Shown here piece after piece: positions 1-44,852 of a stretch of 44,852 nt of DNA (position 1 is its first letter; each line of letters begins with the position of its first letter). The notes below the pieces were generated by a model. It ran no database searches. It was not told the origin of the DNA and was given only the letters and a program-made list of their open reading frames with translations. A program made the translations under genes and the position numbers. Source of the DNA: a virus; the IMG/VR virus record IMGVR_UViG_3300009537_000035, positions 1 to 44,852 of that record. One strand, written 5' to 3'.

Positions 1-59
1 CCTCACATCTATTTCATTGATTATAGCCAAGGCCTCAACCATTCTATTTTTCGAAACAT
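1..59. repeat. Terminal direct repeat, left copy
   Basis: Positions 1-59 are identical to 44794-44852. The reading frame of the tail chaperone continues across the join, so the molecule is probably circular or circularly permuted. An exact overlap this short fits assembler k-mer overlap better than a biological terminal repeat, but the sequence alone cannot decide. Confidence 0.95.
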
Positions 60-297
60 GCTCCTTAAATTTTTTGAGGGAAAACTTCAATAGTTTTTCT
101 GTGACCATCATCTCAGAAAACCGGGAGGCTCTTTCTCCAGCTATTGCCCTAGTCGCTGGTATGGTTGTAAAATTTCTCCATGAGTAAAATTCATGCTTAC
201 CGTCCAAGGACTTATAAATTAACTCCAAATCAGTGTTTTTGCTGTTATCGATAACAACGGGTAGTTTTTCTTTGTTTTTGCTCCAAGGTAATTTCAT
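1..297 (-). CDS. Tail assembly chaperone (gpG-like), N-terminal part
   Basis: This is the N-terminal 99 codons of a 190-aa protein whose remainder lies at 44518-44793 across the circular junction. It starts MKLPWSKNKEKLPVVID at 297 and the frame is open to position 1. Joined through the 59-bp overlap it continues in phase. It lies directly upstream of the tape measure gene and ends inside an overlapping second frame, the arrangement of gpG/gpT tail assembly chaperones in long-tailed phages. Such proteins coat the tape measure during tail assembly and are absent from the finished virion. Assignment rests on position and overlap, not on sequence recognition. Canonical promoter boxes lie upstream at 424-454. 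Confidence 0.7.
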   Translation of the reverse strand, partial: MKLPWSKNKEKLPVVIDNSKNTDLELIYKSLDGKHEFYSWRNFTTIPATRAIAGERASRFSEMMVTEKLLKFSLKKFKEHVSKNRMVEALAIINEIDVR

Positions 298-336
298 GCC
301 GTTTTTTCTACAAAGGTAAAAATATTTTCACACATA

Positions 337-370
337 AACAGAAAACCCCTAAATTTTCATTTAAGGGTTT
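337..370 (-). terminator. GAAA-tetraloop hairpin with short T run (terminator or leader hairpin)
   Basis: On the minus strand, arms at 370-359 and 354-343 form a 12-bp stem with one G-U pair, closed by a GAAA loop and followed by TTTTCTG. It lies between the lipoprotein gene and the chaperone start. It could terminate the packaging operon or act as a leader hairpin for transcripts starting near 418. Confidence 0.6.
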
Positions 371-423
371 CCGCTGGCATACAATGGTAAAAAACAAATT
401 ATGAAACACAGGTATTGAGACCA

Positions 424-454
424 CAAAGATATTACTCTTTTGAACAATTCCAAA
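424..454 (-). promoter_or_regulatory. Bacteroidota-type promoter for the late tail operon
   Basis: Minus strand: TTTG at 454-451, a 19-nt spacer, then TATCTTTG at 431-424, matching the Bacteroidota -33/-7 consensus. It overlaps the 3' end of the lipoprotein gene. Expected transcription start is near 418, giving a leader of about 120 nt before the chaperone start at 297. A weaker TACCTTTG at 318-311 has no clear -33 box. Confidence 0.6.
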
Positions 455-641
455 CTTCTCCAGCATTTTTTCCAACTCTAATGAGTTTCCCTGTTAAAGA
501 GTCAACCACTTCCTGAGTACCACAATACTCATGAGTCTTAACAGAATTTAACATTGTACACTCATAGCATACCTGTTTTTCTTCCTTTTTACATACAGTG
601 CATAGGAATATTAACACGATTGACAAAATGGATAATTTCAT
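432..641 (-). CDS. Small Cys-rich lipoprotein
   Basis: A 69-aa protein with a hydrophobic N-terminus (residues 3-16) ending at Cys17, the likely lipidated residue, which is followed by KKEEK. The remainder contains CYEC, an EYCG motif and a terminal WNC, so disulfides are plausible after export. Small lipoproteins of this pattern occur in Bacteroidota and their phages. Possible roles are an outer-membrane spanin subunit or superinfection exclusion; neither is shown by the sequence. It follows the large terminase by 13 nt and ends the packaging operon just before the late promoter. Confidence 0.7.
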   Translation of the reverse strand: MKLSILSIVLIFLCTVCKKEEKQVCYECTMLNSVKTHEYCGTQEVVDSLTGKLIRVGKNAGEVWNCSKE

Positions 642-654
642 ATTCTAAAGGGTT

Positions 655-1914
655 TTAATTTCCATAATTTTTGATGTAGTCTGAATGATTCGACCAATGA
701 TAATAACGAACAGTATCTAACAAGTGAGTGAGGGTCCCGGTCTTTTTATCAATGGTACCGTCTGCCAGTACTTGCACATATCTTAAATCCTCAATAGTGT
801 ATTTACACTCTCTGTCAACTTTACAATCAAGGTGTTTAGCAAATAAACTGTTTGTTAACATACGACTATTTCTCAATGCTGGGTTACTTCCGGGTATGTT
901 AAAATTTTGGCTGGGAATTTCCAGCTCTTTTTGAATAACCCTAAAATAGTTTAAATTATCCTTTACCAATGCTGAGTTATTATTTCCGCTTGCATCACCA
1001 TTGACAATAAAATCAAAGTCTGTCATTCCCAAACTCGCTTTGATATGGTCGCACAAATCATAAATATTTGAGTTTGAGATTCTAAACTCCTTAGCTGTTC
1101 TTATCCAGCTCTTATCAAATGCGTGCTGGTGACATGTGGCTGTAATAGGGTCAACATTGAAGTCAAACGAAACATACAAAGGCAAATCCTGAGTTAATTT
1201 ATACCCGTCACAGATATTCTTGTCAGAGAAAGCCCACACAAAAGGTTTACCCCTGTCATCGAATGCCTCAGCCATATAAAGCTCGTTGAAAATCTCATCC
1301 GGGAGGGTTGCCCTTGCATCTTCCAGCTCCTCCATTGAGAAAACTTTTCCTTCCACAGCATCCAAGGCAGTTAACTTAAAATGTTCCCAGTTTGGATTTT
1401 CTTTTTTCTCAGCTTTCCTTGCTAGTTCCCAAACCCAATTATCCCGGCCTTTTACATTTCCGATAATTTTTAACTTACCCTTGGTTTTTGTCAGAGTGGA
1501 ACGGATTGCATAAAACACCTCTTTTTTACAACGTGTGGCCTCATCAATAACACATCCGATCACATCATCACCGTAAAGGTTGTCCGGGTTTTCTCCTGAC
1601 TTAAATTGAATAACGACACCGTTTAATAAAACAATCCTTAACTCACTTTCATTGAACTTTGCGAAGTACGGGTATGAAGTTTTAATGAATCTCTTTAAAC
1701 GCCTGAATGCAATTTTAGATTGCTGGTAAACCGGAGCCACCCACCAGCAATTATCCCCAAGTTTACCCTGTAATGCTTTTTCAAATATCCAAACAAGACA
1801 CCCTATTGTTTTGCCTGATTTAGTACTTGCCTCTACGACTGTGTACCTGTATATAGAATCAACAAACGCCTTTTGTTTGGTATAGAGGTATGGCCTTATA
1901 TAAGAAATGTTCAT
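655..1914 (-). CDS. terL: Terminase large subunit
   Basis: A 419-aa packaging motor that hydrolyses ATP to fill the prohead and cuts the concatemer. The ATPase domain shows Walker A at residues 28-36 (EASTKSGKT), Walker B at 121-125 (CVIDE) and a coupling-like IIGN at 150-153. The nuclease domain shows acidic residues D251 (SFDFNVD), D307 (NGDASG) and D400 (LLDTVRYY). Length is typical of the family. The small subunit lies 17 nt upstream. The genes sit far from the portal in linear coordinates, next to the modification cassette. Confidence 0.92.
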   Translation of the reverse strand: MNISYIRPYLYTKQKAFVDSIYRYTVVEASTKSGKTIGCLVWIFEKALQGKLGDNCWWVAPVYQQSKIAFRRLKRFIKTSYPYFAKFNESELRIVLLNGVVIQFKSGENPDNLYGDDVIGCVIDEATRCKKEVFYAIRSTLTKTKGKLKIIGNVKGRDNWVWELARKAEKKENPNWEHFKLTALDAVEGKVFSMEELEDARATLPDEIFNELYMAEAFDDRGKPFVWAFSDKNICDGYKLTQDLPLYVSFDFNVDPITATCHQHAFDKSWIRTAKEFRISNSNIYDLCDHIKASLGMTDFDFIVNGDASGNNNSALVKDNLNYFRVIQKELEIPSQNFNIPGSNPALRNSRMLTNSLFAKHLDCKVDRECKYTIEDLRYVQVLADGTIDKKTGTLTHLLDTVRYYHWSNHSDYIKNYGN

Positions 1915-1931
1915 AAATCGACCCTAATTGA

Positions 1932-2411
1932 TTATTCCTTTTCGTCCTCATGTTCTAACGCTCCAAGGTCTAACGTTACTGTAATATCTCCCTTTGGTGC
2001 CTCTCTCTCAGCAGCATTCCACTCCTCTTTTTTCCTATGTCTCAACCATCCAAAACAAGCCAGTGTATCAGGTACCACATGCTTTTTGATTTTCCTTACT
2101 GTAGTTGTGGACGTTGACCCGTCCTTGCTAACATTTACCTCTGTGATTGTTTCCTCATAGTCATATCCTAAAGCTCTCCTGTATAGAGCCGATTCAACCG
2201 CTAAGTCAGCGACCTCCTTAGAGGATAAGATCATTTTTTTAAAATCCGGGTAGGTTTTTAATAACTTCTTTAGCGTAGTTGTACCACAACCCAAATGCTG
2301 TGCAATTATTTTATTATCCGCTCCGTTACGACAAAGGGCTAAGATTGTTTCCTCTTTGCCCTTAACGTATTTGTCATAGATATTTTCCTTTGGTCTCCCG
2401 GTAACAGCCAT
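1932..2411 (-). CDS. terS: Terminase small subunit
   Basis: A 159-aa protein whose N-terminal part resembles a helix-turn-helix (about residues 22-58, with IIAQHLGCGTTTLKKLLK), followed by a helical segment and an acidic tail. Small terminase subunits recognise the packaging site and form a ring that loads the large subunit. Its place immediately before the large terminase supports the call. The start MAVTGRPKENIYDKY is typical of this family, many of which begin with a GRP motif. Confidence 0.8.
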   Translation of the reverse strand: MAVTGRPKENIYDKYVKGKEETILALCRNGADNKIIAQHLGCGTTTLKKLLKTYPDFKKMILSSKEVADLAVESALYRRALGYDYEETITEVNVSKDGSTSTTTVRKIKKHVVPDTLACFGWLRHRKKEEWNAAEREAPKGDITVTLDLGALEHEDEKE

Positions 2412-2419
2412 AAATCAAA

Positions 2420-3196
2420 TCAGTTTTTTGCAGCTTTTACAACTTCGTTACAAATATCGATCATTTTACTGAAAGCAACTGTATTTGATTTTATATTATA
2501 AACTTTCTTAACCGCTGTCATCGTTTTGACAAACTCCTCAAATTTACCTACTACCAAGGCTGTGTTTGAGTCAATCTTTTGTTTTTCCAGTATTGCTAAA
2601 ATCTTTTGCACATCCTTAGCACGTGACTCAATAAACAAAAATTTCATTTCAGTGAGTTCAATATCTGCGTCCGTTATGGTTGTGATATTTAGCTTTTCAA
2701 TATCAATAAAATGCAAATCGTTAATCCCTGAGTATTTTTTATTCTCAATAGATTTGATCTCCTCAAATATGTCTTTTAACATCTGTACATCATCTTTACC
2801 CACTAGGGAGTTATGACTCAACTGGTATGCAATTTGCCTGTCCTTTGAAACCTCATCAATGTACATGATCAACACATATTCCAGTTTTGCTTTTATCGCT
2901 GCCTTTATTCTGTGGTTACCTGATAGGATTAAATATTTGCTGTCCTCTGTTCTTTTCATGGAAAAAGGTAACTGAGACAAAAAACCATCCTCAGCAATAT
3001 TACTAACCAGTTTATCCAGTACTGCCTTATCCATGTACCGGGCATTTTTCTGCAACAATACACAATCCTCAACCGGGTTAACATATGCCAGTTTGTATGG
3101 AGTTATCAATTCATTATGACTCTCCAGCTGGGTCCTAATAGAATTCACTTTTGTTTCATCGATAATTGCCGGGTTTACTTTTTCTTGGTTTTCCAT
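2420..3196 (-). CDS. ParB-like nuclease-fold protein
   Basis: A 258-aa protein with a ParB/Srx-type domain at about residues 35-140: a VEDCVLLQKNARYMDKAVLDKLV stretch split over residues 41-64, then the signature SGNHRIKAA and the helical AYQLSHNSLVGKDD. No partner ParA or classical ParB DNA-binding region is evident. In phages this fold is often encoded beside DNA methyltransferases and may bind DNA or CTP, or act as a nuclease. The start overlaps the end of the methyltransferase gene by 22 nt, so the two are likely translated together. The C-terminal half is unassigned. Confidence 0.75.
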   Translation of the reverse strand: MENQEKVNPAIIDETKVNSIRTQLESHNELITPYKLAYVNPVEDCVLLQKNARYMDKAVLDKLVSNIAEDGFLSQLPFSMKRTEDSKYLILSGNHRIKAAIKAKLEYVLIMYIDEVSKDRQIAYQLSHNSLVGKDDVQMLKDIFEEIKSIENKKYSGINDLHFIDIEKLNITTITDADIELTEMKFLFIESRAKDVQKILAILEKQKIDSNTALVVGKFEEFVKTMTAVKKVYNIKSNTVAFSKMIDICNEVVKAAKN

Positions 3197-4476
3197 ATCT
3201 GATAATTTTCAATTAATGACAGGTTATTAAATTTTGATGTGTATATAAGTTTATCCTTAAACCTCTTTTCTAGGGTATATACACCCCTATACTTCATTGA
3301 AACCGCCTTAGTAGTGTAAACGGTTGTTTTAAGTCCTTCGTAATAATTTCCGAGCTTACGGCACACTGTATGTCTTACCTCATTTGACTTGGTAAGCATA
3401 ATAAGCAACTTACTCAATTTAGGCACATTGCTGAACACTACAAAATCACTCTGAACAAAAATCTCATCTATTGTGCTTAGGGTTTTGCTGAATGATGTAA
3501 ACCCAAACGCTCTACCGTCGGCAAAAAAAATGAGACCCATATCTCCTCCGGTTGTATAATTCACTTTTGAGCCCATGAAAAACGCTTTGAAGTAATTTAT
3601 ATCTTTTACCGGGTAAAGATCACAGGTTATCTTCGTATCATCTTTAAACTCAAAGTCAACTGGTATAACTTTAATTTTTGAATCCAGTACCTGAGAATCT
3701 CGCTCAATGTAGTATTTTTTACGGCCTTTTAAACTGGAGTAAATAAATACCGGGTGCTTACCCTGTCCCAAATTAACAGAACCAACCTTAAACTTTGTAA
3801 TATTTTTCCAGTCCTTATCTGAGTATATGATCTGTTTCCCGGACTCTAACAACTCCTCAAATAATATCCCTGCATCTTTTGGGTCAAACATATTGTACTT
3901 CGCTCGCTCATAGTCAAAGGATTTCTCTACAAAATTAAATATCTTTTCATATCCAGCCTTGTAAGTTGGTGGGAATGATATACCTACGCTATTCGCTGGC
4001 GTATTCTTTAAATGGTCGACGAAGTCACAGAACGAAAACGAGGCTATCTGAAAATCAAACGCCCCTTTCTCTAACTTATTGATACTGTTCAAATAATACT
4101 TTTGAGACTGATCAACCCATGAGTCAAAGAACATTTTTTGGTAGTCATTCTTTCGGTCAACAAACTCGCTTATTTTGATTGCATACATGACCTGAATCAA
4201 TTTTTTATATTTGCTATCACTCCAGTTTGCAAATATTTGTTTCAATTCAGGATTAACAATGTCAACAAATGTCTCCTCATTGAGTAATATGTCAGCTATT
4301 AACTTTGAATAAAGGGAAACATCATTTGAGTGTACCTTATACCCTAACTTAGAACATACTTTATCAATAGTAAAGTTACCTGAACATCCTATGTAAATAC
4401 TCTTTATTCCTTTTGCTTTAGCGATTATATCCTGAATAAGAATCCTAACCTCTTTGGGTGTGCTACCTATAAACAT
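3175..4476 (-). CDS. Putative DNA adenine methyltransferase with Mom-like C-terminal region
   Basis: A 433-aa protein. Residues 27-34 (IYIGCSGNF) followed by HSNDVSLYS look like a SAM-binding motif I region. Residues 167-172 (SFPPTY) stand where amino-methyltransferases have DPPY. This resembles phage proteins annotated as antirestriction adenine methyltransferases. The last 140 or so residues (DFVVFSN, KLSKLLIMLTKSNEV, then SMKYRGVYTLEKR) recall GNAT-type Mom-like base modification enzymes, so this may be a two-domain enzyme. That part is inference. It overlaps the ParB-like gene and follows a DUF488-like gene by 16 nt, suggesting one DNA-modification operon. Confidence 0.55.
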   Translation of the reverse strand: MFIGSTPKEVRILIQDIIAKAKGIKSIYIGCSGNFTIDKVCSKLGYKVHSNDVSLYSKLIADILLNEETFVDIVNPELKQIFANWSDSKYKKLIQVMYAIKISEFVDRKNDYQKMFFDSWVDQSQKYYLNSINKLEKGAFDFQIASFSFCDFVDHLKNTPANSVGISFPPTYKAGYEKIFNFVEKSFDYERAKYNMFDPKDAGILFEELLESGKQIIYSDKDWKNITKFKVGSVNLGQGKHPVFIYSSLKGRKKYYIERDSQVLDSKIKVIPVDFEFKDDTKITCDLYPVKDINYFKAFFMGSKVNYTTGGDMGLIFFADGRAFGFTSFSKTLSTIDEIFVQSDFVVFSNVPKLSKLLIMLTKSNEVRHTVCRKLGNYYEGLKTTVYTTKAVSMKYRGVYTLEKRFKDKLIYTSKFNNLSLIENYQIWKTKKK

Positions 4477-4492
4477 AATCTTTTGTTATTGG

Positions 4493-4882
4493 TTAAAATA
4501 GTTTGATTTGTTCCGCATCTTTCGGCTTTTCCATTTTTCCGAGTTCTTTTACTTCTATCCTCAGGTTAAGAATAAACCATTTTGCAACTAATTGTCTATG
4601 ACAAAACTCTCCTTCCGGTTCATGACAAAGCAAAACAACATCTTTACCTTTTGATAATACCTCCAGTTCATTTAATACGGTTACCGGGTTTATGGGTTTC
4701 AAAAGACCTTTAAATTTCTCTGTATATTCTCCGGGGGGTAGATGTAACCAACTGTAATTTGGTGAAAGTTTTGGGTACTTAGCTCCTTCGTAGTACTTCG
4801 CATAACAGGATATTGATACTGGGAATATACCAGCCTCTCTATACTTCTTAACGTTTGCAAAATTTCCGGTGTATAATTTCAT
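4493..4882 (-). CDS. DUF488-like protein
   Basis: A 129-aa protein with the DUF488 signature: YTGNFANVKKYREAGIFPVS at the N-terminus and VVLLCHEPEGEFCHRQLVA at about residues 82-100, carrying the conserved Cys-His-Glu and Phe-Cys-His-Arg. The biochemical role of DUF488 is not settled. Here it opens the probable modification operon with the methyltransferase and ParB-like genes. The 162-nt gap upstream (4883-5044) contains no other gene I can support and only weak promoter-like sequence. Confidence 0.7.
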   Translation of the reverse strand: MKLYTGNFANVKKYREAGIFPVSISCYAKYYEGAKYPKLSPNYSWLHLPPGEYTEKFKGLLKPINPVTVLNELEVLSKGKDVVLLCHEPEGEFCHRQLVAKWFILNLRIEVKELGKMEKPKDAEQIKLF

Positions 4883-5044
4883 TTTATCAGTTATTTAATT
4901 GCTCCATTGAAACTACTGATTTACAGATTAATACGCAAGTATTTATTTATGTTGTATGGCATGTATTTAAAATATTTTCATCCACACTTTTAGGTTGTTT
5001 GTCAAAATTCTTTCGAGGGGTCAAATAAAATAAACCTCATTTCG

Positions 5045-5248
5045 TCAAAACATATTTATGTTAGGTAAAGAAACCAGCATATCACTTTTAATGTTTCTGA
5101 ATCTCATTGCATACTCCTCAACATGTTCCTTCAAATATTCAATAACATCCTGATCTGTTACTGGAGTGTTAATATCCTCACGTAAATTCTTTATTGATAT
5201 TGCCAACTTTATTTGATCGTACAGGGTTATTGTTACAGCTTGTGACAT
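5045..5248 (-). CDS. Small protein of unknown function
   Basis: A 67-aa protein starting MSQAVTITLYDQI. I prefer this ATG at 5248 over one six bases upstream because it makes a TAATG overlap with the stop of the preceding gene, a common coupling arrangement. It is mostly helical by composition and shows no recognisable motif. It ends the early operon before the gap that precedes the modification cassette. Confidence 0.6.
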   Translation of the reverse strand: MSQAVTITLYDQIKLAISIKNLREDINTPVTDQDVIEYLKEHVEEYAMRFRNIKSDMLVSLPNINMF

Positions 5249-5550
5249 TACCAAAATTTTAACTGGTTAATGAGATATGTAAATACATTGAATTTGTCAG
5301 GTTTATGACCGACTCTATTTTGAAAAGCCAAAACAGACGGCATTAAATAAGAACTGACTTGCCCCTGTTGTTTACAGTACGCAAGCCAGTAGTTATTATA
5401 TTTATCAAAAACCCCTTTAATCATTTTATTTTCCTTCCTCACATCATCACAGTTAATGTATTTTATCTCATCTCTGAACATCGTAAGAATTGAATTGAGT
5501 TTTTGTTTATGCTCTCTCCGTTCTGCTCTTTTTGCAGTTCTTTTACTCAT
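5248..5550 (-). CDS. Basic protein of unknown function
   Basis: A 100-aa protein with a very basic N-terminus (SKRTAKRAERREHKQK) and an aromatic-rich C-terminal half (NNYWLAYCKQQ). It could bind nucleic acid, but no known domain is visible. It sits 9 nt after the Fis-HTH gene and its stop overlaps the next start (TAATG), so it belongs to that operon. Confidence 0.65.
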   Translation of the reverse strand: MSKRTAKRAERREHKQKLNSILTMFRDEIKYINCDDVRKENKMIKGVFDKYNNYWLAYCKQQGQVSSYLMPSVLAFQNRVGHKPDKFNVFTYLINQLKFW

Positions 5551-5559
5551 TGTGAGGGA

Positions 5560-6285
5560 TTATACCGGGTTAATATCAAATTCTTTCATTTTTCTTCCTA
5601 AGGTCCGTTCAGAAATACTCAAAACTATTGCAGCCTCCCTACGTTTCCAGTTACATTCAATGAGTACCTTTCTGATATTTTCAGCCTCTGATAAGTCCTC
5701 GTTTTTTTTCTCCTGTTCAACTTCATTTTTCTTTTCCAACTCAATTGAATGCTGGAGACCTTCCTCCGGTTTGATTTCCTTCGTTTCTGTTTCAGCTTCC
5801 TCAGAAATTTTAATGATTTTGCCAGTTTTCTTTTTCAGTTTAGGGTTACCCTCTGTTATCTCACTACCCTCTAAGATTACTGCCTCTGCGAATGGTTCAT
5901 TTGCATCATTATTCATTTTATCCAGTTCCTGAATTGCAAGCTGCTCATGTAGGTCAAGCTGGAAATCACTTGCTGAGAACGGCTCAGTTTTGATCAATTC
6001 ATTATTCTGAGTAGAATAGTACTCAATCTTTTTGGTCTCAAAGTTCTTTTTTACCTCACATTCAACATTCCTTAACTCCTGTTTCTTTGAAACAACCAAG
6101 GTCAACATTTTAATATTTGCGTCAACCATTGAGATTTTTGCTTTCTCATCACTTACATAGGACTTCAAAAAAGTTTCCTTTTCTGTTTTATCCATTAAAG
6201 CTGATGTCAACTCGCTTACTTTTTCAGCCTGTTCAGCATCGGTCAAAGTAACGTAAACCTGTAAAACTTTAGTGATCTTTGTCAT
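5560..6285 (-). CDS. Conserved phage protein with C-terminal Fis-type HTH
   Basis: A 241-aa protein. Residues 1-130 form a helical domain seen in some Bacteroidota phages. A charged Glu/Lys-rich linker follows. The last 40 residues (IRKVLIECNWKRREAAIVLS, then ISERTLGRKMKEF) match the Fis/NtrC-type DNA-binding helix-turn-helix. No AAA+ sigma54-activator domain is present, so this would be a DNA-binding protein or repressor rather than a classical enhancer-binding protein. A copy of the phage promoter/operator half-site lies 31 nt upstream, so it might regulate itself. Confidence 0.7.
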   Translation of the reverse strand: MTKITKVLQVYVTLTDAEQAEKVSELTSALMDKTEKETFLKSYVSDEKAKISMVDANIKMLTLVVSKKQELRNVECEVKKNFETKKIEYYSTQNNELIKTEPFSASDFQLDLHEQLAIQELDKMNNDANEPFAEAVILEGSEITEGNPKLKKKTGKIIKISEEAETETKEIKPEEGLQHSIELEKKNEVEQEKKNEDLSEAENIRKVLIECNWKRREAAIVLSISERTLGRKMKEFDINPV

Positions 6286-6315
6286 AATTGCTCCTTTTTT
6301 GATTAATAATTAATG

Positions 6316-6330
6316 TTACAAATATAATAA
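6316..6330 (-). promoter_or_regulatory. Promoter/operator half-site upstream of the Fis-HTH gene
   Basis: Minus strand TATATTTG (6326-6319) followed by TAAC. This is the same -7 box and half-palindrome as at 14203-14228 and 16022-16047, but the second TTACA arm is missing and no -33 TTG is visible. The distance to the start codon is about 30 nt. Confidence 0.5.
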
Positions 6331-6346
6331 CTTTTTGAATTTAAAA

Positions 6347-6700
6347 TTATTTTTTATTCCTCCATATTGTATCATTTGGAGTTAAAATGTCACTAATAAT
6401 CCTCAATTTTTCAATGTCAGATATATTTCTTTTCAGCAAATCTTTAATCACTCTTTGCTTTCTTTTACTGATATTTATTGACTCATTATGTTTTTCCAAA
6501 TTGAAAATTTTCCTGTCAATTTCCAGTACTTTCCGCTCCTTAATTAGCTTGATATTGCTCAACTCAATTACTGTGTGAAATCCATATTTATTGAGATAAA
6601 ACAAATTTTTATCCTTATCAATAAATATATTTTCTTTTACATGGGTAAGGCCATTTATCTCAGCAATTACCTCGTAAGCTGTTTTCGAATTTTTTTCCAT
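6347..6700 (-). CDS. Protein of unknown function
   Basis: A 117-aa, Lys/Ile-rich protein starting MEKNSKTAYEVIAEING. It has a beta-rich N-terminal half (VKENIFIDKDKNLFYLNKYG) and a helical C-terminal half. I recognise no family. It lies 5 nt after the NinB-like gene and ends just before the promoter for the Fis-HTH gene. Confidence 0.6.
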   Translation of the reverse strand: MEKNSKTAYEVIAEINGLTHVKENIFIDKDKNLFYLNKYGFHTVIELSNIKLIKERKVLEIDRKIFNLEKHNESINISKRKQRVIKDLLKRNISDIEKLRIISDILTPNDTIWRNKK

Positions 6701-6705
6701 TGTAT

Positions 6706-7161
6706 TTATTTATTTTGTTTATATTCATCCGGGGAAACAATCCGAACATTAAGCTCAGAGGTTATAAATGTGATACATTTCTCAATATACTCCGTTAACT
6801 CCTCACTGGTAGCAGTTGATAGGCTCCGGGGTATTCTGATATAATCTGAATTTATACCCTCTAAAATCTCACAAAAAAACATATCCTTTAGGTAGTCATG
6901 CGCCTTGCTTAAATCAATACCCATATATCCAGCATCCTTCAACCCTGCAACACATTTTGGGATAATCTCCCTGAAATAAAAAGCAAGTTGTTTATTTGAG
7001 GGTTTAGTTTGCCTCTTTAATTCTGCCGTCAAGTCTACCTCATGAATACCTTTTAAAAACATTTGTTCGCACTGAGACAAAATAAACTCTCTGTTTCTCA
7101 TGACCAAGGTCACACCCTTCTCATCCTTCTTAAGAGTTAACTCAATTTTAACGCTGCTCAT
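6706..7161 (-). CDS. NinB-like recombination protein
   Basis: A 151-aa protein from the start MSSVKIELTLKKDEKG at 7161. An earlier ATG at 7203 would overlap the upstream gene by 56 nt instead of 14. The pattern KPSNKQLAFYFREIIP, then GYMGIDLSKAHDYLKDMFF, then SLSTATSEELTEYIEKCI and a terminal IVSPDEY resembles NinB-type proteins of phage recombination regions. Those bind single-stranded DNA or assist strand annealing. The neighbouring RusA resolvase supports a recombination role. Similarity is by eye. Confidence 0.55.
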   Translation of the reverse strand: MSSVKIELTLKKDEKGVTLVMRNREFILSQCEQMFLKGIHEVDLTAELKRQTKPSNKQLAFYFREIIPKCVAGLKDAGYMGIDLSKAHDYLKDMFFCEILEGINSDYIRIPRSLSTATSEELTEYIEKCITFITSELNVRIVSPDEYKQNK

Positions 7162-7339
7162 TTTCTTCAAATTTAAAATCATACTTTTTTTTAGGCCTGT
7201 CAATCTCTAAGAAATGTCTGTCGAAGTCATCCCAAAACCCGTCAATGATAGGCAACCATTCAAACGTGGGAATAGTTCCAAGAAACCTGATAAAATCATA
7301 TTTCGCTTTAGATTTCTGTTTTCTGATTTTCTCTTTCAT
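7148..7339 (-). CDS. Small protein of unknown function
   Basis: A 63-aa protein, basic at the start (MKEKIRKQKSKAKYDF) and rich in aromatic and acidic residues in the middle (FEWLPIIDGFWDDFDRHFLE). It overlaps both neighbours (32 nt upstream, 14 nt downstream), which suggests coupled translation. No family recognised. Confidence 0.55.
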   Translation of the reverse strand: MKEKIRKQKSKAKYDFIRFLGTIPTFEWLPIIDGFWDDFDRHFLEIDRPKKKYDFKFEENEQR

Positions 7340-7502
7340 TTTTTACATCCTTATTAACTGGTTTAAAATACTGGTACACCGGACAATTATAAAAACAAGT
7401 CATAACCGTACACCCAACACAATCCTTTGTTTTCTTTCCTTCCGGGCAAATTTCCTCGCAGTTGGTAACTGTCTTAAATCCACAATCTGAACAGGGTTTC
7501 AT
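7308..7502 (-). CDS. Cys-rich small protein, likely metal-binding
   Basis: A 64-aa protein with nine Cys residues in the first 40: CSDCGFKTVTNC, CPEGKKTKDCVGC, then CFYNCP. The spacing suggests zinc or iron-sulfur binding. The C-terminal tail is charged. The gene follows the structured gap 7503-7619. No specific family recognised. Confidence 0.6.
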   Translation of the reverse strand: MKPCSDCGFKTVTNCEEICPEGKKTKDCVGCTVMTCFYNCPVYQYFKPVNKDVKNERENQKTEI

Positions 7503-7619
7503 ATATTTTATTTTTATAATTAATCAGGTCGCTCGCTGATGCTCGCACATTAGTGTTTGCGATTAAAACCGCCATCAACGGTCAATTAGCGCCATTTGAT
7601 AACGGCGCCAATTTTTGCG
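7503..7619 (-). other. Structured intergenic region with three hairpins
   Basis: On the minus strand the gap after rusA holds three hairpins. Arms 7612-7604/7593-7585 form a 9-bp GC-rich stem with a 10-nt loop. Arms 7582-7579/7571-7568 form 4 bp followed by TTTT. Arms 7562-7558/7547-7543 form 5 bp. The first stem pairs fully only on the minus strand (a G-U pair replaces an A-C mismatch), supporting a minus-strand RNA. It could be a terminator, a leader structure for the Cys-rich gene, or a small RNA. Confidence 0.5.
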
Positions 7620-8000
7620 TTATATTACTAAGCTCATCAATACATCAATATGAGGGCTCTGTGCATCCGTATCAATATAGTGATGAATGTTTCTTATATA
7701 CTTACGTCCGTCACCGTTGATAATTCCAGCTTTAACGATACCGTCCAAAATGAATTTAACACTAGAAAAAACATTGTCTGAATCCTTCCTATTATCTTTT
7801 TCATACCACCGGATAAATAAGTCATACAACCCGTTTGGATTTGGTTTAAATTGCCTCTTTGCATTCTCAGCATAAGCCCAAACTTTATGAGTTTCTTTTT
7901 TCTTTATCCCAGCTGCCATAAATTTATTGGTTCTCTCTGCTGAGATATAATCATTCAAGCTGGTCAATGACCCTTCAATTCTAAAAGATACATTACTCAT
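7620..8000 (-). CDS. rusA: RusA-like Holliday junction resolvase
   Basis: A 126-aa protein of typical RusA length. The signature KDNRKDSDNVFSSVKFILDG at residues 68-87 carries the paired aspartates D73 and D75, and NGDG supplies D97, corresponding to the family's metal-binding acids. RusA proteins cut four-way DNA junctions as dimers, here probably resolving recombination intermediates before packaging. It overlaps the upstream small gene by 8 nt and sits near the NinB-like gene. Confidence 0.85.
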   Translation of the reverse strand: MSNVSFRIEGSLTSLNDYISAERTNKFMAAGIKKKETHKVWAYAENAKRQFKPNPNGLYDLFIRWYEKDNRKDSDNVFSSVKFILDGIVKAGIINGDGRKYIRNIHHYIDTDAQSPHIDVLMSLVI

Positions 8001-8193
8001 TTTTAACTTTTAAATCACATTTATAACATACACAATAACCTTCGTCACAATGAGGAGGAGCCATAAATATATGACCTTCTGTATCGCAATTTGGTTTTCC
8101 ATTATTTTCATTCCATACTGCATACCAGTCTATTTCTCCTGATTTATTAAGAGGGAAAAATTCCCTTTTCTTTACATCTTTAAATTTTTTCAT
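7993..8193 (-). CDS. Small putative zinc-binding protein
   Basis: A 66-aa protein with Cys/His clusters in its second half (CDTEGHIFMAPPHCDEGYCV, then CYKCD), consistent with a zinc ribbon. Its N-terminus is basic. It overlaps the preceding gene by 4 nt and RusA by 8 nt. Function unknown. Confidence 0.6.
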   Translation of the reverse strand: MKKFKDVKKREFFPLNKSGEIDWYAVWNENNGKPNCDTEGHIFMAPPHCDEGYCVCYKCDLKVKNE

Positions 8194-8438
8194 TTTTCAA
8201 CCTCATTTGGAAACTTTCCATATCTGCAATAAAAATCCTCAACAAATTTAAAGCTCATACCTGATTTTAATATTTTCAAATATAACCTGTATGCTTTCTT
8301 ATCGTCACACCCTGTTATAATTCTTAAATTCATCATGTTTTTTTCGTGGTTATGAGCCTCGTTCATTAGATTAGTGCATACAGCTATTTTATGGCCTAAA
8401 AACTCACCTATTAAGCTCAATAAACTTTTTTTACTCAT
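8190..8438 (-). CDS. Small protein of unknown function
   Basis: An 82-aa protein starting MSKKSLLSLIGEFLGHK, largely helical by composition, with no motif I recognise. It overlaps its neighbours by 4 and 8 nt inside the same operon. Confidence 0.6.
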   Translation of the reverse strand: MSKKSLLSLIGEFLGHKIAVCTNLMNEAHNHEKNMMNLRIITGCDDKKAYRLYLKILKSGMSFKFVEDFYCRYGKFPNEVEK

Positions 8439-8676
8439 TGATTAAATATTTTTTAGATAGTAAAGGAATACGATAACAATTAGACAAATGCAATAAACTT
8501 TCCTCATCCTCATTCAAATGATGAACTTTATTCCATAATACAACATTTTTAGCCCTTTTCATAATAGAAAATGAAAGCTCATAATCATTGTCCTGTAAAT
8601 ACACATTGGGAGACTTCAAATTTATTGAATGCTCAATGTGTGCATGTTGGCTTGGTTTGCATATGATAAACACCAT
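8431..8676 (-). CDS. Small protein of unknown function
   Basis: An 81-aa protein starting MVFIICKPSQHAHIEHSINL. It alternates beta-like and helical stretches and contains several His residues. No family recognised. It lies 3 nt after the PolX-like gene. Confidence 0.55.
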   Translation of the reverse strand: MVFIICKPSQHAHIEHSINLKSPNVYLQDNDYELSFSIMKRAKNVVLWNKVHHLNEDEESLLHLSNCYRIPLLSKKYLINE

Positions 8677-8679
8677 AAA

Positions 8680-9222
8680 TTAATATTTTAAATGATCTTT
8701 TGGCAACATATTTAAACTCGGTCTGTCATTGATAAGGAACCTATATTTCGGGTGTAAATAAGGTATCTGTAAATGATCAAAAAATTCTTGCTCAGTTGTA
8801 AACTCATACCTTTTACCTTCTTTATACAGGTAACCGTTTTCTGACTTGTACCCTCTTTTTACCCATGTTGTGGCTAGTACCCGGTGGGAATATTCTGATG
8901 ACCCGGTTCTAATTGCTATCTGAATCCCAAAGTTTCCATGATCAACAATGAACAAATCTAACTTTATCCCCTCCGGTAAAATTCGCTGAGTGTATCTACC
9001 TGTTGGCTCTCCTTTTACCTTAGTCCATGAATTTACAATGTTCTGAAAGTCCTGATTTGCCATATGAAAAACCTCATCCAGTTTTGGAATACAGACAATT
9101 TCAATATCCTTTACATCCACTTTCTCCCGGCGTATGCTCCCGGCAATTTCGCACTTTTCACAATGTGGTGACAGCAATGATTTAATCTTTTCAGCTATCA
9201 ATTTCGCTTTTTCCAATTCCAT
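8680..9222 (-). CDS. PolX-like nucleotidyltransferase
   Basis: A 180-aa protein carrying the palm-type catalytic core of DNA polymerase X/beta. It has the Gly-Ser motif IAGSIRREKVDVKDIEIV (GS at 28-29, acids D39 and E41) and a third acid D89 in GIKLDLFIV, then GNFGIQIAIRTGSSEYSH. It lacks the N-terminal HhH domain and the PHP domain of cellular PolX, so it is a minimal form. Roles could be gap filling, end processing or nucleotide transfer to another target. Its start overlaps the ASCH gene by 32 nt. Confidence 0.75.
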   Translation of the reverse strand: MELEKAKLIAEKIKSLLSPHCEKCEIAGSIRREKVDVKDIEIVCIPKLDEVFHMANQDFQNIVNSWTKVKGEPTGRYTQRILPEGIKLDLFIVDHGNFGIQIAIRTGSSEYSHRVLATTWVKRGYKSENGYLYKEGKRYEFTTEQEFFDHLQIPYLHPKYRFLINDRPSLNMLPKDHLKY

Positions 9223-9520
9223 TTTGACAACTTTTTAATTCGGGTTTTACAAAATTTACAAAAAACTTAAACAAATCTATTTTGAATGAAAAAATACAAT
9301 AATGTTCCGGGATTGTTCCAAAGCCCTCCAGCACATAAGTAATAACACCCTCAACCTCCCGGCCTGAATAGGTGTTAAACTCCTGATTAAATTCTTTTAA
9401 CACAACAGTGTCACCAGCTTTAAAATCTCTGTCATTCAATCGAAATTCAAATGTTTTTCTCCCGTTTATGATCTCATCAAAAAACGGTTGAATTGTTTTC
9501 AATTCGTGTACTGTTTCCAT
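9191..9520 (-). CDS. ASCH/DUF3850-like RNA-binding protein
   Basis: A 109-aa protein matching DUF3850, part of the ASCH/PUA-like superfamily: VHELKTIQPFFDEIINGRKT, then FEFRLNDRDFKAGDTVVLKE, then VEGVITYVLEG and a final YCIFSFK strand. ASCH domains are thought to bind RNA or modified bases, but the exact activity of DUF3850 is unknown. The extra 30 C-terminal residues overlap the PolX-like start. Confidence 0.75.
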   Translation of the reverse strand: METVHELKTIQPFFDEIINGRKTFEFRLNDRDFKAGDTVVLKEFNQEFNTYSGREVEGVITYVLEGFGTIPEHYCIFSFKIDLFKFFVNFVKPELKSCQNGIGKSEIDS

Positions 9521-9523
9521 AAT

Positions 9524-9727
9524 TTACAAAATTGGTTTAGTTTTAAAATTCAACTTGTACCGGGTATTTATTTCCTCCAAACTCATTGAGTCAATTTTAT
9601 GTTTTAAAATGTCCCACGTGTTTTGTTGTATATAAACAACCTCAACATATCTGCATTCAATTTTATGACTTGTAGCCTTAAATGTACAGAGAACAATCAG
9701 GAAATATAACCATATAAATTTTTTCAT
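9524..9727 (-). CDS. Small exported protein
   Basis: A 67-aa protein with an N-terminal signal-like segment (MKKFIWLYFLIVLCTFKATS), then a short polar region ending TRYKLNFKTKPIL. Export to the periplasm or anchoring in the inner membrane is likely. Function unknown. It sits between MazG and ASCH with short gaps. Confidence 0.55.
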   Translation of the reverse strand: MKKFIWLYFLIVLCTFKATSHKIECRYVEVVYIQQNTWDILKHKIDSMSLEEINTRYKLNFKTKPIL

Positions 9728-9735
9728 TTTATATG

Positions 9736-10053
9736 CTATACTATTCCGTCCTTACCAGGGTTTCCACATTTACGGAGTTTGTTAATTTCCATTTTTTTAT
9801 TAATTATTTCACAGATATTATCAAAAGTAAATCCGTAAGAATCAGCAGCGCCAAATAATAAGATAAAACAATCAGCAAATTCCTCACATATATCCTCCTC
9901 TTGCCTGTAACTTATATTTTCATATTTATATTTTAATGCAATAATCAATTCATCTACCTCTTTTTTCAAGTGATTTACTTTACTTAGTGATGTAGCGCTT
10001 CCGAATGTTTTATTTTGCCATTCTGCGATTTCTATAAATTGTTCTTTTTTCAT
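9736..10053 (-). CDS. MazG-like nucleotide pyrophosphohydrolase
   Basis: A 105-aa protein with the full MazG metal-binding pattern: E32-x-x-E35 in KKEVDELIIAL and E58-x-x-D61 in CEEFADCFILLFGAAD. The family hydrolyses NTPs or dNTPs to monophosphates. Phage versions may adjust nucleotide pools or (p)ppGpp-linked starvation signals. It is the short single-domain form common in phages and stands in the nucleotide and DNA-metabolism block. Confidence 0.8.
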   Translation of the reverse strand: MKKEQFIEIAEWQNKTFGSATSLSKVNHLKKEVDELIIALKYKYENISYRQEEDICEEFADCFILLFGAADSYGFTFDNICEIINKKMEINKLRKCGNPGKDGIV

Positions 10054-10060
10054 ATATCTA

Positions 10061-10855
10061 TTAAATTAACGGTGCAATTGTTCCCAAAAATTCTGAGGTC
10101 TTAAACATATCCTCAAATAATATCCTTTTCTCCTCAATTAAAGGTTTTTTCTTTTCAAAGTAGTTGTATATGGTTTGAGCTGTTATCTCATCATATCCAT
10201 ACTCAGAAATCATTTTTTCAATAGAATAGGACCAGTTATTAATTATCTGATGAGAAATGTCAACCGCTTTTTTCTGTCTGTCCTTTGGTCTTACAAACTC
10301 ACCTATTTTAATCGGTTGATCACTGGAGGTCTTTTTTACAACTCCTTTTTCAACCAATACAGATAACGCCTCTGCCTGTTCTTGTTTTGAGGGCTTAAAG
10401 GTTTCCTGTGCATTCACAATCTCTCCAGTCCTTTTTGAGTCATATTTATACAAAAAGTCCATTACTACACTAGAATCCAAACGATCATATACCTGACCAA
10501 ATTCAGACATTTTAACTAGGGTAAAAAATAATTGGAAATCCTCCAAGGTATAAAAAGGAAATGTTTGCAATATGAATAGAGACAACTCCTCAATTTGGCC
10601 CTTAGTCATTGGCTTGCTAATATTAAAGGAATTTGCTAAGTCAATTATCATAAGTTTTAAAACACCAATAGTCATAGCCTCATCAATTCTGCTCAGTTGC
10701 CTCATGTTTAAAAGTTCATCCTTAACCACCATTTGAGCGATCGACTTTATTGTCAATTTACCATATTTACGATATAGTTCTATTTTCGAGTTCTGAGAGT
10801 ATAGACTGTGCATAATCTGCAAGCTCTGTTCTGTTTTGCTCAAATTTGTTTCCAT
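10061..10855 (-). CDS. Replication-associated protein typical of Bacteroidota phages
   Basis: A 264-aa helical protein (TIKSIAQMVVKDELLNMRQL, MTKGQIEELSLFILQTFPFY, EDFQLFFTLVKMSEFGQVYD). It resembles conserved Bacteroidota phage and mobile-element proteins found next to replication initiators; I cannot name the family with certainty. No ATPase motif is visible. A helicase-loader or initiator-partner role would fit the position. It starts 89 nt inside the preceding gene; a start at 10813 would shorten the overlap to 47 nt. Confidence 0.6.
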   Translation of the reverse strand: METNLSKTEQSLQIMHSLYSQNSKIELYRKYGKLTIKSIAQMVVKDELLNMRQLSRIDEAMTIGVLKLMIIDLANSFNISKPMTKGQIEELSLFILQTFPFYTLEDFQLFFTLVKMSEFGQVYDRLDSSVVMDFLYKYDSKRTGEIVNAQETFKPSKQEQAEALSVLVEKGVVKKTSSDQPIKIGEFVRPKDRQKKAVDISHQIINNWSYSIEKMISEYGYDEITAQTIYNYFEKKKPLIEEKRILFEDMFKTSEFLGTIAPLI

Positions 10856-11597
10856 TATTTTTTTTGGTTATGATTAATTTACTAAACTGTTTCCTTAATT
10901 TTCCGGTACTCAAAATATTTGATTTCCAAAACTTGTCTGTTTTTAAAAATTCAAAAACCTGCCTGAATTGTTCAATTGTGCATCCGTCTGACTCAATCAT
11001 CAATCTAATATCATCAACACAATCCCCTTTCATTTTCTCTTGAATTTTAAAAGTCGCCCCGGCCTCTTTTAAATTGAAAATAAAAAGTTGCTGAAATGAT
11101 TTTGCAATTTTTAAGTATTCATGATATTTCTCATTTTCAAAATCTGCGTTTTCCAATTCTGACAATAATCTTTTTTTGTAGTCAGTCGAAAATTTTGAAT
11201 TTTTGACTTTACTCTTAATTGGTTTTTCAATATCATTTTCAGAAACAGTATCACTAACAAGAACACTATCAGTATCACTAACAATATCAGATAAGGGTTT
11301 ATTTAGGTTATTTAGGTTGTTTTTAGGTTTCTCCATTTTTGGAGGTCTACCCCCTAGTTTTCCATTTTGTGCCGATGTTTTACACCTGTTATCATATTGA
11401 TTTATATTACGTTTTAAATTTGGCTCAATCAATTTCCAAACCAATTTAACCGATAGGTTATTTAGGTTATTTAGGTTTATTTTGGTTTCGTCAATATGAT
11501 ACTCAAACAGCATTTTAAATATGGTTCCTTGGTCGGACAAACTCAATTCTGAAATTGCCTCATACCATTCTGTTCGTATTATAAAAGTTTCCTTCAT
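10767..11597 (-). CDS. DUF6291-like putative replication initiator
   Basis: A 276-aa protein from MKETFIIRTEWYEAISELSL. I prefer this start because upstream codons belong to a hairpin leader. The N-terminal 90 residues (LSDQGTIFKMLFEYHID, then NLKRNINQYDNRCKTSAQNG, KLGGRPP) match the pattern of DUF6291 proteins, found in phage replication regions. A low-complexity linker with Asn-Leu-Asn repeats follows, then a C-terminal helical domain. The AACCTAAAT repeats encoding NLN occur in two places and could be origin iterons. A replication role is inferred. Confidence 0.6.
   Translation of the reverse strand: MKETFIIRTEWYEAISELSLSDQGTIFKMLFEYHIDETKINLNNLNNLSVKLVWKLIEPNLKRNINQYDNRCKTSAQNGKLGGRPPKMEKPKNNLNNLNKPLSDIVSDTDSVLVSDTVSENDIEKPIKSKVKNSKFSTDYKKRLLSELENADFENEKYHEYLKIAKSFQQLFIFNLKEAGATFKIQEKMKGDCVDDIRLMIESDGCTIEQFRQVFEFLKTDKFWKSNILSTGKLRKQFSKLIITKKNNGNKFEQNRTELADYAQSILSELENRTIS
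11302..11329 (-). repeat. TTTAGGTT repeats, cluster 1
   Basis: TTTAGGTT occurs at 11302-11309, 11311-11318 and 11322-11329. The first two are spaced by 9 bases, giving NLN in the encoded protein. Together with the second cluster this may be coding microsatellite or iterons inside the replication gene. Confidence 0.7.
11453..11477 (-). repeat. TTTAGGTT repeats, cluster 2
   Basis: ATAGGTT at 11453-11459 is followed by TTTAGGTT at 11461-11468 and 11470-11477, again at a period of 9. It lies about 125 bp from cluster 1 within the same gene. Confidence 0.7.
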
Positions 11598-11601
11598 CAT
11601 A

Positions 11602-11733
11602 TTATTTAGTAAATGAAAAACCCTTAAAAGCAAAATCCCAAAAGCTGGAACGAGTGCAAGAACTCTGTTTCTTTTGGGATTTTAAGCCTTTAAGGGCTAT
11701 ATTGTATGATAAACTACTTTTCATTTCTTGCAT
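11602..11733 (-). CDS. Possible short leader frame of 43 codons
   Basis: An open frame starting MQEMKSSLSYNIALKGL at 11733, ending TAA at 11602, 5 nt before the replication gene start. Its sequence is largely dictated by the inverted repeat (LKGLKSQKK against FWDFAFKGF), so it may be fortuitous. If translated, ribosome movement would change the hairpin. Confidence 0.25.
   Translation of the reverse strand: MQEMKSSLSYNIALKGLKSQKKQSSCTRSSFWDFAFKGFSFTK
11614..11696 (-). promoter_or_regulatory. Large leader hairpin ending in a T run before the replication gene
   Basis: Arms 11696-11689/11628-11621 (8 bp) and 11683-11671/11644-11632 (13 bp) form a long stem with an asymmetric internal loop and a 26-nt apical region that itself holds a GAGT/ACTC hairpin. 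On the minus strand the stem ends in GGGTTTTTC, 17 nt before the start codon at 11597. This resembles a terminator or attenuator in a leader. A 43-codon frame (11602-11733) also runs through it. Confidence 0.65.
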
Positions 11734-11793
11734 TTATTAAGGAGGTTCCAAGCTCCTGACATTTATTTGTCGATGTAAAAATACAATTATTTT

Positions 11794-12462
11794 TTAATAA
11801 CCAAACTTTTCATAATATTTTTCAAAATATTTTTCATACTCGAATAATTTTTTATCAGTGATCTCATTCATATTTTCCTGAACAAAATCAATGAATCTCA
11901 ATATCCAAGTTTTTAAACCCTCTAGCATCTCATTTGTGAGGGTATAATCCTCCTGATAAACATTATTGAAGTCCGTAATAATAAACTTAAATACGTGCGC
12001 TGAGGTGCAATAAAGGTAAACTCTCCATTGCATTAAAGACAAATATTCAAGTTCCTTGTACCACCCTGTAGTTTTCACATCCTGAGCGGTTCCAAATTTC
12101 AGAGTATCAATCCAGCCATACAACAAAATATTATGCTCTCCGATCTTTATCGGCTTGCATGCAAATTGTTCATGCTTTCCTCCTTTTCGTAGGTTCCAAA
12201 CCTCATCAACTACTGGAGCCTTAAAGTCCCAAAAACTCATCCTGTAGGTATTATCTCCAGTTTTTTCCTGAATTGTTTTGGTCTGTTCCAGCTCCTCCGA
12301 TTTTAATGAGGTCAATAAATGGAATGCTTTTCCCTTGTTTGCAGACTCGCTGGAGGGAGTTTCTACTCTGTTGATTTTATTCAACAGAGAAGTTTTGTCC
12401 TGTAGCCCATTTACATAACGAATAAACCCGTCTAATAGGGTTGGGTATAAACATATATTCAT
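11794..12462 (-). CDS. PD-(D/E)XK family nuclease
   Basis: A 222-aa protein with the fold's core pattern: GKAFHLL at 44-50, YGWID (D119), then AQDVKTT (D128, K130) and the downstream Q145 in LMQWRVYLY. This is the arrangement of Cas4/RecB-like and lambda-exonuclease-like phage enzymes. It overlaps the Sak4-like gene by one base, so it is probably the exonuclease partner of that annealing protein in recombination. Confidence 0.75.
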   Translation of the reverse strand: MNICLYPTLLDGFIRYVNGLQDKTSLLNKINRVETPSSESANKGKAFHLLTSLKSEELEQTKTIQEKTGDNTYRMSFWDFKAPVVDEVWNLRKGGKHEQFACKPIKIGEHNILLYGWIDTLKFGTAQDVKTTGWYKELEYLSLMQWRVYLYCTSAHVFKFIITDFNNVYQEDYTLTNEMLEGLKTWILRFIDFVQENMNEITDKKLFEYEKYFEKYYEKFGY

Positions 12463-13379
12463 TACTCGAAAATGTTTAATTTAACGTTATACTTCAAATT
12501 TAGAGACTTCAATTTTTCAGCAAACAAGTTGCGTGCAATTACAGCAGAATCCCAAATTGATTCAATACCCTTCATTTTACCACTAACCTCTAAAGCTGTT
12601 GCAGCATCCGTCACCGTCTCGATTGTTTCCTCAATTACTGATAACAACATTTTATATTCTATCAGTACGTCATGTTGTTTCTCCAGCATTGCATAATACT
12701 TATTGAAAATATCTGTCAACGGGAAAACATGTTTTACATTCATATCCGGGATATGAATAATTGACTCCAGTTTACAGGTATTTTTACCATAATAGGAATC
12801 TGTCGGGTCAAATGATATTGTCCTTTGATTGTTTCTACTTTGCATATATCCAACCAAGTCCATATCTCTGATAATAGCTCCAAGGTTACGGCCTACAATA
12901 TCCGGTCTGAAATATCTACGATCATTATCGCTGGCCTCCCGGTCATGTGCAATAAAAACAATATTCTTACCACTGTTTTGAACATTTGCGAGAAACTGCC
13001 TGAACGTAGAAAGTAAAACACCAAATCCCTGTAAAGTTAACGCTCCAGTTTTACCATTACTCATTTTGTAGTCATCCTTTATGATCTGAGCTGAAAGTAA
13101 ATCCAAACATTTCCCCACTGTGTCAAAAATAAGGGTCTTATAATTTTTCAACTCAACCGGGTCTTTTATTAACTCCGTTACCTCAGTCCATGTATCAATA
13201 TTGACATAGTCTTTTCTGAACATTGGTTCAACCCTTTTTATCCCCCTGTCAAAATCAAAACAAATGGGGTCCGGGGCTGTTAGTCCAAATGTTGTCTTAC
13301 CGATACCCGGCTCACCGTATATCAGAGCTTTTAAGGTTGTGATAATAATTTCATCACTTGCTTTACAAATCTTTGCCAT
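12462..13379 (-). CDS. Sak4-like RecA-fold single-strand annealing ATPase
   Basis: A 305-aa AAA_24-type ATPase with Walker A at 22-30 (GEPGIGKTT) and Walker B at 82-86 (TLIFD), followed by the RecA-core segments GFGVLLSTFRQFL and NIVFIAHDRE and a helical C-terminal tail. Phage proteins of this type (Sak4 group) anneal single strands, often with SSB and a nuclease. The adjacent PD-(D/E)XK nuclease, DEDDh exonuclease and Rad50-like ATPase form a recombination module. Confidence 0.8.
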   Translation of the reverse strand: MAKICKASDEIIITTLKALIYGEPGIGKTTFGLTAPDPICFDFDRGIKRVEPMFRKDYVNIDTWTEVTELIKDPVELKNYKTLIFDTVGKCLDLLSAQIIKDDYKMSNGKTGALTLQGFGVLLSTFRQFLANVQNSGKNIVFIAHDREASDNDRRYFRPDIVGRNLGAIIRDMDLVGYMQSRNNQRTISFDPTDSYYGKNTCKLESIIHIPDMNVKHVFPLTDIFNKYYAMLEKQHDVLIEYKMLLSVIEETIETVTDAATALEVSGKMKGIESIWDSAVIARNLFAEKLKSLNLKYNVKLNIFE

Positions 13380-13390
13380 AGTATATAAAT

Positions 13391-14176
13391 TTAATAATTA
13401 ATAGTCTCACAGGATTGTGTCTCAATATCCCACAGTAAACCTTTTTCTTTTCTCAATGTTATTGCCTCCTCACTGATACCGTAATTTAACAACCATGTAT
13501 TACGGCCTTCATGTGATTCAGGTAGTTGTTTGATCAAACCCTCAGCAAACTTCAAACGGCTTGTATTGCTTACAATTTCAGCACCATTAAAAACAACATT
13601 GTTTCTGTTTGATCTGTAAATTACGCCCAATTTAACCAACTCAAAGAAACATCTAGCGGTACACTGAACATCATACAAAGCATCATGAGCGCCCTCAAAG
13701 TCACATCCAAATAAAATATTGTGCAACTCTATTAATTTAGGCCACTTGTTACCCGGTAACTTACAAAAAGAAGTTGACCCGTTCATTGTACAAATTTGGT
13801 CAATTTTCTTTGGTATTATTTTTTTGTACCGGATTGTTTCAGCACCCAAAATATTAATATCAAAAGCCATGTTATGAGCAACCATACAACTACATTTCAT
13901 GTATGATTGAATAAACATGTCAATTATTAAAGGCATAGGTGTACCCTCTTTCTCACATCTCTCCGTTGACATATTATTGTCAATAAAGAATTTCTCTTTA
14001 GGAACTACCCAACCGTCAGGTTTAACAAGGAATGAATTACTCTCAATTATTTCACCCTTATTGTTACAAACTAACCAAGCAATCTGAGTGCATCTAGGCC
14101 AGTTCTCAACGTCTGTCATAGGTGCTTTGTAGTTTTTAGGCACCCCGGTTGTTTCTGTGTCAAAAAATAAAATCAT
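13391..14176 (-). CDS. DnaQ-like DEDDh 3'-5' exonuclease
   Basis: A 261-aa protein starting MILFFDTETTGVPKNY at 14176. A longer start at 14263 would place the promoter boxes inside the gene and add an unrelated hydrophobic stretch. Exo I is FDTETTG (D6, E8), Exo II is VAHNMAFDINI, and Exo III is GAHDALYDVQC with the His of the DEDDh type. There is no polymerase domain. It could proofread, degrade RNA primers or trim ends. A strong promoter/operator lies about 25 nt upstream. Confidence 0.85.
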   Translation of the reverse strand: MILFFDTETTGVPKNYKAPMTDVENWPRCTQIAWLVCNNKGEIIESNSFLVKPDGWVVPKEKFFIDNNMSTERCEKEGTPMPLIIDMFIQSYMKCSCMVAHNMAFDINILGAETIRYKKIIPKKIDQICTMNGSTSFCKLPGNKWPKLIELHNILFGCDFEGAHDALYDVQCTARCFFELVKLGVIYRSNRNNVVFNGAEIVSNTSRLKFAEGLIKQLPESHEGRNTWLLNYGISEEAITLRKEKGLLWDIETQSCETINY

Positions 14177-14202
14177 AATCTGAATTTTTTTAGTGAATAA
14201 TG

Positions 14203-14236
14203 TTACAAATATAATATTATAACTGTAATATGCAAA
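14203..14236 (-). promoter_or_regulatory. Canonical promoter overlapped by TTACA...TGTAA palindrome
   Basis: Minus strand: TTTG (14236-14233), a 19-nt spacer, TATATTTG (14213-14206). The region 14203-14228 is a near-perfect 26-bp palindrome, TTACA-N16-TGTAA with an ATAATATTAT core. A regulator binding it would cover the -7 box and block the exonuclease gene. It is the best copy of a family found at 6316, 16022 and 26507. Confidence 0.7.
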
Positions 14237-14237
14237 A

Positions 14238-14268
14238 TAAAAAATAAAAAAGGGGAATTTCACCCCTT
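14238..14268 (-). terminator. Terminator after the Rad50-like gene
   Basis: Minus strand stem AAGGGG/CCCCTT (14268-14263 with 14255-14250), 7-nt loop, followed by a T-rich run from 14249. It lies 7 nt after the stop of the upstream gene and just before the next promoter. Confidence 0.8.
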
Positions 14269-14274
14269 AAAATA

Positions 14275-15663
14275 TTATTCCTGTTCGTTTGTGTCCTCAA
14301 CAATTTGAATGCGTAGCTCGGTTGCATCCCTCCCAACTTCCTCAAAGAAAAACTGAAAATCGTTATCTTTTGCAAGTTTCAACATCTCAGCTAGTGCAAC
14401 TTTTCCAAGGGACTCAGAACGTGAAATTTTTACTATCCCTACATTTGGATTTTTAGCAATTGCCAATTTACAACCAACCCGGATAAGTTCATTTGTTGCA
14501 AGCTGTTCCTCAGTAAGTGGGAGGCCGTTCAAATAAAGCCCGTTATCATCAAATGTCAGTCCTTCGATTGGTAGTGTTGACCCTGAAATAATCTTAGCTT
14601 TTTCGGTCTCTGTTGACTTCATTTGTTTACCAAGTTCAGAGTACTTTTCCGTATTGGTTGCAAGCTCGTTTCTGTTAACCATTGCCCCTGAAATTTTAGT
14701 AACCATTTCATTGTGATAATTTGCCTTATCAATTTTATCCTTCATCTCATCCAGTGGAATAGGGACAAAGGTTGTGATAACCTCATTTTGCTCAGAAATC
14801 GATTTATCAATGATAATAACCTTTTCAGCAATCTCAGAACCAATATCTTTTATATCCTGTTCAACCTTCATCATGGTTTCCTCAGCCCTTTTAATTGTTT
14901 CCTCTAGGTCTTTAATTTGCTGTTTCTTCGATTCAACCAGTTTCCTAGAATTTTCAATGACTGAGTTTTTATCATTAACCATTTTCTCCAGTACCTCGGT
15001 ATGTTTAGCCAAAGAATCATTGTGAGTTTTTGCCTCATCATAAGCTCTCAATAAATCTGTTACCGGGATAAGCTCCTTGTAAGTTTCAACCTGTTCATCA
15101 GAAAAACCGTCTGTATTTACCAACCCTTTCAGATCTGCAATACGCTTATTAATATACTGACGGGTTTCAGTAATTTTACTCAGGGTTTCATCATGTTTTA
15201 CAAGCTCGTTAATTGTTTCCTGAGATAAGAATGATTTAATAATTTCAACCTGTTTTCTCCTTCCGGGTACCGTCTTACCAAGGTCGATAAATTCAAAGAT
15301 GTCAAAGTCAATATCTCCAACCAACTTCTCCAAATTTGCCAGCTTGGTAGTTGTAAATCCGTCCGGTGATGTAATCTCCAAGTACTCCCCTTTTTCAGTA
15401 ATCGATAACTTAACTTTGTACTCCATTTTGTCATTACCGATAATAGTAATAATCTCAGCTTTTTCAGCTCCTTTTCTGATAGGCTGTTGTGGTAAAGATT
15501 TCTTTGATAAACACGCCCAAATTGATTGGATAAGGCTTGTTTTACCAAATGAATTGTCACCGATAATAAAGGCACTTTTGCCGTTAAAATCATAGTCTAA
15601 ATTTTCAATACTTTTGAAATCCTTTACGACTAACTTTTTTACTTTGTACTTTTCCTGTTTCAT
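14275..15663 (-). CDS. Rad50/SbcC-like ATPase
   Basis: A 462-aa protein with the AAA_23-type N-terminus KKLVVKDFKSIENLDYDF and Walker A at 35-42 (GDNSFGKT), then a long coiled-coil centre (about residues 160-360, rich in Lys/Glu heptads). The C-terminal head is short and ends VGRDATELRIQIVED. I see no clear Walker B or ABC signature, so the head may be degenerate or atypical. SbcC-like proteins work with nucleases on DNA ends. No SbcD partner is visible; the nearby DEDDh exonuclease may serve. Confidence 0.75.
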   Translation of the reverse strand: MKQEKYKVKKLVVKDFKSIENLDYDFNGKSAFIIGDNSFGKTSLIQSIWACLSKKSLPQQPIRKGAEKAEIITIIGNDKMEYKVKLSITEKGEYLEITSPDGFTTTKLANLEKLVGDIDFDIFEFIDLGKTVPGRRKQVEIIKSFLSQETINELVKHDETLSKITETRQYINKRIADLKGLVNTDGFSDEQVETYKELIPVTDLLRAYDEAKTHNDSLAKHTEVLEKMVNDKNSVIENSRKLVESKKQQIKDLEETIKRAEETMMKVEQDIKDIGSEIAEKVIIIDKSISEQNEVITTFVPIPLDEMKDKIDKANYHNEMVTKISGAMVNRNELATNTEKYSELGKQMKSTETEKAKIISGSTLPIEGLTFDDNGLYLNGLPLTEEQLATNELIRVGCKLAIAKNPNVGIVKISRSESLGKVALAEMLKLAKDNDFQFFFEEVGRDATELRIQIVEDTNEQE

Positions 15664-15664
15664 T

Positions 15665-16000
15665 TTACTTTGCTTTTTTTAGTGAATTAATTTTTTTAAT
15701 AATTAGACTCAAAATAATGTTGTGAATAGTTACCCAGTGACCACATTGATTTGTACTCTTTGCTGAACACTCAGTGACTTTATTGTAAATATCCTCCGGG
15801 ACATCCAAAAGAACCTGATTTGTTGCCCCTGTCCCGAAGTCACGAGGCAAACATAAACTCTCAGGTATCTCCTCAGAAATAACCATTTCGGTCAATAGAT
15901 TTGCGACTGATATTTTCTTACCAGTTGCGAACAGATCAACAATGTGTTTTTTCACCTTGTTATATTCTGTTGTGGGAATTTTCATAATAATTTTTGACAT
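15665..16000 (-). CDS. Small protein with two similar halves, unknown
   Basis: A 111-aa protein in which KIPTTEYNKVKKHIVDLF and a later DVPEDIYNKVTECSAKST look like related units, each followed by a helical stretch (ISVANLLTEMVI; VTIHNIILSLII). This could be a tandem ribbon-helix-helix-like DNA-binding protein, but that is inference. It is the first gene after the operator at 16022-16047, so it may be an early regulator. Confidence 0.55.
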   Translation of the reverse strand: MSKIIMKIPTTEYNKVKKHIVDLFATGKKISVANLLTEMVISEEIPESLCLPRDFGTGATNQVLLDVPEDIYNKVTECSAKSTNQCGHWVTIHNIILSLIIKKINSLKKAK

Positions 16001-16021
16001 ATAAAAAGTATAAATTTGATG

Positions 16022-16047
16022 TTACAAATGTAATATTATAATTGTAA
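16022..16047 (-). promoter_or_regulatory. Promoter/operator, TTACA...TGTAA palindrome
   Basis: A 26-bp near-palindrome with the same arms and spacing as 14203-14228. Minus strand TACATTTG (16032-16025) is the -7 box. The -33 region is a T run without a clear TTG. It lies 22 nt before the start of the 111-aa gene. Confidence 0.65.
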
Positions 16048-16061
16048 TAAAAAAATGTTTT

Positions 16062-16391
16062 TTAATTTTTTTCCTCATACGTGCATCTCGGACAACATTC
16101 AACCATTAGCGAGCCTTTTATTTTTGGTGAAAACTCCCCTCCACATAGTATGCAATTTTTTTTATAATTATGTGAATAAATATCCTGAGAACTTAAGGTT
16201 TTAAATCCTGACTCAAATTGTTTTCTTGAAATACAAACCAAAGCATAAGACATTGTACTGCTTTTTATCTGAAATGGTGCTATTTTAAAATCCTTAACTA
16301 TCCTTATCCAGATTTTATATTTCATAAATTCAACGATCACTGGGGTCTCAGTATCTTTATTCATTAAATAAACTATTTCTTTATTTCTCAT
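16062..16391 (-). CDS. Small protein with C-terminal zinc-finger motif
   Basis: A 109-aa protein from MRNKEIVYLMNKDTETP at 16391, chosen because it overlaps the end of the upstream small gene by 11 nt; another ATG at 16424 is less likely. The C-terminus has CILCGG and CCPRC, a likely four-Cys zinc site. Function unknown. Confidence 0.55.
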   Translation of the reverse strand: MRNKEIVYLMNKDTETPVIVEFMKYKIWIRIVKDFKIAPFQIKSSTMSYALVCISRKQFESGFKTLSSQDIYSHNYKKNCILCGGEFSPKIKGSLMVECCPRCTYEEKN

Positions 16392-16500
16392 TGTTTCTGA
16401 GGTTTTTAAATTGTTTGTATGCAAAAATTATTACACCAATGAAAACAGCTAACATTATACACTGTCTAACTGTTTCCCATATATTCAATGTTTCTTCCAT
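16381..16500 (-). CDS. 39-aa single-span membrane protein
   Basis: A short frame starting MEETLNIWETVRQC at 16500 and ending TAA at 16381. Residues 14-30 are hydrophobic (CIMLAVFIGVIIFAYK), then a basic tail (FKNLRNNEK), giving an N-out/C-in single-span pattern. It fills the otherwise empty gap between two genes and overlaps both (35 nt and 11 nt). Small membrane proteins are common in phage early regions. Role unknown. Confidence 0.5.
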   Translation of the reverse strand: MEETLNIWETVRQCIMLAVFIGVIIFAYKQFKNLRNNEK

Positions 16501-16708
16501 TACCTGAATTTTTTAAGAAATATTCATTACAAAATTTAATACCCCTGTAAAGCTCACATGATACATTTATAGGGTCTTTTTTAACATCATTTTCAATGAG
16601 TGCGCCTCTCATAATATCCTTACATTTCTGTATGATATTATTCATGTTTTTTAGTTTCTCATAATCCTCTAAGGATATAGCAACAAATTTTACGTCAATT
16701 TTTTCCAT
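16466..16708 (-). CDS. Small protein of unknown function
   Basis: An 80-aa protein starting MEKIDVKFVAISLEDYEKLK, with a helical middle (NIIQKCKDIMRGALIEND) and a Gly/Asn-rich end. No family recognised. It overlaps the small membrane frame downstream. Confidence 0.55.
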   Translation of the reverse strand: MEKIDVKFVAISLEDYEKLKNMNNIIQKCKDIMRGALIENDVKKDPINVSCELYRGIKFCNEYFLKNSGNGRNIEYMGNS

Positions 16709-16710
16709 AC

Positions 16711-16971
16711 TTATTTTTTTAATTGTTTTAACTCTTTTTTTGAATACCTCAATATTGAATATCTAGTTGTATGCAATACACCACAATAACATTTTTTTCC
16801 TCCTCCCGATATGGACCATATATAAAACTCTACCATTGAGTTACAAAAAGGGCACTGTAATACTCCCTTTGCCCTTCCAAACTCATTAGAGGTTTTGTAA
16901 ATGGTTTTAATTTCCCTAATATCTTTGATAGTCGGATCATTCTTTTTAGCAATATCAAAAAACTCACTCAT
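16711..16971 (-). CDS. Small zinc-ribbon-like protein
   Basis: An 86-aa protein with CPFCNSMVEFYIWSISGGGK followed by KCYCG, a two-knuckle zinc-ribbon pattern of about 20-residue separation. The N-terminus is helical. The fold might bind nucleic acid, as in small transcription-related ribbons. Function unknown. Confidence 0.6.
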   Translation of the reverse strand: MSEFFDIAKKNDPTIKDIREIKTIYKTSNEFGRAKGVLQCPFCNSMVEFYIWSISGGGKKCYCGVLHTTRYSILRYSKKELKQLKK

Positions 16972-16975
16972 AATT

Positions 16976-17470
16976 TTATTTGATTTTAATGAAATTTTCT
17001 TTTAAACATACCTCACTTATCCAAGCAGTTTCAAAACATCTCTCACTTCCCACATAATCCAAATTGACAACAATATATCCCGGTTCAGGATTATTCCCAG
17101 CTGATTCACAAAAACTCTGTATCTCGATTGTTTCTCCCGGAGACCACTTAAAATCGTCCGAAATCCTCAAAGGGAATTGTATATACTTCCCTGACTTATT
17201 TTTGAATTTTACCCCCTCTAATAAACTTTTACAGGTTAATTCAGACAAACAAAATACGCTGGATTTATTTTTCTCTCCATTTTCATCCATTGTATAGAGT
17301 CCTGAATGATCATCTCCCTTCACATACTGGAGCCACTCACCTTTAAAATTAATTGAAACATACGTTTTACCGTACCGGGTATAAATTTCACAATCATTTT
17401 TTGTCAACTCAACACTAAATGAGTTCAACTTTCTCGGTTCCTCCTGATTACAATATTCTGTATAATTCAT
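16976..17470 (-). CDS. Protein of unknown function
   Basis: A 164-aa protein starting MNYTEYCNQEEPRKLNSFSV, beta-rich by composition, with no recognised motif. It stands 4 nt before the ribbon protein and 16 nt after RadC in one transcription unit. Confidence 0.55.
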   Translation of the reverse strand: MNYTEYCNQEEPRKLNSFSVELTKNDCEIYTRYGKTYVSINFKGEWLQYVKGDDHSGLYTMDENGEKNKSSVFCLSELTCKSLLEGVKFKNKSGKYIQFPLRISDDFKWSPGETIEIQSFCESAGNNPEPGYIVVNLDYVGSERCFETAWISEVCLKENFIKIK

Positions 17471-17486
17471 AACTTTTACCTCCTAT

Positions 17487-17936
17487 TTATAAATAACTGC
17501 TACTATCAGCAAATGAGTAATATGAGTCACTAGTCAAAATAATATGATCTGTGACCCTTATATCAAATAAATGCAAACCCTCTTTTATTTTCTTGGTTAT
17601 TGCAATATCCTCCTGAGAGGGTGTCAAATTTCCTGACGGGTGGTTATGGCACAAAATACAAGCCTTTGCCAGTGACTCTATACAATATTTTGCTACCAGT
17701 ACCGGGTCAACTACTGTTCCAGCTACCCCCCCCTGAGATATTTTGACGTAACCAATTGTATTATTTGACTGGTTCATCAGTAACAAAAAGAAACTTTCAT
17801 AAATTTCAATATCATCAAAATAAAAGTTTCTGCAATATTTTTCAGCATCTCCCGAACTACAGATTTTTACTTTCTTAAATTCTGATTCGTCCTTTGGTAA
17901 TTTAAACCTCTTAATTGTTGTTTTATACTCTTTCAT
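17487..17936 (-). CDS. RadC-like JAB/MPN domain protein
   Basis: A 149-aa protein with the RadC/JAMM motif H97-N-H99-P-S-G followed by D110 (CHNHPSGNLTPSQED), an upstream Glu (E47 in YESFF) and the C-terminal VTDHIIL strand. It lacks the HhH region of cellular RadC (UPF0758), as phage and mobile-element versions often do. Zinc-dependent isopeptidase or other peptidase chemistry is implied by the fold, but the substrate of RadC proteins is unknown. Confidence 0.8.
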   Translation of the reverse strand: MKEYKTTIKRFKLPKDESEFKKVKICSSGDAEKYCRNFYFDDIEIYESFFLLLMNQSNNTIGYVKISQGGVAGTVVDPVLVAKYCIESLAKACILCHNHPSGNLTPSQEDIAITKKIKEGLHLFDIRVTDHIILTSDSYYSFADSSSYL

Positions 17937-17947
17937 AGACTTAAAAT

Positions 17948-18244
17948 TTATAAATGTGTATATAATCCTGTTTCCCTTGTAAAAATATCCTGTAGCATGT
18001 CATCATAAACATTTTCAACCTTAGCAATGGTTTTTATTTCAGCTCCTCTACAGTTGAAAAATTCCATAGTGTAAACGTCCATGACAGTCAATGTCACTGT
18101 TACATGTGTAACCTTTTTAGAATTTCTCATAATTGAAAAACTCATGTTTGAATTTTTCTGATCATAAACAAAATTCTTAGCTCCAGTCATAGCGATAAAT
18201 CTATAACCACCCAATTGATCTAAAATTATTTTATAGTATTCCAT
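17948..18244 (-). CDS. Conserved phage protein of unknown function
   Basis: A 98-aa protein with LGGYRFIAMTGAKNFVYDQK followed by MEFFNCRGAEIKTI and YDDMLQDIFTRETGL. This pattern is familiar from early regions of many phages, but no function is known to me. It lies 11 nt upstream of RadC. Confidence 0.65.
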   Translation of the reverse strand: MEYYKIILDQLGGYRFIAMTGAKNFVYDQKNSNMSFSIMRNSKKVTHVTVTLTVMDVYTMEFFNCRGAEIKTIAKVENVYDDMLQDIFTRETGLYTHL

Positions 18245-18256
18245 TTTATACCTATT

Positions 18257-18571
18257 TTAAAAATTATAATCATAATAATATTTAGGGCTATCCTCCATTT
18301 TATATTTTCCATGACCCCAACCATATTTACCAAGTCTCAACATTTGAACTGTTCTTGTTTCATCCGGTACACATTCCCATTTCTGAGTACTATTATCATG
18401 GAAACCACCGAAACCACCAACACCAAGTAAAACTGGTGCCTCAATTAATTTTTCCTTCATCCTCCTGATGTAAACTGTTTTTTCGCTCACTACCTTTACA
18501 ACTTCAAAGGGGTGTACATCTGAGTACAGATACAAATTAGCGAATTTTTTTATTTCAAATTTATTTTCCAT
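18257..18571 (-). CDS. Protein of unknown function
   Basis: A 104-aa protein starting MENKFEIKKFANLYLYSDVH, beta-rich with a Gly-rich turn (LLGVGGFGGFHDNSTQKWEC) and a Tyr-rich C-terminus (PKYYYDYNF). Similar small proteins occur in phage early regions. Function unknown. Confidence 0.6.
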   Translation of the reverse strand: MENKFEIKKFANLYLYSDVHPFEVVKVVSEKTVYIRRMKEKLIEAPVLLGVGGFGGFHDNSTQKWECVPDETRTVQMLRLGKYGWGHGKYKMEDSPKYYYDYNF

Positions 18572-18582
18572 TGTGTTCCTCC

Positions 18583-18774
18583 TTATTTTTTATTTATTTC
18601 TTTTTCAATTTCATTTAATCTACTCTGAAACTTTTCAAGCTCTCTAGTTGCAATATCATACTGCATTCCTGAGTAACCTTTTTTAATAGTTTGCATACTC
18701 ATAGAAATTTCAAAAAATTCCTTATACAAATCGTTCTTAACTTCTTTTTTTAAGTTGGTCATTTTCGCTTTCAT
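18583..18774 (-). CDS. Small coiled-coil protein
   Basis: A 63-aa helical, Lys/Glu-rich protein starting MKAKMTNLKKEVKNDLYKEF. It is the first gene after the early-region upstream sequence with repeats at 18823-18872. A second ATG at residue 5 is a possible start. Function unknown. Confidence 0.55.
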   Translation of the reverse strand: MKAKMTNLKKEVKNDLYKEFFEISMSMQTIKKGYSGMQYDIATRELEKFQSRLNEIEKEINKK

Positions 18775-18822
18775 AATTTTATACTTTATTGATTGTTACT
18801 AATTTTCTGTAAAACTAAGGTG

Positions 18823-18872
18823 TTACAGTTATAATACCAAACATTTTAACATTTAATATTACAGTTATAATA
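18823..18872 (-). promoter_or_regulatory. Two direct TTACAGTTATAATA repeats upstream of the early operon
   Basis: TTACAGTTATAATA occurs at 18823-18836 and again at 18859-18872, 36 bp apart. It matches one arm and the core of the operator palindrome at 14203-14228. Neither copy carries a perfect TAnnTTTG on the minus strand (TATAACTG instead), so these may be regulator sites or a variant promoter for the early operon starting at 18774. Confidence 0.55.
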
Positions 18873-18883
18873 TGTTTGAGAGC

Positions 18884-18920
18884 ATAAAAAACAAACCCCC
18901 TCCGGGTTGGAAGGGGTTTG
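18884..18920 (-). terminator. Strong terminator after the patatin gene
   Basis: Minus strand stem CAAACCCC/GGGGTTTG (18920-18913 with 18899-18892) followed by TTTTTTAT. It is about 60 nt after the patatin stop codon. Confidence 0.85.
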
Positions 18921-18972
18921 AAACAATCAACTAAAATTCACCAAGTCTATGAAAAGATTGAAAAAAGCTCTA

Positions 18973-19002
18973 CAAAGATATTTTATTTAATCAAAAAATC
19001 AA
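18973..19002 (-). promoter_or_regulatory. Promoter at the patatin 3' end, possibly for a small RNA
   Basis: Minus strand TTG (19002-19000), 19-nt spacer, TATCTTTG (18980-18973). The predicted start is near 18967, and the strong terminator begins about 50 nt later with no gene between, implying an RNA of about 80 nt. Confidence 0.5.
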
Positions 19003-19939
19003 CTACCTCATTAATTTTATCTAAATTTTCTGAAACAAATGTTTTTCCAGCATCTACCAAAGAAAATAGATTTTTTTCGCTTGCATTATCCATATCATGA
19101 GAGGCTGAACAAAGGGACGGATTAAATCGGATATAATCATTTTTATTCTCCAGTTTGGTAGCAACATAATTTGTACACTCACTGTTTGCATTCATTAATA
19201 TATCAATGATAGGTTGCAACCATCCAAATATACCCCAGTCACAACTAGCTTCATATGAGTATGATTTATTTTCTGTCCCGGTACCTATACTTAAAATAAA
19301 TAAATCCTCATCCTGATAATGTTCTTTTGCCTCAGCATAGGCACACATTGTGGGATTGTTGGCAAACATTCCACCGTCAATCAAATTATACATTTCTCCA
19401 AATTCTGATTTTATCCGGGCTGGTTTAAAAAATGTCGGAGCTGCTGAGGTTGCCCGGCAAATGTCTTTTAATGCAAAATCATTTACAGCGGTTTTCTTTG
19501 CATCGATTGAATTAAATATTTTGATCTTCCTACGTGTAATATCATAGGACGTAATGCAACAATCATTTTGAATCTGAGATAATTTAAAACCCTTAAAATA
19601 CCTTTCAAGTAAACTCTCAAAATACTCTACAGGGTACTTTGCATTATTCAGGCCACACATACTTTTTATTTTCCAGTAACCGGGTATTGAGAAAATTTGA
19701 CCACCATTTGTTAAATATAAATCTACTGCATCCTGAGCTGAATACTTTTTACCGGGAGCCAAATAACAACATGTCAAAATTCCACCTGTAGAAGTTCCAG
19801 CGATCATGTCAAAGTAATCACTCAAACGGGCTTGTTTATCCCCCGTTTTTTTAACGATCTCACTCTCGATGTATGCAAGTATCACACCGGGTATAATTCC
19901 TCTTATTCCCCCTCCGTCAATTGATAAAATATTTTTCAT
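18983..19939 (-). CDS. Patatin-like phospholipase
   Basis: A 318-aa protein with all patatin landmarks: the oxyanion loop DGGGIRG (8-14), the nucleophile elbow GTSTGG with Ser50, and the Asp of LIDGGMFANNP (D188), the catalytic dyad. Family members hydrolyse acyl chains from membrane lipids. No signal peptide is seen. Its ATG overlaps the stop of the M15 peptidase gene (ATGA), so the two are probably made together as part of the lysis module. An attack on host membranes at lysis is my inference. It also resembles bacterial patatins used as defence effectors, but no cyclase or sensor gene is nearby. Confidence 0.88.
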   Translation of the reverse strand: MKNILSIDGGGIRGIIPGVILAYIESEIVKKTGDKQARLSDYFDMIAGTSTGGILTCCYLAPGKKYSAQDAVDLYLTNGGQIFSIPGYWKIKSMCGLNNAKYPVEYFESLLERYFKGFKLSQIQNDCCITSYDITRRKIKIFNSIDAKKTAVNDFALKDICRATSAAPTFFKPARIKSEFGEMYNLIDGGMFANNPTMCAYAEAKEHYQDEDLFILSIGTGTENKSYSYEASCDWGIFGWLQPIIDILMNANSECTNYVATKLENKNDYIRFNPSLCSASHDMDNASEKNLFSLVDAGKTFVSENLDKINEVVDFLIK

Positions 19940-20421
19940 AGTGATTTATTTATTAAAAATGTTTTCCCGTCAGGTGCAAACTTAAATTCAAAAACAATGT
20001 ACTTACCATATTTATCAACCCTACTGGTATTGCTTTCCCTGTTATCCAAGTGTATACAATTACCCTCAATTCCAAAACCATTTATCCCTATTGACCTGAG
20101 CGATTCAATTAGCTTTGAACCCTTGCCATTTATCCAGTTCAAACATTCATTTTTAAAGTCTGCAAGTATCTCCGTCCTTCTCTCTGTTGGCAGGTAGTCC
20201 GTTGCCCTTCCCAGTCTGTGGTATCCGAAATTATAAGTATCAGATTTAGCACAAGTCACGTCAACCGTACAATGATAATAATCATGTAATATTTGCCCGG
20301 CACCGAAAAAACATTTAGGAAAATCATACTCAACCTGAGGTTTTGACTTCCTCCAAAACTCCAGTACATTAAAATTTGCAGTTATTTTTTCCGATCTGTT
20401 AGAAATCCTTACCAGTTCCAT
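19936..20421 (-). CDS. M15-family peptidase, probable endolysin
   Basis: A 161-aa protein with the M15 metallopeptidase pattern H68-x6-D75 (GYHRLGRATDYL) and H124-x-D126 (GNCIHLDNR), which bind zinc in D-Ala-D-Ala carboxypeptidases and L-Ala-D-Glu endopeptidases. It has no signal peptide, as expected of a holin-dependent endolysin. A membrane protein gene lies 3 nt upstream and the patatin gene overlaps by 4 nt. A virion-borne hydrolase is less likely given the neighbours. Confidence 0.75.
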   Translation of the reverse strand: MELVRISNRSEKITANFNVLEFWRKSKPQVEYDFPKCFFGAGQILHDYYHCTVDVTCAKSDTYNFGYHRLGRATDYLPTERRTEILADFKNECLNWINGKGSKLIESLRSIGINGFGIEGNCIHLDNRESNTSRVDKYGKYIVFEFKFAPDGKTFLINKSL

Positions 20422-20423
20422 AA

Positions 20424-20888
20424 TTAATCTTTTTCATCGTTCCACATTTTCCGTAAAAGGAAATTAGAAATTAACACAAAGGGAATCCCCCAAAAAATAT
20501 TAACTGAGCAAATAAAGTAAACAATACCGAAGGTCCCGAAACTTTGCCAAACATTTGAACATACATAACAACCACCAAGTATCTTAAACCAAAAATAATC
20601 ACTGGCTGCCTGAATAAACTCATAATCTCGTTTTTCTGCTGGCATACGTGAAATAATATCATACATATTTTTATCACGTTTTTTCAGGGTATTTTTCGCT
20701 AAAAAAGGCAACCACTTTTCAAAGATTGCCCCATCCCTAAAACAGAACTGGAGAAAATATGTGAGTGTCGCATTTATGAAAGCGAACACCAAAATAATAG
20801 AAAAATCAACTAGGGTAGTAAATGGTGTCATCATCACAAACAGTATTATTAATAAGTACCTGAAATTTAAAACAACTTTTACCTTCAA
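20424..20888 (-). CDS. Membrane protein, possible holin
   Basis: A 154-aa protein with hydrophobic segments at about residues 10-50 and 125-147 and a conserved-looking CYVCSNVW motif before the second. The long form overlaps the upstream gene by 83 nt. A start at 20831 (MTPFTTLVDFS) would cut the overlap to 26 nt and remove part of the first membrane segment. Position immediately before the endolysin suggests a holin or other lysis protein, but its soluble central region is large for a holin. Confidence 0.55.
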   Translation of the reverse strand: MKVKVVLNFRYLLIILFVMMTPFTTLVDFSIILVFAFINATLTYFLQFCFRDGAIFEKWLPFLAKNTLKKRDKNMYDIISRMPAEKRDYEFIQAASDYFWFKILGGCYVCSNVWQSFGTFGIVYFICSVNIFWGIPFVLISNFLLRKMWNDEKD

Positions 20889-21138
20889 CTGAAACCTTTA
20901 CACCAGCCGGGTCAATTATCTCTAGTGTATAATTCATATTCTCATTTAACTCAACCTCAACAGGAATTTTAAGGGAGTCCAAAGCCTCAAAAACAATTGT
21001 AGTCTTATGGTACCCAAAAGAGGCCTTAAAAATAAAAACATATTCACCCGACATCTCCGCAATTATACCAAGGTCTTTTGATTCATTATGAAAAAAACAA
21101 CCAAGGTCTAAACAAGTACAATTTTTACAACATTCCAT
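20806..21138 (-). CDS. Small probable virion protein
   Basis: A 110-aa protein with a Cys-rich N-terminus (MECCKNCTCLDLGCFFHN) and a beta-sandwich-like remainder (GEYVFIFKASFGYHKTTIVF). The location among head-completion genes suggests a virion or decoration role. No family recognised. Confidence 0.55.
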   Translation of the reverse strand: MECCKNCTCLDLGCFFHNESKDLGIIAEMSGEYVFIFKASFGYHKTTIVFEALDSLKIPVEVELNENMNYTLEIIDPAGVKVSVEGKSCFKFQVLINNTVCDDDTIYYPS

Positions 21139-21139
21139 T

Positions 21140-21688
21140 TTAACAAAGTGTTATACAACTGTCATGATAACAGTCTAAGGTTAAATTAAAATCAATAATT
21201 ACCACTGTATTTTTTGCATTCTTTCCGAGGTCATCCCAAGACTTAACCTCCAACTCATTCATTATTGCCTCATAATTATTCAGAATGCAACTCCTTATCT
21301 CCAAATCAACCATTTTTTGGCTCTCACTTACATATGATTTATCCCGGATTGAAAGCAAATCATTTCTCATTTTTTGTTCAATCAAAAACGGGTCAAGGGG
21401 AGTATCTTCAAAGTCATATACACACAAACGTAATGGAGCAATTAATCTGATAGGTTTTGACCCTGATCTAATCGACTTTGCATTATTGGTGTAGGTAATT
21501 GTACCATTATACCTGATATAAAAACCCCTGCCCTCAATGTCAGACATCCCGGCATCTTCACTCTCGAATCCAAAGCCTTTAATGACTCTCCCCTTAATCC
21601 GAATACAATTAGTGCTAAAATGATTAAACACTCCTGCGTTAAGAGTGTTAACATTTTCACCTATATGGTTTAAAACATCTTTTATCAT
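21140..21688 (-). CDS. Head-tail joining or tail-terminator-like protein
   Basis: A 182-aa protein starting MIKDVLNHIGENVNTLNAGV. Its size, position after the gp10-like gene and beta-rich composition with RLIAPLRLCVYDFE fit a tail terminator or head-tail completion protein. The call is by position; no diagnostic motif is visible. Confidence 0.45.
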   Translation of the reverse strand: MIKDVLNHIGENVNTLNAGVFNHFSTNCIRIKGRVIKGFGFESEDAGMSDIEGRGFYIRYNGTITYTNNAKSIRSGSKPIRLIAPLRLCVYDFEDTPLDPFLIEQKMRNDLLSIRDKSYVSESQKMVDLEIRSCILNNYEAIMNELEVKSWDDLGKNAKNTVVIIDFNLTLDCYHDSCITLC

Positions 21689-21689
21689 G

Positions 21690-22145
21690 TCAAATTCTTT
21701 TCATTATTTCCCTGATGAAGAAATTTGAACCAGCCTCTTTTGCTGCCTCAATTTCGTCATTTGTGAGTTTAAAAATATCTTTTTTATTCATGGCCTCCAA
21801 GCTCTCTGAAACTTTAACAGTGTCGGACTTATTTTTGTACGATTGTTTCAAAATACCTATTACAACACTTCCGTTACTCTCTCCGATTATTATCGACCTT
21901 CTCAGTTTCCCGGTAAACTCCAAATCCTTATAATTTGTTTGTCTCCCGGCCTTAGCCCTTACCTTTGACCATGAAAGTGAATATCTCCCCAAGGATTCTT
22001 CACCTGAGTCCTTTCCTTCATTGAAAATTCTACGCAACATTTCAGCCCAAGCCCTTTGAACTGCGACCTCCTCAGCTCCCTTTATTATACCGGGAATTTC
22101 TGCCTTTAGACTGTCGATTTTCAACATTGCTTCTTTCAGGTTCAT
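21690..22145 (-). CDS. HK97 gp10-like / virion morphogenesis protein
   Basis: A 151-aa protein: a helical N-terminus, a central WAEMLRRIFNEGKDSGEESL and SLSWSKVRAKAGRQTNYKDL, then EFTGKLRRSIIIGESNGSVV. The 'FTGxLRxSI' segment is characteristic of gp10-like or Mu gpG-like neck proteins that prepare the head-tail joint. It overlaps the holin-like small gene upstream by 74 nt. Confidence 0.6.
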   Translation of the reverse strand: MNLKEAMLKIDSLKAEIPGIIKGAEEVAVQRAWAEMLRRIFNEGKDSGEESLGRYSLSWSKVRAKAGRQTNYKDLEFTGKLRRSIIIGESNGSVVIGILKQSYKNKSDTVKVSESLEAMNKKDIFKLTNDEIEAAKEAGSNFFIREIMKRI

Positions 22146-22314
22146 TTCTTCTTATTTTACGAATAATTAGAACACAAAGTAATTTACCAAGGTAACCAGT
22201 TGCACCCCCTATTAATCCAAGTAAAACCGCTTGTAAAACTCCCTGCATTGTCAATGCACTCACTACCATTGTTAAAATACTGCCTCCTGTAACTGACACT
22301 AAATTCTCTCTCAT
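22072..22314 (-). CDS. Small membrane protein (holin-like)
   Basis: An 80-aa protein starting MRENLVSVTGGSILTMVVSA at 22314, where ATGA overlaps the stop of a short Pro-rich frame. Residues 8-50 contain two Gly/Ala-rich membrane segments, and the tail is basic. It may be the holin, or one of two with 20424-20888. A TTG three codons upstream is less likely as the start. Confidence 0.55.
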   Translation of the reverse strand: MRENLVSVTGGSILTMVVSALTMQGVLQAVLLGLIGGATGYLGKLLCVLIIRKIRRNEPERSNVENRQSKGRNSRYNKGS

Positions 22315-22433
22315 TTTCCCCAAATTTTAATAGGTTTAGGTTTCTGCGTTGGTCTCGGTTTTGGACGTGGAACGGGTCTCGGTTTGCTACAAGTCGAGCA
22401 ACCCATAAATTTTTTACGGTCTTGACTGAACAT
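22311..22433 (-). CDS. 40-aa Pro/Arg/Lys-rich protein
   Basis: A short frame starting MFSQDRKKFMGCSTCSK at 22433 and running through RPVPRPKPRPTQKPKPIKIW to a TGA at 22311-22313. It begins inside the 3' end of the 329-aa gene and is coupled to the next gene by ATGA. It fills a gap that otherwise lacks a gene. The Pro-basic repeat and CSTC pair are striking, but I recognise no family. Confidence 0.5.
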   Translation of the reverse strand: MFSQDRKKFMGCSTCSKPRPVPRPKPRPTQKPKPIKIWGK

Positions 22434-23403
22434 GTTTAGATTTATTACAAGTTAAACAAAGGTCTGAAAACTGGCCTAAATACCGGCCTATAGAGTCAGC
22501 AAATATTTTGAATTTCTTTTCATATTCGCCTGATAAACGCTCATACAATTGCGCTGCTTTTTCCTTCCCAAATAATGCAATAGGATTTAGCCGGGTACTC
22601 ATTTCAATTTCCTTGCAAATTTCCATTCCTGACCTCAACCAAAATAGAAAATACATTTTATCGTAAACTGAACAAATTAACTCCTCCTCAGAGCATCTCA
22701 ATGTAGCCTTAGCATTTATTCCATACATTTGATATTCCTCTCCTGTACCATTCCAGCCTGTATTTTCGAGATTATCCGACCCAGTTCTACGTGAATGGAA
22801 ACATGAACGACATCCTCCTCCACTCATCCGGGTTGTTTGGTTCATTCTTGCCGTCCTCATAGCATAATTATCCATTGTAATAGTCACAAAATCGCTTTCA
22901 CATTCCTTATTGAGTTGTAGGGTTAACTTTTCATTTGCAACCAAAGAAACGGGTATTAATTGAGTATTCAGACCGTCAATTATCTTAATGGTATTGTCTC
23001 CTGTGTCAGCAACCAAAATTTCCAGCTCATTGATAAATATTTTTGCAAGTTTGGTATTGGTGGAACGCTCCAAAGATACACCTCTCTCCAGTGGCGCAAT
23101 ATTGTTAAACTTACTATCAAAAACACCTGTAAAACCTGATTCAATTACTTGGTTCATAGTCCACGTAGGGAAAATCTGACTCTTAAAATCATCGATGACC
23201 AATTTAATGGCCAACAAAATTTTATCTTTTGCAAACTTATAGCCTGACTCATGCTCCTCATTGGTAACAGCTGCAAGTGTTTTTAAGGTCAACCCTTCAA
23301 TGTCATTTATGTAAAGTCCACTTATCGGAGACTCACAATTTTTATAATCTCTGATTCCAATTACAATAACGTTACCGGAATAAATATTTTCTAAACAATT
23401 CAT
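22414..23403 (-). CDS. Virion protein following the capsid gene
   Basis: A 329-aa protein with central Cys-rich GGGCRSCFHSRRTGS and a C-terminal DLCLTCNKSK. Its size and position right after the capsid gene fit a head-tail connector or head-completion protein. No classical domain is evident. The terminator at 23421-23451 precedes it, so it would be expressed by readthrough or its own weak promoter. Confidence 0.5.
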   Translation of the reverse strand: MNCLENIYSGNVIVIGIRDYKNCESPISGLYINDIEGLTLKTLAAVTNEEHESGYKFAKDKILLAIKLVIDDFKSQIFPTWTMNQVIESGFTGVFDSKFNNIAPLERGVSLERSTNTKLAKIFINELEILVADTGDNTIKIIDGLNTQLIPVSLVANEKLTLQLNKECESDFVTITMDNYAMRTARMNQTTRMSGGGCRSCFHSRRTGSDNLENTGWNGTGEEYQMYGINAKATLRCSEEELICSVYDKMYFLFWLRSGMEICKEIEMSTRLNPIALFGKEKAAQLYERLSGEYEKKFKIFADSIGRYLGQFSDLCLTCNKSKHVQSRP

Positions 23404-23420
23404 ATAACATGGGATTTAAA

Positions 23421-23451
23421 GAAAAAAAGGGGAAACTTTTTATTTCCCCTT
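23421..23451 (-). terminator. Terminator after the capsid gene
   Basis: Minus strand stem AAGGGGAAA/TTTCCCCTT (23451-23443 with 23435-23427), 7-nt loop, followed by a run of T. It sits about 18 nt after the capsid stop. It may set capsid message above downstream genes. Confidence 0.85.
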
Positions 23452-23468
23452 CTCTACAACTTAACTTC

Positions 23469-24638
23469 TTATGAACTAAGCTTTGCAGCCTGATACTGGA
23501 GGGTGTAGTTAACCCCTGCAAGTTCGTCACCGTATGCAAACGCATCCGTTGGTAAGAAAAATAATTCATACCATAACCCAAATTGCATGTAGAAAAACTC
23601 ATTACAATCATCATAATGAATTTTCATGTCAAATTTAAGGCCTGTGAATGGGTCTATCAATGTAGTATGACTGAATGTTGCATTTTCTTTCATGTATGTA
23701 CCTACATACTTATTCCATGTCAACAGTTGAACATAACCCGGCATTGCAGCAATAAACTTATCAGCATCTCCCAAAACAGACCCTACGAACCTGTCATTGA
23801 AATAATCAAAGTTTCCAGCTCCAGCCAAATTAACACCGTAGTCATTGCAACAACCGATTTTCTGTTGCATAGCATAATCATCCAGCTTACCACTACCGAT
23901 TAATGAAGGCCTACCACTTGCGTTGAGGTTTTCAAAATCAGTGATAATTTTCTTTTCCCCGATGTATAAAGGCTCATCACGATCTCCGTAAAGAAGATTA
24001 ACGGTCTTATAATCTGCTGGGGAAACATCCGGGTTAAATTTACCAAAATTGGTTGCCTGTAAAGCGATCAAAGATTTATCCAAAGAAACAATAAGAGGGT
24101 CAATTTCTGCCCTGATTACGTTATTGATATAAACGCTGTCAGCTTCACAAAGTTTTCTCATTTCATCCTCTGTGAATTTAAGTCCTTTGGTTCCTTTGTA
24201 GTTTTCAATATCAACATCAGTTTCCTTAGGCTCTTTTTCAAGAGATGTAGTACATCCTTCCGGTGCATCATCAATGATGTCACTTTCAAGGCCTCTCTGT
24301 AAATATTTAACACGAACAGTTCTTTTCTTTCCGTTACCCTGATCAATAGGAATAACCTGAACACCAGCGGTATTTTGGGGACTCAAAAGAAAATCCAAAT
24401 AACCCACTTTAGTACGATTTAACTGAGGTGCTTTTTGCTTCATGATGTCAATAAGGGAGCTTTGAATTTTCTCACAAATACCAGTGGTAAACGTGACAGC
24501 TAAAATCCCTTTTGGCAATTCAATGAAAGTGCTACCAATACTCGCTAGGGCAAACGTCCCCAGCGGTGACAATGTTTGAGTTGCATAGCCCACAATCGAT
24601 GCGAACATTATTAATGCAAAAACGATAAAATTTCTCAT
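23469..24638 (-). CDS. Probable major capsid protein
   Basis: A 389-aa protein downstream of a scaffold-like gene and flanked by its own terminators, as is usual for an abundant capsid protein. Size and mixed alpha/beta composition fit an HK97-type fold. The segments RTVRVKYLQRGLESDIIDDA and KFIAAMPGYVQLLTWNKY are plausible capsid elements. Unusually the first 20 residues (MRNFIVFALIMFASIVGYAT) look like a signal peptide. No alternative ATG lies close; the next is near residue 66. Direct motif proof is lacking. Confidence 0.7.
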   Translation of the reverse strand: MRNFIVFALIMFASIVGYATQTLSPLGTFALASIGSTFIELPKGILAVTFTTGICEKIQSSLIDIMKQKAPQLNRTKVGYLDFLLSPQNTAGVQVIPIDQGNGKKRTVRVKYLQRGLESDIIDDAPEGCTTSLEKEPKETDVDIENYKGTKGLKFTEDEMRKLCEADSVYINNVIRAEIDPLIVSLDKSLIALQATNFGKFNPDVSPADYKTVNLLYGDRDEPLYIGEKKIITDFENLNASGRPSLIGSGKLDDYAMQQKIGCCNDYGVNLAGAGNFDYFNDRFVGSVLGDADKFIAAMPGYVQLLTWNKYVGTYMKENATFSHTTLIDPFTGLKFDMKIHYDDCNEFFYMQFGLWYELFFLPTDAFAYGDELAGVNYTLQYQAAKLSS

Positions 24639-24681
24639 GTGATTTAAAATTTAAAAGTTAGATAATTTGCCCTAACTTTTG

Positions 24682-24702
24682 GGAGGGTTTCCACTTACTG
24701 GC
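24682..24702 (-). promoter_or_regulatory. GC-rich leader element, capsid gene copy
   Basis: Minus strand GCCAG, then GTGGAAACCC, then TCCCAAAAG, ending about 45 nt before the capsid start. It is related to copies at 363-378, 11741-11760, 36063-36080 and 44292-44345. Confidence 0.4.
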
Positions 24703-24727
24703 TTTTTAGTTGGTCTGCCAAAACCAC

Positions 24728-24768
24728 AAAAAAAGGTGAGCTCTATTCAAAAACTCACCTCAAAGATA
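24728..24768 (-). terminator. Terminator after scaffold gene, with -7-like box beside it
   Basis: Minus strand stem AGGTGAG/CTCACCT (24760-24754 with 24740-24734), 13-nt loop, then seven T. It is preceded by TATCTTTG (24768-24761), but no -33 TTG is seen, so promoter function is doubtful. Confidence 0.8.
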
Positions 24769-24785
24769 AAACATATTTTTTTAAA

Positions 24786-25631
24786 TTATTCTTTTTTCTC
24801 TGATAATTTTTTTACGTCTGACAAATGCTTTTCAGCTGCGCTTAATCCAACTGCGTGAATATCATCATCTTTTTTCTCTACAGAAACCACAACAGTTTTC
24901 TTCTTTTTATTAGGGTCATCATCCGCATTGCTCTCCTCAATAGCCTTAAATTCTTTCAATTTGGAAACAATAATATCCTTTGCAGATAAAAGAGCTGTAC
25001 CGTCCGGGTTTTTAATTCCCAGCTTATCAATTTTGGTCAAAATTTGCAAGTCTCCGGTTTCATTCATATCCACATGATACATGTTTTCGAGTACCGATTT
25101 TAAAGCCGGGATAATTGCATCAGCTGAAACCCTCAATTTATTTTCACCTACAATTTTTGTAATAGCAGAATCGATTTTTAAGGATTTTTTGAAACTTTCT
25201 GTTTCCCCTTTGATCTTTGGAATTTCAATCTCCTGAATGTTTTTTAATTCATTCTTAAGTTTGATATTTTCATTCTGTAACTCTGTGGCACTTGCTGAGT
25301 AATTTTTTTCAAATGAACTTTTTGCAAATGTGATTTTGTCCTCAATAGTTTTGTCTTTTAAATCCTCATTTGTAATACCAAATGACTGTTTCAATCTTCG
25401 GTCTAACTGTTCCATGAATTTACCTTTTTCAGCACTCTGAAATTTACTGATAAAATCGCTGTCATTCTCTAGCAACCTTTTTTGATGAGCAATTAAGCCG
25501 TCAACAATTTCCTTGCTGTTAAATGCTTTCTTTTTAGCCTCATCCGTTTCCTTCAAAGCCGTTTCAATTTTAGTGATTGTCTCCTCACTTGCTCCAAGTG
25601 ATTTGAGAATTGATTTAAAAATTTCGTCCAT
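24786..25631 (-). CDS. Scaffold-like protein
   Basis: A 281-aa, highly charged helical protein with coiled coil around residues 110-155 (ELQNENIKLKNELKNIQEIE) and a Lys/Glu/Asp-rich end. Length, composition and position immediately before the capsid gene match phage scaffolding proteins. No protease motif is visible, so maturation protease identity remains unknown. Confidence 0.7.
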   Translation of the reverse strand: MDEIFKSILKSLGASEETITKIETALKETDEAKKKAFNSKEIVDGLIAHQKRLLENDSDFISKFQSAEKGKFMEQLDRRLKQSFGITNEDLKDKTIEDKITFAKSSFEKNYSASATELQNENIKLKNELKNIQEIEIPKIKGETESFKKSLKIDSAITKIVGENKLRVSADAIIPALKSVLENMYHVDMNETGDLQILTKIDKLGIKNPDGTALLSAKDIIVSKLKEFKAIEESNADDDPNKKKKTVVVSVEKKDDDIHAVGLSAAEKHLSDVKKLSEKKE

Positions 25632-25651
25632 TACGTTTGATTTTTTAAAAA

Positions 25652-25912
25652 TTATTTACTTATTTTTTTATTACCCCAAAAAACCTGAAAACCCTCCGGG
25701 GTGGGAAGGTCAATAATACTTTCAAAAGTTCCTAGCTCATTATTTTGATTTACCACCTTTTTTGGCTGTGTTTTTTGAGCCCTTTCCTCCTTTACTGGAG
25801 TTTGGTTTGTTTGCTCCTGTGTTTGCTTGTTTTCCGGGTTCATTTGACTTTGGTTCTGTGAATCCTTTGGACTCATTCCCCCCTTTGATTTCAGAATTGT
25901 TTTCCTCGACAT
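25652..25912 (-). CDS. Small protein in overlapping frame
   Basis: An 86-aa protein. The N-terminal 55 residues are Gln/Lys/Pro-rich and overlap the neighbouring frame, and the unique C-terminus (GTFESIIDLPTPEGFQVFWG) looks like real protein. It precedes the scaffold gene by 20 nt. It may be a head-associated protein. Its start overlaps the 96-aa frame by 173 nt. Confidence 0.5.
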   Translation of the reverse strand: MSRKTILKSKGGMSPKDSQNQSQMNPENKQTQEQTNQTPVKEERAQKTQPKKVVNQNNELGTFESIIDLPTPEGFQVFWGNKKISK

Positions 25913-26030
25913 AACATATAAAATTAATTTTATCAGCCTCTTTTTTAATTTTCATCAACCTCTCTAAAGTTGACTCAGTAAGAGTAATTATTTTACCCTC
26001 CTTTTCGCATTTACACATTCTGTTTTCCAT
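25740..26030 (-). CDS. Small protein with low-complexity tail
   Basis: A 96-aa protein with N-terminal MENRMCKCEKEGKIITL and a helical segment, then a Gly/Lys/Ser/Asn-rich tail (SSKGGKGSKNTAKKGGKSK). The C-terminal half shares DNA with the 86-aa frame, shifted by +1. The tail resembles flexible nucleic-acid-binding ends. Function unknown. Confidence 0.5.
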   Translation of the reverse strand: MENRMCKCEKEGKIITLTESTLERLMKIKKEADKINFICYVEENNSEIKGGNESKGFTEPKSNEPGKQANTGANKPNSSKGGKGSKNTAKKGGKSK

Positions 26031-26032
26031 AA

Positions 26033-26488
26033 TTAAAAATTTATTAGTAAATTATTTTCATACAATACACCCAACTGATAAGTTGTAAATGAATTTTCAA
26101 ATTCAAACCAATCTTTTAATTTAATTTCCTTCTCCAATTTTACTGAAAAAATCATCTTATCACAATCAATAGGTAAAAATTCAATATTAAAAATGGTTGA
26201 ATCTAATTTATCAAAAGCGTTTTTAAATTCTTTTTGGTCCTTACATTTAAGTTGACTGTAAACAGCTATTCCAGTAACTGGAGTGTTGTCTTTTTTTAAA
26301 AAATCTCCATTTTCATTTTTTATCAAAAACTCCTCCTCGATTAATTTTTTATGTTCATCATAAAATAAAATAGGATTTTTTAACAGTGAAATATTTTTTA
26401 TCACAAAATTTTTTACAGGGCTATTAATACCCAGCATTTGATTAAACACTTCATTGAGTGTTACCAATTCAATAAGTTTTTTCTCCAT
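26033..26488 (-). CDS. DUF1617-like phage structural protein
   Basis: A 151-aa protein starting MEKKLIELVTLNEVFNQMLG and with KLIEEEFLIKNENGDFLKKD, a pattern like DUF1617 proteins of siphovirus structural regions. It lies after the fibre gene and directly under the operator/promoter at 26507-26538. Assignment is tentative. Confidence 0.45.
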   Translation of the reverse strand: MEKKLIELVTLNEVFNQMLGINSPVKNFVIKNISLLKNPILFYDEHKKLIEEEFLIKNENGDFLKKDNTPVTGIAVYSQLKCKDQKEFKNAFDKLDSTIFNIEFLPIDCDKMIFSVKLEKEIKLKDWFEFENSFTTYQLGVLYENNLLINF

Positions 26489-26506
26489 AGTACATAAATT
26501 TATTTG

Positions 26507-26538
26507 CTACAAATGTAATATAATTATAATTGAACAAA
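26507..26538 (-). promoter_or_regulatory. Promoter/operator in the fibre gene 3' end
   Basis: Minus strand TTTG (26538-26535), 17-nt spacer, TACATTTG (26517-26510) followed by TAGC. The arms are related to the TTACA...TGTAA operator but two bases longer. It overlaps the last codons of the fibre gene and lies 20 nt before the 151-aa gene. Confidence 0.6.
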
Positions 26539-29502
26539 TAAACCAGTACCAAAAAAATCAACATTATACTCAATATATAAAGTAGTTGGGGTCAATGAAC
26601 TATTTGCATTTAAACTCACTGTTGCTTTATTTGTTCCTGCTGTAATTGCGAATGTGCCTGTAATTGTTCCCCCTGTTGCTATGTCTTTCTCAAGTCCACT
26701 TGCTGCCGATGCATGGTCAAACCCACATGTTACTGTACCAGCTTTATTTGCAGCTCCAAAAACCATAATGCCTGTATGAATCTGATATTCTGTTCCGTCT
26801 GTACAAAATATTGAGTAATTTACTATCCCGCCTGAAAACAATCCGGTTGTTAACGTTATTTCAAATAAATCAATTGCAGTATTATCTGTTAAATGCTTTC
26901 TTGAAGGGAGTATCAACGCATCAGCAATTGTATTATCTACTGCTCCAGTAGACGTGGCTCTTGAATACCTCCCCATTCTTACGCTACTTTTACCCGTACC
27001 AGTAGAAACACCCGGATATAAATATAACATCCCACCGTCTTTATCTGTCGCTGCCGTTCTTACAGTTGCAATATTTAAGGTACATGAGGCACCTGTTCCT
27101 CCACTTGTAGCTTTTCCAGCTCCTGTAGTATAATTTTCTCCTTCTTGTATTAATACTACTGATACAACTACCCCGGCACTTACAGATGTAACATAAACCT
27201 TTCCATTTGTTCCCCCCGTTGTAACTGTTAATATATCGCCTGTCGTGTATCCTGTTCCTCCATTAGTTACTGAAATAGATGTAATCGCTCCACCTGCATT
27301 TGCTCCTCCAGCAATTATAGTCAAATTATTGCCTGCTGTATTATTACCAGCATATCTATTGAGGCCAATTGTTCTAGCGATTGTACCGTCAATTGATAAA
27401 TCATACTGAGGATAAGCATTTAATAAACCTATTCTTTTTAATTTATTATCGAGTGTGAGCAAAAAGTCAGTTGATGAACTACTGCCAATAAATTGCAATT
27501 GATTTATATTTGCATTAGATAATTTCCAAATAGGGGTAAAATTTCCTGAAATATTCCAGTAAGACGAAGCCCCGTAATACTGAGGACATGCAATTGCTCC
27601 ACCAACATTTAACGTGCCTGTCATATTATGAACTATAGACGTTGAACCTGTTATTGAGTAGGCACTTGTTGGCACTTTATCAGCTGTTCCAGTTGTTCCA
27701 GCTGTAGGAACTAGAAAATCTATTTTTGTAGACGTATTGTTTCCTGTAGATATTCCAGTCGATATAATTACATTACCACCCTTTAAATTCGTTCCTCCTG
27801 AGGTAGCACTTCCAGCCAAAATGGTTAAATCAGCTCCAGCCGTTGATGGAGTTGTACTCCTTTCTATACCAATTGTATGAGCTGTTTCCTTATAAAATGA
27901 AATATCATAAGACGGAGTACAACTAAAACCAATTCTTGTATTTGTAGTATCAACCGTCAAAATATTTGTAGTACCATTTGAAGCATTTATTTTTATCGCA
28001 GTGGTACCGTCAGAAATAGCCTTTATAATAGGAACCCCCAATGCAAAATTTGAGTTATCCCAAATTAAATTAACACTATCTGTTAATGAATTATTTGAAC
28101 CAAATATTGCCAACCTTGTAGCCGTTCCTGTTTGTGCTGAAATTGTCGAACCATTACCATACAAAAGACCTGTTAAATTAGTAGTAATTGTATTTGTAAT
28201 TCCTGACGTGCCAAATGTAGAAACATTTGAGGGTATACTTGTAACACCTCCCCAGTCTACACTTGCTGCTGTTCCAGCATTATATATCTCATACCCGTTT
28301 GCATTGTTTAAATTTGTGTCATCCTTTACAAAGTACATAACCTTTGTGTCTACTTGCTTAACTGTGTCACCATTCTGAACAGTAGCAGTAGTAAGGGAAA
28401 ACCTTGCAGCCTCATTGGCAACAATAACAAGTCTTTCAATTACGCTGGGAGGGATTTGATTTACAGGTATTAAACTATTTGCATCTAGTGTTGCAACACC
28501 GTTTGCGCTACCTTTTTCAGTACCTGATATTTTACCGTTCCATGTAGATTTTTCAGCACTTGATACAAATAACTGAGTAGAACCTTGAACTATGTTATCA
28601 GAATCATCTAAATTACTCCATATACCAGTGTCTAAAGTAACGTCAAAATTTAACCCTAATTTTGAACTTATAAGGGTACCACCTTTAATATTTATTTCCT
28701 GACTTGAATCTGTATAACATGCAAACATTGTTAATATATGACTCTCATAAATGAATACATCACAATTTATTAATGAGTATCTTATGTATATTTTAGAATC
28801 AAACCCTGTACTTGGATTTTCAAAAGATAAATTTTTAACAATACAATTATCCACATATAAATTACATGAGCTATCATAAAGAAGAATACTAACACTTAAA
28901 TTGTGGAAATAACAATTATTCACAAAATTGATACTATCTGAATTTGATAAAACAACTGACCGATTTAAACCAAAAAAATGTAAATCGTTATATAAAATCA
29001 GATCAGTTATGTCTGTATCAGATAACAATAAAATAGGTAGTCCAAAATTATTTGCATAATCAATACAGTCCTGAATATCTCCGTAAATTTTACCTACAAC
29101 TGTTGTAGCTCCTGAATAATAAACAATAAAATTTTGAATAATATCAGAGGTGCTTGATGATATTAAAGAAATTAAATCCGTTTGATCATTAATGTTTCCT
29201 GTAATTAATCCCCAAACTGAATCCCCACCACCTCCAACAATCACATTTTCCTCCTGATAAAAATAATAACGTGCCAGCATTTCTATACACTCATTTCTAT
29301 TACAAAATGTGTGACCCTCATTTGGGTTTGCTACATCATTCCAGTCGAATGATAAATAAACCATTTTATTATATGAAATTTCAATGTTATTTGCACCAGT
29401 GGGGGAAAGTATTGCATTGCCCTCAAAAGCCCAAACAAATCCACTCAAATCAGTCAATAAAACTTTATTCTGTCCGGTTATTCTAGTTAATGTAATTGAC
29501 AT
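26524..29502 (-). CDS. Large tail fibre / receptor-binding protein
   Basis: A 992-aa protein. The N-terminal 100 residues probably attach to the virion. Residues 130-300 look like a parallel beta-helix with repeated N-Y/I-C units. Residues 345-420 (IPPSVIERLVIVANEAARFS, then VMYFVKDDTNLNNANGYEIY) form a collar found in other phage fibres. The rest is Gly/Thr/Ser-rich shaft. Two related modules at 542-597 and 711-842 occur, the second carrying an inserted domain with GYTTGDILTV. It sits in the head operon between MuF and small genes. Host adsorption is the expected role. Confidence 0.7.
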   Translation of the reverse strand: MSITLTRITGQNKVLLTDLSGFVWAFEGNAILSPTGANNIEISYNKMVYLSFDWNDVANPNEGHTFCNRNECIEMLARYYFYQEENVIVGGGGDSVWGLITGNINDQTDLISLISSSTSDIIQNFIVYYSGATTVVGKIYGDIQDCIDYANNFGLPILLLSDTDITDLILYNDLHFFGLNRSVVLSNSDSINFVNNCYFHNLSVSILLYDSSCNLYVDNCIVKNLSFENPSTGFDSKIYIRYSLINCDVFIYESHILTMFACYTDSSQEINIKGGTLISSKLGLNFDVTLDTGIWSNLDDSDNIVQGSTQLFVSSAEKSTWNGKISGTEKGSANGVATLDANSLIPVNQIPPSVIERLVIVANEAARFSLTTATVQNGDTVKQVDTKVMYFVKDDTNLNNANGYEIYNAGTAASVDWGGVTSIPSNVSTFGTSGITNTITTNLTGLLYGNGSTISAQTGTATRLAIFGSNNSLTDSVNLIWDNSNFALGVPIIKAISDGTTAIKINASNGTTNILTVDTTNTRIGFSCTPSYDISFYKETAHTIGIERSTTPSTAGADLTILAGSATSGGTNLKGGNVIISTGISTGNNTSTKIDFLVPTAGTTGTADKVPTSAYSITGSTSIVHNMTGTLNVGGAIACPQYYGASSYWNISGNFTPIWKLSNANINQLQFIGSSSSTDFLLTLDNKLKRIGLLNAYPQYDLSIDGTIARTIGLNRYAGNNTAGNNLTIIAGGANAGGAITSISVTNGGTGYTTGDILTVTTGGTNGKVYVTSVSAGVVVSVVLIQEGENYTTGAGKATSGGTGASCTLNIATVRTAATDKDGGMLYLYPGVSTGTGKSSVRMGRYSRATSTGAVDNTIADALILPSRKHLTDNTAIDLFEITLTTGLFSGGIVNYSIFCTDGTEYQIHTGIMVFGAANKAGTVTCGFDHASAASGLEKDIATGGTITGTFAITAGTNKATVSLNANSSLTPTTLYIEYNVDFFGTGLFVQL

Positions 29503-29507
29503 ACGTT

Positions 29508-30350
29508 TTAATTTTTATTTTTTAATAATACAGGTATTGCAGAATGCCTACAATTATACCCACCCCTATAAATGCAAAAAGTCTCAGGGGTTGTACCTGA
29601 GATCATTCCTGAGCCATTTTTATACGCCCAGTCAATTTCTTTTTTTAAATCCTCGTTCCTTATGGTACCCATTGAAACCCATTTTTTACACTGTGCCCGG
29701 CTATCTTTAATCACTGAGCCAACATACATAACCGCATTCAATTCATACACCTCAGCAATTTTCTGTTGCATTGCTCCCTCATACTGGCTAATTGAATCCA
29801 TTGAAACCTGTGACACATATCTCTCCAGTTTTGTAGAATTTTCCGGGGTGCTTATTAAATATTTTTTCAATATCTTTTTTGCATCCGTTAAACTCCCACC
29901 ATGTGCAACATGTCTGTAAAGACTCTCTTTTACTGGTTCAACAAAATTCACATCAATCGAATTTCCTAACAACCTGTCAACAGTATTTTGTATCTCAGCT
30001 TTTTGAATGTCACTCAACTTTGATAGGTTTACTTTTATACCGGAGGCCTCCTGATGTAGGTCAACCAAATTCGCATCGATCTCACTAAAAGACCTAACAA
30101 ATTTTGCAACACTATTCTTATAACCGGAGGTCATGAGAGAGTTATAAATTTTATCGTTCAATGATAACAGGAACTTTTTACTTGACTCATCCAGTGACAA
30201 AGTACCATTTGAGGAACTAAGCCCTAAAAGCAAATTTTCGAGTAGGGTATAAACTGCCTCACTCGAAGTTTTCACAGATTGAATTAACTTACTTTCACCA
30301 GTACTTTTAATTGAATCTATATTCTGTAATATTTTGTCGATCTTAGCCAT
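29508..30350 (-). CDS. MuF-like head morphogenesis protein
   Basis: A 280-aa protein with the MuF C-terminal signature: VSMDSISQYEGAMQQKIAEV, SRAQCKKWVSMGTI, then GGYNCRHSAIPV. The N-terminal half is helical. MuF proteins associate with the portal inside the prohead and may be injected. It overlaps the portal gene's end by 1 nt. No toxin or effector extension is visible. Confidence 0.8.
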   Translation of the reverse strand: MAKIDKILQNIDSIKSTGESKLIQSVKTSSEAVYTLLENLLLGLSSSNGTLSLDESSKKFLLSLNDKIYNSLMTSGYKNSVAKFVRSFSEIDANLVDLHQEASGIKVNLSKLSDIQKAEIQNTVDRLLGNSIDVNFVEPVKESLYRHVAHGGSLTDAKKILKKYLISTPENSTKLERYVSQVSMDSISQYEGAMQQKIAEVYELNAVMYVGSVIKDSRAQCKKWVSMGTIRNEDLKKEIDWAYKNGSGMISGTTPETFCIYRGGYNCRHSAIPVLLKNKN

Positions 30351-32023
30351 TAAACAGCGTTACCATTTGGGTCAAACAAAGATACATCCTTTTGTTGATA
30401 ATACGGTTTAATCATTTCATTGAGTTTAGCTGAAAGCTCCTCAAATGATTTTTTCATAAATTGTTCCTGAGTAATTTCATTCACTAACTGCAAAACTAAT
30501 TGATAGGCGTAAATTGACTTAGTGTAAATCTCATTTGATACCGCACCGCTTAATTTCAATTGAGTTTTTTCCTCCATATTGTAAACTGAAAGTAAATCCC
30601 AGTACATGATCAAATCCATGATTTTTTCACTTAATATGTTTCCGGCATACCTTTTCTTTGTAAGCTGTCTTACTGCCTCAGAAATAAACATTGTTGGTGC
30701 TTTCTTTTCTGTAAGGGTTGTAATCTCATTAATCAGGTCAATTTCTGACTTAATTCTGAAATCTGAGGGCTTGATAACAAAAACTTCTGTTTCCTGTGCA
30801 ATGTTTCTATACGCCTCAATTATCTCCAGTGACGGGGTCATGAGATTATCAAAATAGTAATTTCCTATTTTGTTAAGCATTGCAAAAAGTTCCTCCCGGT
30901 CAATATCCTTTGCAACTCCACTTTGAGAAACATCCATGTTATTCAAATGCAACTCTTTTTCTGCAAGCTCAATGAGTTTTTCCCAACTTTCACCTGAGTA
31001 CTTCAATACATTTACATCCGGTGAAATAAAGCGAAGTGAAGGGATTGAAAAATTATCCTTACTTTCTGACAAAGCAGCTGGAAGTTTTCGAACATAAACA
31101 CCAAACGGACTTTTTGAAATTACTTTTGTGGTACCCTTACAAACTCCACAGGTTTCCTTTGTGGTCTTATCTTTACCTCCATAACATGAAGGATTTGTAC
31201 AATCTGTTGCAAGTTCCTCCCGGTATGGAAACCCTGATGTGACCATTATAGCTTGCCAGTCTGAAAATTGCCTGATTGCCTCGTTTCCAAAAGCCAAATA
31301 GGGACTAAAGAAACTATCAAAATAACCGTTAGCGTTAATGTTTCCACCCAATACTAAACAGGGAGTTATACCAAGGTTATGAGAGTAAACAATCTCAATA
31401 GCGTAATCAGATTTAGAAACCTGAATAAATTTATAAAAGTTTTCCCTGTCAAAAGCCCAGTAAACTTCTCCCTCATATTCTTTACCGTCCAAAATATAAT
31501 AATTATGCTCCTCACTCTCGAAACAACAATAATCTGAATCGATGTACATAATATCATCACATTCCACAAGTATTGGTTTTACATCAACCTTTATAGAACC
31601 GTCTTTTAAACCTTCACCAGACGGGTACCATACAAGTAATCCGTTTGGGTCCTCTATCATTCTTTTCAAAACATTCGTTTCCATATAGGACTTGAATGTT
31701 AGGTTATCAAACTCCTGACTAGCCAAATATTCTTTTAACTGATCATTGCACTGGATTGAATAATTGATACTGTTAAAAATCCTGTAAAGATTATCCAAAG
31801 CTCTATTCATTGACCCGTAGGTTATAGCCTCATAATTATCCAGTCTGTATTTATATATTTCCTCCTCCTCATTTGGCCTCCTACTGAGTAATAAATCAGT
31901 TGGCGGTAACATCCTTGAATGTACCGCCATTTCTCTAAATACTTTCTCCCAGTTCTCGCTGTTGTGAGGTTTTGGATTTAAAATAATATACTTTAAAAGT
32001 TCCTCTATTGTTTTGAATCGCAT
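30350..32023 (-). CDS. Portal protein
   Basis: A 557-aa protein of portal length, immediately before MuF, with the typical helical C-terminal half (HLNNMDVSQSGVAKDIDREE, YYFDNLMTPSLEIIEAYRNI). The N-terminal region has LDNLYRIFNSINYSIQ. A four-Cys motif at 275-295 (C-x4-C-x11-C-x2-C, ending TCGVCKGT) suggests a zinc knuckle inserted in the portal. The portal forms the ring through which DNA enters and leaves the head. Confidence 0.78.
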   Translation of the reverse strand: MRFKTIEELLKYIILNPKPHNSENWEKVFREMAVHSRMLPPTDLLLSRRPNEEEEIYKYRLDNYEAITYGSMNRALDNLYRIFNSINYSIQCNDQLKEYLASQEFDNLTFKSYMETNVLKRMIEDPNGLLVWYPSGEGLKDGSIKVDVKPILVECDDIMYIDSDYCCFESEEHNYYILDGKEYEGEVYWAFDRENFYKFIQVSKSDYAIEIVYSHNLGITPCLVLGGNINANGYFDSFFSPYLAFGNEAIRQFSDWQAIMVTSGFPYREELATDCTNPSCYGGKDKTTKETCGVCKGTTKVISKSPFGVYVRKLPAALSESKDNFSIPSLRFISPDVNVLKYSGESWEKLIELAEKELHLNNMDVSQSGVAKDIDREELFAMLNKIGNYYFDNLMTPSLEIIEAYRNIAQETEVFVIKPSDFRIKSEIDLINEITTLTEKKAPTMFISEAVRQLTKKRYAGNILSEKIMDLIMYWDLLSVYNMEEKTQLKLSGAVSNEIYTKSIYAYQLVLQLVNEITQEQFMKKSFEELSAKLNEMIKPYYQQKDVSLFDPNGNAV

Positions 32024-32034
32024 AATATTTTGTA

Positions 32035-32511
32035 TTAAATTTTCTCAGCTATAATCATAAAAGAGTGGTTAAAATCTACACCTGAAACCATAACATTTTT
32101 CATTCCATTTTCATTTAAAAAATCCCTCAATACTTCGGGTACCATAACATGTTTATGTTTTCTATTATTCCAAGGTCTCCAGTATTTTTGTGAATAGTCA
32201 GGCAAATATAAGAATAAAATTCCACCTGATTTTATTAATGAAATCCACTCACTCAAAGTTTCTACCCAACTATCACAATGCTCCAAACAATGACTTGAAA
32301 AAACATAATCCTGAGTTTCTTTACCGGGTAACATGTCACCTATTTCAATGCCTTTTGCAAGTGGGAGTTTCCACTCAGGACGGGAATAACCAATATCAAC
32401 ACCAATACCTTTACATACTTTTATTGCAAATGGAAAAGCAAATTTTGAAGCCCAGCCCTGAGACTCCCATTCAGGATATTTTTCACCTTCAAACTCAATA
32501 AATTTTAACAT
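32035..32511 (-). CDS. SAM-dependent methyltransferase
   Basis: A 158-aa class I methyltransferase: motif I GIGVDIG (35-41), a motif III-like DYVFSSHCLEHCDSWVETLS, and a strand IV/V segment SGGILFLYLPD. It is short, near the minimal Methyltransf_11 domain. It overlaps the three-domain glycosyltransferase by 7 nt, so it may methylate the sugar those enzymes add. That is inference. Confidence 0.75.
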   Translation of the reverse strand: MLKFIEFEGEKYPEWESQGWASKFAFPFAIKVCKGIGVDIGYSRPEWKLPLAKGIEIGDMLPGKETQDYVFSSHCLEHCDSWVETLSEWISLIKSGGILFLYLPDYSQKYWRPWNNRKHKHVMVPEVLRDFLNENGMKNVMVSGVDFNHSFMIIAEKI

Positions 32512-34547
32512 AATTCAACAGTCTTTATTTTTAAATATTCTGTAGGATTTACGGCCTCATCTTTTCCTAGGGAGGAGTGCAAACCGTTTTCTCCGAAATG
32601 CTGGACAAAACTTGTTTTAGTCACAATAAATGTTTTCAATATTTCACAAACTTTCCAGTCCCATGATGTATGTGTTTTTATTTTATTTATTGAACCTAAA
32701 ATGATTTTAACCATTTCTTTACTGAGTAACATGGAAGCACCCGGACAATGCCCGGTAAAAACAACCTCGTCATTTTCGCTTATTTGTTTTGACTTCACTA
32801 AATTATTTGATCGATACAATGAAACTGGCAAATTATATTTCTCAAAATAATATATTAAAACATCGATAAAATTTGAATCATGGAAACAATCATTATCCGT
32901 TAAATACATAAAATTTTTATCCTTTTTAATAAAATCATTCATTTGAACAACCCTCTGTTTTTCGATACCAATTTTATCAATTTCATCATTGTAAATATTT
33001 AATGTCGCGCCCTGTTTTGTTTTCTCAATTTGATCGATGCAAATTTTTGTTATTTCCGGTCTTTTGAATGTTGTTACATAAATATCAATATCCGAGCTAC
33101 TTATTTTTTTCTCAATTACAATTTTTTTTTTAAAATCAACCTCGCTAAAAGAATTGATCTTAATCATTTTTGGATAGTTAAACCCTGTAGTTGTATCAAT
33201 GTAATAAAATGCCTCACAATTCTTTAAAGTGAACTCATTTAAACACGCAATAATAGGACTGGTATTATATCCTATAATATATTTACATTTCGTGCTTAAA
33301 ATACCAATTTCTAACGTGGATAAATTATGATCTCTTGTACATGGAAAACCCTCAATTCTATCGGTTGTAATAATTCTATGTGAATCTCTATGTTTATTGA
33401 CAAAATTTAAAATATCCAGTTTATTGTATGCAGCTTGTCCCGACATTGCACGACTATTAATTACTAAAATATCATACTCAAATTTATTTGAATCTATAAT
33501 ATTTTCATGTTCAAATTTCCAATCTTTCTGAATAGGATTTTGAACACCTATTTTCTTAGAAAGCATTTCAAAATAATGGTAATAAAATTCATTTAAAATC
33601 TCTCTGTTTGCATGAGTATAATAAAACCTATTGTCTCCTATCCAGCAGTCAATAGATATGCCTTTCCTGACACTTAATTCTGATAAAATTATTCTCCCTG
33701 CATATTTCCCGATGTGTTTCTCCAGTTCATAGAAATTTGACAATTTTGAATTGATATAAAACCAAAAAATATAATTTGGGTATAACTCGCAAAGTCTCCT
33801 TAGATATTGAATGAAAAAAATACCGTCACCTAATCTCATAGCGTTATGAAAATAAAACGTTTTTGTTTCTTGTATAGGTTTAGGTGTATTCATACCAAAG
33901 TTTTCTAATTTCCTTTTATTTAACGTTTCTGTGTCTTTACCCCAATTGTTATTTTTCCGAGCTGTTTCATCCATGTTGCCAGCATAACCAATATGCTCAT
34001 GTTTTATGATAACCTGATTAAAATATTTCTGTTTACCCCTCATTCTTGCAACCTCCATAAACTCTACATCACACATCAAAGTTTCATAAATCGGATTATA
34101 CAAATATCTGTCACGTTCAAAATATTTCTTTCCGCAAATTACAAGGGTGTTAAGATTTGAACCTTGTAATCCGTCATTAAACCACAAAACACCGTCCGTA
34201 TCAGGATAGTGTTTTTTCATGTTGTCACGAATGATTTGATCGTAACCTTTTACTTTGGGTACCATGTCATCTGATGCCAGTAACACAATATCCCATTCCT
34301 TATATTTGTCTAAGTCCCTGTTAATAGCATGAATCTTATTTTTTGATACACCGAAAGTAAAGTTTAAATTTTTGTAGGTCTGTAGTTTCTCAATAGCCCT
34401 CAAATTATTCATTTGATCATCATCTTTGTCGAGTGTAATCTCAAACAACATCATATCAATATCACTCGCTAAAGAATAATATAAATCGAGTACTTTAAAA
34501 AATTTGTCTTTTCTCCCTCTAGTGGGAAATTTTACCAATATTCTCAT
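32505..34547 (-). CDS. Three-domain glycosyltransferase
   Basis: A 680-aa protein. Residues 1-220 resemble a GT-A enzyme (KFPTRGRKDKFF, then ASDDMVPKVKGYD and the acidic DVEFMEVARM). Residues about 225-480 resemble a GT-B-type domain (FHNAMRLGDGIFFIQYLRRL, a GDGI motif). Residues about 490-680 resemble a GT2-like domain (DIYVTTFKRPEI, a DND metal motif, GHCPGASMLLSK). Multi-domain sugar transferases are rare in small phage genomes. Possible targets are virion proteins, modified DNA or host polysaccharide. It overlaps both neighbours by 4-7 nt. Confidence 0.7.
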   Translation of the reverse strand: MRILVKFPTRGRKDKFFKVLDLYYSLASDIDMMLFEITLDKDDDQMNNLRAIEKLQTYKNLNFTFGVSKNKIHAINRDLDKYKEWDIVLLASDDMVPKVKGYDQIIRDNMKKHYPDTDGVLWFNDGLQGSNLNTLVICGKKYFERDRYLYNPIYETLMCDVEFMEVARMRGKQKYFNQVIIKHEHIGYAGNMDETARKNNNWGKDTETLNKRKLENFGMNTPKPIQETKTFYFHNAMRLGDGIFFIQYLRRLCELYPNYIFWFYINSKLSNFYELEKHIGKYAGRIILSELSVRKGISIDCWIGDNRFYYTHANREILNEFYYHYFEMLSKKIGVQNPIQKDWKFEHENIIDSNKFEYDILVINSRAMSGQAAYNKLDILNFVNKHRDSHRIITTDRIEGFPCTRDHNLSTLEIGILSTKCKYIIGYNTSPIIACLNEFTLKNCEAFYYIDTTTGFNYPKMIKINSFSEVDFKKKIVIEKKISSSDIDIYVTTFKRPEITKICIDQIEKTKQGATLNIYNDEIDKIGIEKQRVVQMNDFIKKDKNFMYLTDNDCFHDSNFIDVLIYYFEKYNLPVSLYRSNNLVKSKQISENDEVVFTGHCPGASMLLSKEMVKIILGSINKIKTHTSWDWKVCEILKTFIVTKTSFVQHFGENGLHSSLGKDEAVNPTEYLKIKTVELC

Positions 34548-35446
34548 TTACGCTCTGCAATTACTTTTTCCTTATCAATATGATAATATCTGTCAGGAAC
34601 TTTCTCAGTTACACAATAAGCATTAACCAAGGTATTATAAAATTTTACCAGTACTGGATTTGTTTTTGCACCTCCGTTTGTAATCAACCAATAGTTTGAC
34701 ATCATCAATGAATTATTCACTCCAGTATTTAGGAAATGAATAAACACAGGTCTCCAAGGTATTTCATGAGGTTCAAAATTATTTAATCTCATTGACACAT
34801 TAAAACAAAACTCATCCGCATAACCCCATTTCTTTTTTTGTTTCGGTGCATTGTCATTTTCGTAAATCTCCAAAGCAGTTGTAAAAATCTTTTCCGCTAT
34901 TTCTGACCTCTCCCAATACATCAAAGTTGTGTTGGTTTGAATTAACCTGTCTGTTATGTCAAAATAGCTTAAAATTTCATCGATGTTACCCCAAAAGATA
35001 TAATTATTAGCTCCAATAGTTTTCCTCTGTAAAACGTCATAATAACAATTATTCTGAACTGTGAATTTAATTCCCTCCAGCTCTCCAAATAACCAGCTTA
35101 CTTTACGTTTTGGAATCCACAAACTATCTGCGTCAATAAACAGGGTTTTGTTGAACGGACTCAGCCAATATAATTCTGTTTTTGCCTTGAAATGGTGAGG
35201 CTCTCCGTTATGAGTAATACACTCCTTAGGAATGTCAATAATGTAATCAAAAAACCCCTTATGCAAATCACTTAAATTTGATAGGGTCTCAGGTTCACAA
35301 ACTAAAGCAATCTGACATAAACGGTCATTGGCCTTTAAACTCATAGCGAGATTAAAGGCCAATTTACCGTAATGTGAATTTCCGGTTGCAAGTATCAGGA
35401 CACCCCTGTCATTCTTAACTTCCGTAATATCCATAACAGTTAACAT
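34544..35446 (-). CDS. GT8-like glycosyltransferase
   Basis: A 300-aa protein with the DxD motif FIDADSLW (D105-A-D107) and the GT-A strand GVLILATGNSHYGKLAFNLA. NNCYYDVLQ and the C-terminal HFLNTGVNNS fit the GT8-type fold. It overlaps the 203-aa tail gene by 32 nt and the three-domain transferase by 4 nt. It probably makes the sugar chain together with that gene. No signal peptide is seen, so it acts in the cytoplasm. Confidence 0.7.
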   Translation of the reverse strand: MLTVMDITEVKNDRGVLILATGNSHYGKLAFNLAMSLKANDRLCQIALVCEPETLSNLSDLHKGFFDYIIDIPKECITHNGEPHHFKAKTELYWLSPFNKTLFIDADSLWIPKRKVSWLFGELEGIKFTVQNNCYYDVLQRKTIGANNYIFWGNIDEILSYFDITDRLIQTNTTLMYWERSEIAEKIFTTALEIYENDNAPKQKKKWGYADEFCFNVSMRLNNFEPHEIPWRPVFIHFLNTGVNNSLMMSNYWLITNGGAKTNPVLVKFYNTLVNAYCVTEKVPDRYYHIDKEKVIAERK

Positions 35447-36026
35447 TTACAGAAAATTCCTTCAAGAAATCATTTAAACCTTCCACAACGATAGGCTCAA
35501 CAATGTTTAAATTCTGAAACGTTACAACACCGTCATAAAAACTGGCACCGTCATTTGTGTCCTCAATTACTTCGTCAACCTCAATATCAAAGGTACTTTC
35601 TACCTGATAAAAACGGTCATCGCAAGTAATCCATCCAACCTTCATAAAACGGTGGTTCTGTAAAATTGCATTCCAAAACGTATAATCCTGTAAAGTATCA
35701 GGGTCTGCGTTAAAATCTTGGAATGTTAGGGTTTTTGTTCCTGAGATTATACGCTCAGGGGCGCATGACGAAAGTCTCTTTTTCTGAAAACTTCCCTTTG
35801 GTTTTTGTGCCAGTACTTCTCCTGTAAAAAACAGAATCCCGGCACAAATAGCAGCCTCGATGTTATCAATGTTACTCCAGCCTCCCGGATTTGGGTGAAC
35901 ATAGGTAGGGTCACATTTCATAAACACCACTCGTGAAATACCACCTTTTCTGAAATCAGTATCACACTGATTTGACCAGTCAACTTGCGGTATATTCACA
36001 ACACAGTTAGGATTACAAAATTGCAT
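35415..36026 (-). CDS. Virion protein (possible tail tube)
   Basis: A 203-aa, beta-rich, Cys-containing protein starting MQFCNPNCVVNIPQVDWSN. Size and location among tail genes fit a tail tube or tail-tip protein; no motif proves it. It has its own promoter at 36113-36144 and a leader of about 80 nt, suggesting abundant expression, as for a tube protein. Confidence 0.5.
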   Translation of the reverse strand: MQFCNPNCVVNIPQVDWSNQCDTDFRKGGISRVVFMKCDPTYVHPNPGGWSNIDNIEAAICAGILFFTGEVLAQKPKGSFQKKRLSSCAPERIISGTKTLTFQDFNADPDTLQDYTFWNAILQNHRFMKVGWITCDDRFYQVESTFDIEVDEVIEDTNDGASFYDGVVTFQNLNIVEPIVVEGLNDFLKEFSVNVNCYGYYGS

Positions 36027-36062
36027 AAAAATAAGATTTAATGATTAATAACCCTCATTTGG

Positions 36063-36080
36063 TGAGGTCTCCACGCTGGC
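36063..36080 (-). promoter_or_regulatory. GC-rich leader element, 203-aa gene copy
   Basis: Minus strand GCCAGCGTGGAGACCTCA, followed by CCAAATGAGGG, about 37 nt before the start. CCTCA-CCAAA-TGAGG forms a hairpin. Related copies are at 363, 11741, 24682 and 44292. It is also spanned by a 17-codon frame starting MWHKLTASV. Confidence 0.4.
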
Positions 36081-36112
36081 GGTGAGCTTGTGCCACATAT
36101 GAAATGAATGCT

Positions 36113-36144
36113 CAAATATACACTGATTTTTGAATAAAGCCAAA
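36113..36144 (-). promoter_or_regulatory. Bacteroidota-type promoter before the 203-aa gene
   Basis: Minus strand TTTG (36144-36141), 20-nt spacer, TATATTTG (36120-36113). The box ends just before the gap after the 332-aa gene. The predicted transcription start is near 36107. Confidence 0.65.
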
Positions 36145-37143
36145 TTAAGTTAAACAATTAATATCAAAGTCATCGATTTTTGCCTTGAAAACAATTTCCA
36201 AAATCCATGACATACCCTCATCAAAATTCTTTGTCACTGACTCAGGATTTTTTAAGTAAATTTCGTTTGTTGTCTGAGTTTGTCCCTGCCACATTTCGAA
36301 CCTCAATAATGCTCCAGCACAAATCAAAGCAAATTTCTCAGCAATGTCCGGGGATATTTTCTCAGTCCTCATCAAATAGTTAGGTACCTTCTTTGTTTTT
36401 GTCAACGTTCCATTTGTAAAAGTCGTTTCAATATCAAAAGCATTTGCCATAAAATTACCAGCAATACGAATCTGATTGAAATAGTCCATAGCAAACCCTG
36501 AATAATTTGCAGGGGTCTGATACCAAAACCCGTCAACATCCTCCTGAGTCATTTCCGATGTAATTAAAATTGTTTGCTCATCACATTGCACCTGACAGTA
36601 TTGATATGAGAAATAATCATAGGTTGTATCTGTATCATCCTTTACGATCAAATGAATGACAAAACTATCATAGTTCATAAAGAATGATGTGTTAATATTT
36701 ATCCACTCTCTAAACTCACTATAATCGCAATCCCAACCAACACCATAATTATCTGCAAAATTTTGAATACCTGACATTAATACGTTTCCGTCCAAGTCCT
36801 CAATGATAATATCAAAGCCCCATTGACCGCCAGTGTTCCAACCCATAGGATTACCTGTTAATACTCCAAATACCTCAAATTGATATTGCAAGTATAAAAT
36901 ATCTCCCGGCACAAACTTATTGCAATAGCTCTCATCATTTGAACATAGAATACGTCCGGGAGTTACTCCTCTTACTGGGTCATTGGTATAGTACCCAATA
37001 GGGCAGTCAGTGGGAATACATGGAACCTCAGGAATCTCAGGGATTTCCTTGCCACATTCTTTTACATAAAAGCTCCTCATGGCTGCATATTGCATCCCAA
37101 ATTCCCTTGTAGTTTCTAGCTCTACCGTACAATTTTTTATCAT
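36145..37143 (-). CDS. Tail protein of unknown type
   Basis: A 332-aa protein starting MIKNCTVELETTREFGMQYA, beta-rich and with a Pro/Cys segment (IPEIPEVPCIPTDCPIGYYT). The position between other tail proteins suggests tail tip or baseplate. It overlaps the 807-aa gene by 4 nt. No family recognised. Confidence 0.5.
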   Translation of the reverse strand: MIKNCTVELETTREFGMQYAAMRSFYVKECGKEIPEIPEVPCIPTDCPIGYYTNDPVRGVTPGRILCSNDESYCNKFVPGDILYLQYQFEVFGVLTGNPMGWNTGGQWGFDIIIEDLDGNVLMSGIQNFADNYGVGWDCDYSEFREWININTSFFMNYDSFVIHLIVKDDTDTTYDYFSYQYCQVQCDEQTILITSEMTQEDVDGFWYQTPANYSGFAMDYFNQIRIAGNFMANAFDIETTFTNGTLTKTKKVPNYLMRTEKISPDIAEKFALICAGALLRFEMWQGQTQTTNEIYLKNPESVTKNFDEGMSWILEIVFKAKIDDFDINCLT

Positions 37144-39563
37144 AACACTATTGTAAAAGATTTCACAAAATTAATTTCATATTTCTTCAATCCCAAAGTA
37201 TGCTCAATAAAAATTTTCATTGTGTATGCTTTAAACTCAGGGTCTGAATTACTCTCAACAAAATCCGCTAAGTCAAAAGTTGAGCTGGTACCCGATTCTG
37301 TTACAAATTGTCCATATGAATTTTGAACAAATGTATTATCCATTGAATAAATAAACATTCTCCACAACCCTCCTGACATTCCCACAACATCAACAGTAAA
37401 ACTATTTACATCTGCTGTTATTGTCACATCGGTTATAGGGGAACCAGCACCAAAATAATCCTCAAAGAAAGCCCAACTAATAACCTTGTATTGCCCTACT
37501 GGTAAATTTGAATTTATACAATCCCCTGCAACTGGAGGACAATAATAATTATTCGGGTCTCCCGGACATGGTACCGCATTATAAGCAAAATCCTCATCTG
37601 AGCTTAATATTTCCGGGTCTGTCTTTTGAGTAATATCTCCAGTACTTACAAAATCATCATATTCGTACTGTTGAGCTACTGAATAAGCTGGTTTCAACAC
37701 TCCAAATAAATGTTTGATCGTATGAGATAATGCCAAATTTGCCTGTATTGCTGCTGTTACTATAACATCTGTTTCACAACATATGGAACCACTTGCACAA
37801 TACTGAGCAATATCCTCCGGGTCGATTCTTGTCTGAGCGTAATCATCACCAAGCATATAAATAGGCATTACACTTGCATTTTGAAACGGTTTGACAACAA
37901 TTGTCTGATTTAATTTTAAAGTCTCCTGAGTTAAAATACAGGGAGCCGGGTAAACTAAAACGATATTCCATGAAACCCTGCATTGTCTATTTGTCATATC
38001 CATTGTACCTGTGGGAGCTGGTAACAACAAACCATTTGCATAAGACTCTAAACATGGGAGATTTGACTCATGTCTCAATCTAAATTCACATTCAAATTTC
38101 AATCCCTTATCATACCCTGAACCAAAATAGTCCATTGTTCCTCCTGTGGGTAGGTTAAAATTTACGCCTGTAGTCTTTTGGAATATACGTCTCTCAAAAA
38201 CATCATAATTATTGTCAGGGTTTGAACCGTCATATGATTTTAACGTCATTACGGCATAACTTACCAACTCTCTTAGGTCGTTTGATGTTAATGTAATCCC
38301 TAAATTTTCCTGAGCTAAATCAATAAGTAAATCGTTTGAGTAATCAATAATAATTTCTGATTTTATCCTTTGCGCTGGTGCCAAATACTGGGGATTGTTT
38401 CCGAGGTATGTGAAAACATAATCTGAAACTGTTGCAGCAACATTCATTTTACATGCAATACCGTCCACCCAGTCACAAGTTAACTCCTCGGATAAATATG
38501 AGTATTGCTCTGTATCACTTCCATAACCAGTGTCAGAAATCACAACAATAGCAAACATTCTGTACTTTTTATTCGCTACCAAATAGGATTTATCAATTGT
38601 AATTTCAGCCTGATAAATGTCACCTGATAGATTATACAATGATCTCGAAGGTTTACATAATGATTTGTCCAGTGTACCAGTCCCGGCATGATTTACCGCC
38701 CTAACATAACACAGTTCATAATTGGTTTGAAAATCACAAGCATTATTCGTATTGGAAACATTAATAAACCCAAATATTACTTTTTTATCCGCATAGTCTC
38801 CAGCCTGTAGGAAATCCGGTAACGTGAATTTTACTGTTGTATTTTCATATATTGCTAACTGGTTACTGGTAGCAACTCCCTGAACTTCAAATGACCATGT
38901 TGGTAAATCCCAATATTTTTCATCCAGTACTGGGTTCCAAAATTTCAAATTTAAGTCATAATAATACTGCAAATAATCTGCAAGGAATAAATTACTTACT
39001 CCGTCATTATAACCCCAATAGTGATAAATTGTAAATGCTGCATGATGTGAATACTGGTCATAAGCTGAAATTGCAGGGGTCTGTTCGCCCTGCAATAAAT
39101 TCATATCATTAAATGACCTTTTAAGGTACTTATTTTTGTTATCAGGTATTCCATTATTCCAAAATCCCTTCCAGTCAAAATGTGTATGGAATTTCATTTT
39201 GAAAAATATTTTATTATCTTTTCTATAAATCCAAATTTGAGCGTTTAAAATCTGTTGCCAACCTGTACCGAATCCCTCCATAGGAATCCATTCACCTTGA
39301 GGCATAGAGTTTAAAATTTGGTACTGGTACCCATAATTCGGCTCTATGTTGTTAAAATTATTGGTTGTATTTTCCTGAAAGAATGCACAGTTTATTTTTA
39401 TCACTGGCTCATATCCTAAAATACCCTCACAATCCTCATCGGTTGCACTCCAGTAGATTTCTGTTTGATCTCCTATTGTTCCATAATATCTAGTTTGAAC
39501 TGGCAACTCAAAATAAGCTCCCAAATCATCTACTTTCTGATTAGTAACACTTTCATAAATCAT
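37140..39563 (-). CDS. Large tail-tip protein of unknown type
   Basis: An 807-aa protein with many aromatic and Cys residues and Thr/Asn-rich beta segments. Its C-terminus contains a jelly-roll-like stretch (SFTVDVVGMSGGLWRMFIYS). It follows the 590-aa gene by 1 nt. Likely part of the tail tip or host-contact apparatus by position; no domain recognised. Confidence 0.5.
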   Translation of the reverse strand: MIYESVTNQKVDDLGAYFELPVQTRYYGTIGDQTEIYWSATDEDCEGILGYEPVIKINCAFFQENTTNNFNNIEPNYGYQYQILNSMPQGEWIPMEGFGTGWQQILNAQIWIYRKDNKIFFKMKFHTHFDWKGFWNNGIPDNKNKYLKRSFNDMNLLQGEQTPAISAYDQYSHHAAFTIYHYWGYNDGVSNLFLADYLQYYYDLNLKFWNPVLDEKYWDLPTWSFEVQGVATSNQLAIYENTTVKFTLPDFLQAGDYADKKVIFGFINVSNTNNACDFQTNYELCYVRAVNHAGTGTLDKSLCKPSRSLYNLSGDIYQAEITIDKSYLVANKKYRMFAIVVISDTGYGSDTEQYSYLSEELTCDWVDGIACKMNVAATVSDYVFTYLGNNPQYLAPAQRIKSEIIIDYSNDLLIDLAQENLGITLTSNDLRELVSYAVMTLKSYDGSNPDNNYDVFERRIFQKTTGVNFNLPTGGTMDYFGSGYDKGLKFECEFRLRHESNLPCLESYANGLLLPAPTGTMDMTNRQCRVSWNIVLVYPAPCILTQETLKLNQTIVVKPFQNASVMPIYMLGDDYAQTRIDPEDIAQYCASGSICCETDVIVTAAIQANLALSHTIKHLFGVLKPAYSVAQQYEYDDFVSTGDITQKTDPEILSSDEDFAYNAVPCPGDPNNYYCPPVAGDCINSNLPVGQYKVISWAFFEDYFGAGSPITDVTITADVNSFTVDVVGMSGGLWRMFIYSMDNTFVQNSYGQFVTESGTSSTFDLADFVESNSDPEFKAYTMKIFIEHTLGLKKYEINFVKSFTIVL

Positions 39564-39564
39564 A

Positions 39565-41337
39565 TTAAAATTCCCCCTTTATATTTACAATATGGTCATT
39601 ATAATTAATCTCAATTTCCTTAACTTTTACTAACTGAGCAACTCCATTTACTAATATTTCAATAGGGTTGTCAATACTCGCATTTGTCACAATATCGCAC
39701 GTCAATAATAGTTCTAGGTCTAACTCATAACCCTTAAAAACTGAGTTCCTAGGGTTTTCAATAGCCCAAAATCTGTCATACAAGTTTCCGGGATATGCTG
39801 GGAAACACCACAACGGATAATTATACAACTGATCGGGACCGGCAAATGTGAAACTCATACCTCCGTAGTTATGCTGAACAAATGCCATATTTACCCCACT
39901 GTTAGGGTTCCAAATCATCAACTTTGATGTGAATGATTTACCCTCATTCATTAACAATGCATGTTCATAGGTATTTATTGCACTAGATAACCAAGGAATC
40001 CAGCTGTAATCTGTTAAAAAGTCATCCGTTATACCGTCATTTCTAAACCTAGCTGGTGCATATGGTAACACAACATCCAGCGACCCTTTTTGGAGTGGAC
40101 TATATGGACTATTCCACTCCTCAACACAATTATATCTATCAATTGCCTCGTTACCTACCCAATCAACACCGTCCTTTGAATATTGAAAGTCCAAATAACT
40201 CGGTCTCTCTATAGCAGTCCACCTGTAACACTGTTTTATGATATTCGCCTCAGGTAGTTGTGAGGTCTGTAACCAAGGGGTTGTACTATTGAACCAGTCA
40301 TGACGTTCAAAAATCAACACATTATTTACAATTCTCCATTCAGCATTAAACACCATTTTAAGCTCATCCAGCAACTGAGCACCCGATTGTATTGGTCTGT
40401 TAGCCTCTTGCCAGTATTGAGCTGAATTGTCATCTAAACCATTTTTACAAGGTGCCTGAAACAGTACCATGTTGTAATAATCCGCATTATGATAATTTGG
40501 GTCATTCAAAATCGTACTCTGAAATGATATACCACATTTTCCACAAACATTGTCGATATATGCACGAACCAAGGGAGCCGGGTGTAACCTTCCACAACCT
40601 ATCGCATAATTTTCAATCCTTGTCATTATGTTTTGATACTGATTTATTAAATAGGTAGGGTTTTGCCATGATACAGAACACCCCGGTATATTTGGGATAT
40701 TTGAAACACCGGGGATTAAGTTAATAACCAAATTCAAAGTATCAATTATCCAGTTCAGGATATTAATAATATAACAAACACTTGCGATTAATATTGATAC
40801 AACCGCCACAACTGGAATAAGTATTAACCCTAACAATGCTACCACTGAAACCAGTAATAAAATTATATCATGAATCATTCGAGGCCTTAACTCAATGCAA
40901 TACGGGAAACGTGGGTGTGTTAAGGATTTAAACCCTGCGTAATCATCAAAAATCAATGTAGAATTAACACAATCATACGCCCTAGTGTCCGGGGTGTATT
41001 CTGTCAATTGCGCTGTAATTTCACATGTAGTCTCGCACCAGTCAATATTATTGCTTTTAAGAATAAATGAAAAAGCACGTCCACAACATTCATCAGTTAA
41101 CGTGACATCATAATAATTTGTAAAAGCATTTGTATCATCGACTAACCACTCTTTTAATTCATCAGCATCTACTCCGGTAAAAACCAACTCCGATGAGTAC
41201 CCAAAGACAATGGCGCCTGTTTCATCAGAGCGCCTCATTGTGACTTTATTATCTTTTAATCCTTGTACTGGATTTACTGGAGTGTACGGGGTTCCATTCG
41301 CTCCCGTTAATCCCCTTCGTGTTATTGAAATTATCAT
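39565..41337 (-). CDS. Tail protein with internal hydrophobic segment
   Basis: A 590-aa protein starting MIISITRRGLTGANGTPYTP directly after the tape measure gene, overlapping it by 4 nt. In this position many phages encode a distal tail protein. Residues 156-208 form a long hydrophobic stretch (IILLLVSVVALLGLILIPVV onward), unusual for a soluble tail protein and large enough for two membrane helices. It could insert into the host membrane during DNA entry. Other segments (ELKMVFNAEWRIVNNVLIFE) look like a tail-tip fold. Function inferred. Confidence 0.55.
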   Translation of the reverse strand: MIISITRRGLTGANGTPYTPVNPVQGLKDNKVTMRRSDETGAIVFGYSSELVFTGVDADELKEWLVDDTNAFTNYYDVTLTDECCGRAFSFILKSNNIDWCETTCEITAQLTEYTPDTRAYDCVNSTLIFDDYAGFKSLTHPRFPYCIELRPRMIHDIILLLVSVVALLGLILIPVVAVVSILIASVCYIINILNWIIDTLNLVINLIPGVSNIPNIPGCSVSWQNPTYLINQYQNIMTRIENYAIGCGRLHPAPLVRAYIDNVCGKCGISFQSTILNDPNYHNADYYNMVLFQAPCKNGLDDNSAQYWQEANRPIQSGAQLLDELKMVFNAEWRIVNNVLIFERHDWFNSTTPWLQTSQLPEANIIKQCYRWTAIERPSYLDFQYSKDGVDWVGNEAIDRYNCVEEWNSPYSPLQKGSLDVVLPYAPARFRNDGITDDFLTDYSWIPWLSSAINTYEHALLMNEGKSFTSKLMIWNPNSGVNMAFVQHNYGGMSFTFAGPDQLYNYPLWCFPAYPGNLYDRFWAIENPRNSVFKGYELDLELLLTCDIVTNASIDNPIEILVNGVAQLVKVKEIEINYNDHIVNIKGEF

Positions 41338-44264
41338 CTTGCCTCCCTCCTTATTCTGTCCTGTTTAAATTGCACACGTGAAGAAATTGCATGTATTCCC
41401 CTTTCATCAATACTCAAATGACTTGCTGGAATTGATTTAATCGCTTTCTCAATATTGTCAAGTTTAGCCTCCATTAATTGAGTCTGACCGCCCAATAATT
41501 GATAAGCAATAACATTTGGGTCAATTAAATTTGTTCGTCCCATTTCTAACCTGTCAAACATTGAGGCCTTTGCAAGTTCACTTCTTAAGTTCAATTTACC
41601 TTTATGAATAGCCTCAAAAATATCTCTGTTTTCTCCAGTGGTTTCATGATCAAAAACAAATTCTCCCTTATGGTACCTATATGGACGTTTACCCACTGCA
41701 AGCGATTCCTCTCTAGGATTTCCGTCTCCTGTGTAACCTCCCTCATAATATGCTGCGCTTTCCGCTGCTAATTTGGCTTTTATTAATCCAGCTGACAAAG
41801 CTATTAATGTGGCTGCAATAGTAAACGGGGCTGCAATACCTCCCTCAGCTGCTGCCTTAGCTATTGCCACAGTGGAATATGATATTAACTCAATTTGTGC
41901 CAGTGCTTGCTGTTTACGGACAAACTTCTCACGTTCCTTCAATGTTTCTTCCAGTCTTTTTCTCTCCTCTTTTAATATTTCTGCATTCCCTTTTTCAGCC
42001 AACCTCTTAGCAGATTCAACCCTCTGTTCCTGTAAAGAAATTAACCTATCCAGTTTGTCAATGTTCCCCTGATAAATAGTATTAATCAAATCAAATACTG
42101 ACCTGATTACATTCATGGACTGCTCAGCTATGTTAATAGCCATTTTGATTTTTTCGTCCTGAATTTCTGCATCCAGTTCCTGAACCTTGTTAAATTGGTT
42201 TTGGTATTCCTGAGTTCCTTCTTTACCAGCTGCTTTCATTGCATCCAGTTTCTTTTGTTCGGATTCTTTCTGACTGTTTAACATTGCAAGCTGGGACTTT
42301 CTTGCAATACTCATCATTTTTTGATTATGGTTTTCTGTTCCATTGATCTCAGCCAATTGTCTGTTAAGAGTGTCTGCCTTTGCCTCATTCTGTAATCTTA
42401 ACAAAGCAATCATTTTCTGACTTTTCAACTTCTCAATATCAATTTCACTCGCACCATTATCCTCAGCTAATTTAATGAGCCTGTCATAATACTTTTCAGT
42501 AGTCTCCAGCCTTATTTGATACATCTTTTGCTCATTCTCATACTCCAGCTCATGAACCTCAATTTGCATATCTGCTAAATCCTTAGCATCATTGATCTCT
42601 TGGAGTCGTTTTTTACGGTTAAACTCCTTCAACTGTTGTTCTAGTATTAGCTGATATTTTTTATCAATAGCGACCCTTATTTTACCCTTTTCACCCTCAA
42701 ATGTTTTTAGTTCCTCCAGTTGTCTATTGAGTTTTACTTTCTCATCCGCTCCAGTGGTTGCCTCAGCAAGTTTAGCATTGATCTCCTTGCGTATGTCATC
42801 CATTGTATTTTGCATTTCCTGAATAGCCTTTTTCTTATCAATATTTACATCCAGTGTAATACTTGCCTCTGACTCCTGACCTGGTTTATTTTGTAACTTT
42901 TCAATTTCAATGTTTAAATCTTCATATTTCCTTCTTAATGCCTCAATATAATCCTTAACTGGTTTGATATTTGCGACCAATTTTGTAGCAGTTTTGTCCT
43001 GTTTCTCCAGTACTTCCAAGAATCGATTTGCACCAGCGATAATTTGCATAATGTCATCATGTCTGTTTCTGCTCATGTCTTTTTCTGACTCCAGTTGGAA
43101 TAATAGAGTATCTCTGTAAGCTGTAACTCTTTCCTTTTCTGTTTTCCCTAGTTTCTCATTCTGTGAGGCAATTTTTACCCTTGCATCAATGAATTTATCC
43201 AAGTTTTCTTCAATAGCCTTTGCCTGATTTAAACCAATACCCACAAGACCCTTAAAAACATTTCCTGTATTGGTACCCATTGACTTAAGGATAACACCAA
43301 CATAATCCATTTTCTTAATAAGCACATCAAACAGACCTGTTATTGCTGGCATCCATGTATCAGCAACCTCCTTCATCATCAACCTGAATGAGTCTTTTAA
43401 TGTTGAAAGTTTCCCAGCTGCGCTTTCAGATTGTTTTTCCAAAAGACCATAATACAAACCACCTGACTCAGTTAACCCGGTCAATACCTCCCGGACTAAA
43501 TCAAATGAAATCTTACCGCTTTCAATGATCTTATCCAGCTCAGATTTAGCTACACCAAGACGTTTACTCAATAGGTCATAGATAGGAATACCAGCAGTCG
43601 CAAACTGTCTAATATCGATTGTATAAGCTCTTTGCTGTGTCGCTAGTGTTCCATATATGTATGAAAGTTCACCTAAATTCTTCCCGTTACCAGCTGAAAT
43701 AGTGGATAACATTTTCAGGTCACCCATGATATTATTCAAAGGAATACCAAAGGACAACAATTGTTTAGCTGAGTCCTTCAATTCAGGAAACTCAAACGGG
43801 GTTTTCTTAGCAAACTCAACTAAATCAGATAGTAATTTTTTCGCTTTGTCCGCACTTCCTAACATTGTCTCAAATGATATTGAAACCTGTTCAAAGTCCA
43901 TTGACATTTGTATTGCATCCTTTCCAATACCAACCAATAAAGCACCTCCCGACATTATACCAAGGGTTGCTGCAAAAGATGACATTAAGCCGTTTAAATT
44001 CTGTTGTCTGTTTGCTGCGTTATCCAGCTGAGTAGATGTTTTTCTAAGTTCCTCATTATATCGGGTAACATCCTCTGGGTTGTTTGCTTTTGACCGGGAA
44101 TTATTTAACTGTTCCCATTTACTCCTAAGTTGATCTGTAGTTTGTTTTTCCTTTTCCTCAGCAGCTATAAGGGTAGTATATTTTTGTTTGATCTGATCTA
44201 AGTCAGCAATATAACGCTTTGCATCACTATCTAACTGGAATAAAATTCTCTGTACGTCCTGCAT
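41334..44264 (-). CDS. Tail tape measure protein
   Basis: A 976-aa protein with the tape measure core: FEQVSISFETMLGSADKAKK, KKTPFEFPELKDSAKQLLSF, ATQQRAYTIDIRQFATAGIP, then long coiled coil (about residues 400-760) and an Ala-rich hydrophobic segment (ALAQIELISYSTVAIAKAAA and following). It sets tail length and probably helps DNA enter the cell. The chaperone genes lie just upstream, 83 nt away. Confidence 0.88.
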   Translation of the reverse strand: MQDVQRILFQLDSDAKRYIADLDQIKQKYTTLIAAEEKEKQTTDQLRSKWEQLNNSRSKANNPEDVTRYNEELRKTSTQLDNAANRQQNLNGLMSSFAATLGIMSGGALLVGIGKDAIQMSMDFEQVSISFETMLGSADKAKKLLSDLVEFAKKTPFEFPELKDSAKQLLSFGIPLNNIMGDLKMLSTISAGNGKNLGELSYIYGTLATQQRAYTIDIRQFATAGIPIYDLLSKRLGVAKSELDKIIESGKISFDLVREVLTGLTESGGLYYGLLEKQSESAAGKLSTLKDSFRLMMKEVADTWMPAITGLFDVLIKKMDYVGVILKSMGTNTGNVFKGLVGIGLNQAKAIEENLDKFIDARVKIASQNEKLGKTEKERVTAYRDTLLFQLESEKDMSRNRHDDIMQIIAGANRFLEVLEKQDKTATKLVANIKPVKDYIEALRRKYEDLNIEIEKLQNKPGQESEASITLDVNIDKKKAIQEMQNTMDDIRKEINAKLAEATTGADEKVKLNRQLEELKTFEGEKGKIRVAIDKKYQLILEQQLKEFNRKKRLQEINDAKDLADMQIEVHELEYENEQKMYQIRLETTEKYYDRLIKLAEDNGASEIDIEKLKSQKMIALLRLQNEAKADTLNRQLAEINGTENHNQKMMSIARKSQLAMLNSQKESEQKKLDAMKAAGKEGTQEYQNQFNKVQELDAEIQDEKIKMAINIAEQSMNVIRSVFDLINTIYQGNIDKLDRLISLQEQRVESAKRLAEKGNAEILKEERKRLEETLKEREKFVRKQQALAQIELISYSTVAIAKAAAEGGIAAPFTIAATLIALSAGLIKAKLAAESAAYYEGGYTGDGNPREESLAVGKRPYRYHKGEFVFDHETTGENRDIFEAIHKGKLNLRSELAKASMFDRLEMGRTNLIDPNVIAYQLLGGQTQLMEAKLDNIEKAIKSIPASHLSIDERGIHAISSRVQFKQDRIRREAR

Positions 44265-44291
44265 GGTTTTGAAGTATTAAATTATGCTGTG

Positions 44292-44345
44292 TTTTGGGAC
44301 TCCCCACTTTGGCCTAATTTTTTGGGGTGCCATGCTCCCCACTGC
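44292..44345 (-). promoter_or_regulatory. GC-rich leader element, double copy before the tape measure
   Basis: Minus strand AGTGGGGAG, CATGGCA, CCCCAAAA, then again AGTGGGGAG, T, CCCAAAA, 30-80 nt before the tape measure start. It looks like two tandem hairpin elements, related to those at 24682 and 36063. An 18-codon frame starting MAPQKIRPKW also spans it. No -7 box is seen. Confidence 0.4.
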
Positions 44346-44347
44346 GG

Positions 44348-44677
44348 TTATTTCTTAGACTTCTCAATCTCTTTTGACATCCTCTCTGCTTTTCGTAAGA
44401 ACAAAGAAATTGACATGTAATACTCAACGATTGACTTTCTCTCCAGTACTTCTATATCTGATAACTTACCGTCACAAACTAAATAACTCAATTCATTTAC
44501 CCTTGTTTCAAACTCCTCTATTTCCTTAACCCAACTTGCAAGTTTAAGCGGTTTGCTAGCTCCTCTATTTCCTTCAAATACGTTAGGAAATCTTCCCCTG
44601 AGATATTGGAATATTTTTTGATGAGTCTCATAGCCCAGCTTAAAAAAAAAGCGGTGCATTGTGCATCCTGTTTCCAA
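44348..44677 (-). CDS. Tail assembly chaperone second frame (gpT-like)
   Basis: An open frame from about 44677 to TAA at 44348, in the -1 frame relative to the gpG-like gene, which ends at 44518. It is probably not started independently but reached by -1 frameshifting. Slippage at 44641-44647 would join 150 residues of the first frame to 97 of this one, a 247-aa fusion. The last 60 residues (SYLVCDGKLSDIEVLERKSI, then KAERMSKEIEKSKK) look like genuine helical protein. Confidence 0.65.
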   Translation of the reverse strand: METGCTMHRFFFKLGYETHQKIFQYLRGRFPNVFEGNRGASKPLKLASWVKEIEEFETRVNELSYLVCDGKLSDIEVLERKSIVEYYMSISLFLRKAERMSKEIEKSKK

Positions 44678-44852
44678 ATCTCAATTTTTTTGTCCTGTTT
44701 TTCCTGTATTACTTCATCCGGTTTCTCATCCTTCAAAAGTATGTAACAACTTGCAAGCTCTAACAAACATTGTTCCTCTGCAAACATATTCAACCTCACA
44801 TCTATTTCATTGATTATAGCCAAGGCCTCAACCATTCTATTTTTCGAAACAT
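44518..44852 (-). CDS. Tail assembly chaperone (gpG-like), C-terminal part
   Basis: The C-terminal portion of the 190-aa chaperone begun at 297, with TAG at 44518-44520. Within it residues MVEALAIINEIDVRLN start at 44835, but the true start is upstream across the circular junction. The final 40 residues after the slip site remain good helical protein (ISGEDFLTYLKEIEELANRL), so both frames appear used over 44518-44641. It overlaps the second frame by 160 nt. Confidence 0.7.
   Translation of the reverse strand, partial: VSKNRMVEALAIINEIDVRLNMFAEEQCLLELASCYILLKDEKPDEVIQEKQDKKIEIWKQDAQCTAFFLSWAMRLIKKYSNISGEDFLTYLKEIEELANRLNLQVGLRK
44641..44647 (-). promoter_or_regulatory. Probable -1 frameshift site TTTTTTA
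   Basis: On the minus strand a run of nine T ends TTTTTTA in the phase T-TTT-TTA relative to the gpG-like frame, the canonical X-XXY-YYZ heptamer. A -1 slip enters the second frame as TTT-AAG. A second, weaker candidate C-TTA-AAC lies at 44548-44542, ten codons before the first frame's stop. Confidence 0.6.
44794..44852. repeat. Terminal direct repeat, right copy
   Basis: An exact copy of positions 1-59. Collapsing it gives a 44,793-bp circle. Confidence 0.95.

What the first reader, a model, noticed from the sequence alone, without database searches (positions are those of the whole stretch)
2420..4882. ParB-like / methyltransferase-Mom-like / DUF488 cassette
Three genes overlap or lie within 16 nt: a DUF488-like protein, a 433-aa protein with a SAM-type motif, SFPPTY in place of DPPY and a Mom-like end, and a ParB-fold protein. 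The combination looks like a DNA base-modification pathway for evading restriction. The possible methyltransferase-acyltransferase fusion and the DUF488 partner are not a standard set I know.
Basis: partly seen in the sequence, partly recalled or inferred. Interest (0 to 1): 0.75.

Follow-up and report, generated by a model that had tools for sequence, protein, structure and literature searches.

The report
Phage three-gene DNA-modification cassette
This virus carries three genes that travel together in many unrelated bacterial viruses and that probably decorate the viral DNA chemically to hide it from bacterial restriction enzymes; one partner ends in a tail that looks made to grip the host's replication clamp, which makes the mechanism testable.

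Summary
At 2420-4882 (minus strand) lie DUF488 (129 aa), a 433-aa fusion and a ParB-fold protein, 16 nt apart or overlapping by 22 nt, directly upstream of the terminase genes. Pfam already has models for the domains: DAM-like-phage1 (2e-42), GNAT-phage-like (2e-23), DUF488-N3a (1e-7). AlphaFold models match Dam, GNATs (Mom among them, not the best) and CTP/CDP-bound ParB. The set is not chance: 148 related loci form 39 clusters at 60% identity. ParB adjoins the fusion in 38/38 testable clusters and DUF488 lies nearby in 28/35, against 0/80 control loci around terminases. (1) SAM-binding residues are conserved, but the D/N of DPPY is F or Y in 29/39 clusters, so plain adenine methylation is unlikely. 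(2) The DUF488 tail ends in a sliding-clamp-binding motif (window QIKLF) in 19/29 clusters, against 1 expected. (3) Some phages add a SAM synthetase. (4) In Prevotella prophages an amidoligase is added and the Dam-like site is degenerate, with GNAT, ParB and DUF488 kept. Best reading: a replication-coupled DNA base hypermodification system, chemistry unproven. Mom membership is not supported by sequence. No characterised member was found.

The parts
4493..4882 (-). DUF488 protein (129 aa), rhodanese/phosphatase-like, with catalytic-type C86, E88, C94-H95-R96
   Evidence: PF22751 DUF488-N3a 1.2e-7, PF04343 5e-4; T5, P41, C86, C94, H95, R96 and E113 invariant in 33 cassette members
4496..4510 (-). 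C-terminal pentapeptide QIKLF, putative beta-sliding-clamp-binding motif
   Evidence: sequence; motif in 19/29 cluster representatives vs 0.97 by shuffling and 0.5% of other ORFs; consensus QL(S/D)LF from PMC11139829
3175..4476 (-). Dam-like MTase / GNAT fusion (433 aa)
   Evidence: phrog_7858 2.4e-117; PF22555 + PF22559; AlphaFold mean pLDDT 89.9
3715..4473 (-). Dam-like (SAM-binding) domain, aa 2-254
   Evidence: PF22555 2.3e-42; Foldseek to E. coli Dam 4rtj 9.7e-6, 2g1p 1.7e-5
3961..3978 (-). motif IV S-F-P-P-T-Y (aa 167-172), where amino-MTases have D/N/S-P-P-Y/F
   Evidence: position 168: F22 Y7 N4 S2 of 39 cluster representatives
3178..3606 (-). GNAT domain, aa 291-433, with near-invariant G325, T384, R397, G398, Y412
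   Evidence: PF22559 1.8e-23; Foldseek to GNATs 5jq4 1.1e-4, Mu Mom 8bv8 6.1e-4; conservation
2420..3196 (-). ParB-fold protein (258 aa) with intact nucleotide-binding S-G-N-H-R96
   Evidence: phrog_7405 1.4e-62; AlphaFold pLDDT 85.3, Foldseek to ParB-CDP 6sdk 1.7e-5; G93, H95, R96 invariant in 43
1932..2411 (-). terminase small subunit, next gene downstream (context)
   Evidence: phrog_309 1.6e-26
655..1914 (-). terminase large subunit (context)
   Evidence: phrog_2 4.8e-32; a TerL-type gene lies 1.1-1.9 kb downstream of the fusion gene in 15 of 39 clusters

Best explanation
A phage DNA base-hypermodification cassette that protects phage DNA from host restriction. Shown: three conserved linked genes; SAM-binding Dam-like fold, GNAT fold, NTP-binding ParB fold, DUF488 with its Cys-His-Arg site. 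Inferred: ParB loads or positions the complex on DNA in an NTP-dependent way; the Dam-like domain flips or holds the target base and uses SAM for a step other than ordinary N6-methylation; the GNAT domain then acylates the amine so made or exposed, giving a bulky base; DUF488, through its clamp-binding tail, is tethered to the replication clamp, so that modification (or clean-up at nicks and ends) is coupled to replication. Confidence that the target is DNA and the purpose anti-restriction about 0.6; that clamp binding is real about 0.65; the order of chemistry is a guess.
For: Conserved set: ParB within 1 kb (mostly overlapping) in 38/38 testable clusters; DUF488 in 28/35 (16 within 1 kb), versus 0/80 terminase-centred control loci with any of the three. 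Folds: Dam, GNAT, ParB. SAM-site residues C31, G33, D52, D151 kept in about 35 of 39 clusters while motif IV D/N is F/Y in 29. SAM synthetase genes beside the cassette in FP_Brigit-type phages and a Prevotella locus. Alternative amidoligase head on the same GNAT/ParB/DUF488 set. Clamp motif at the DUF488 C-terminus: 19/29 vs 0.97 expected; DUF488 hits of host genomes outside the cassette 1/16 at most. A ParB-like ATPase assists DNA base modification in Dpd systems (PMC12839542).
Against: No modified base is known for any carrier phage that I could find. The Dam-like domain has lost the residue that binds the target amine in most members, so it could be a non-enzymatic scaffold. GNATs more often acetylate proteins or small molecules. 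The window's tail QIKLF has Ile at position 2 and Lys at 3, not the strongest consensus. One large clade (Deltaproteobacteria-type, cluster L095) has DUF488 without the clamp motif. Seven of 35 clusters show no DUF488 in the fetched stretch.
Confidence: 0.55

Rival explanations
1. An ordinary anti-restriction DNA N6-adenine methyltransferase; GNAT, ParB and DUF488 are accessories.
For: Best solved matches of the N-terminal part include E. coli Dam; Pfam names it DNA Adenine Methylase-like; 4 of 39 clusters keep N at position 168.
Against: F or Y replaces D/N in 29 of 39 clusters, the window among them; in amidoligase-fused relatives the whole SAM site is degenerate yet the cassette persists.
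Confidence: 0.12
2. A host-takeover enzyme: the GNAT acylates a host protein or RNA, with the Dam-like domain as a nucleic-acid-binding scaffold.
For: Phage GNATs that acetylate host RNA polymerase are known (PMC7824862); best GNAT fold hits are acetyltransferases other than Mom.
Against: Constant ParB partner, DUF488 with a replication-clamp-like tail, and nearby SAM synthetase in some phages all point to DNA.
Confidence: 0.15
3. A packaging or DNA-end-processing accessory: ParB plus the fusion mark or prepare the packaging substrate, DUF488 removes end groups.
For: The cassette lies directly before TerS-TerL in the window and FP_Brigit, and a TerL-type gene follows in 15 of 39 clusters. From memory, Burroughs and Aravind 2023 (10.1093/nargab/lqad029, not held) predicted DNA-end processing for some DUF488-clade enzymes.
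Against: In Gordonia and Mycobacterium phages the cassette is not beside the terminase; 80 terminase loci of related TerLs lack it.
Confidence: 0.1
4. Unrelated genes that merely sit together in this genome.
For: None beyond the limits of annotation.
Against: Co-occurrence across 39 clusters from several bacterial phyla against 0/80 controls.
Confidence: 0.01

Closest known systems
Pfam DAM-like-phage1 (PF22555) + GNAT-phage-like (PF22559) architecture; PHROG 7858
   Same: The window protein matches both models in the same order and PHROG 7858 over its full length, as Mycobacterium, Gordonia, Faecalibacterium and Microbacterium phage proteins match both Pfam models.
   Different: The families are catalogued by domain name only; PHROG 7858 is 'unknown function'. 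I found no experimental work on any member.
Phage Mu Mom (adenine-modifying GNAT)
   Same: GNAT fold; Mom (PDB 8bv8) is among the Foldseek hits at 6e-4; similar proposed purpose.
   Different: No significant sequence relation; Mu Mom is a 241-aa protein without a Dam-like domain, and no ParB or DUF488 is annotated beside it.
E. coli Dam / D12-class N6-adenine methyltransferase
   Same: Fold and SAM-binding motif positions.
   Different: DPPY catalytic residue replaced by F or Y; fused to GNAT.
DpdB/DndB-type ParB-like ATPases of DNA-modification systems
   Same: ParB-fold protein in an operon with DNA-modifying enzymes (PMC12839542; PMC12704722).
   Different: Partner enzymes are TGT (DpdA) or phosphorothioation enzymes; different ParB family (phrog_7405).
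Amidoligase_2 - DAM-like-phage2 - GNAT proteins of Prevotella prophages (phrog_2443)
   Same: Same GNAT family, adjacent ParB and nearby DUF488.
   Different: N-terminal amidoligase added; Dam-like SAM site degenerate.

Membership tests
Mom family DNA-modifying GNAT | GNAT fold | tested here: met
   PF22559; Foldseek GNAT hits
Mom family DNA-modifying GNAT | significant sequence relation to Mu Mom | tested here: not met
   hhalign probability about 1%, E 0.04-0.08
Mom family DNA-modifying GNAT | produces a modified adenine in DNA | not testable with these tools
   needs LC-MS of DNA
Dam / D12-class N6-adenine MTase | Dam-like Rossmann fold | tested here: met
Dam / D12-class N6-adenine MTase | SAM-binding motif I glycine/F and acidic motif II and III residues | tested here: met
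   G33, F35, D52, D151
Dam / D12-class N6-adenine MTase | (D/N/S)PP(Y/F) motif IV | tested here: not met
   window FPPTY; F/Y in 29 of 39 clusters
ParB-CTPase fold protein | ParB N-domain fold | tested here: met
   Foldseek 6sdk 1.7e-5, probability 1.0; Pfam hit below cut-off
ParB-CTPase fold protein | P-motif arginine needed for NTP binding | tested here: met
   R96 invariant in 43; role of this Arg from PMC12704722
ParB-CTPase fold protein | binds CTP, ATP or GTP | not testable with these tools
   biochemistry
DUF488 (rhodanese/phosphatase-like, PF22751) | above curated cut-off and catalytic Cys retained | tested here: met
   32.4 bits vs 27; C94-H95-R96 invariant
beta-sliding-clamp-binding protein | QL(S/D)LF-type peptide in an exposed place | tested here: met
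   C-terminal in 19/29 clusters; consensus; window QIKLF is a near-consensus form
beta-sliding-clamp-binding protein | binds DnaN | not testable with these tools
   needs ITC, pull-down or co-structure

The most novel reading that the evidence does not exclude
A clamp-tethered, two-step DNA hypermodification with interchangeable heads: the Dam-like domain no longer methylates but transfers another part of SAM (for example the aminocarboxypropyl group) to a base, leaving an amine that the fused GNAT acylates; in Prevotella phages an ATP-dependent amidoligase replaces the SAM step; ParB loads the complex and DUF488 ties it to the replication clamp. That would be a new kind of DNA base chemistry coupled to replication.
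Probability: 0.15. Interest if true: 0.88.

Novelty: new variant of a known kind. Interest (0 to 1): 0.6.

Why it matters
The cassette is widespread (phages and prophages of Actinobacteria, Deltaproteobacteria, Bacteroidota, Firmicutes, Chloroflexi) and, as far as I could find, no member has been characterised. If it modifies DNA, it adds an unknown base to the list of phage defences against restriction, and cultured carriers exist for a direct test. The clamp-binding tail would be a simple way to couple DNA modification to replication, and the altered catalytic motif predicts chemistry other than adenine methylation.

Tried and rejected
Single-sequence scan of viral contigs found nothing, so an alignment was used. 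Searches of solved structures by sequence gave no relative. Kinship with Mom by profile comparison was tested and not supported. PADLOC gave only weak hits, so a known defence system is not indicated. NCBIfam gave nothing useful. Burroughs and Aravind 2023 (10.1093/nargab/lqad029) and Iyer 2013 (PMC3763556), which from memory treat DUF488 and phage base-modification systems, are not held, so prior prediction of this exact set could not be checked. Chance adjacency rejected by the terminase control. SAM depletion as the purpose is disfavoured because some carriers bring a SAM synthetase.

Full report
OBSERVATION. On the minus strand the window encodes DUF488 (4493-4882), a 433-aa protein (3175-4476) and a ParB-fold protein (2420-3196); the first two are 16 nt apart, the last two overlap by 22 nt. 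Next come terminase small (1932-2411, phrog_309) and large (655-1914, phrog_2) subunits. The record is a 44,852-base virus record with no larger genome held.

WHAT THE PROTEINS ARE. Pfam: the 433-aa protein is DAM-like-phage1 (aa 2-254, 2.3e-42) plus GNAT-phage-like (aa 291-433, 1.8e-23); the 129-aa protein is DUF488-N3a (1.2e-7, above cut-off); the 258-aa protein is ParB_N at 7e-5, below the Pfam cut-off but phrog_7405 at 1.4e-62. AlphaFold from alignments of window and viral-contig proteins gave pLDDT 89.9 for the fusion and 85.3 for ParB. Foldseek matched the fusion to 7m6b (5e-6), E. coli Dam (best 9.7e-6) and many GNATs (best 5jq4, 1.1e-4; Mu Mom 8bv8 at 6.1e-4), and ParB to CDP- and CTP-bound ParB and Noc (best 1.7e-5). 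Mom is thus one GNAT among many; profile comparison with Mu Mom was not significant.

CO-OCCURRENCE. tblastn found the fusion in 15 phage records (Mycobacterium, Gordonia, Faecalibacterium), with ParB beside it in all of the types examined; Microbacterium phage ValentiniPuff also has it. A DUF488 search of whole records placed weak hits near the fusion in Argie and FP_Brigit, and at the far end of the ValentiniPuff record, whose gene 1 is the fusion. Scans of viral contigs and of bacterial genomes gave 80 and 62 loci. With my own profiles, 148 loci fall into 39 clusters at 60% identity; ParB lies within 1 kb in 38/38 testable clusters and DUF488 in the fetched stretch in 28/35, 16 of them within 1 kb. 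As a control, 80 loci (750 kb) around terminases related to the window's had none of the three. Hosts named in the genome scan include Streptomyces, Deltaproteobacteria, Nitrospirae, Chloroflexi, Prevotella and Clostridium. A TerL-type gene follows the cassette in 15 of 39 clusters.

ACTIVE SITES. Across the 39 clusters the SAM-site residues C31, G33, D52 and D151 are kept in about 35, and GNAT residues G325, T384, R397, G398, Y412 in 37-38. Motif IV position 168, D/N/S in amino-methyltransferases, is F in 22, Y in 7, N in 4, S in 2. SAM binding is therefore likely but ordinary N6-methylation is not, in most members including the window's. ParB keeps the S-G-N-H-R nucleotide motif (R96 invariant in 43); the matching arginine is needed for NTP binding in other ParB-fold proteins (PMC12704722). 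DUF488 keeps C94-H95-R96.

CLAMP-BINDING TAIL. The DUF488 ends in QIKLF. In relatives the last residues are QLDLF, QLNLF, QMDMF, QLSLF, QASLL, QGSLF, QISLF, QLNLGL and similar. Counting one per cluster, 19 of 29 have Qxx[LM][FLMIW] or the hexamer form in the last 12 residues, against 0.97 (maximum 6) in 5,000 shuffles and 0.5% of other ORFs. The pattern was widened after a first look to admit final I and W; the narrower first pattern (final F, L or M) gave 25 of 56 nonredundant sequences against 1.4 by shuffling, with 0/92 for the fusion and 1/112 for ParB. Of 16 DUF488 hits in host genomes outside the cassette, at most one has it; for two of those 16 (L159, L161) the reading frame picked by the script may not be the DUF488 one, and many of the rest lack the Cys-His-Arg site, so this control is rough. 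The consensus QL(S/D)LF and its tolerances are from PMC11139829. That review notes that Trp at the last position weakens binding, so the QxKLW forms are less certain.

TWO HEADS. In Prevotella-type prophages the protein is Amidoligase_2 + DAM-like-phage2 + the same GNAT family, with adjacent ParB and DUF488 nearby; its Dam-like site has lost motifs I and IV. The best viral fold match of the window model is such an amidoligase protein (7.9e-27). FP_Brigit-type phages and one Prevotella locus have a SAM synthetase close by. Two loci (L011, L021) encode the Dam-like and GNAT parts as separate reading frames broken at the linker, though sequencing error cannot be excluded.

INTERPRETATION. The best account is a DNA base-hypermodification cassette with NTP-dependent loading (ParB), a SAM-using but probably non-methylating Dam-like domain, an acylating GNAT, and a clamp-tethered DUF488. 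Steps shown: gene set, folds, residue conservation, tail motif. Steps inferred: DNA as substrate, order of reactions, clamp binding, anti-restriction role.

NOVELTY. The domain families are already in Pfam, so the parts are catalogued; from memory they stem from work by Burroughs, Aravind and colleagues, which was not held. I found no experimental description. The altered motif IV, the clamp-binding tail and the amidoligase alternative are the points I would report as new observations, subject to that unread paper.

Noticed in passing
L079:4542-6713 (+): A 723-aa relative has an intein-like insert exactly inside motif IV (FPPFWK-C...HN-SG), which suggests that this site is functionally constrained.
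   Followed up: partly
L148:4336-6420, L086:4234-6309, L069:4468-6516 and other Prevotella/Bacteroidales loci: Amidoligase_2 / DAM-like-phage2 / GNAT fusion proteins with the same ParB and DUF488 partners.
   Followed up: partly
L004:3149-4327, L135:3642-4982: Phage-encoded SAM synthetases near the cassette; L150:5029-5817 matches only part of the N-terminal domain.
   Followed up: partly
Streptomyces loci such as L037, L099, L106: A second, more distant ParB paralogue lies about 1-3 kb upstream of the cassette; about 40 loci form one cluster, mostly Streptomyces where named.
   Followed up: no
window 32505-34547 (-): 680-aa protein with an N-terminal glycosyltransferase match (phrog_14945, aa 1-201), in the half of the window that also holds the tape measure gene.
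   Followed up: no
window 655-1914 (-): The terminase large subunit is distantly related (27%) to that of Cyanophage S-2L, from memory the phage whose DNA carries 2-aminoadenine.
   Followed up: no
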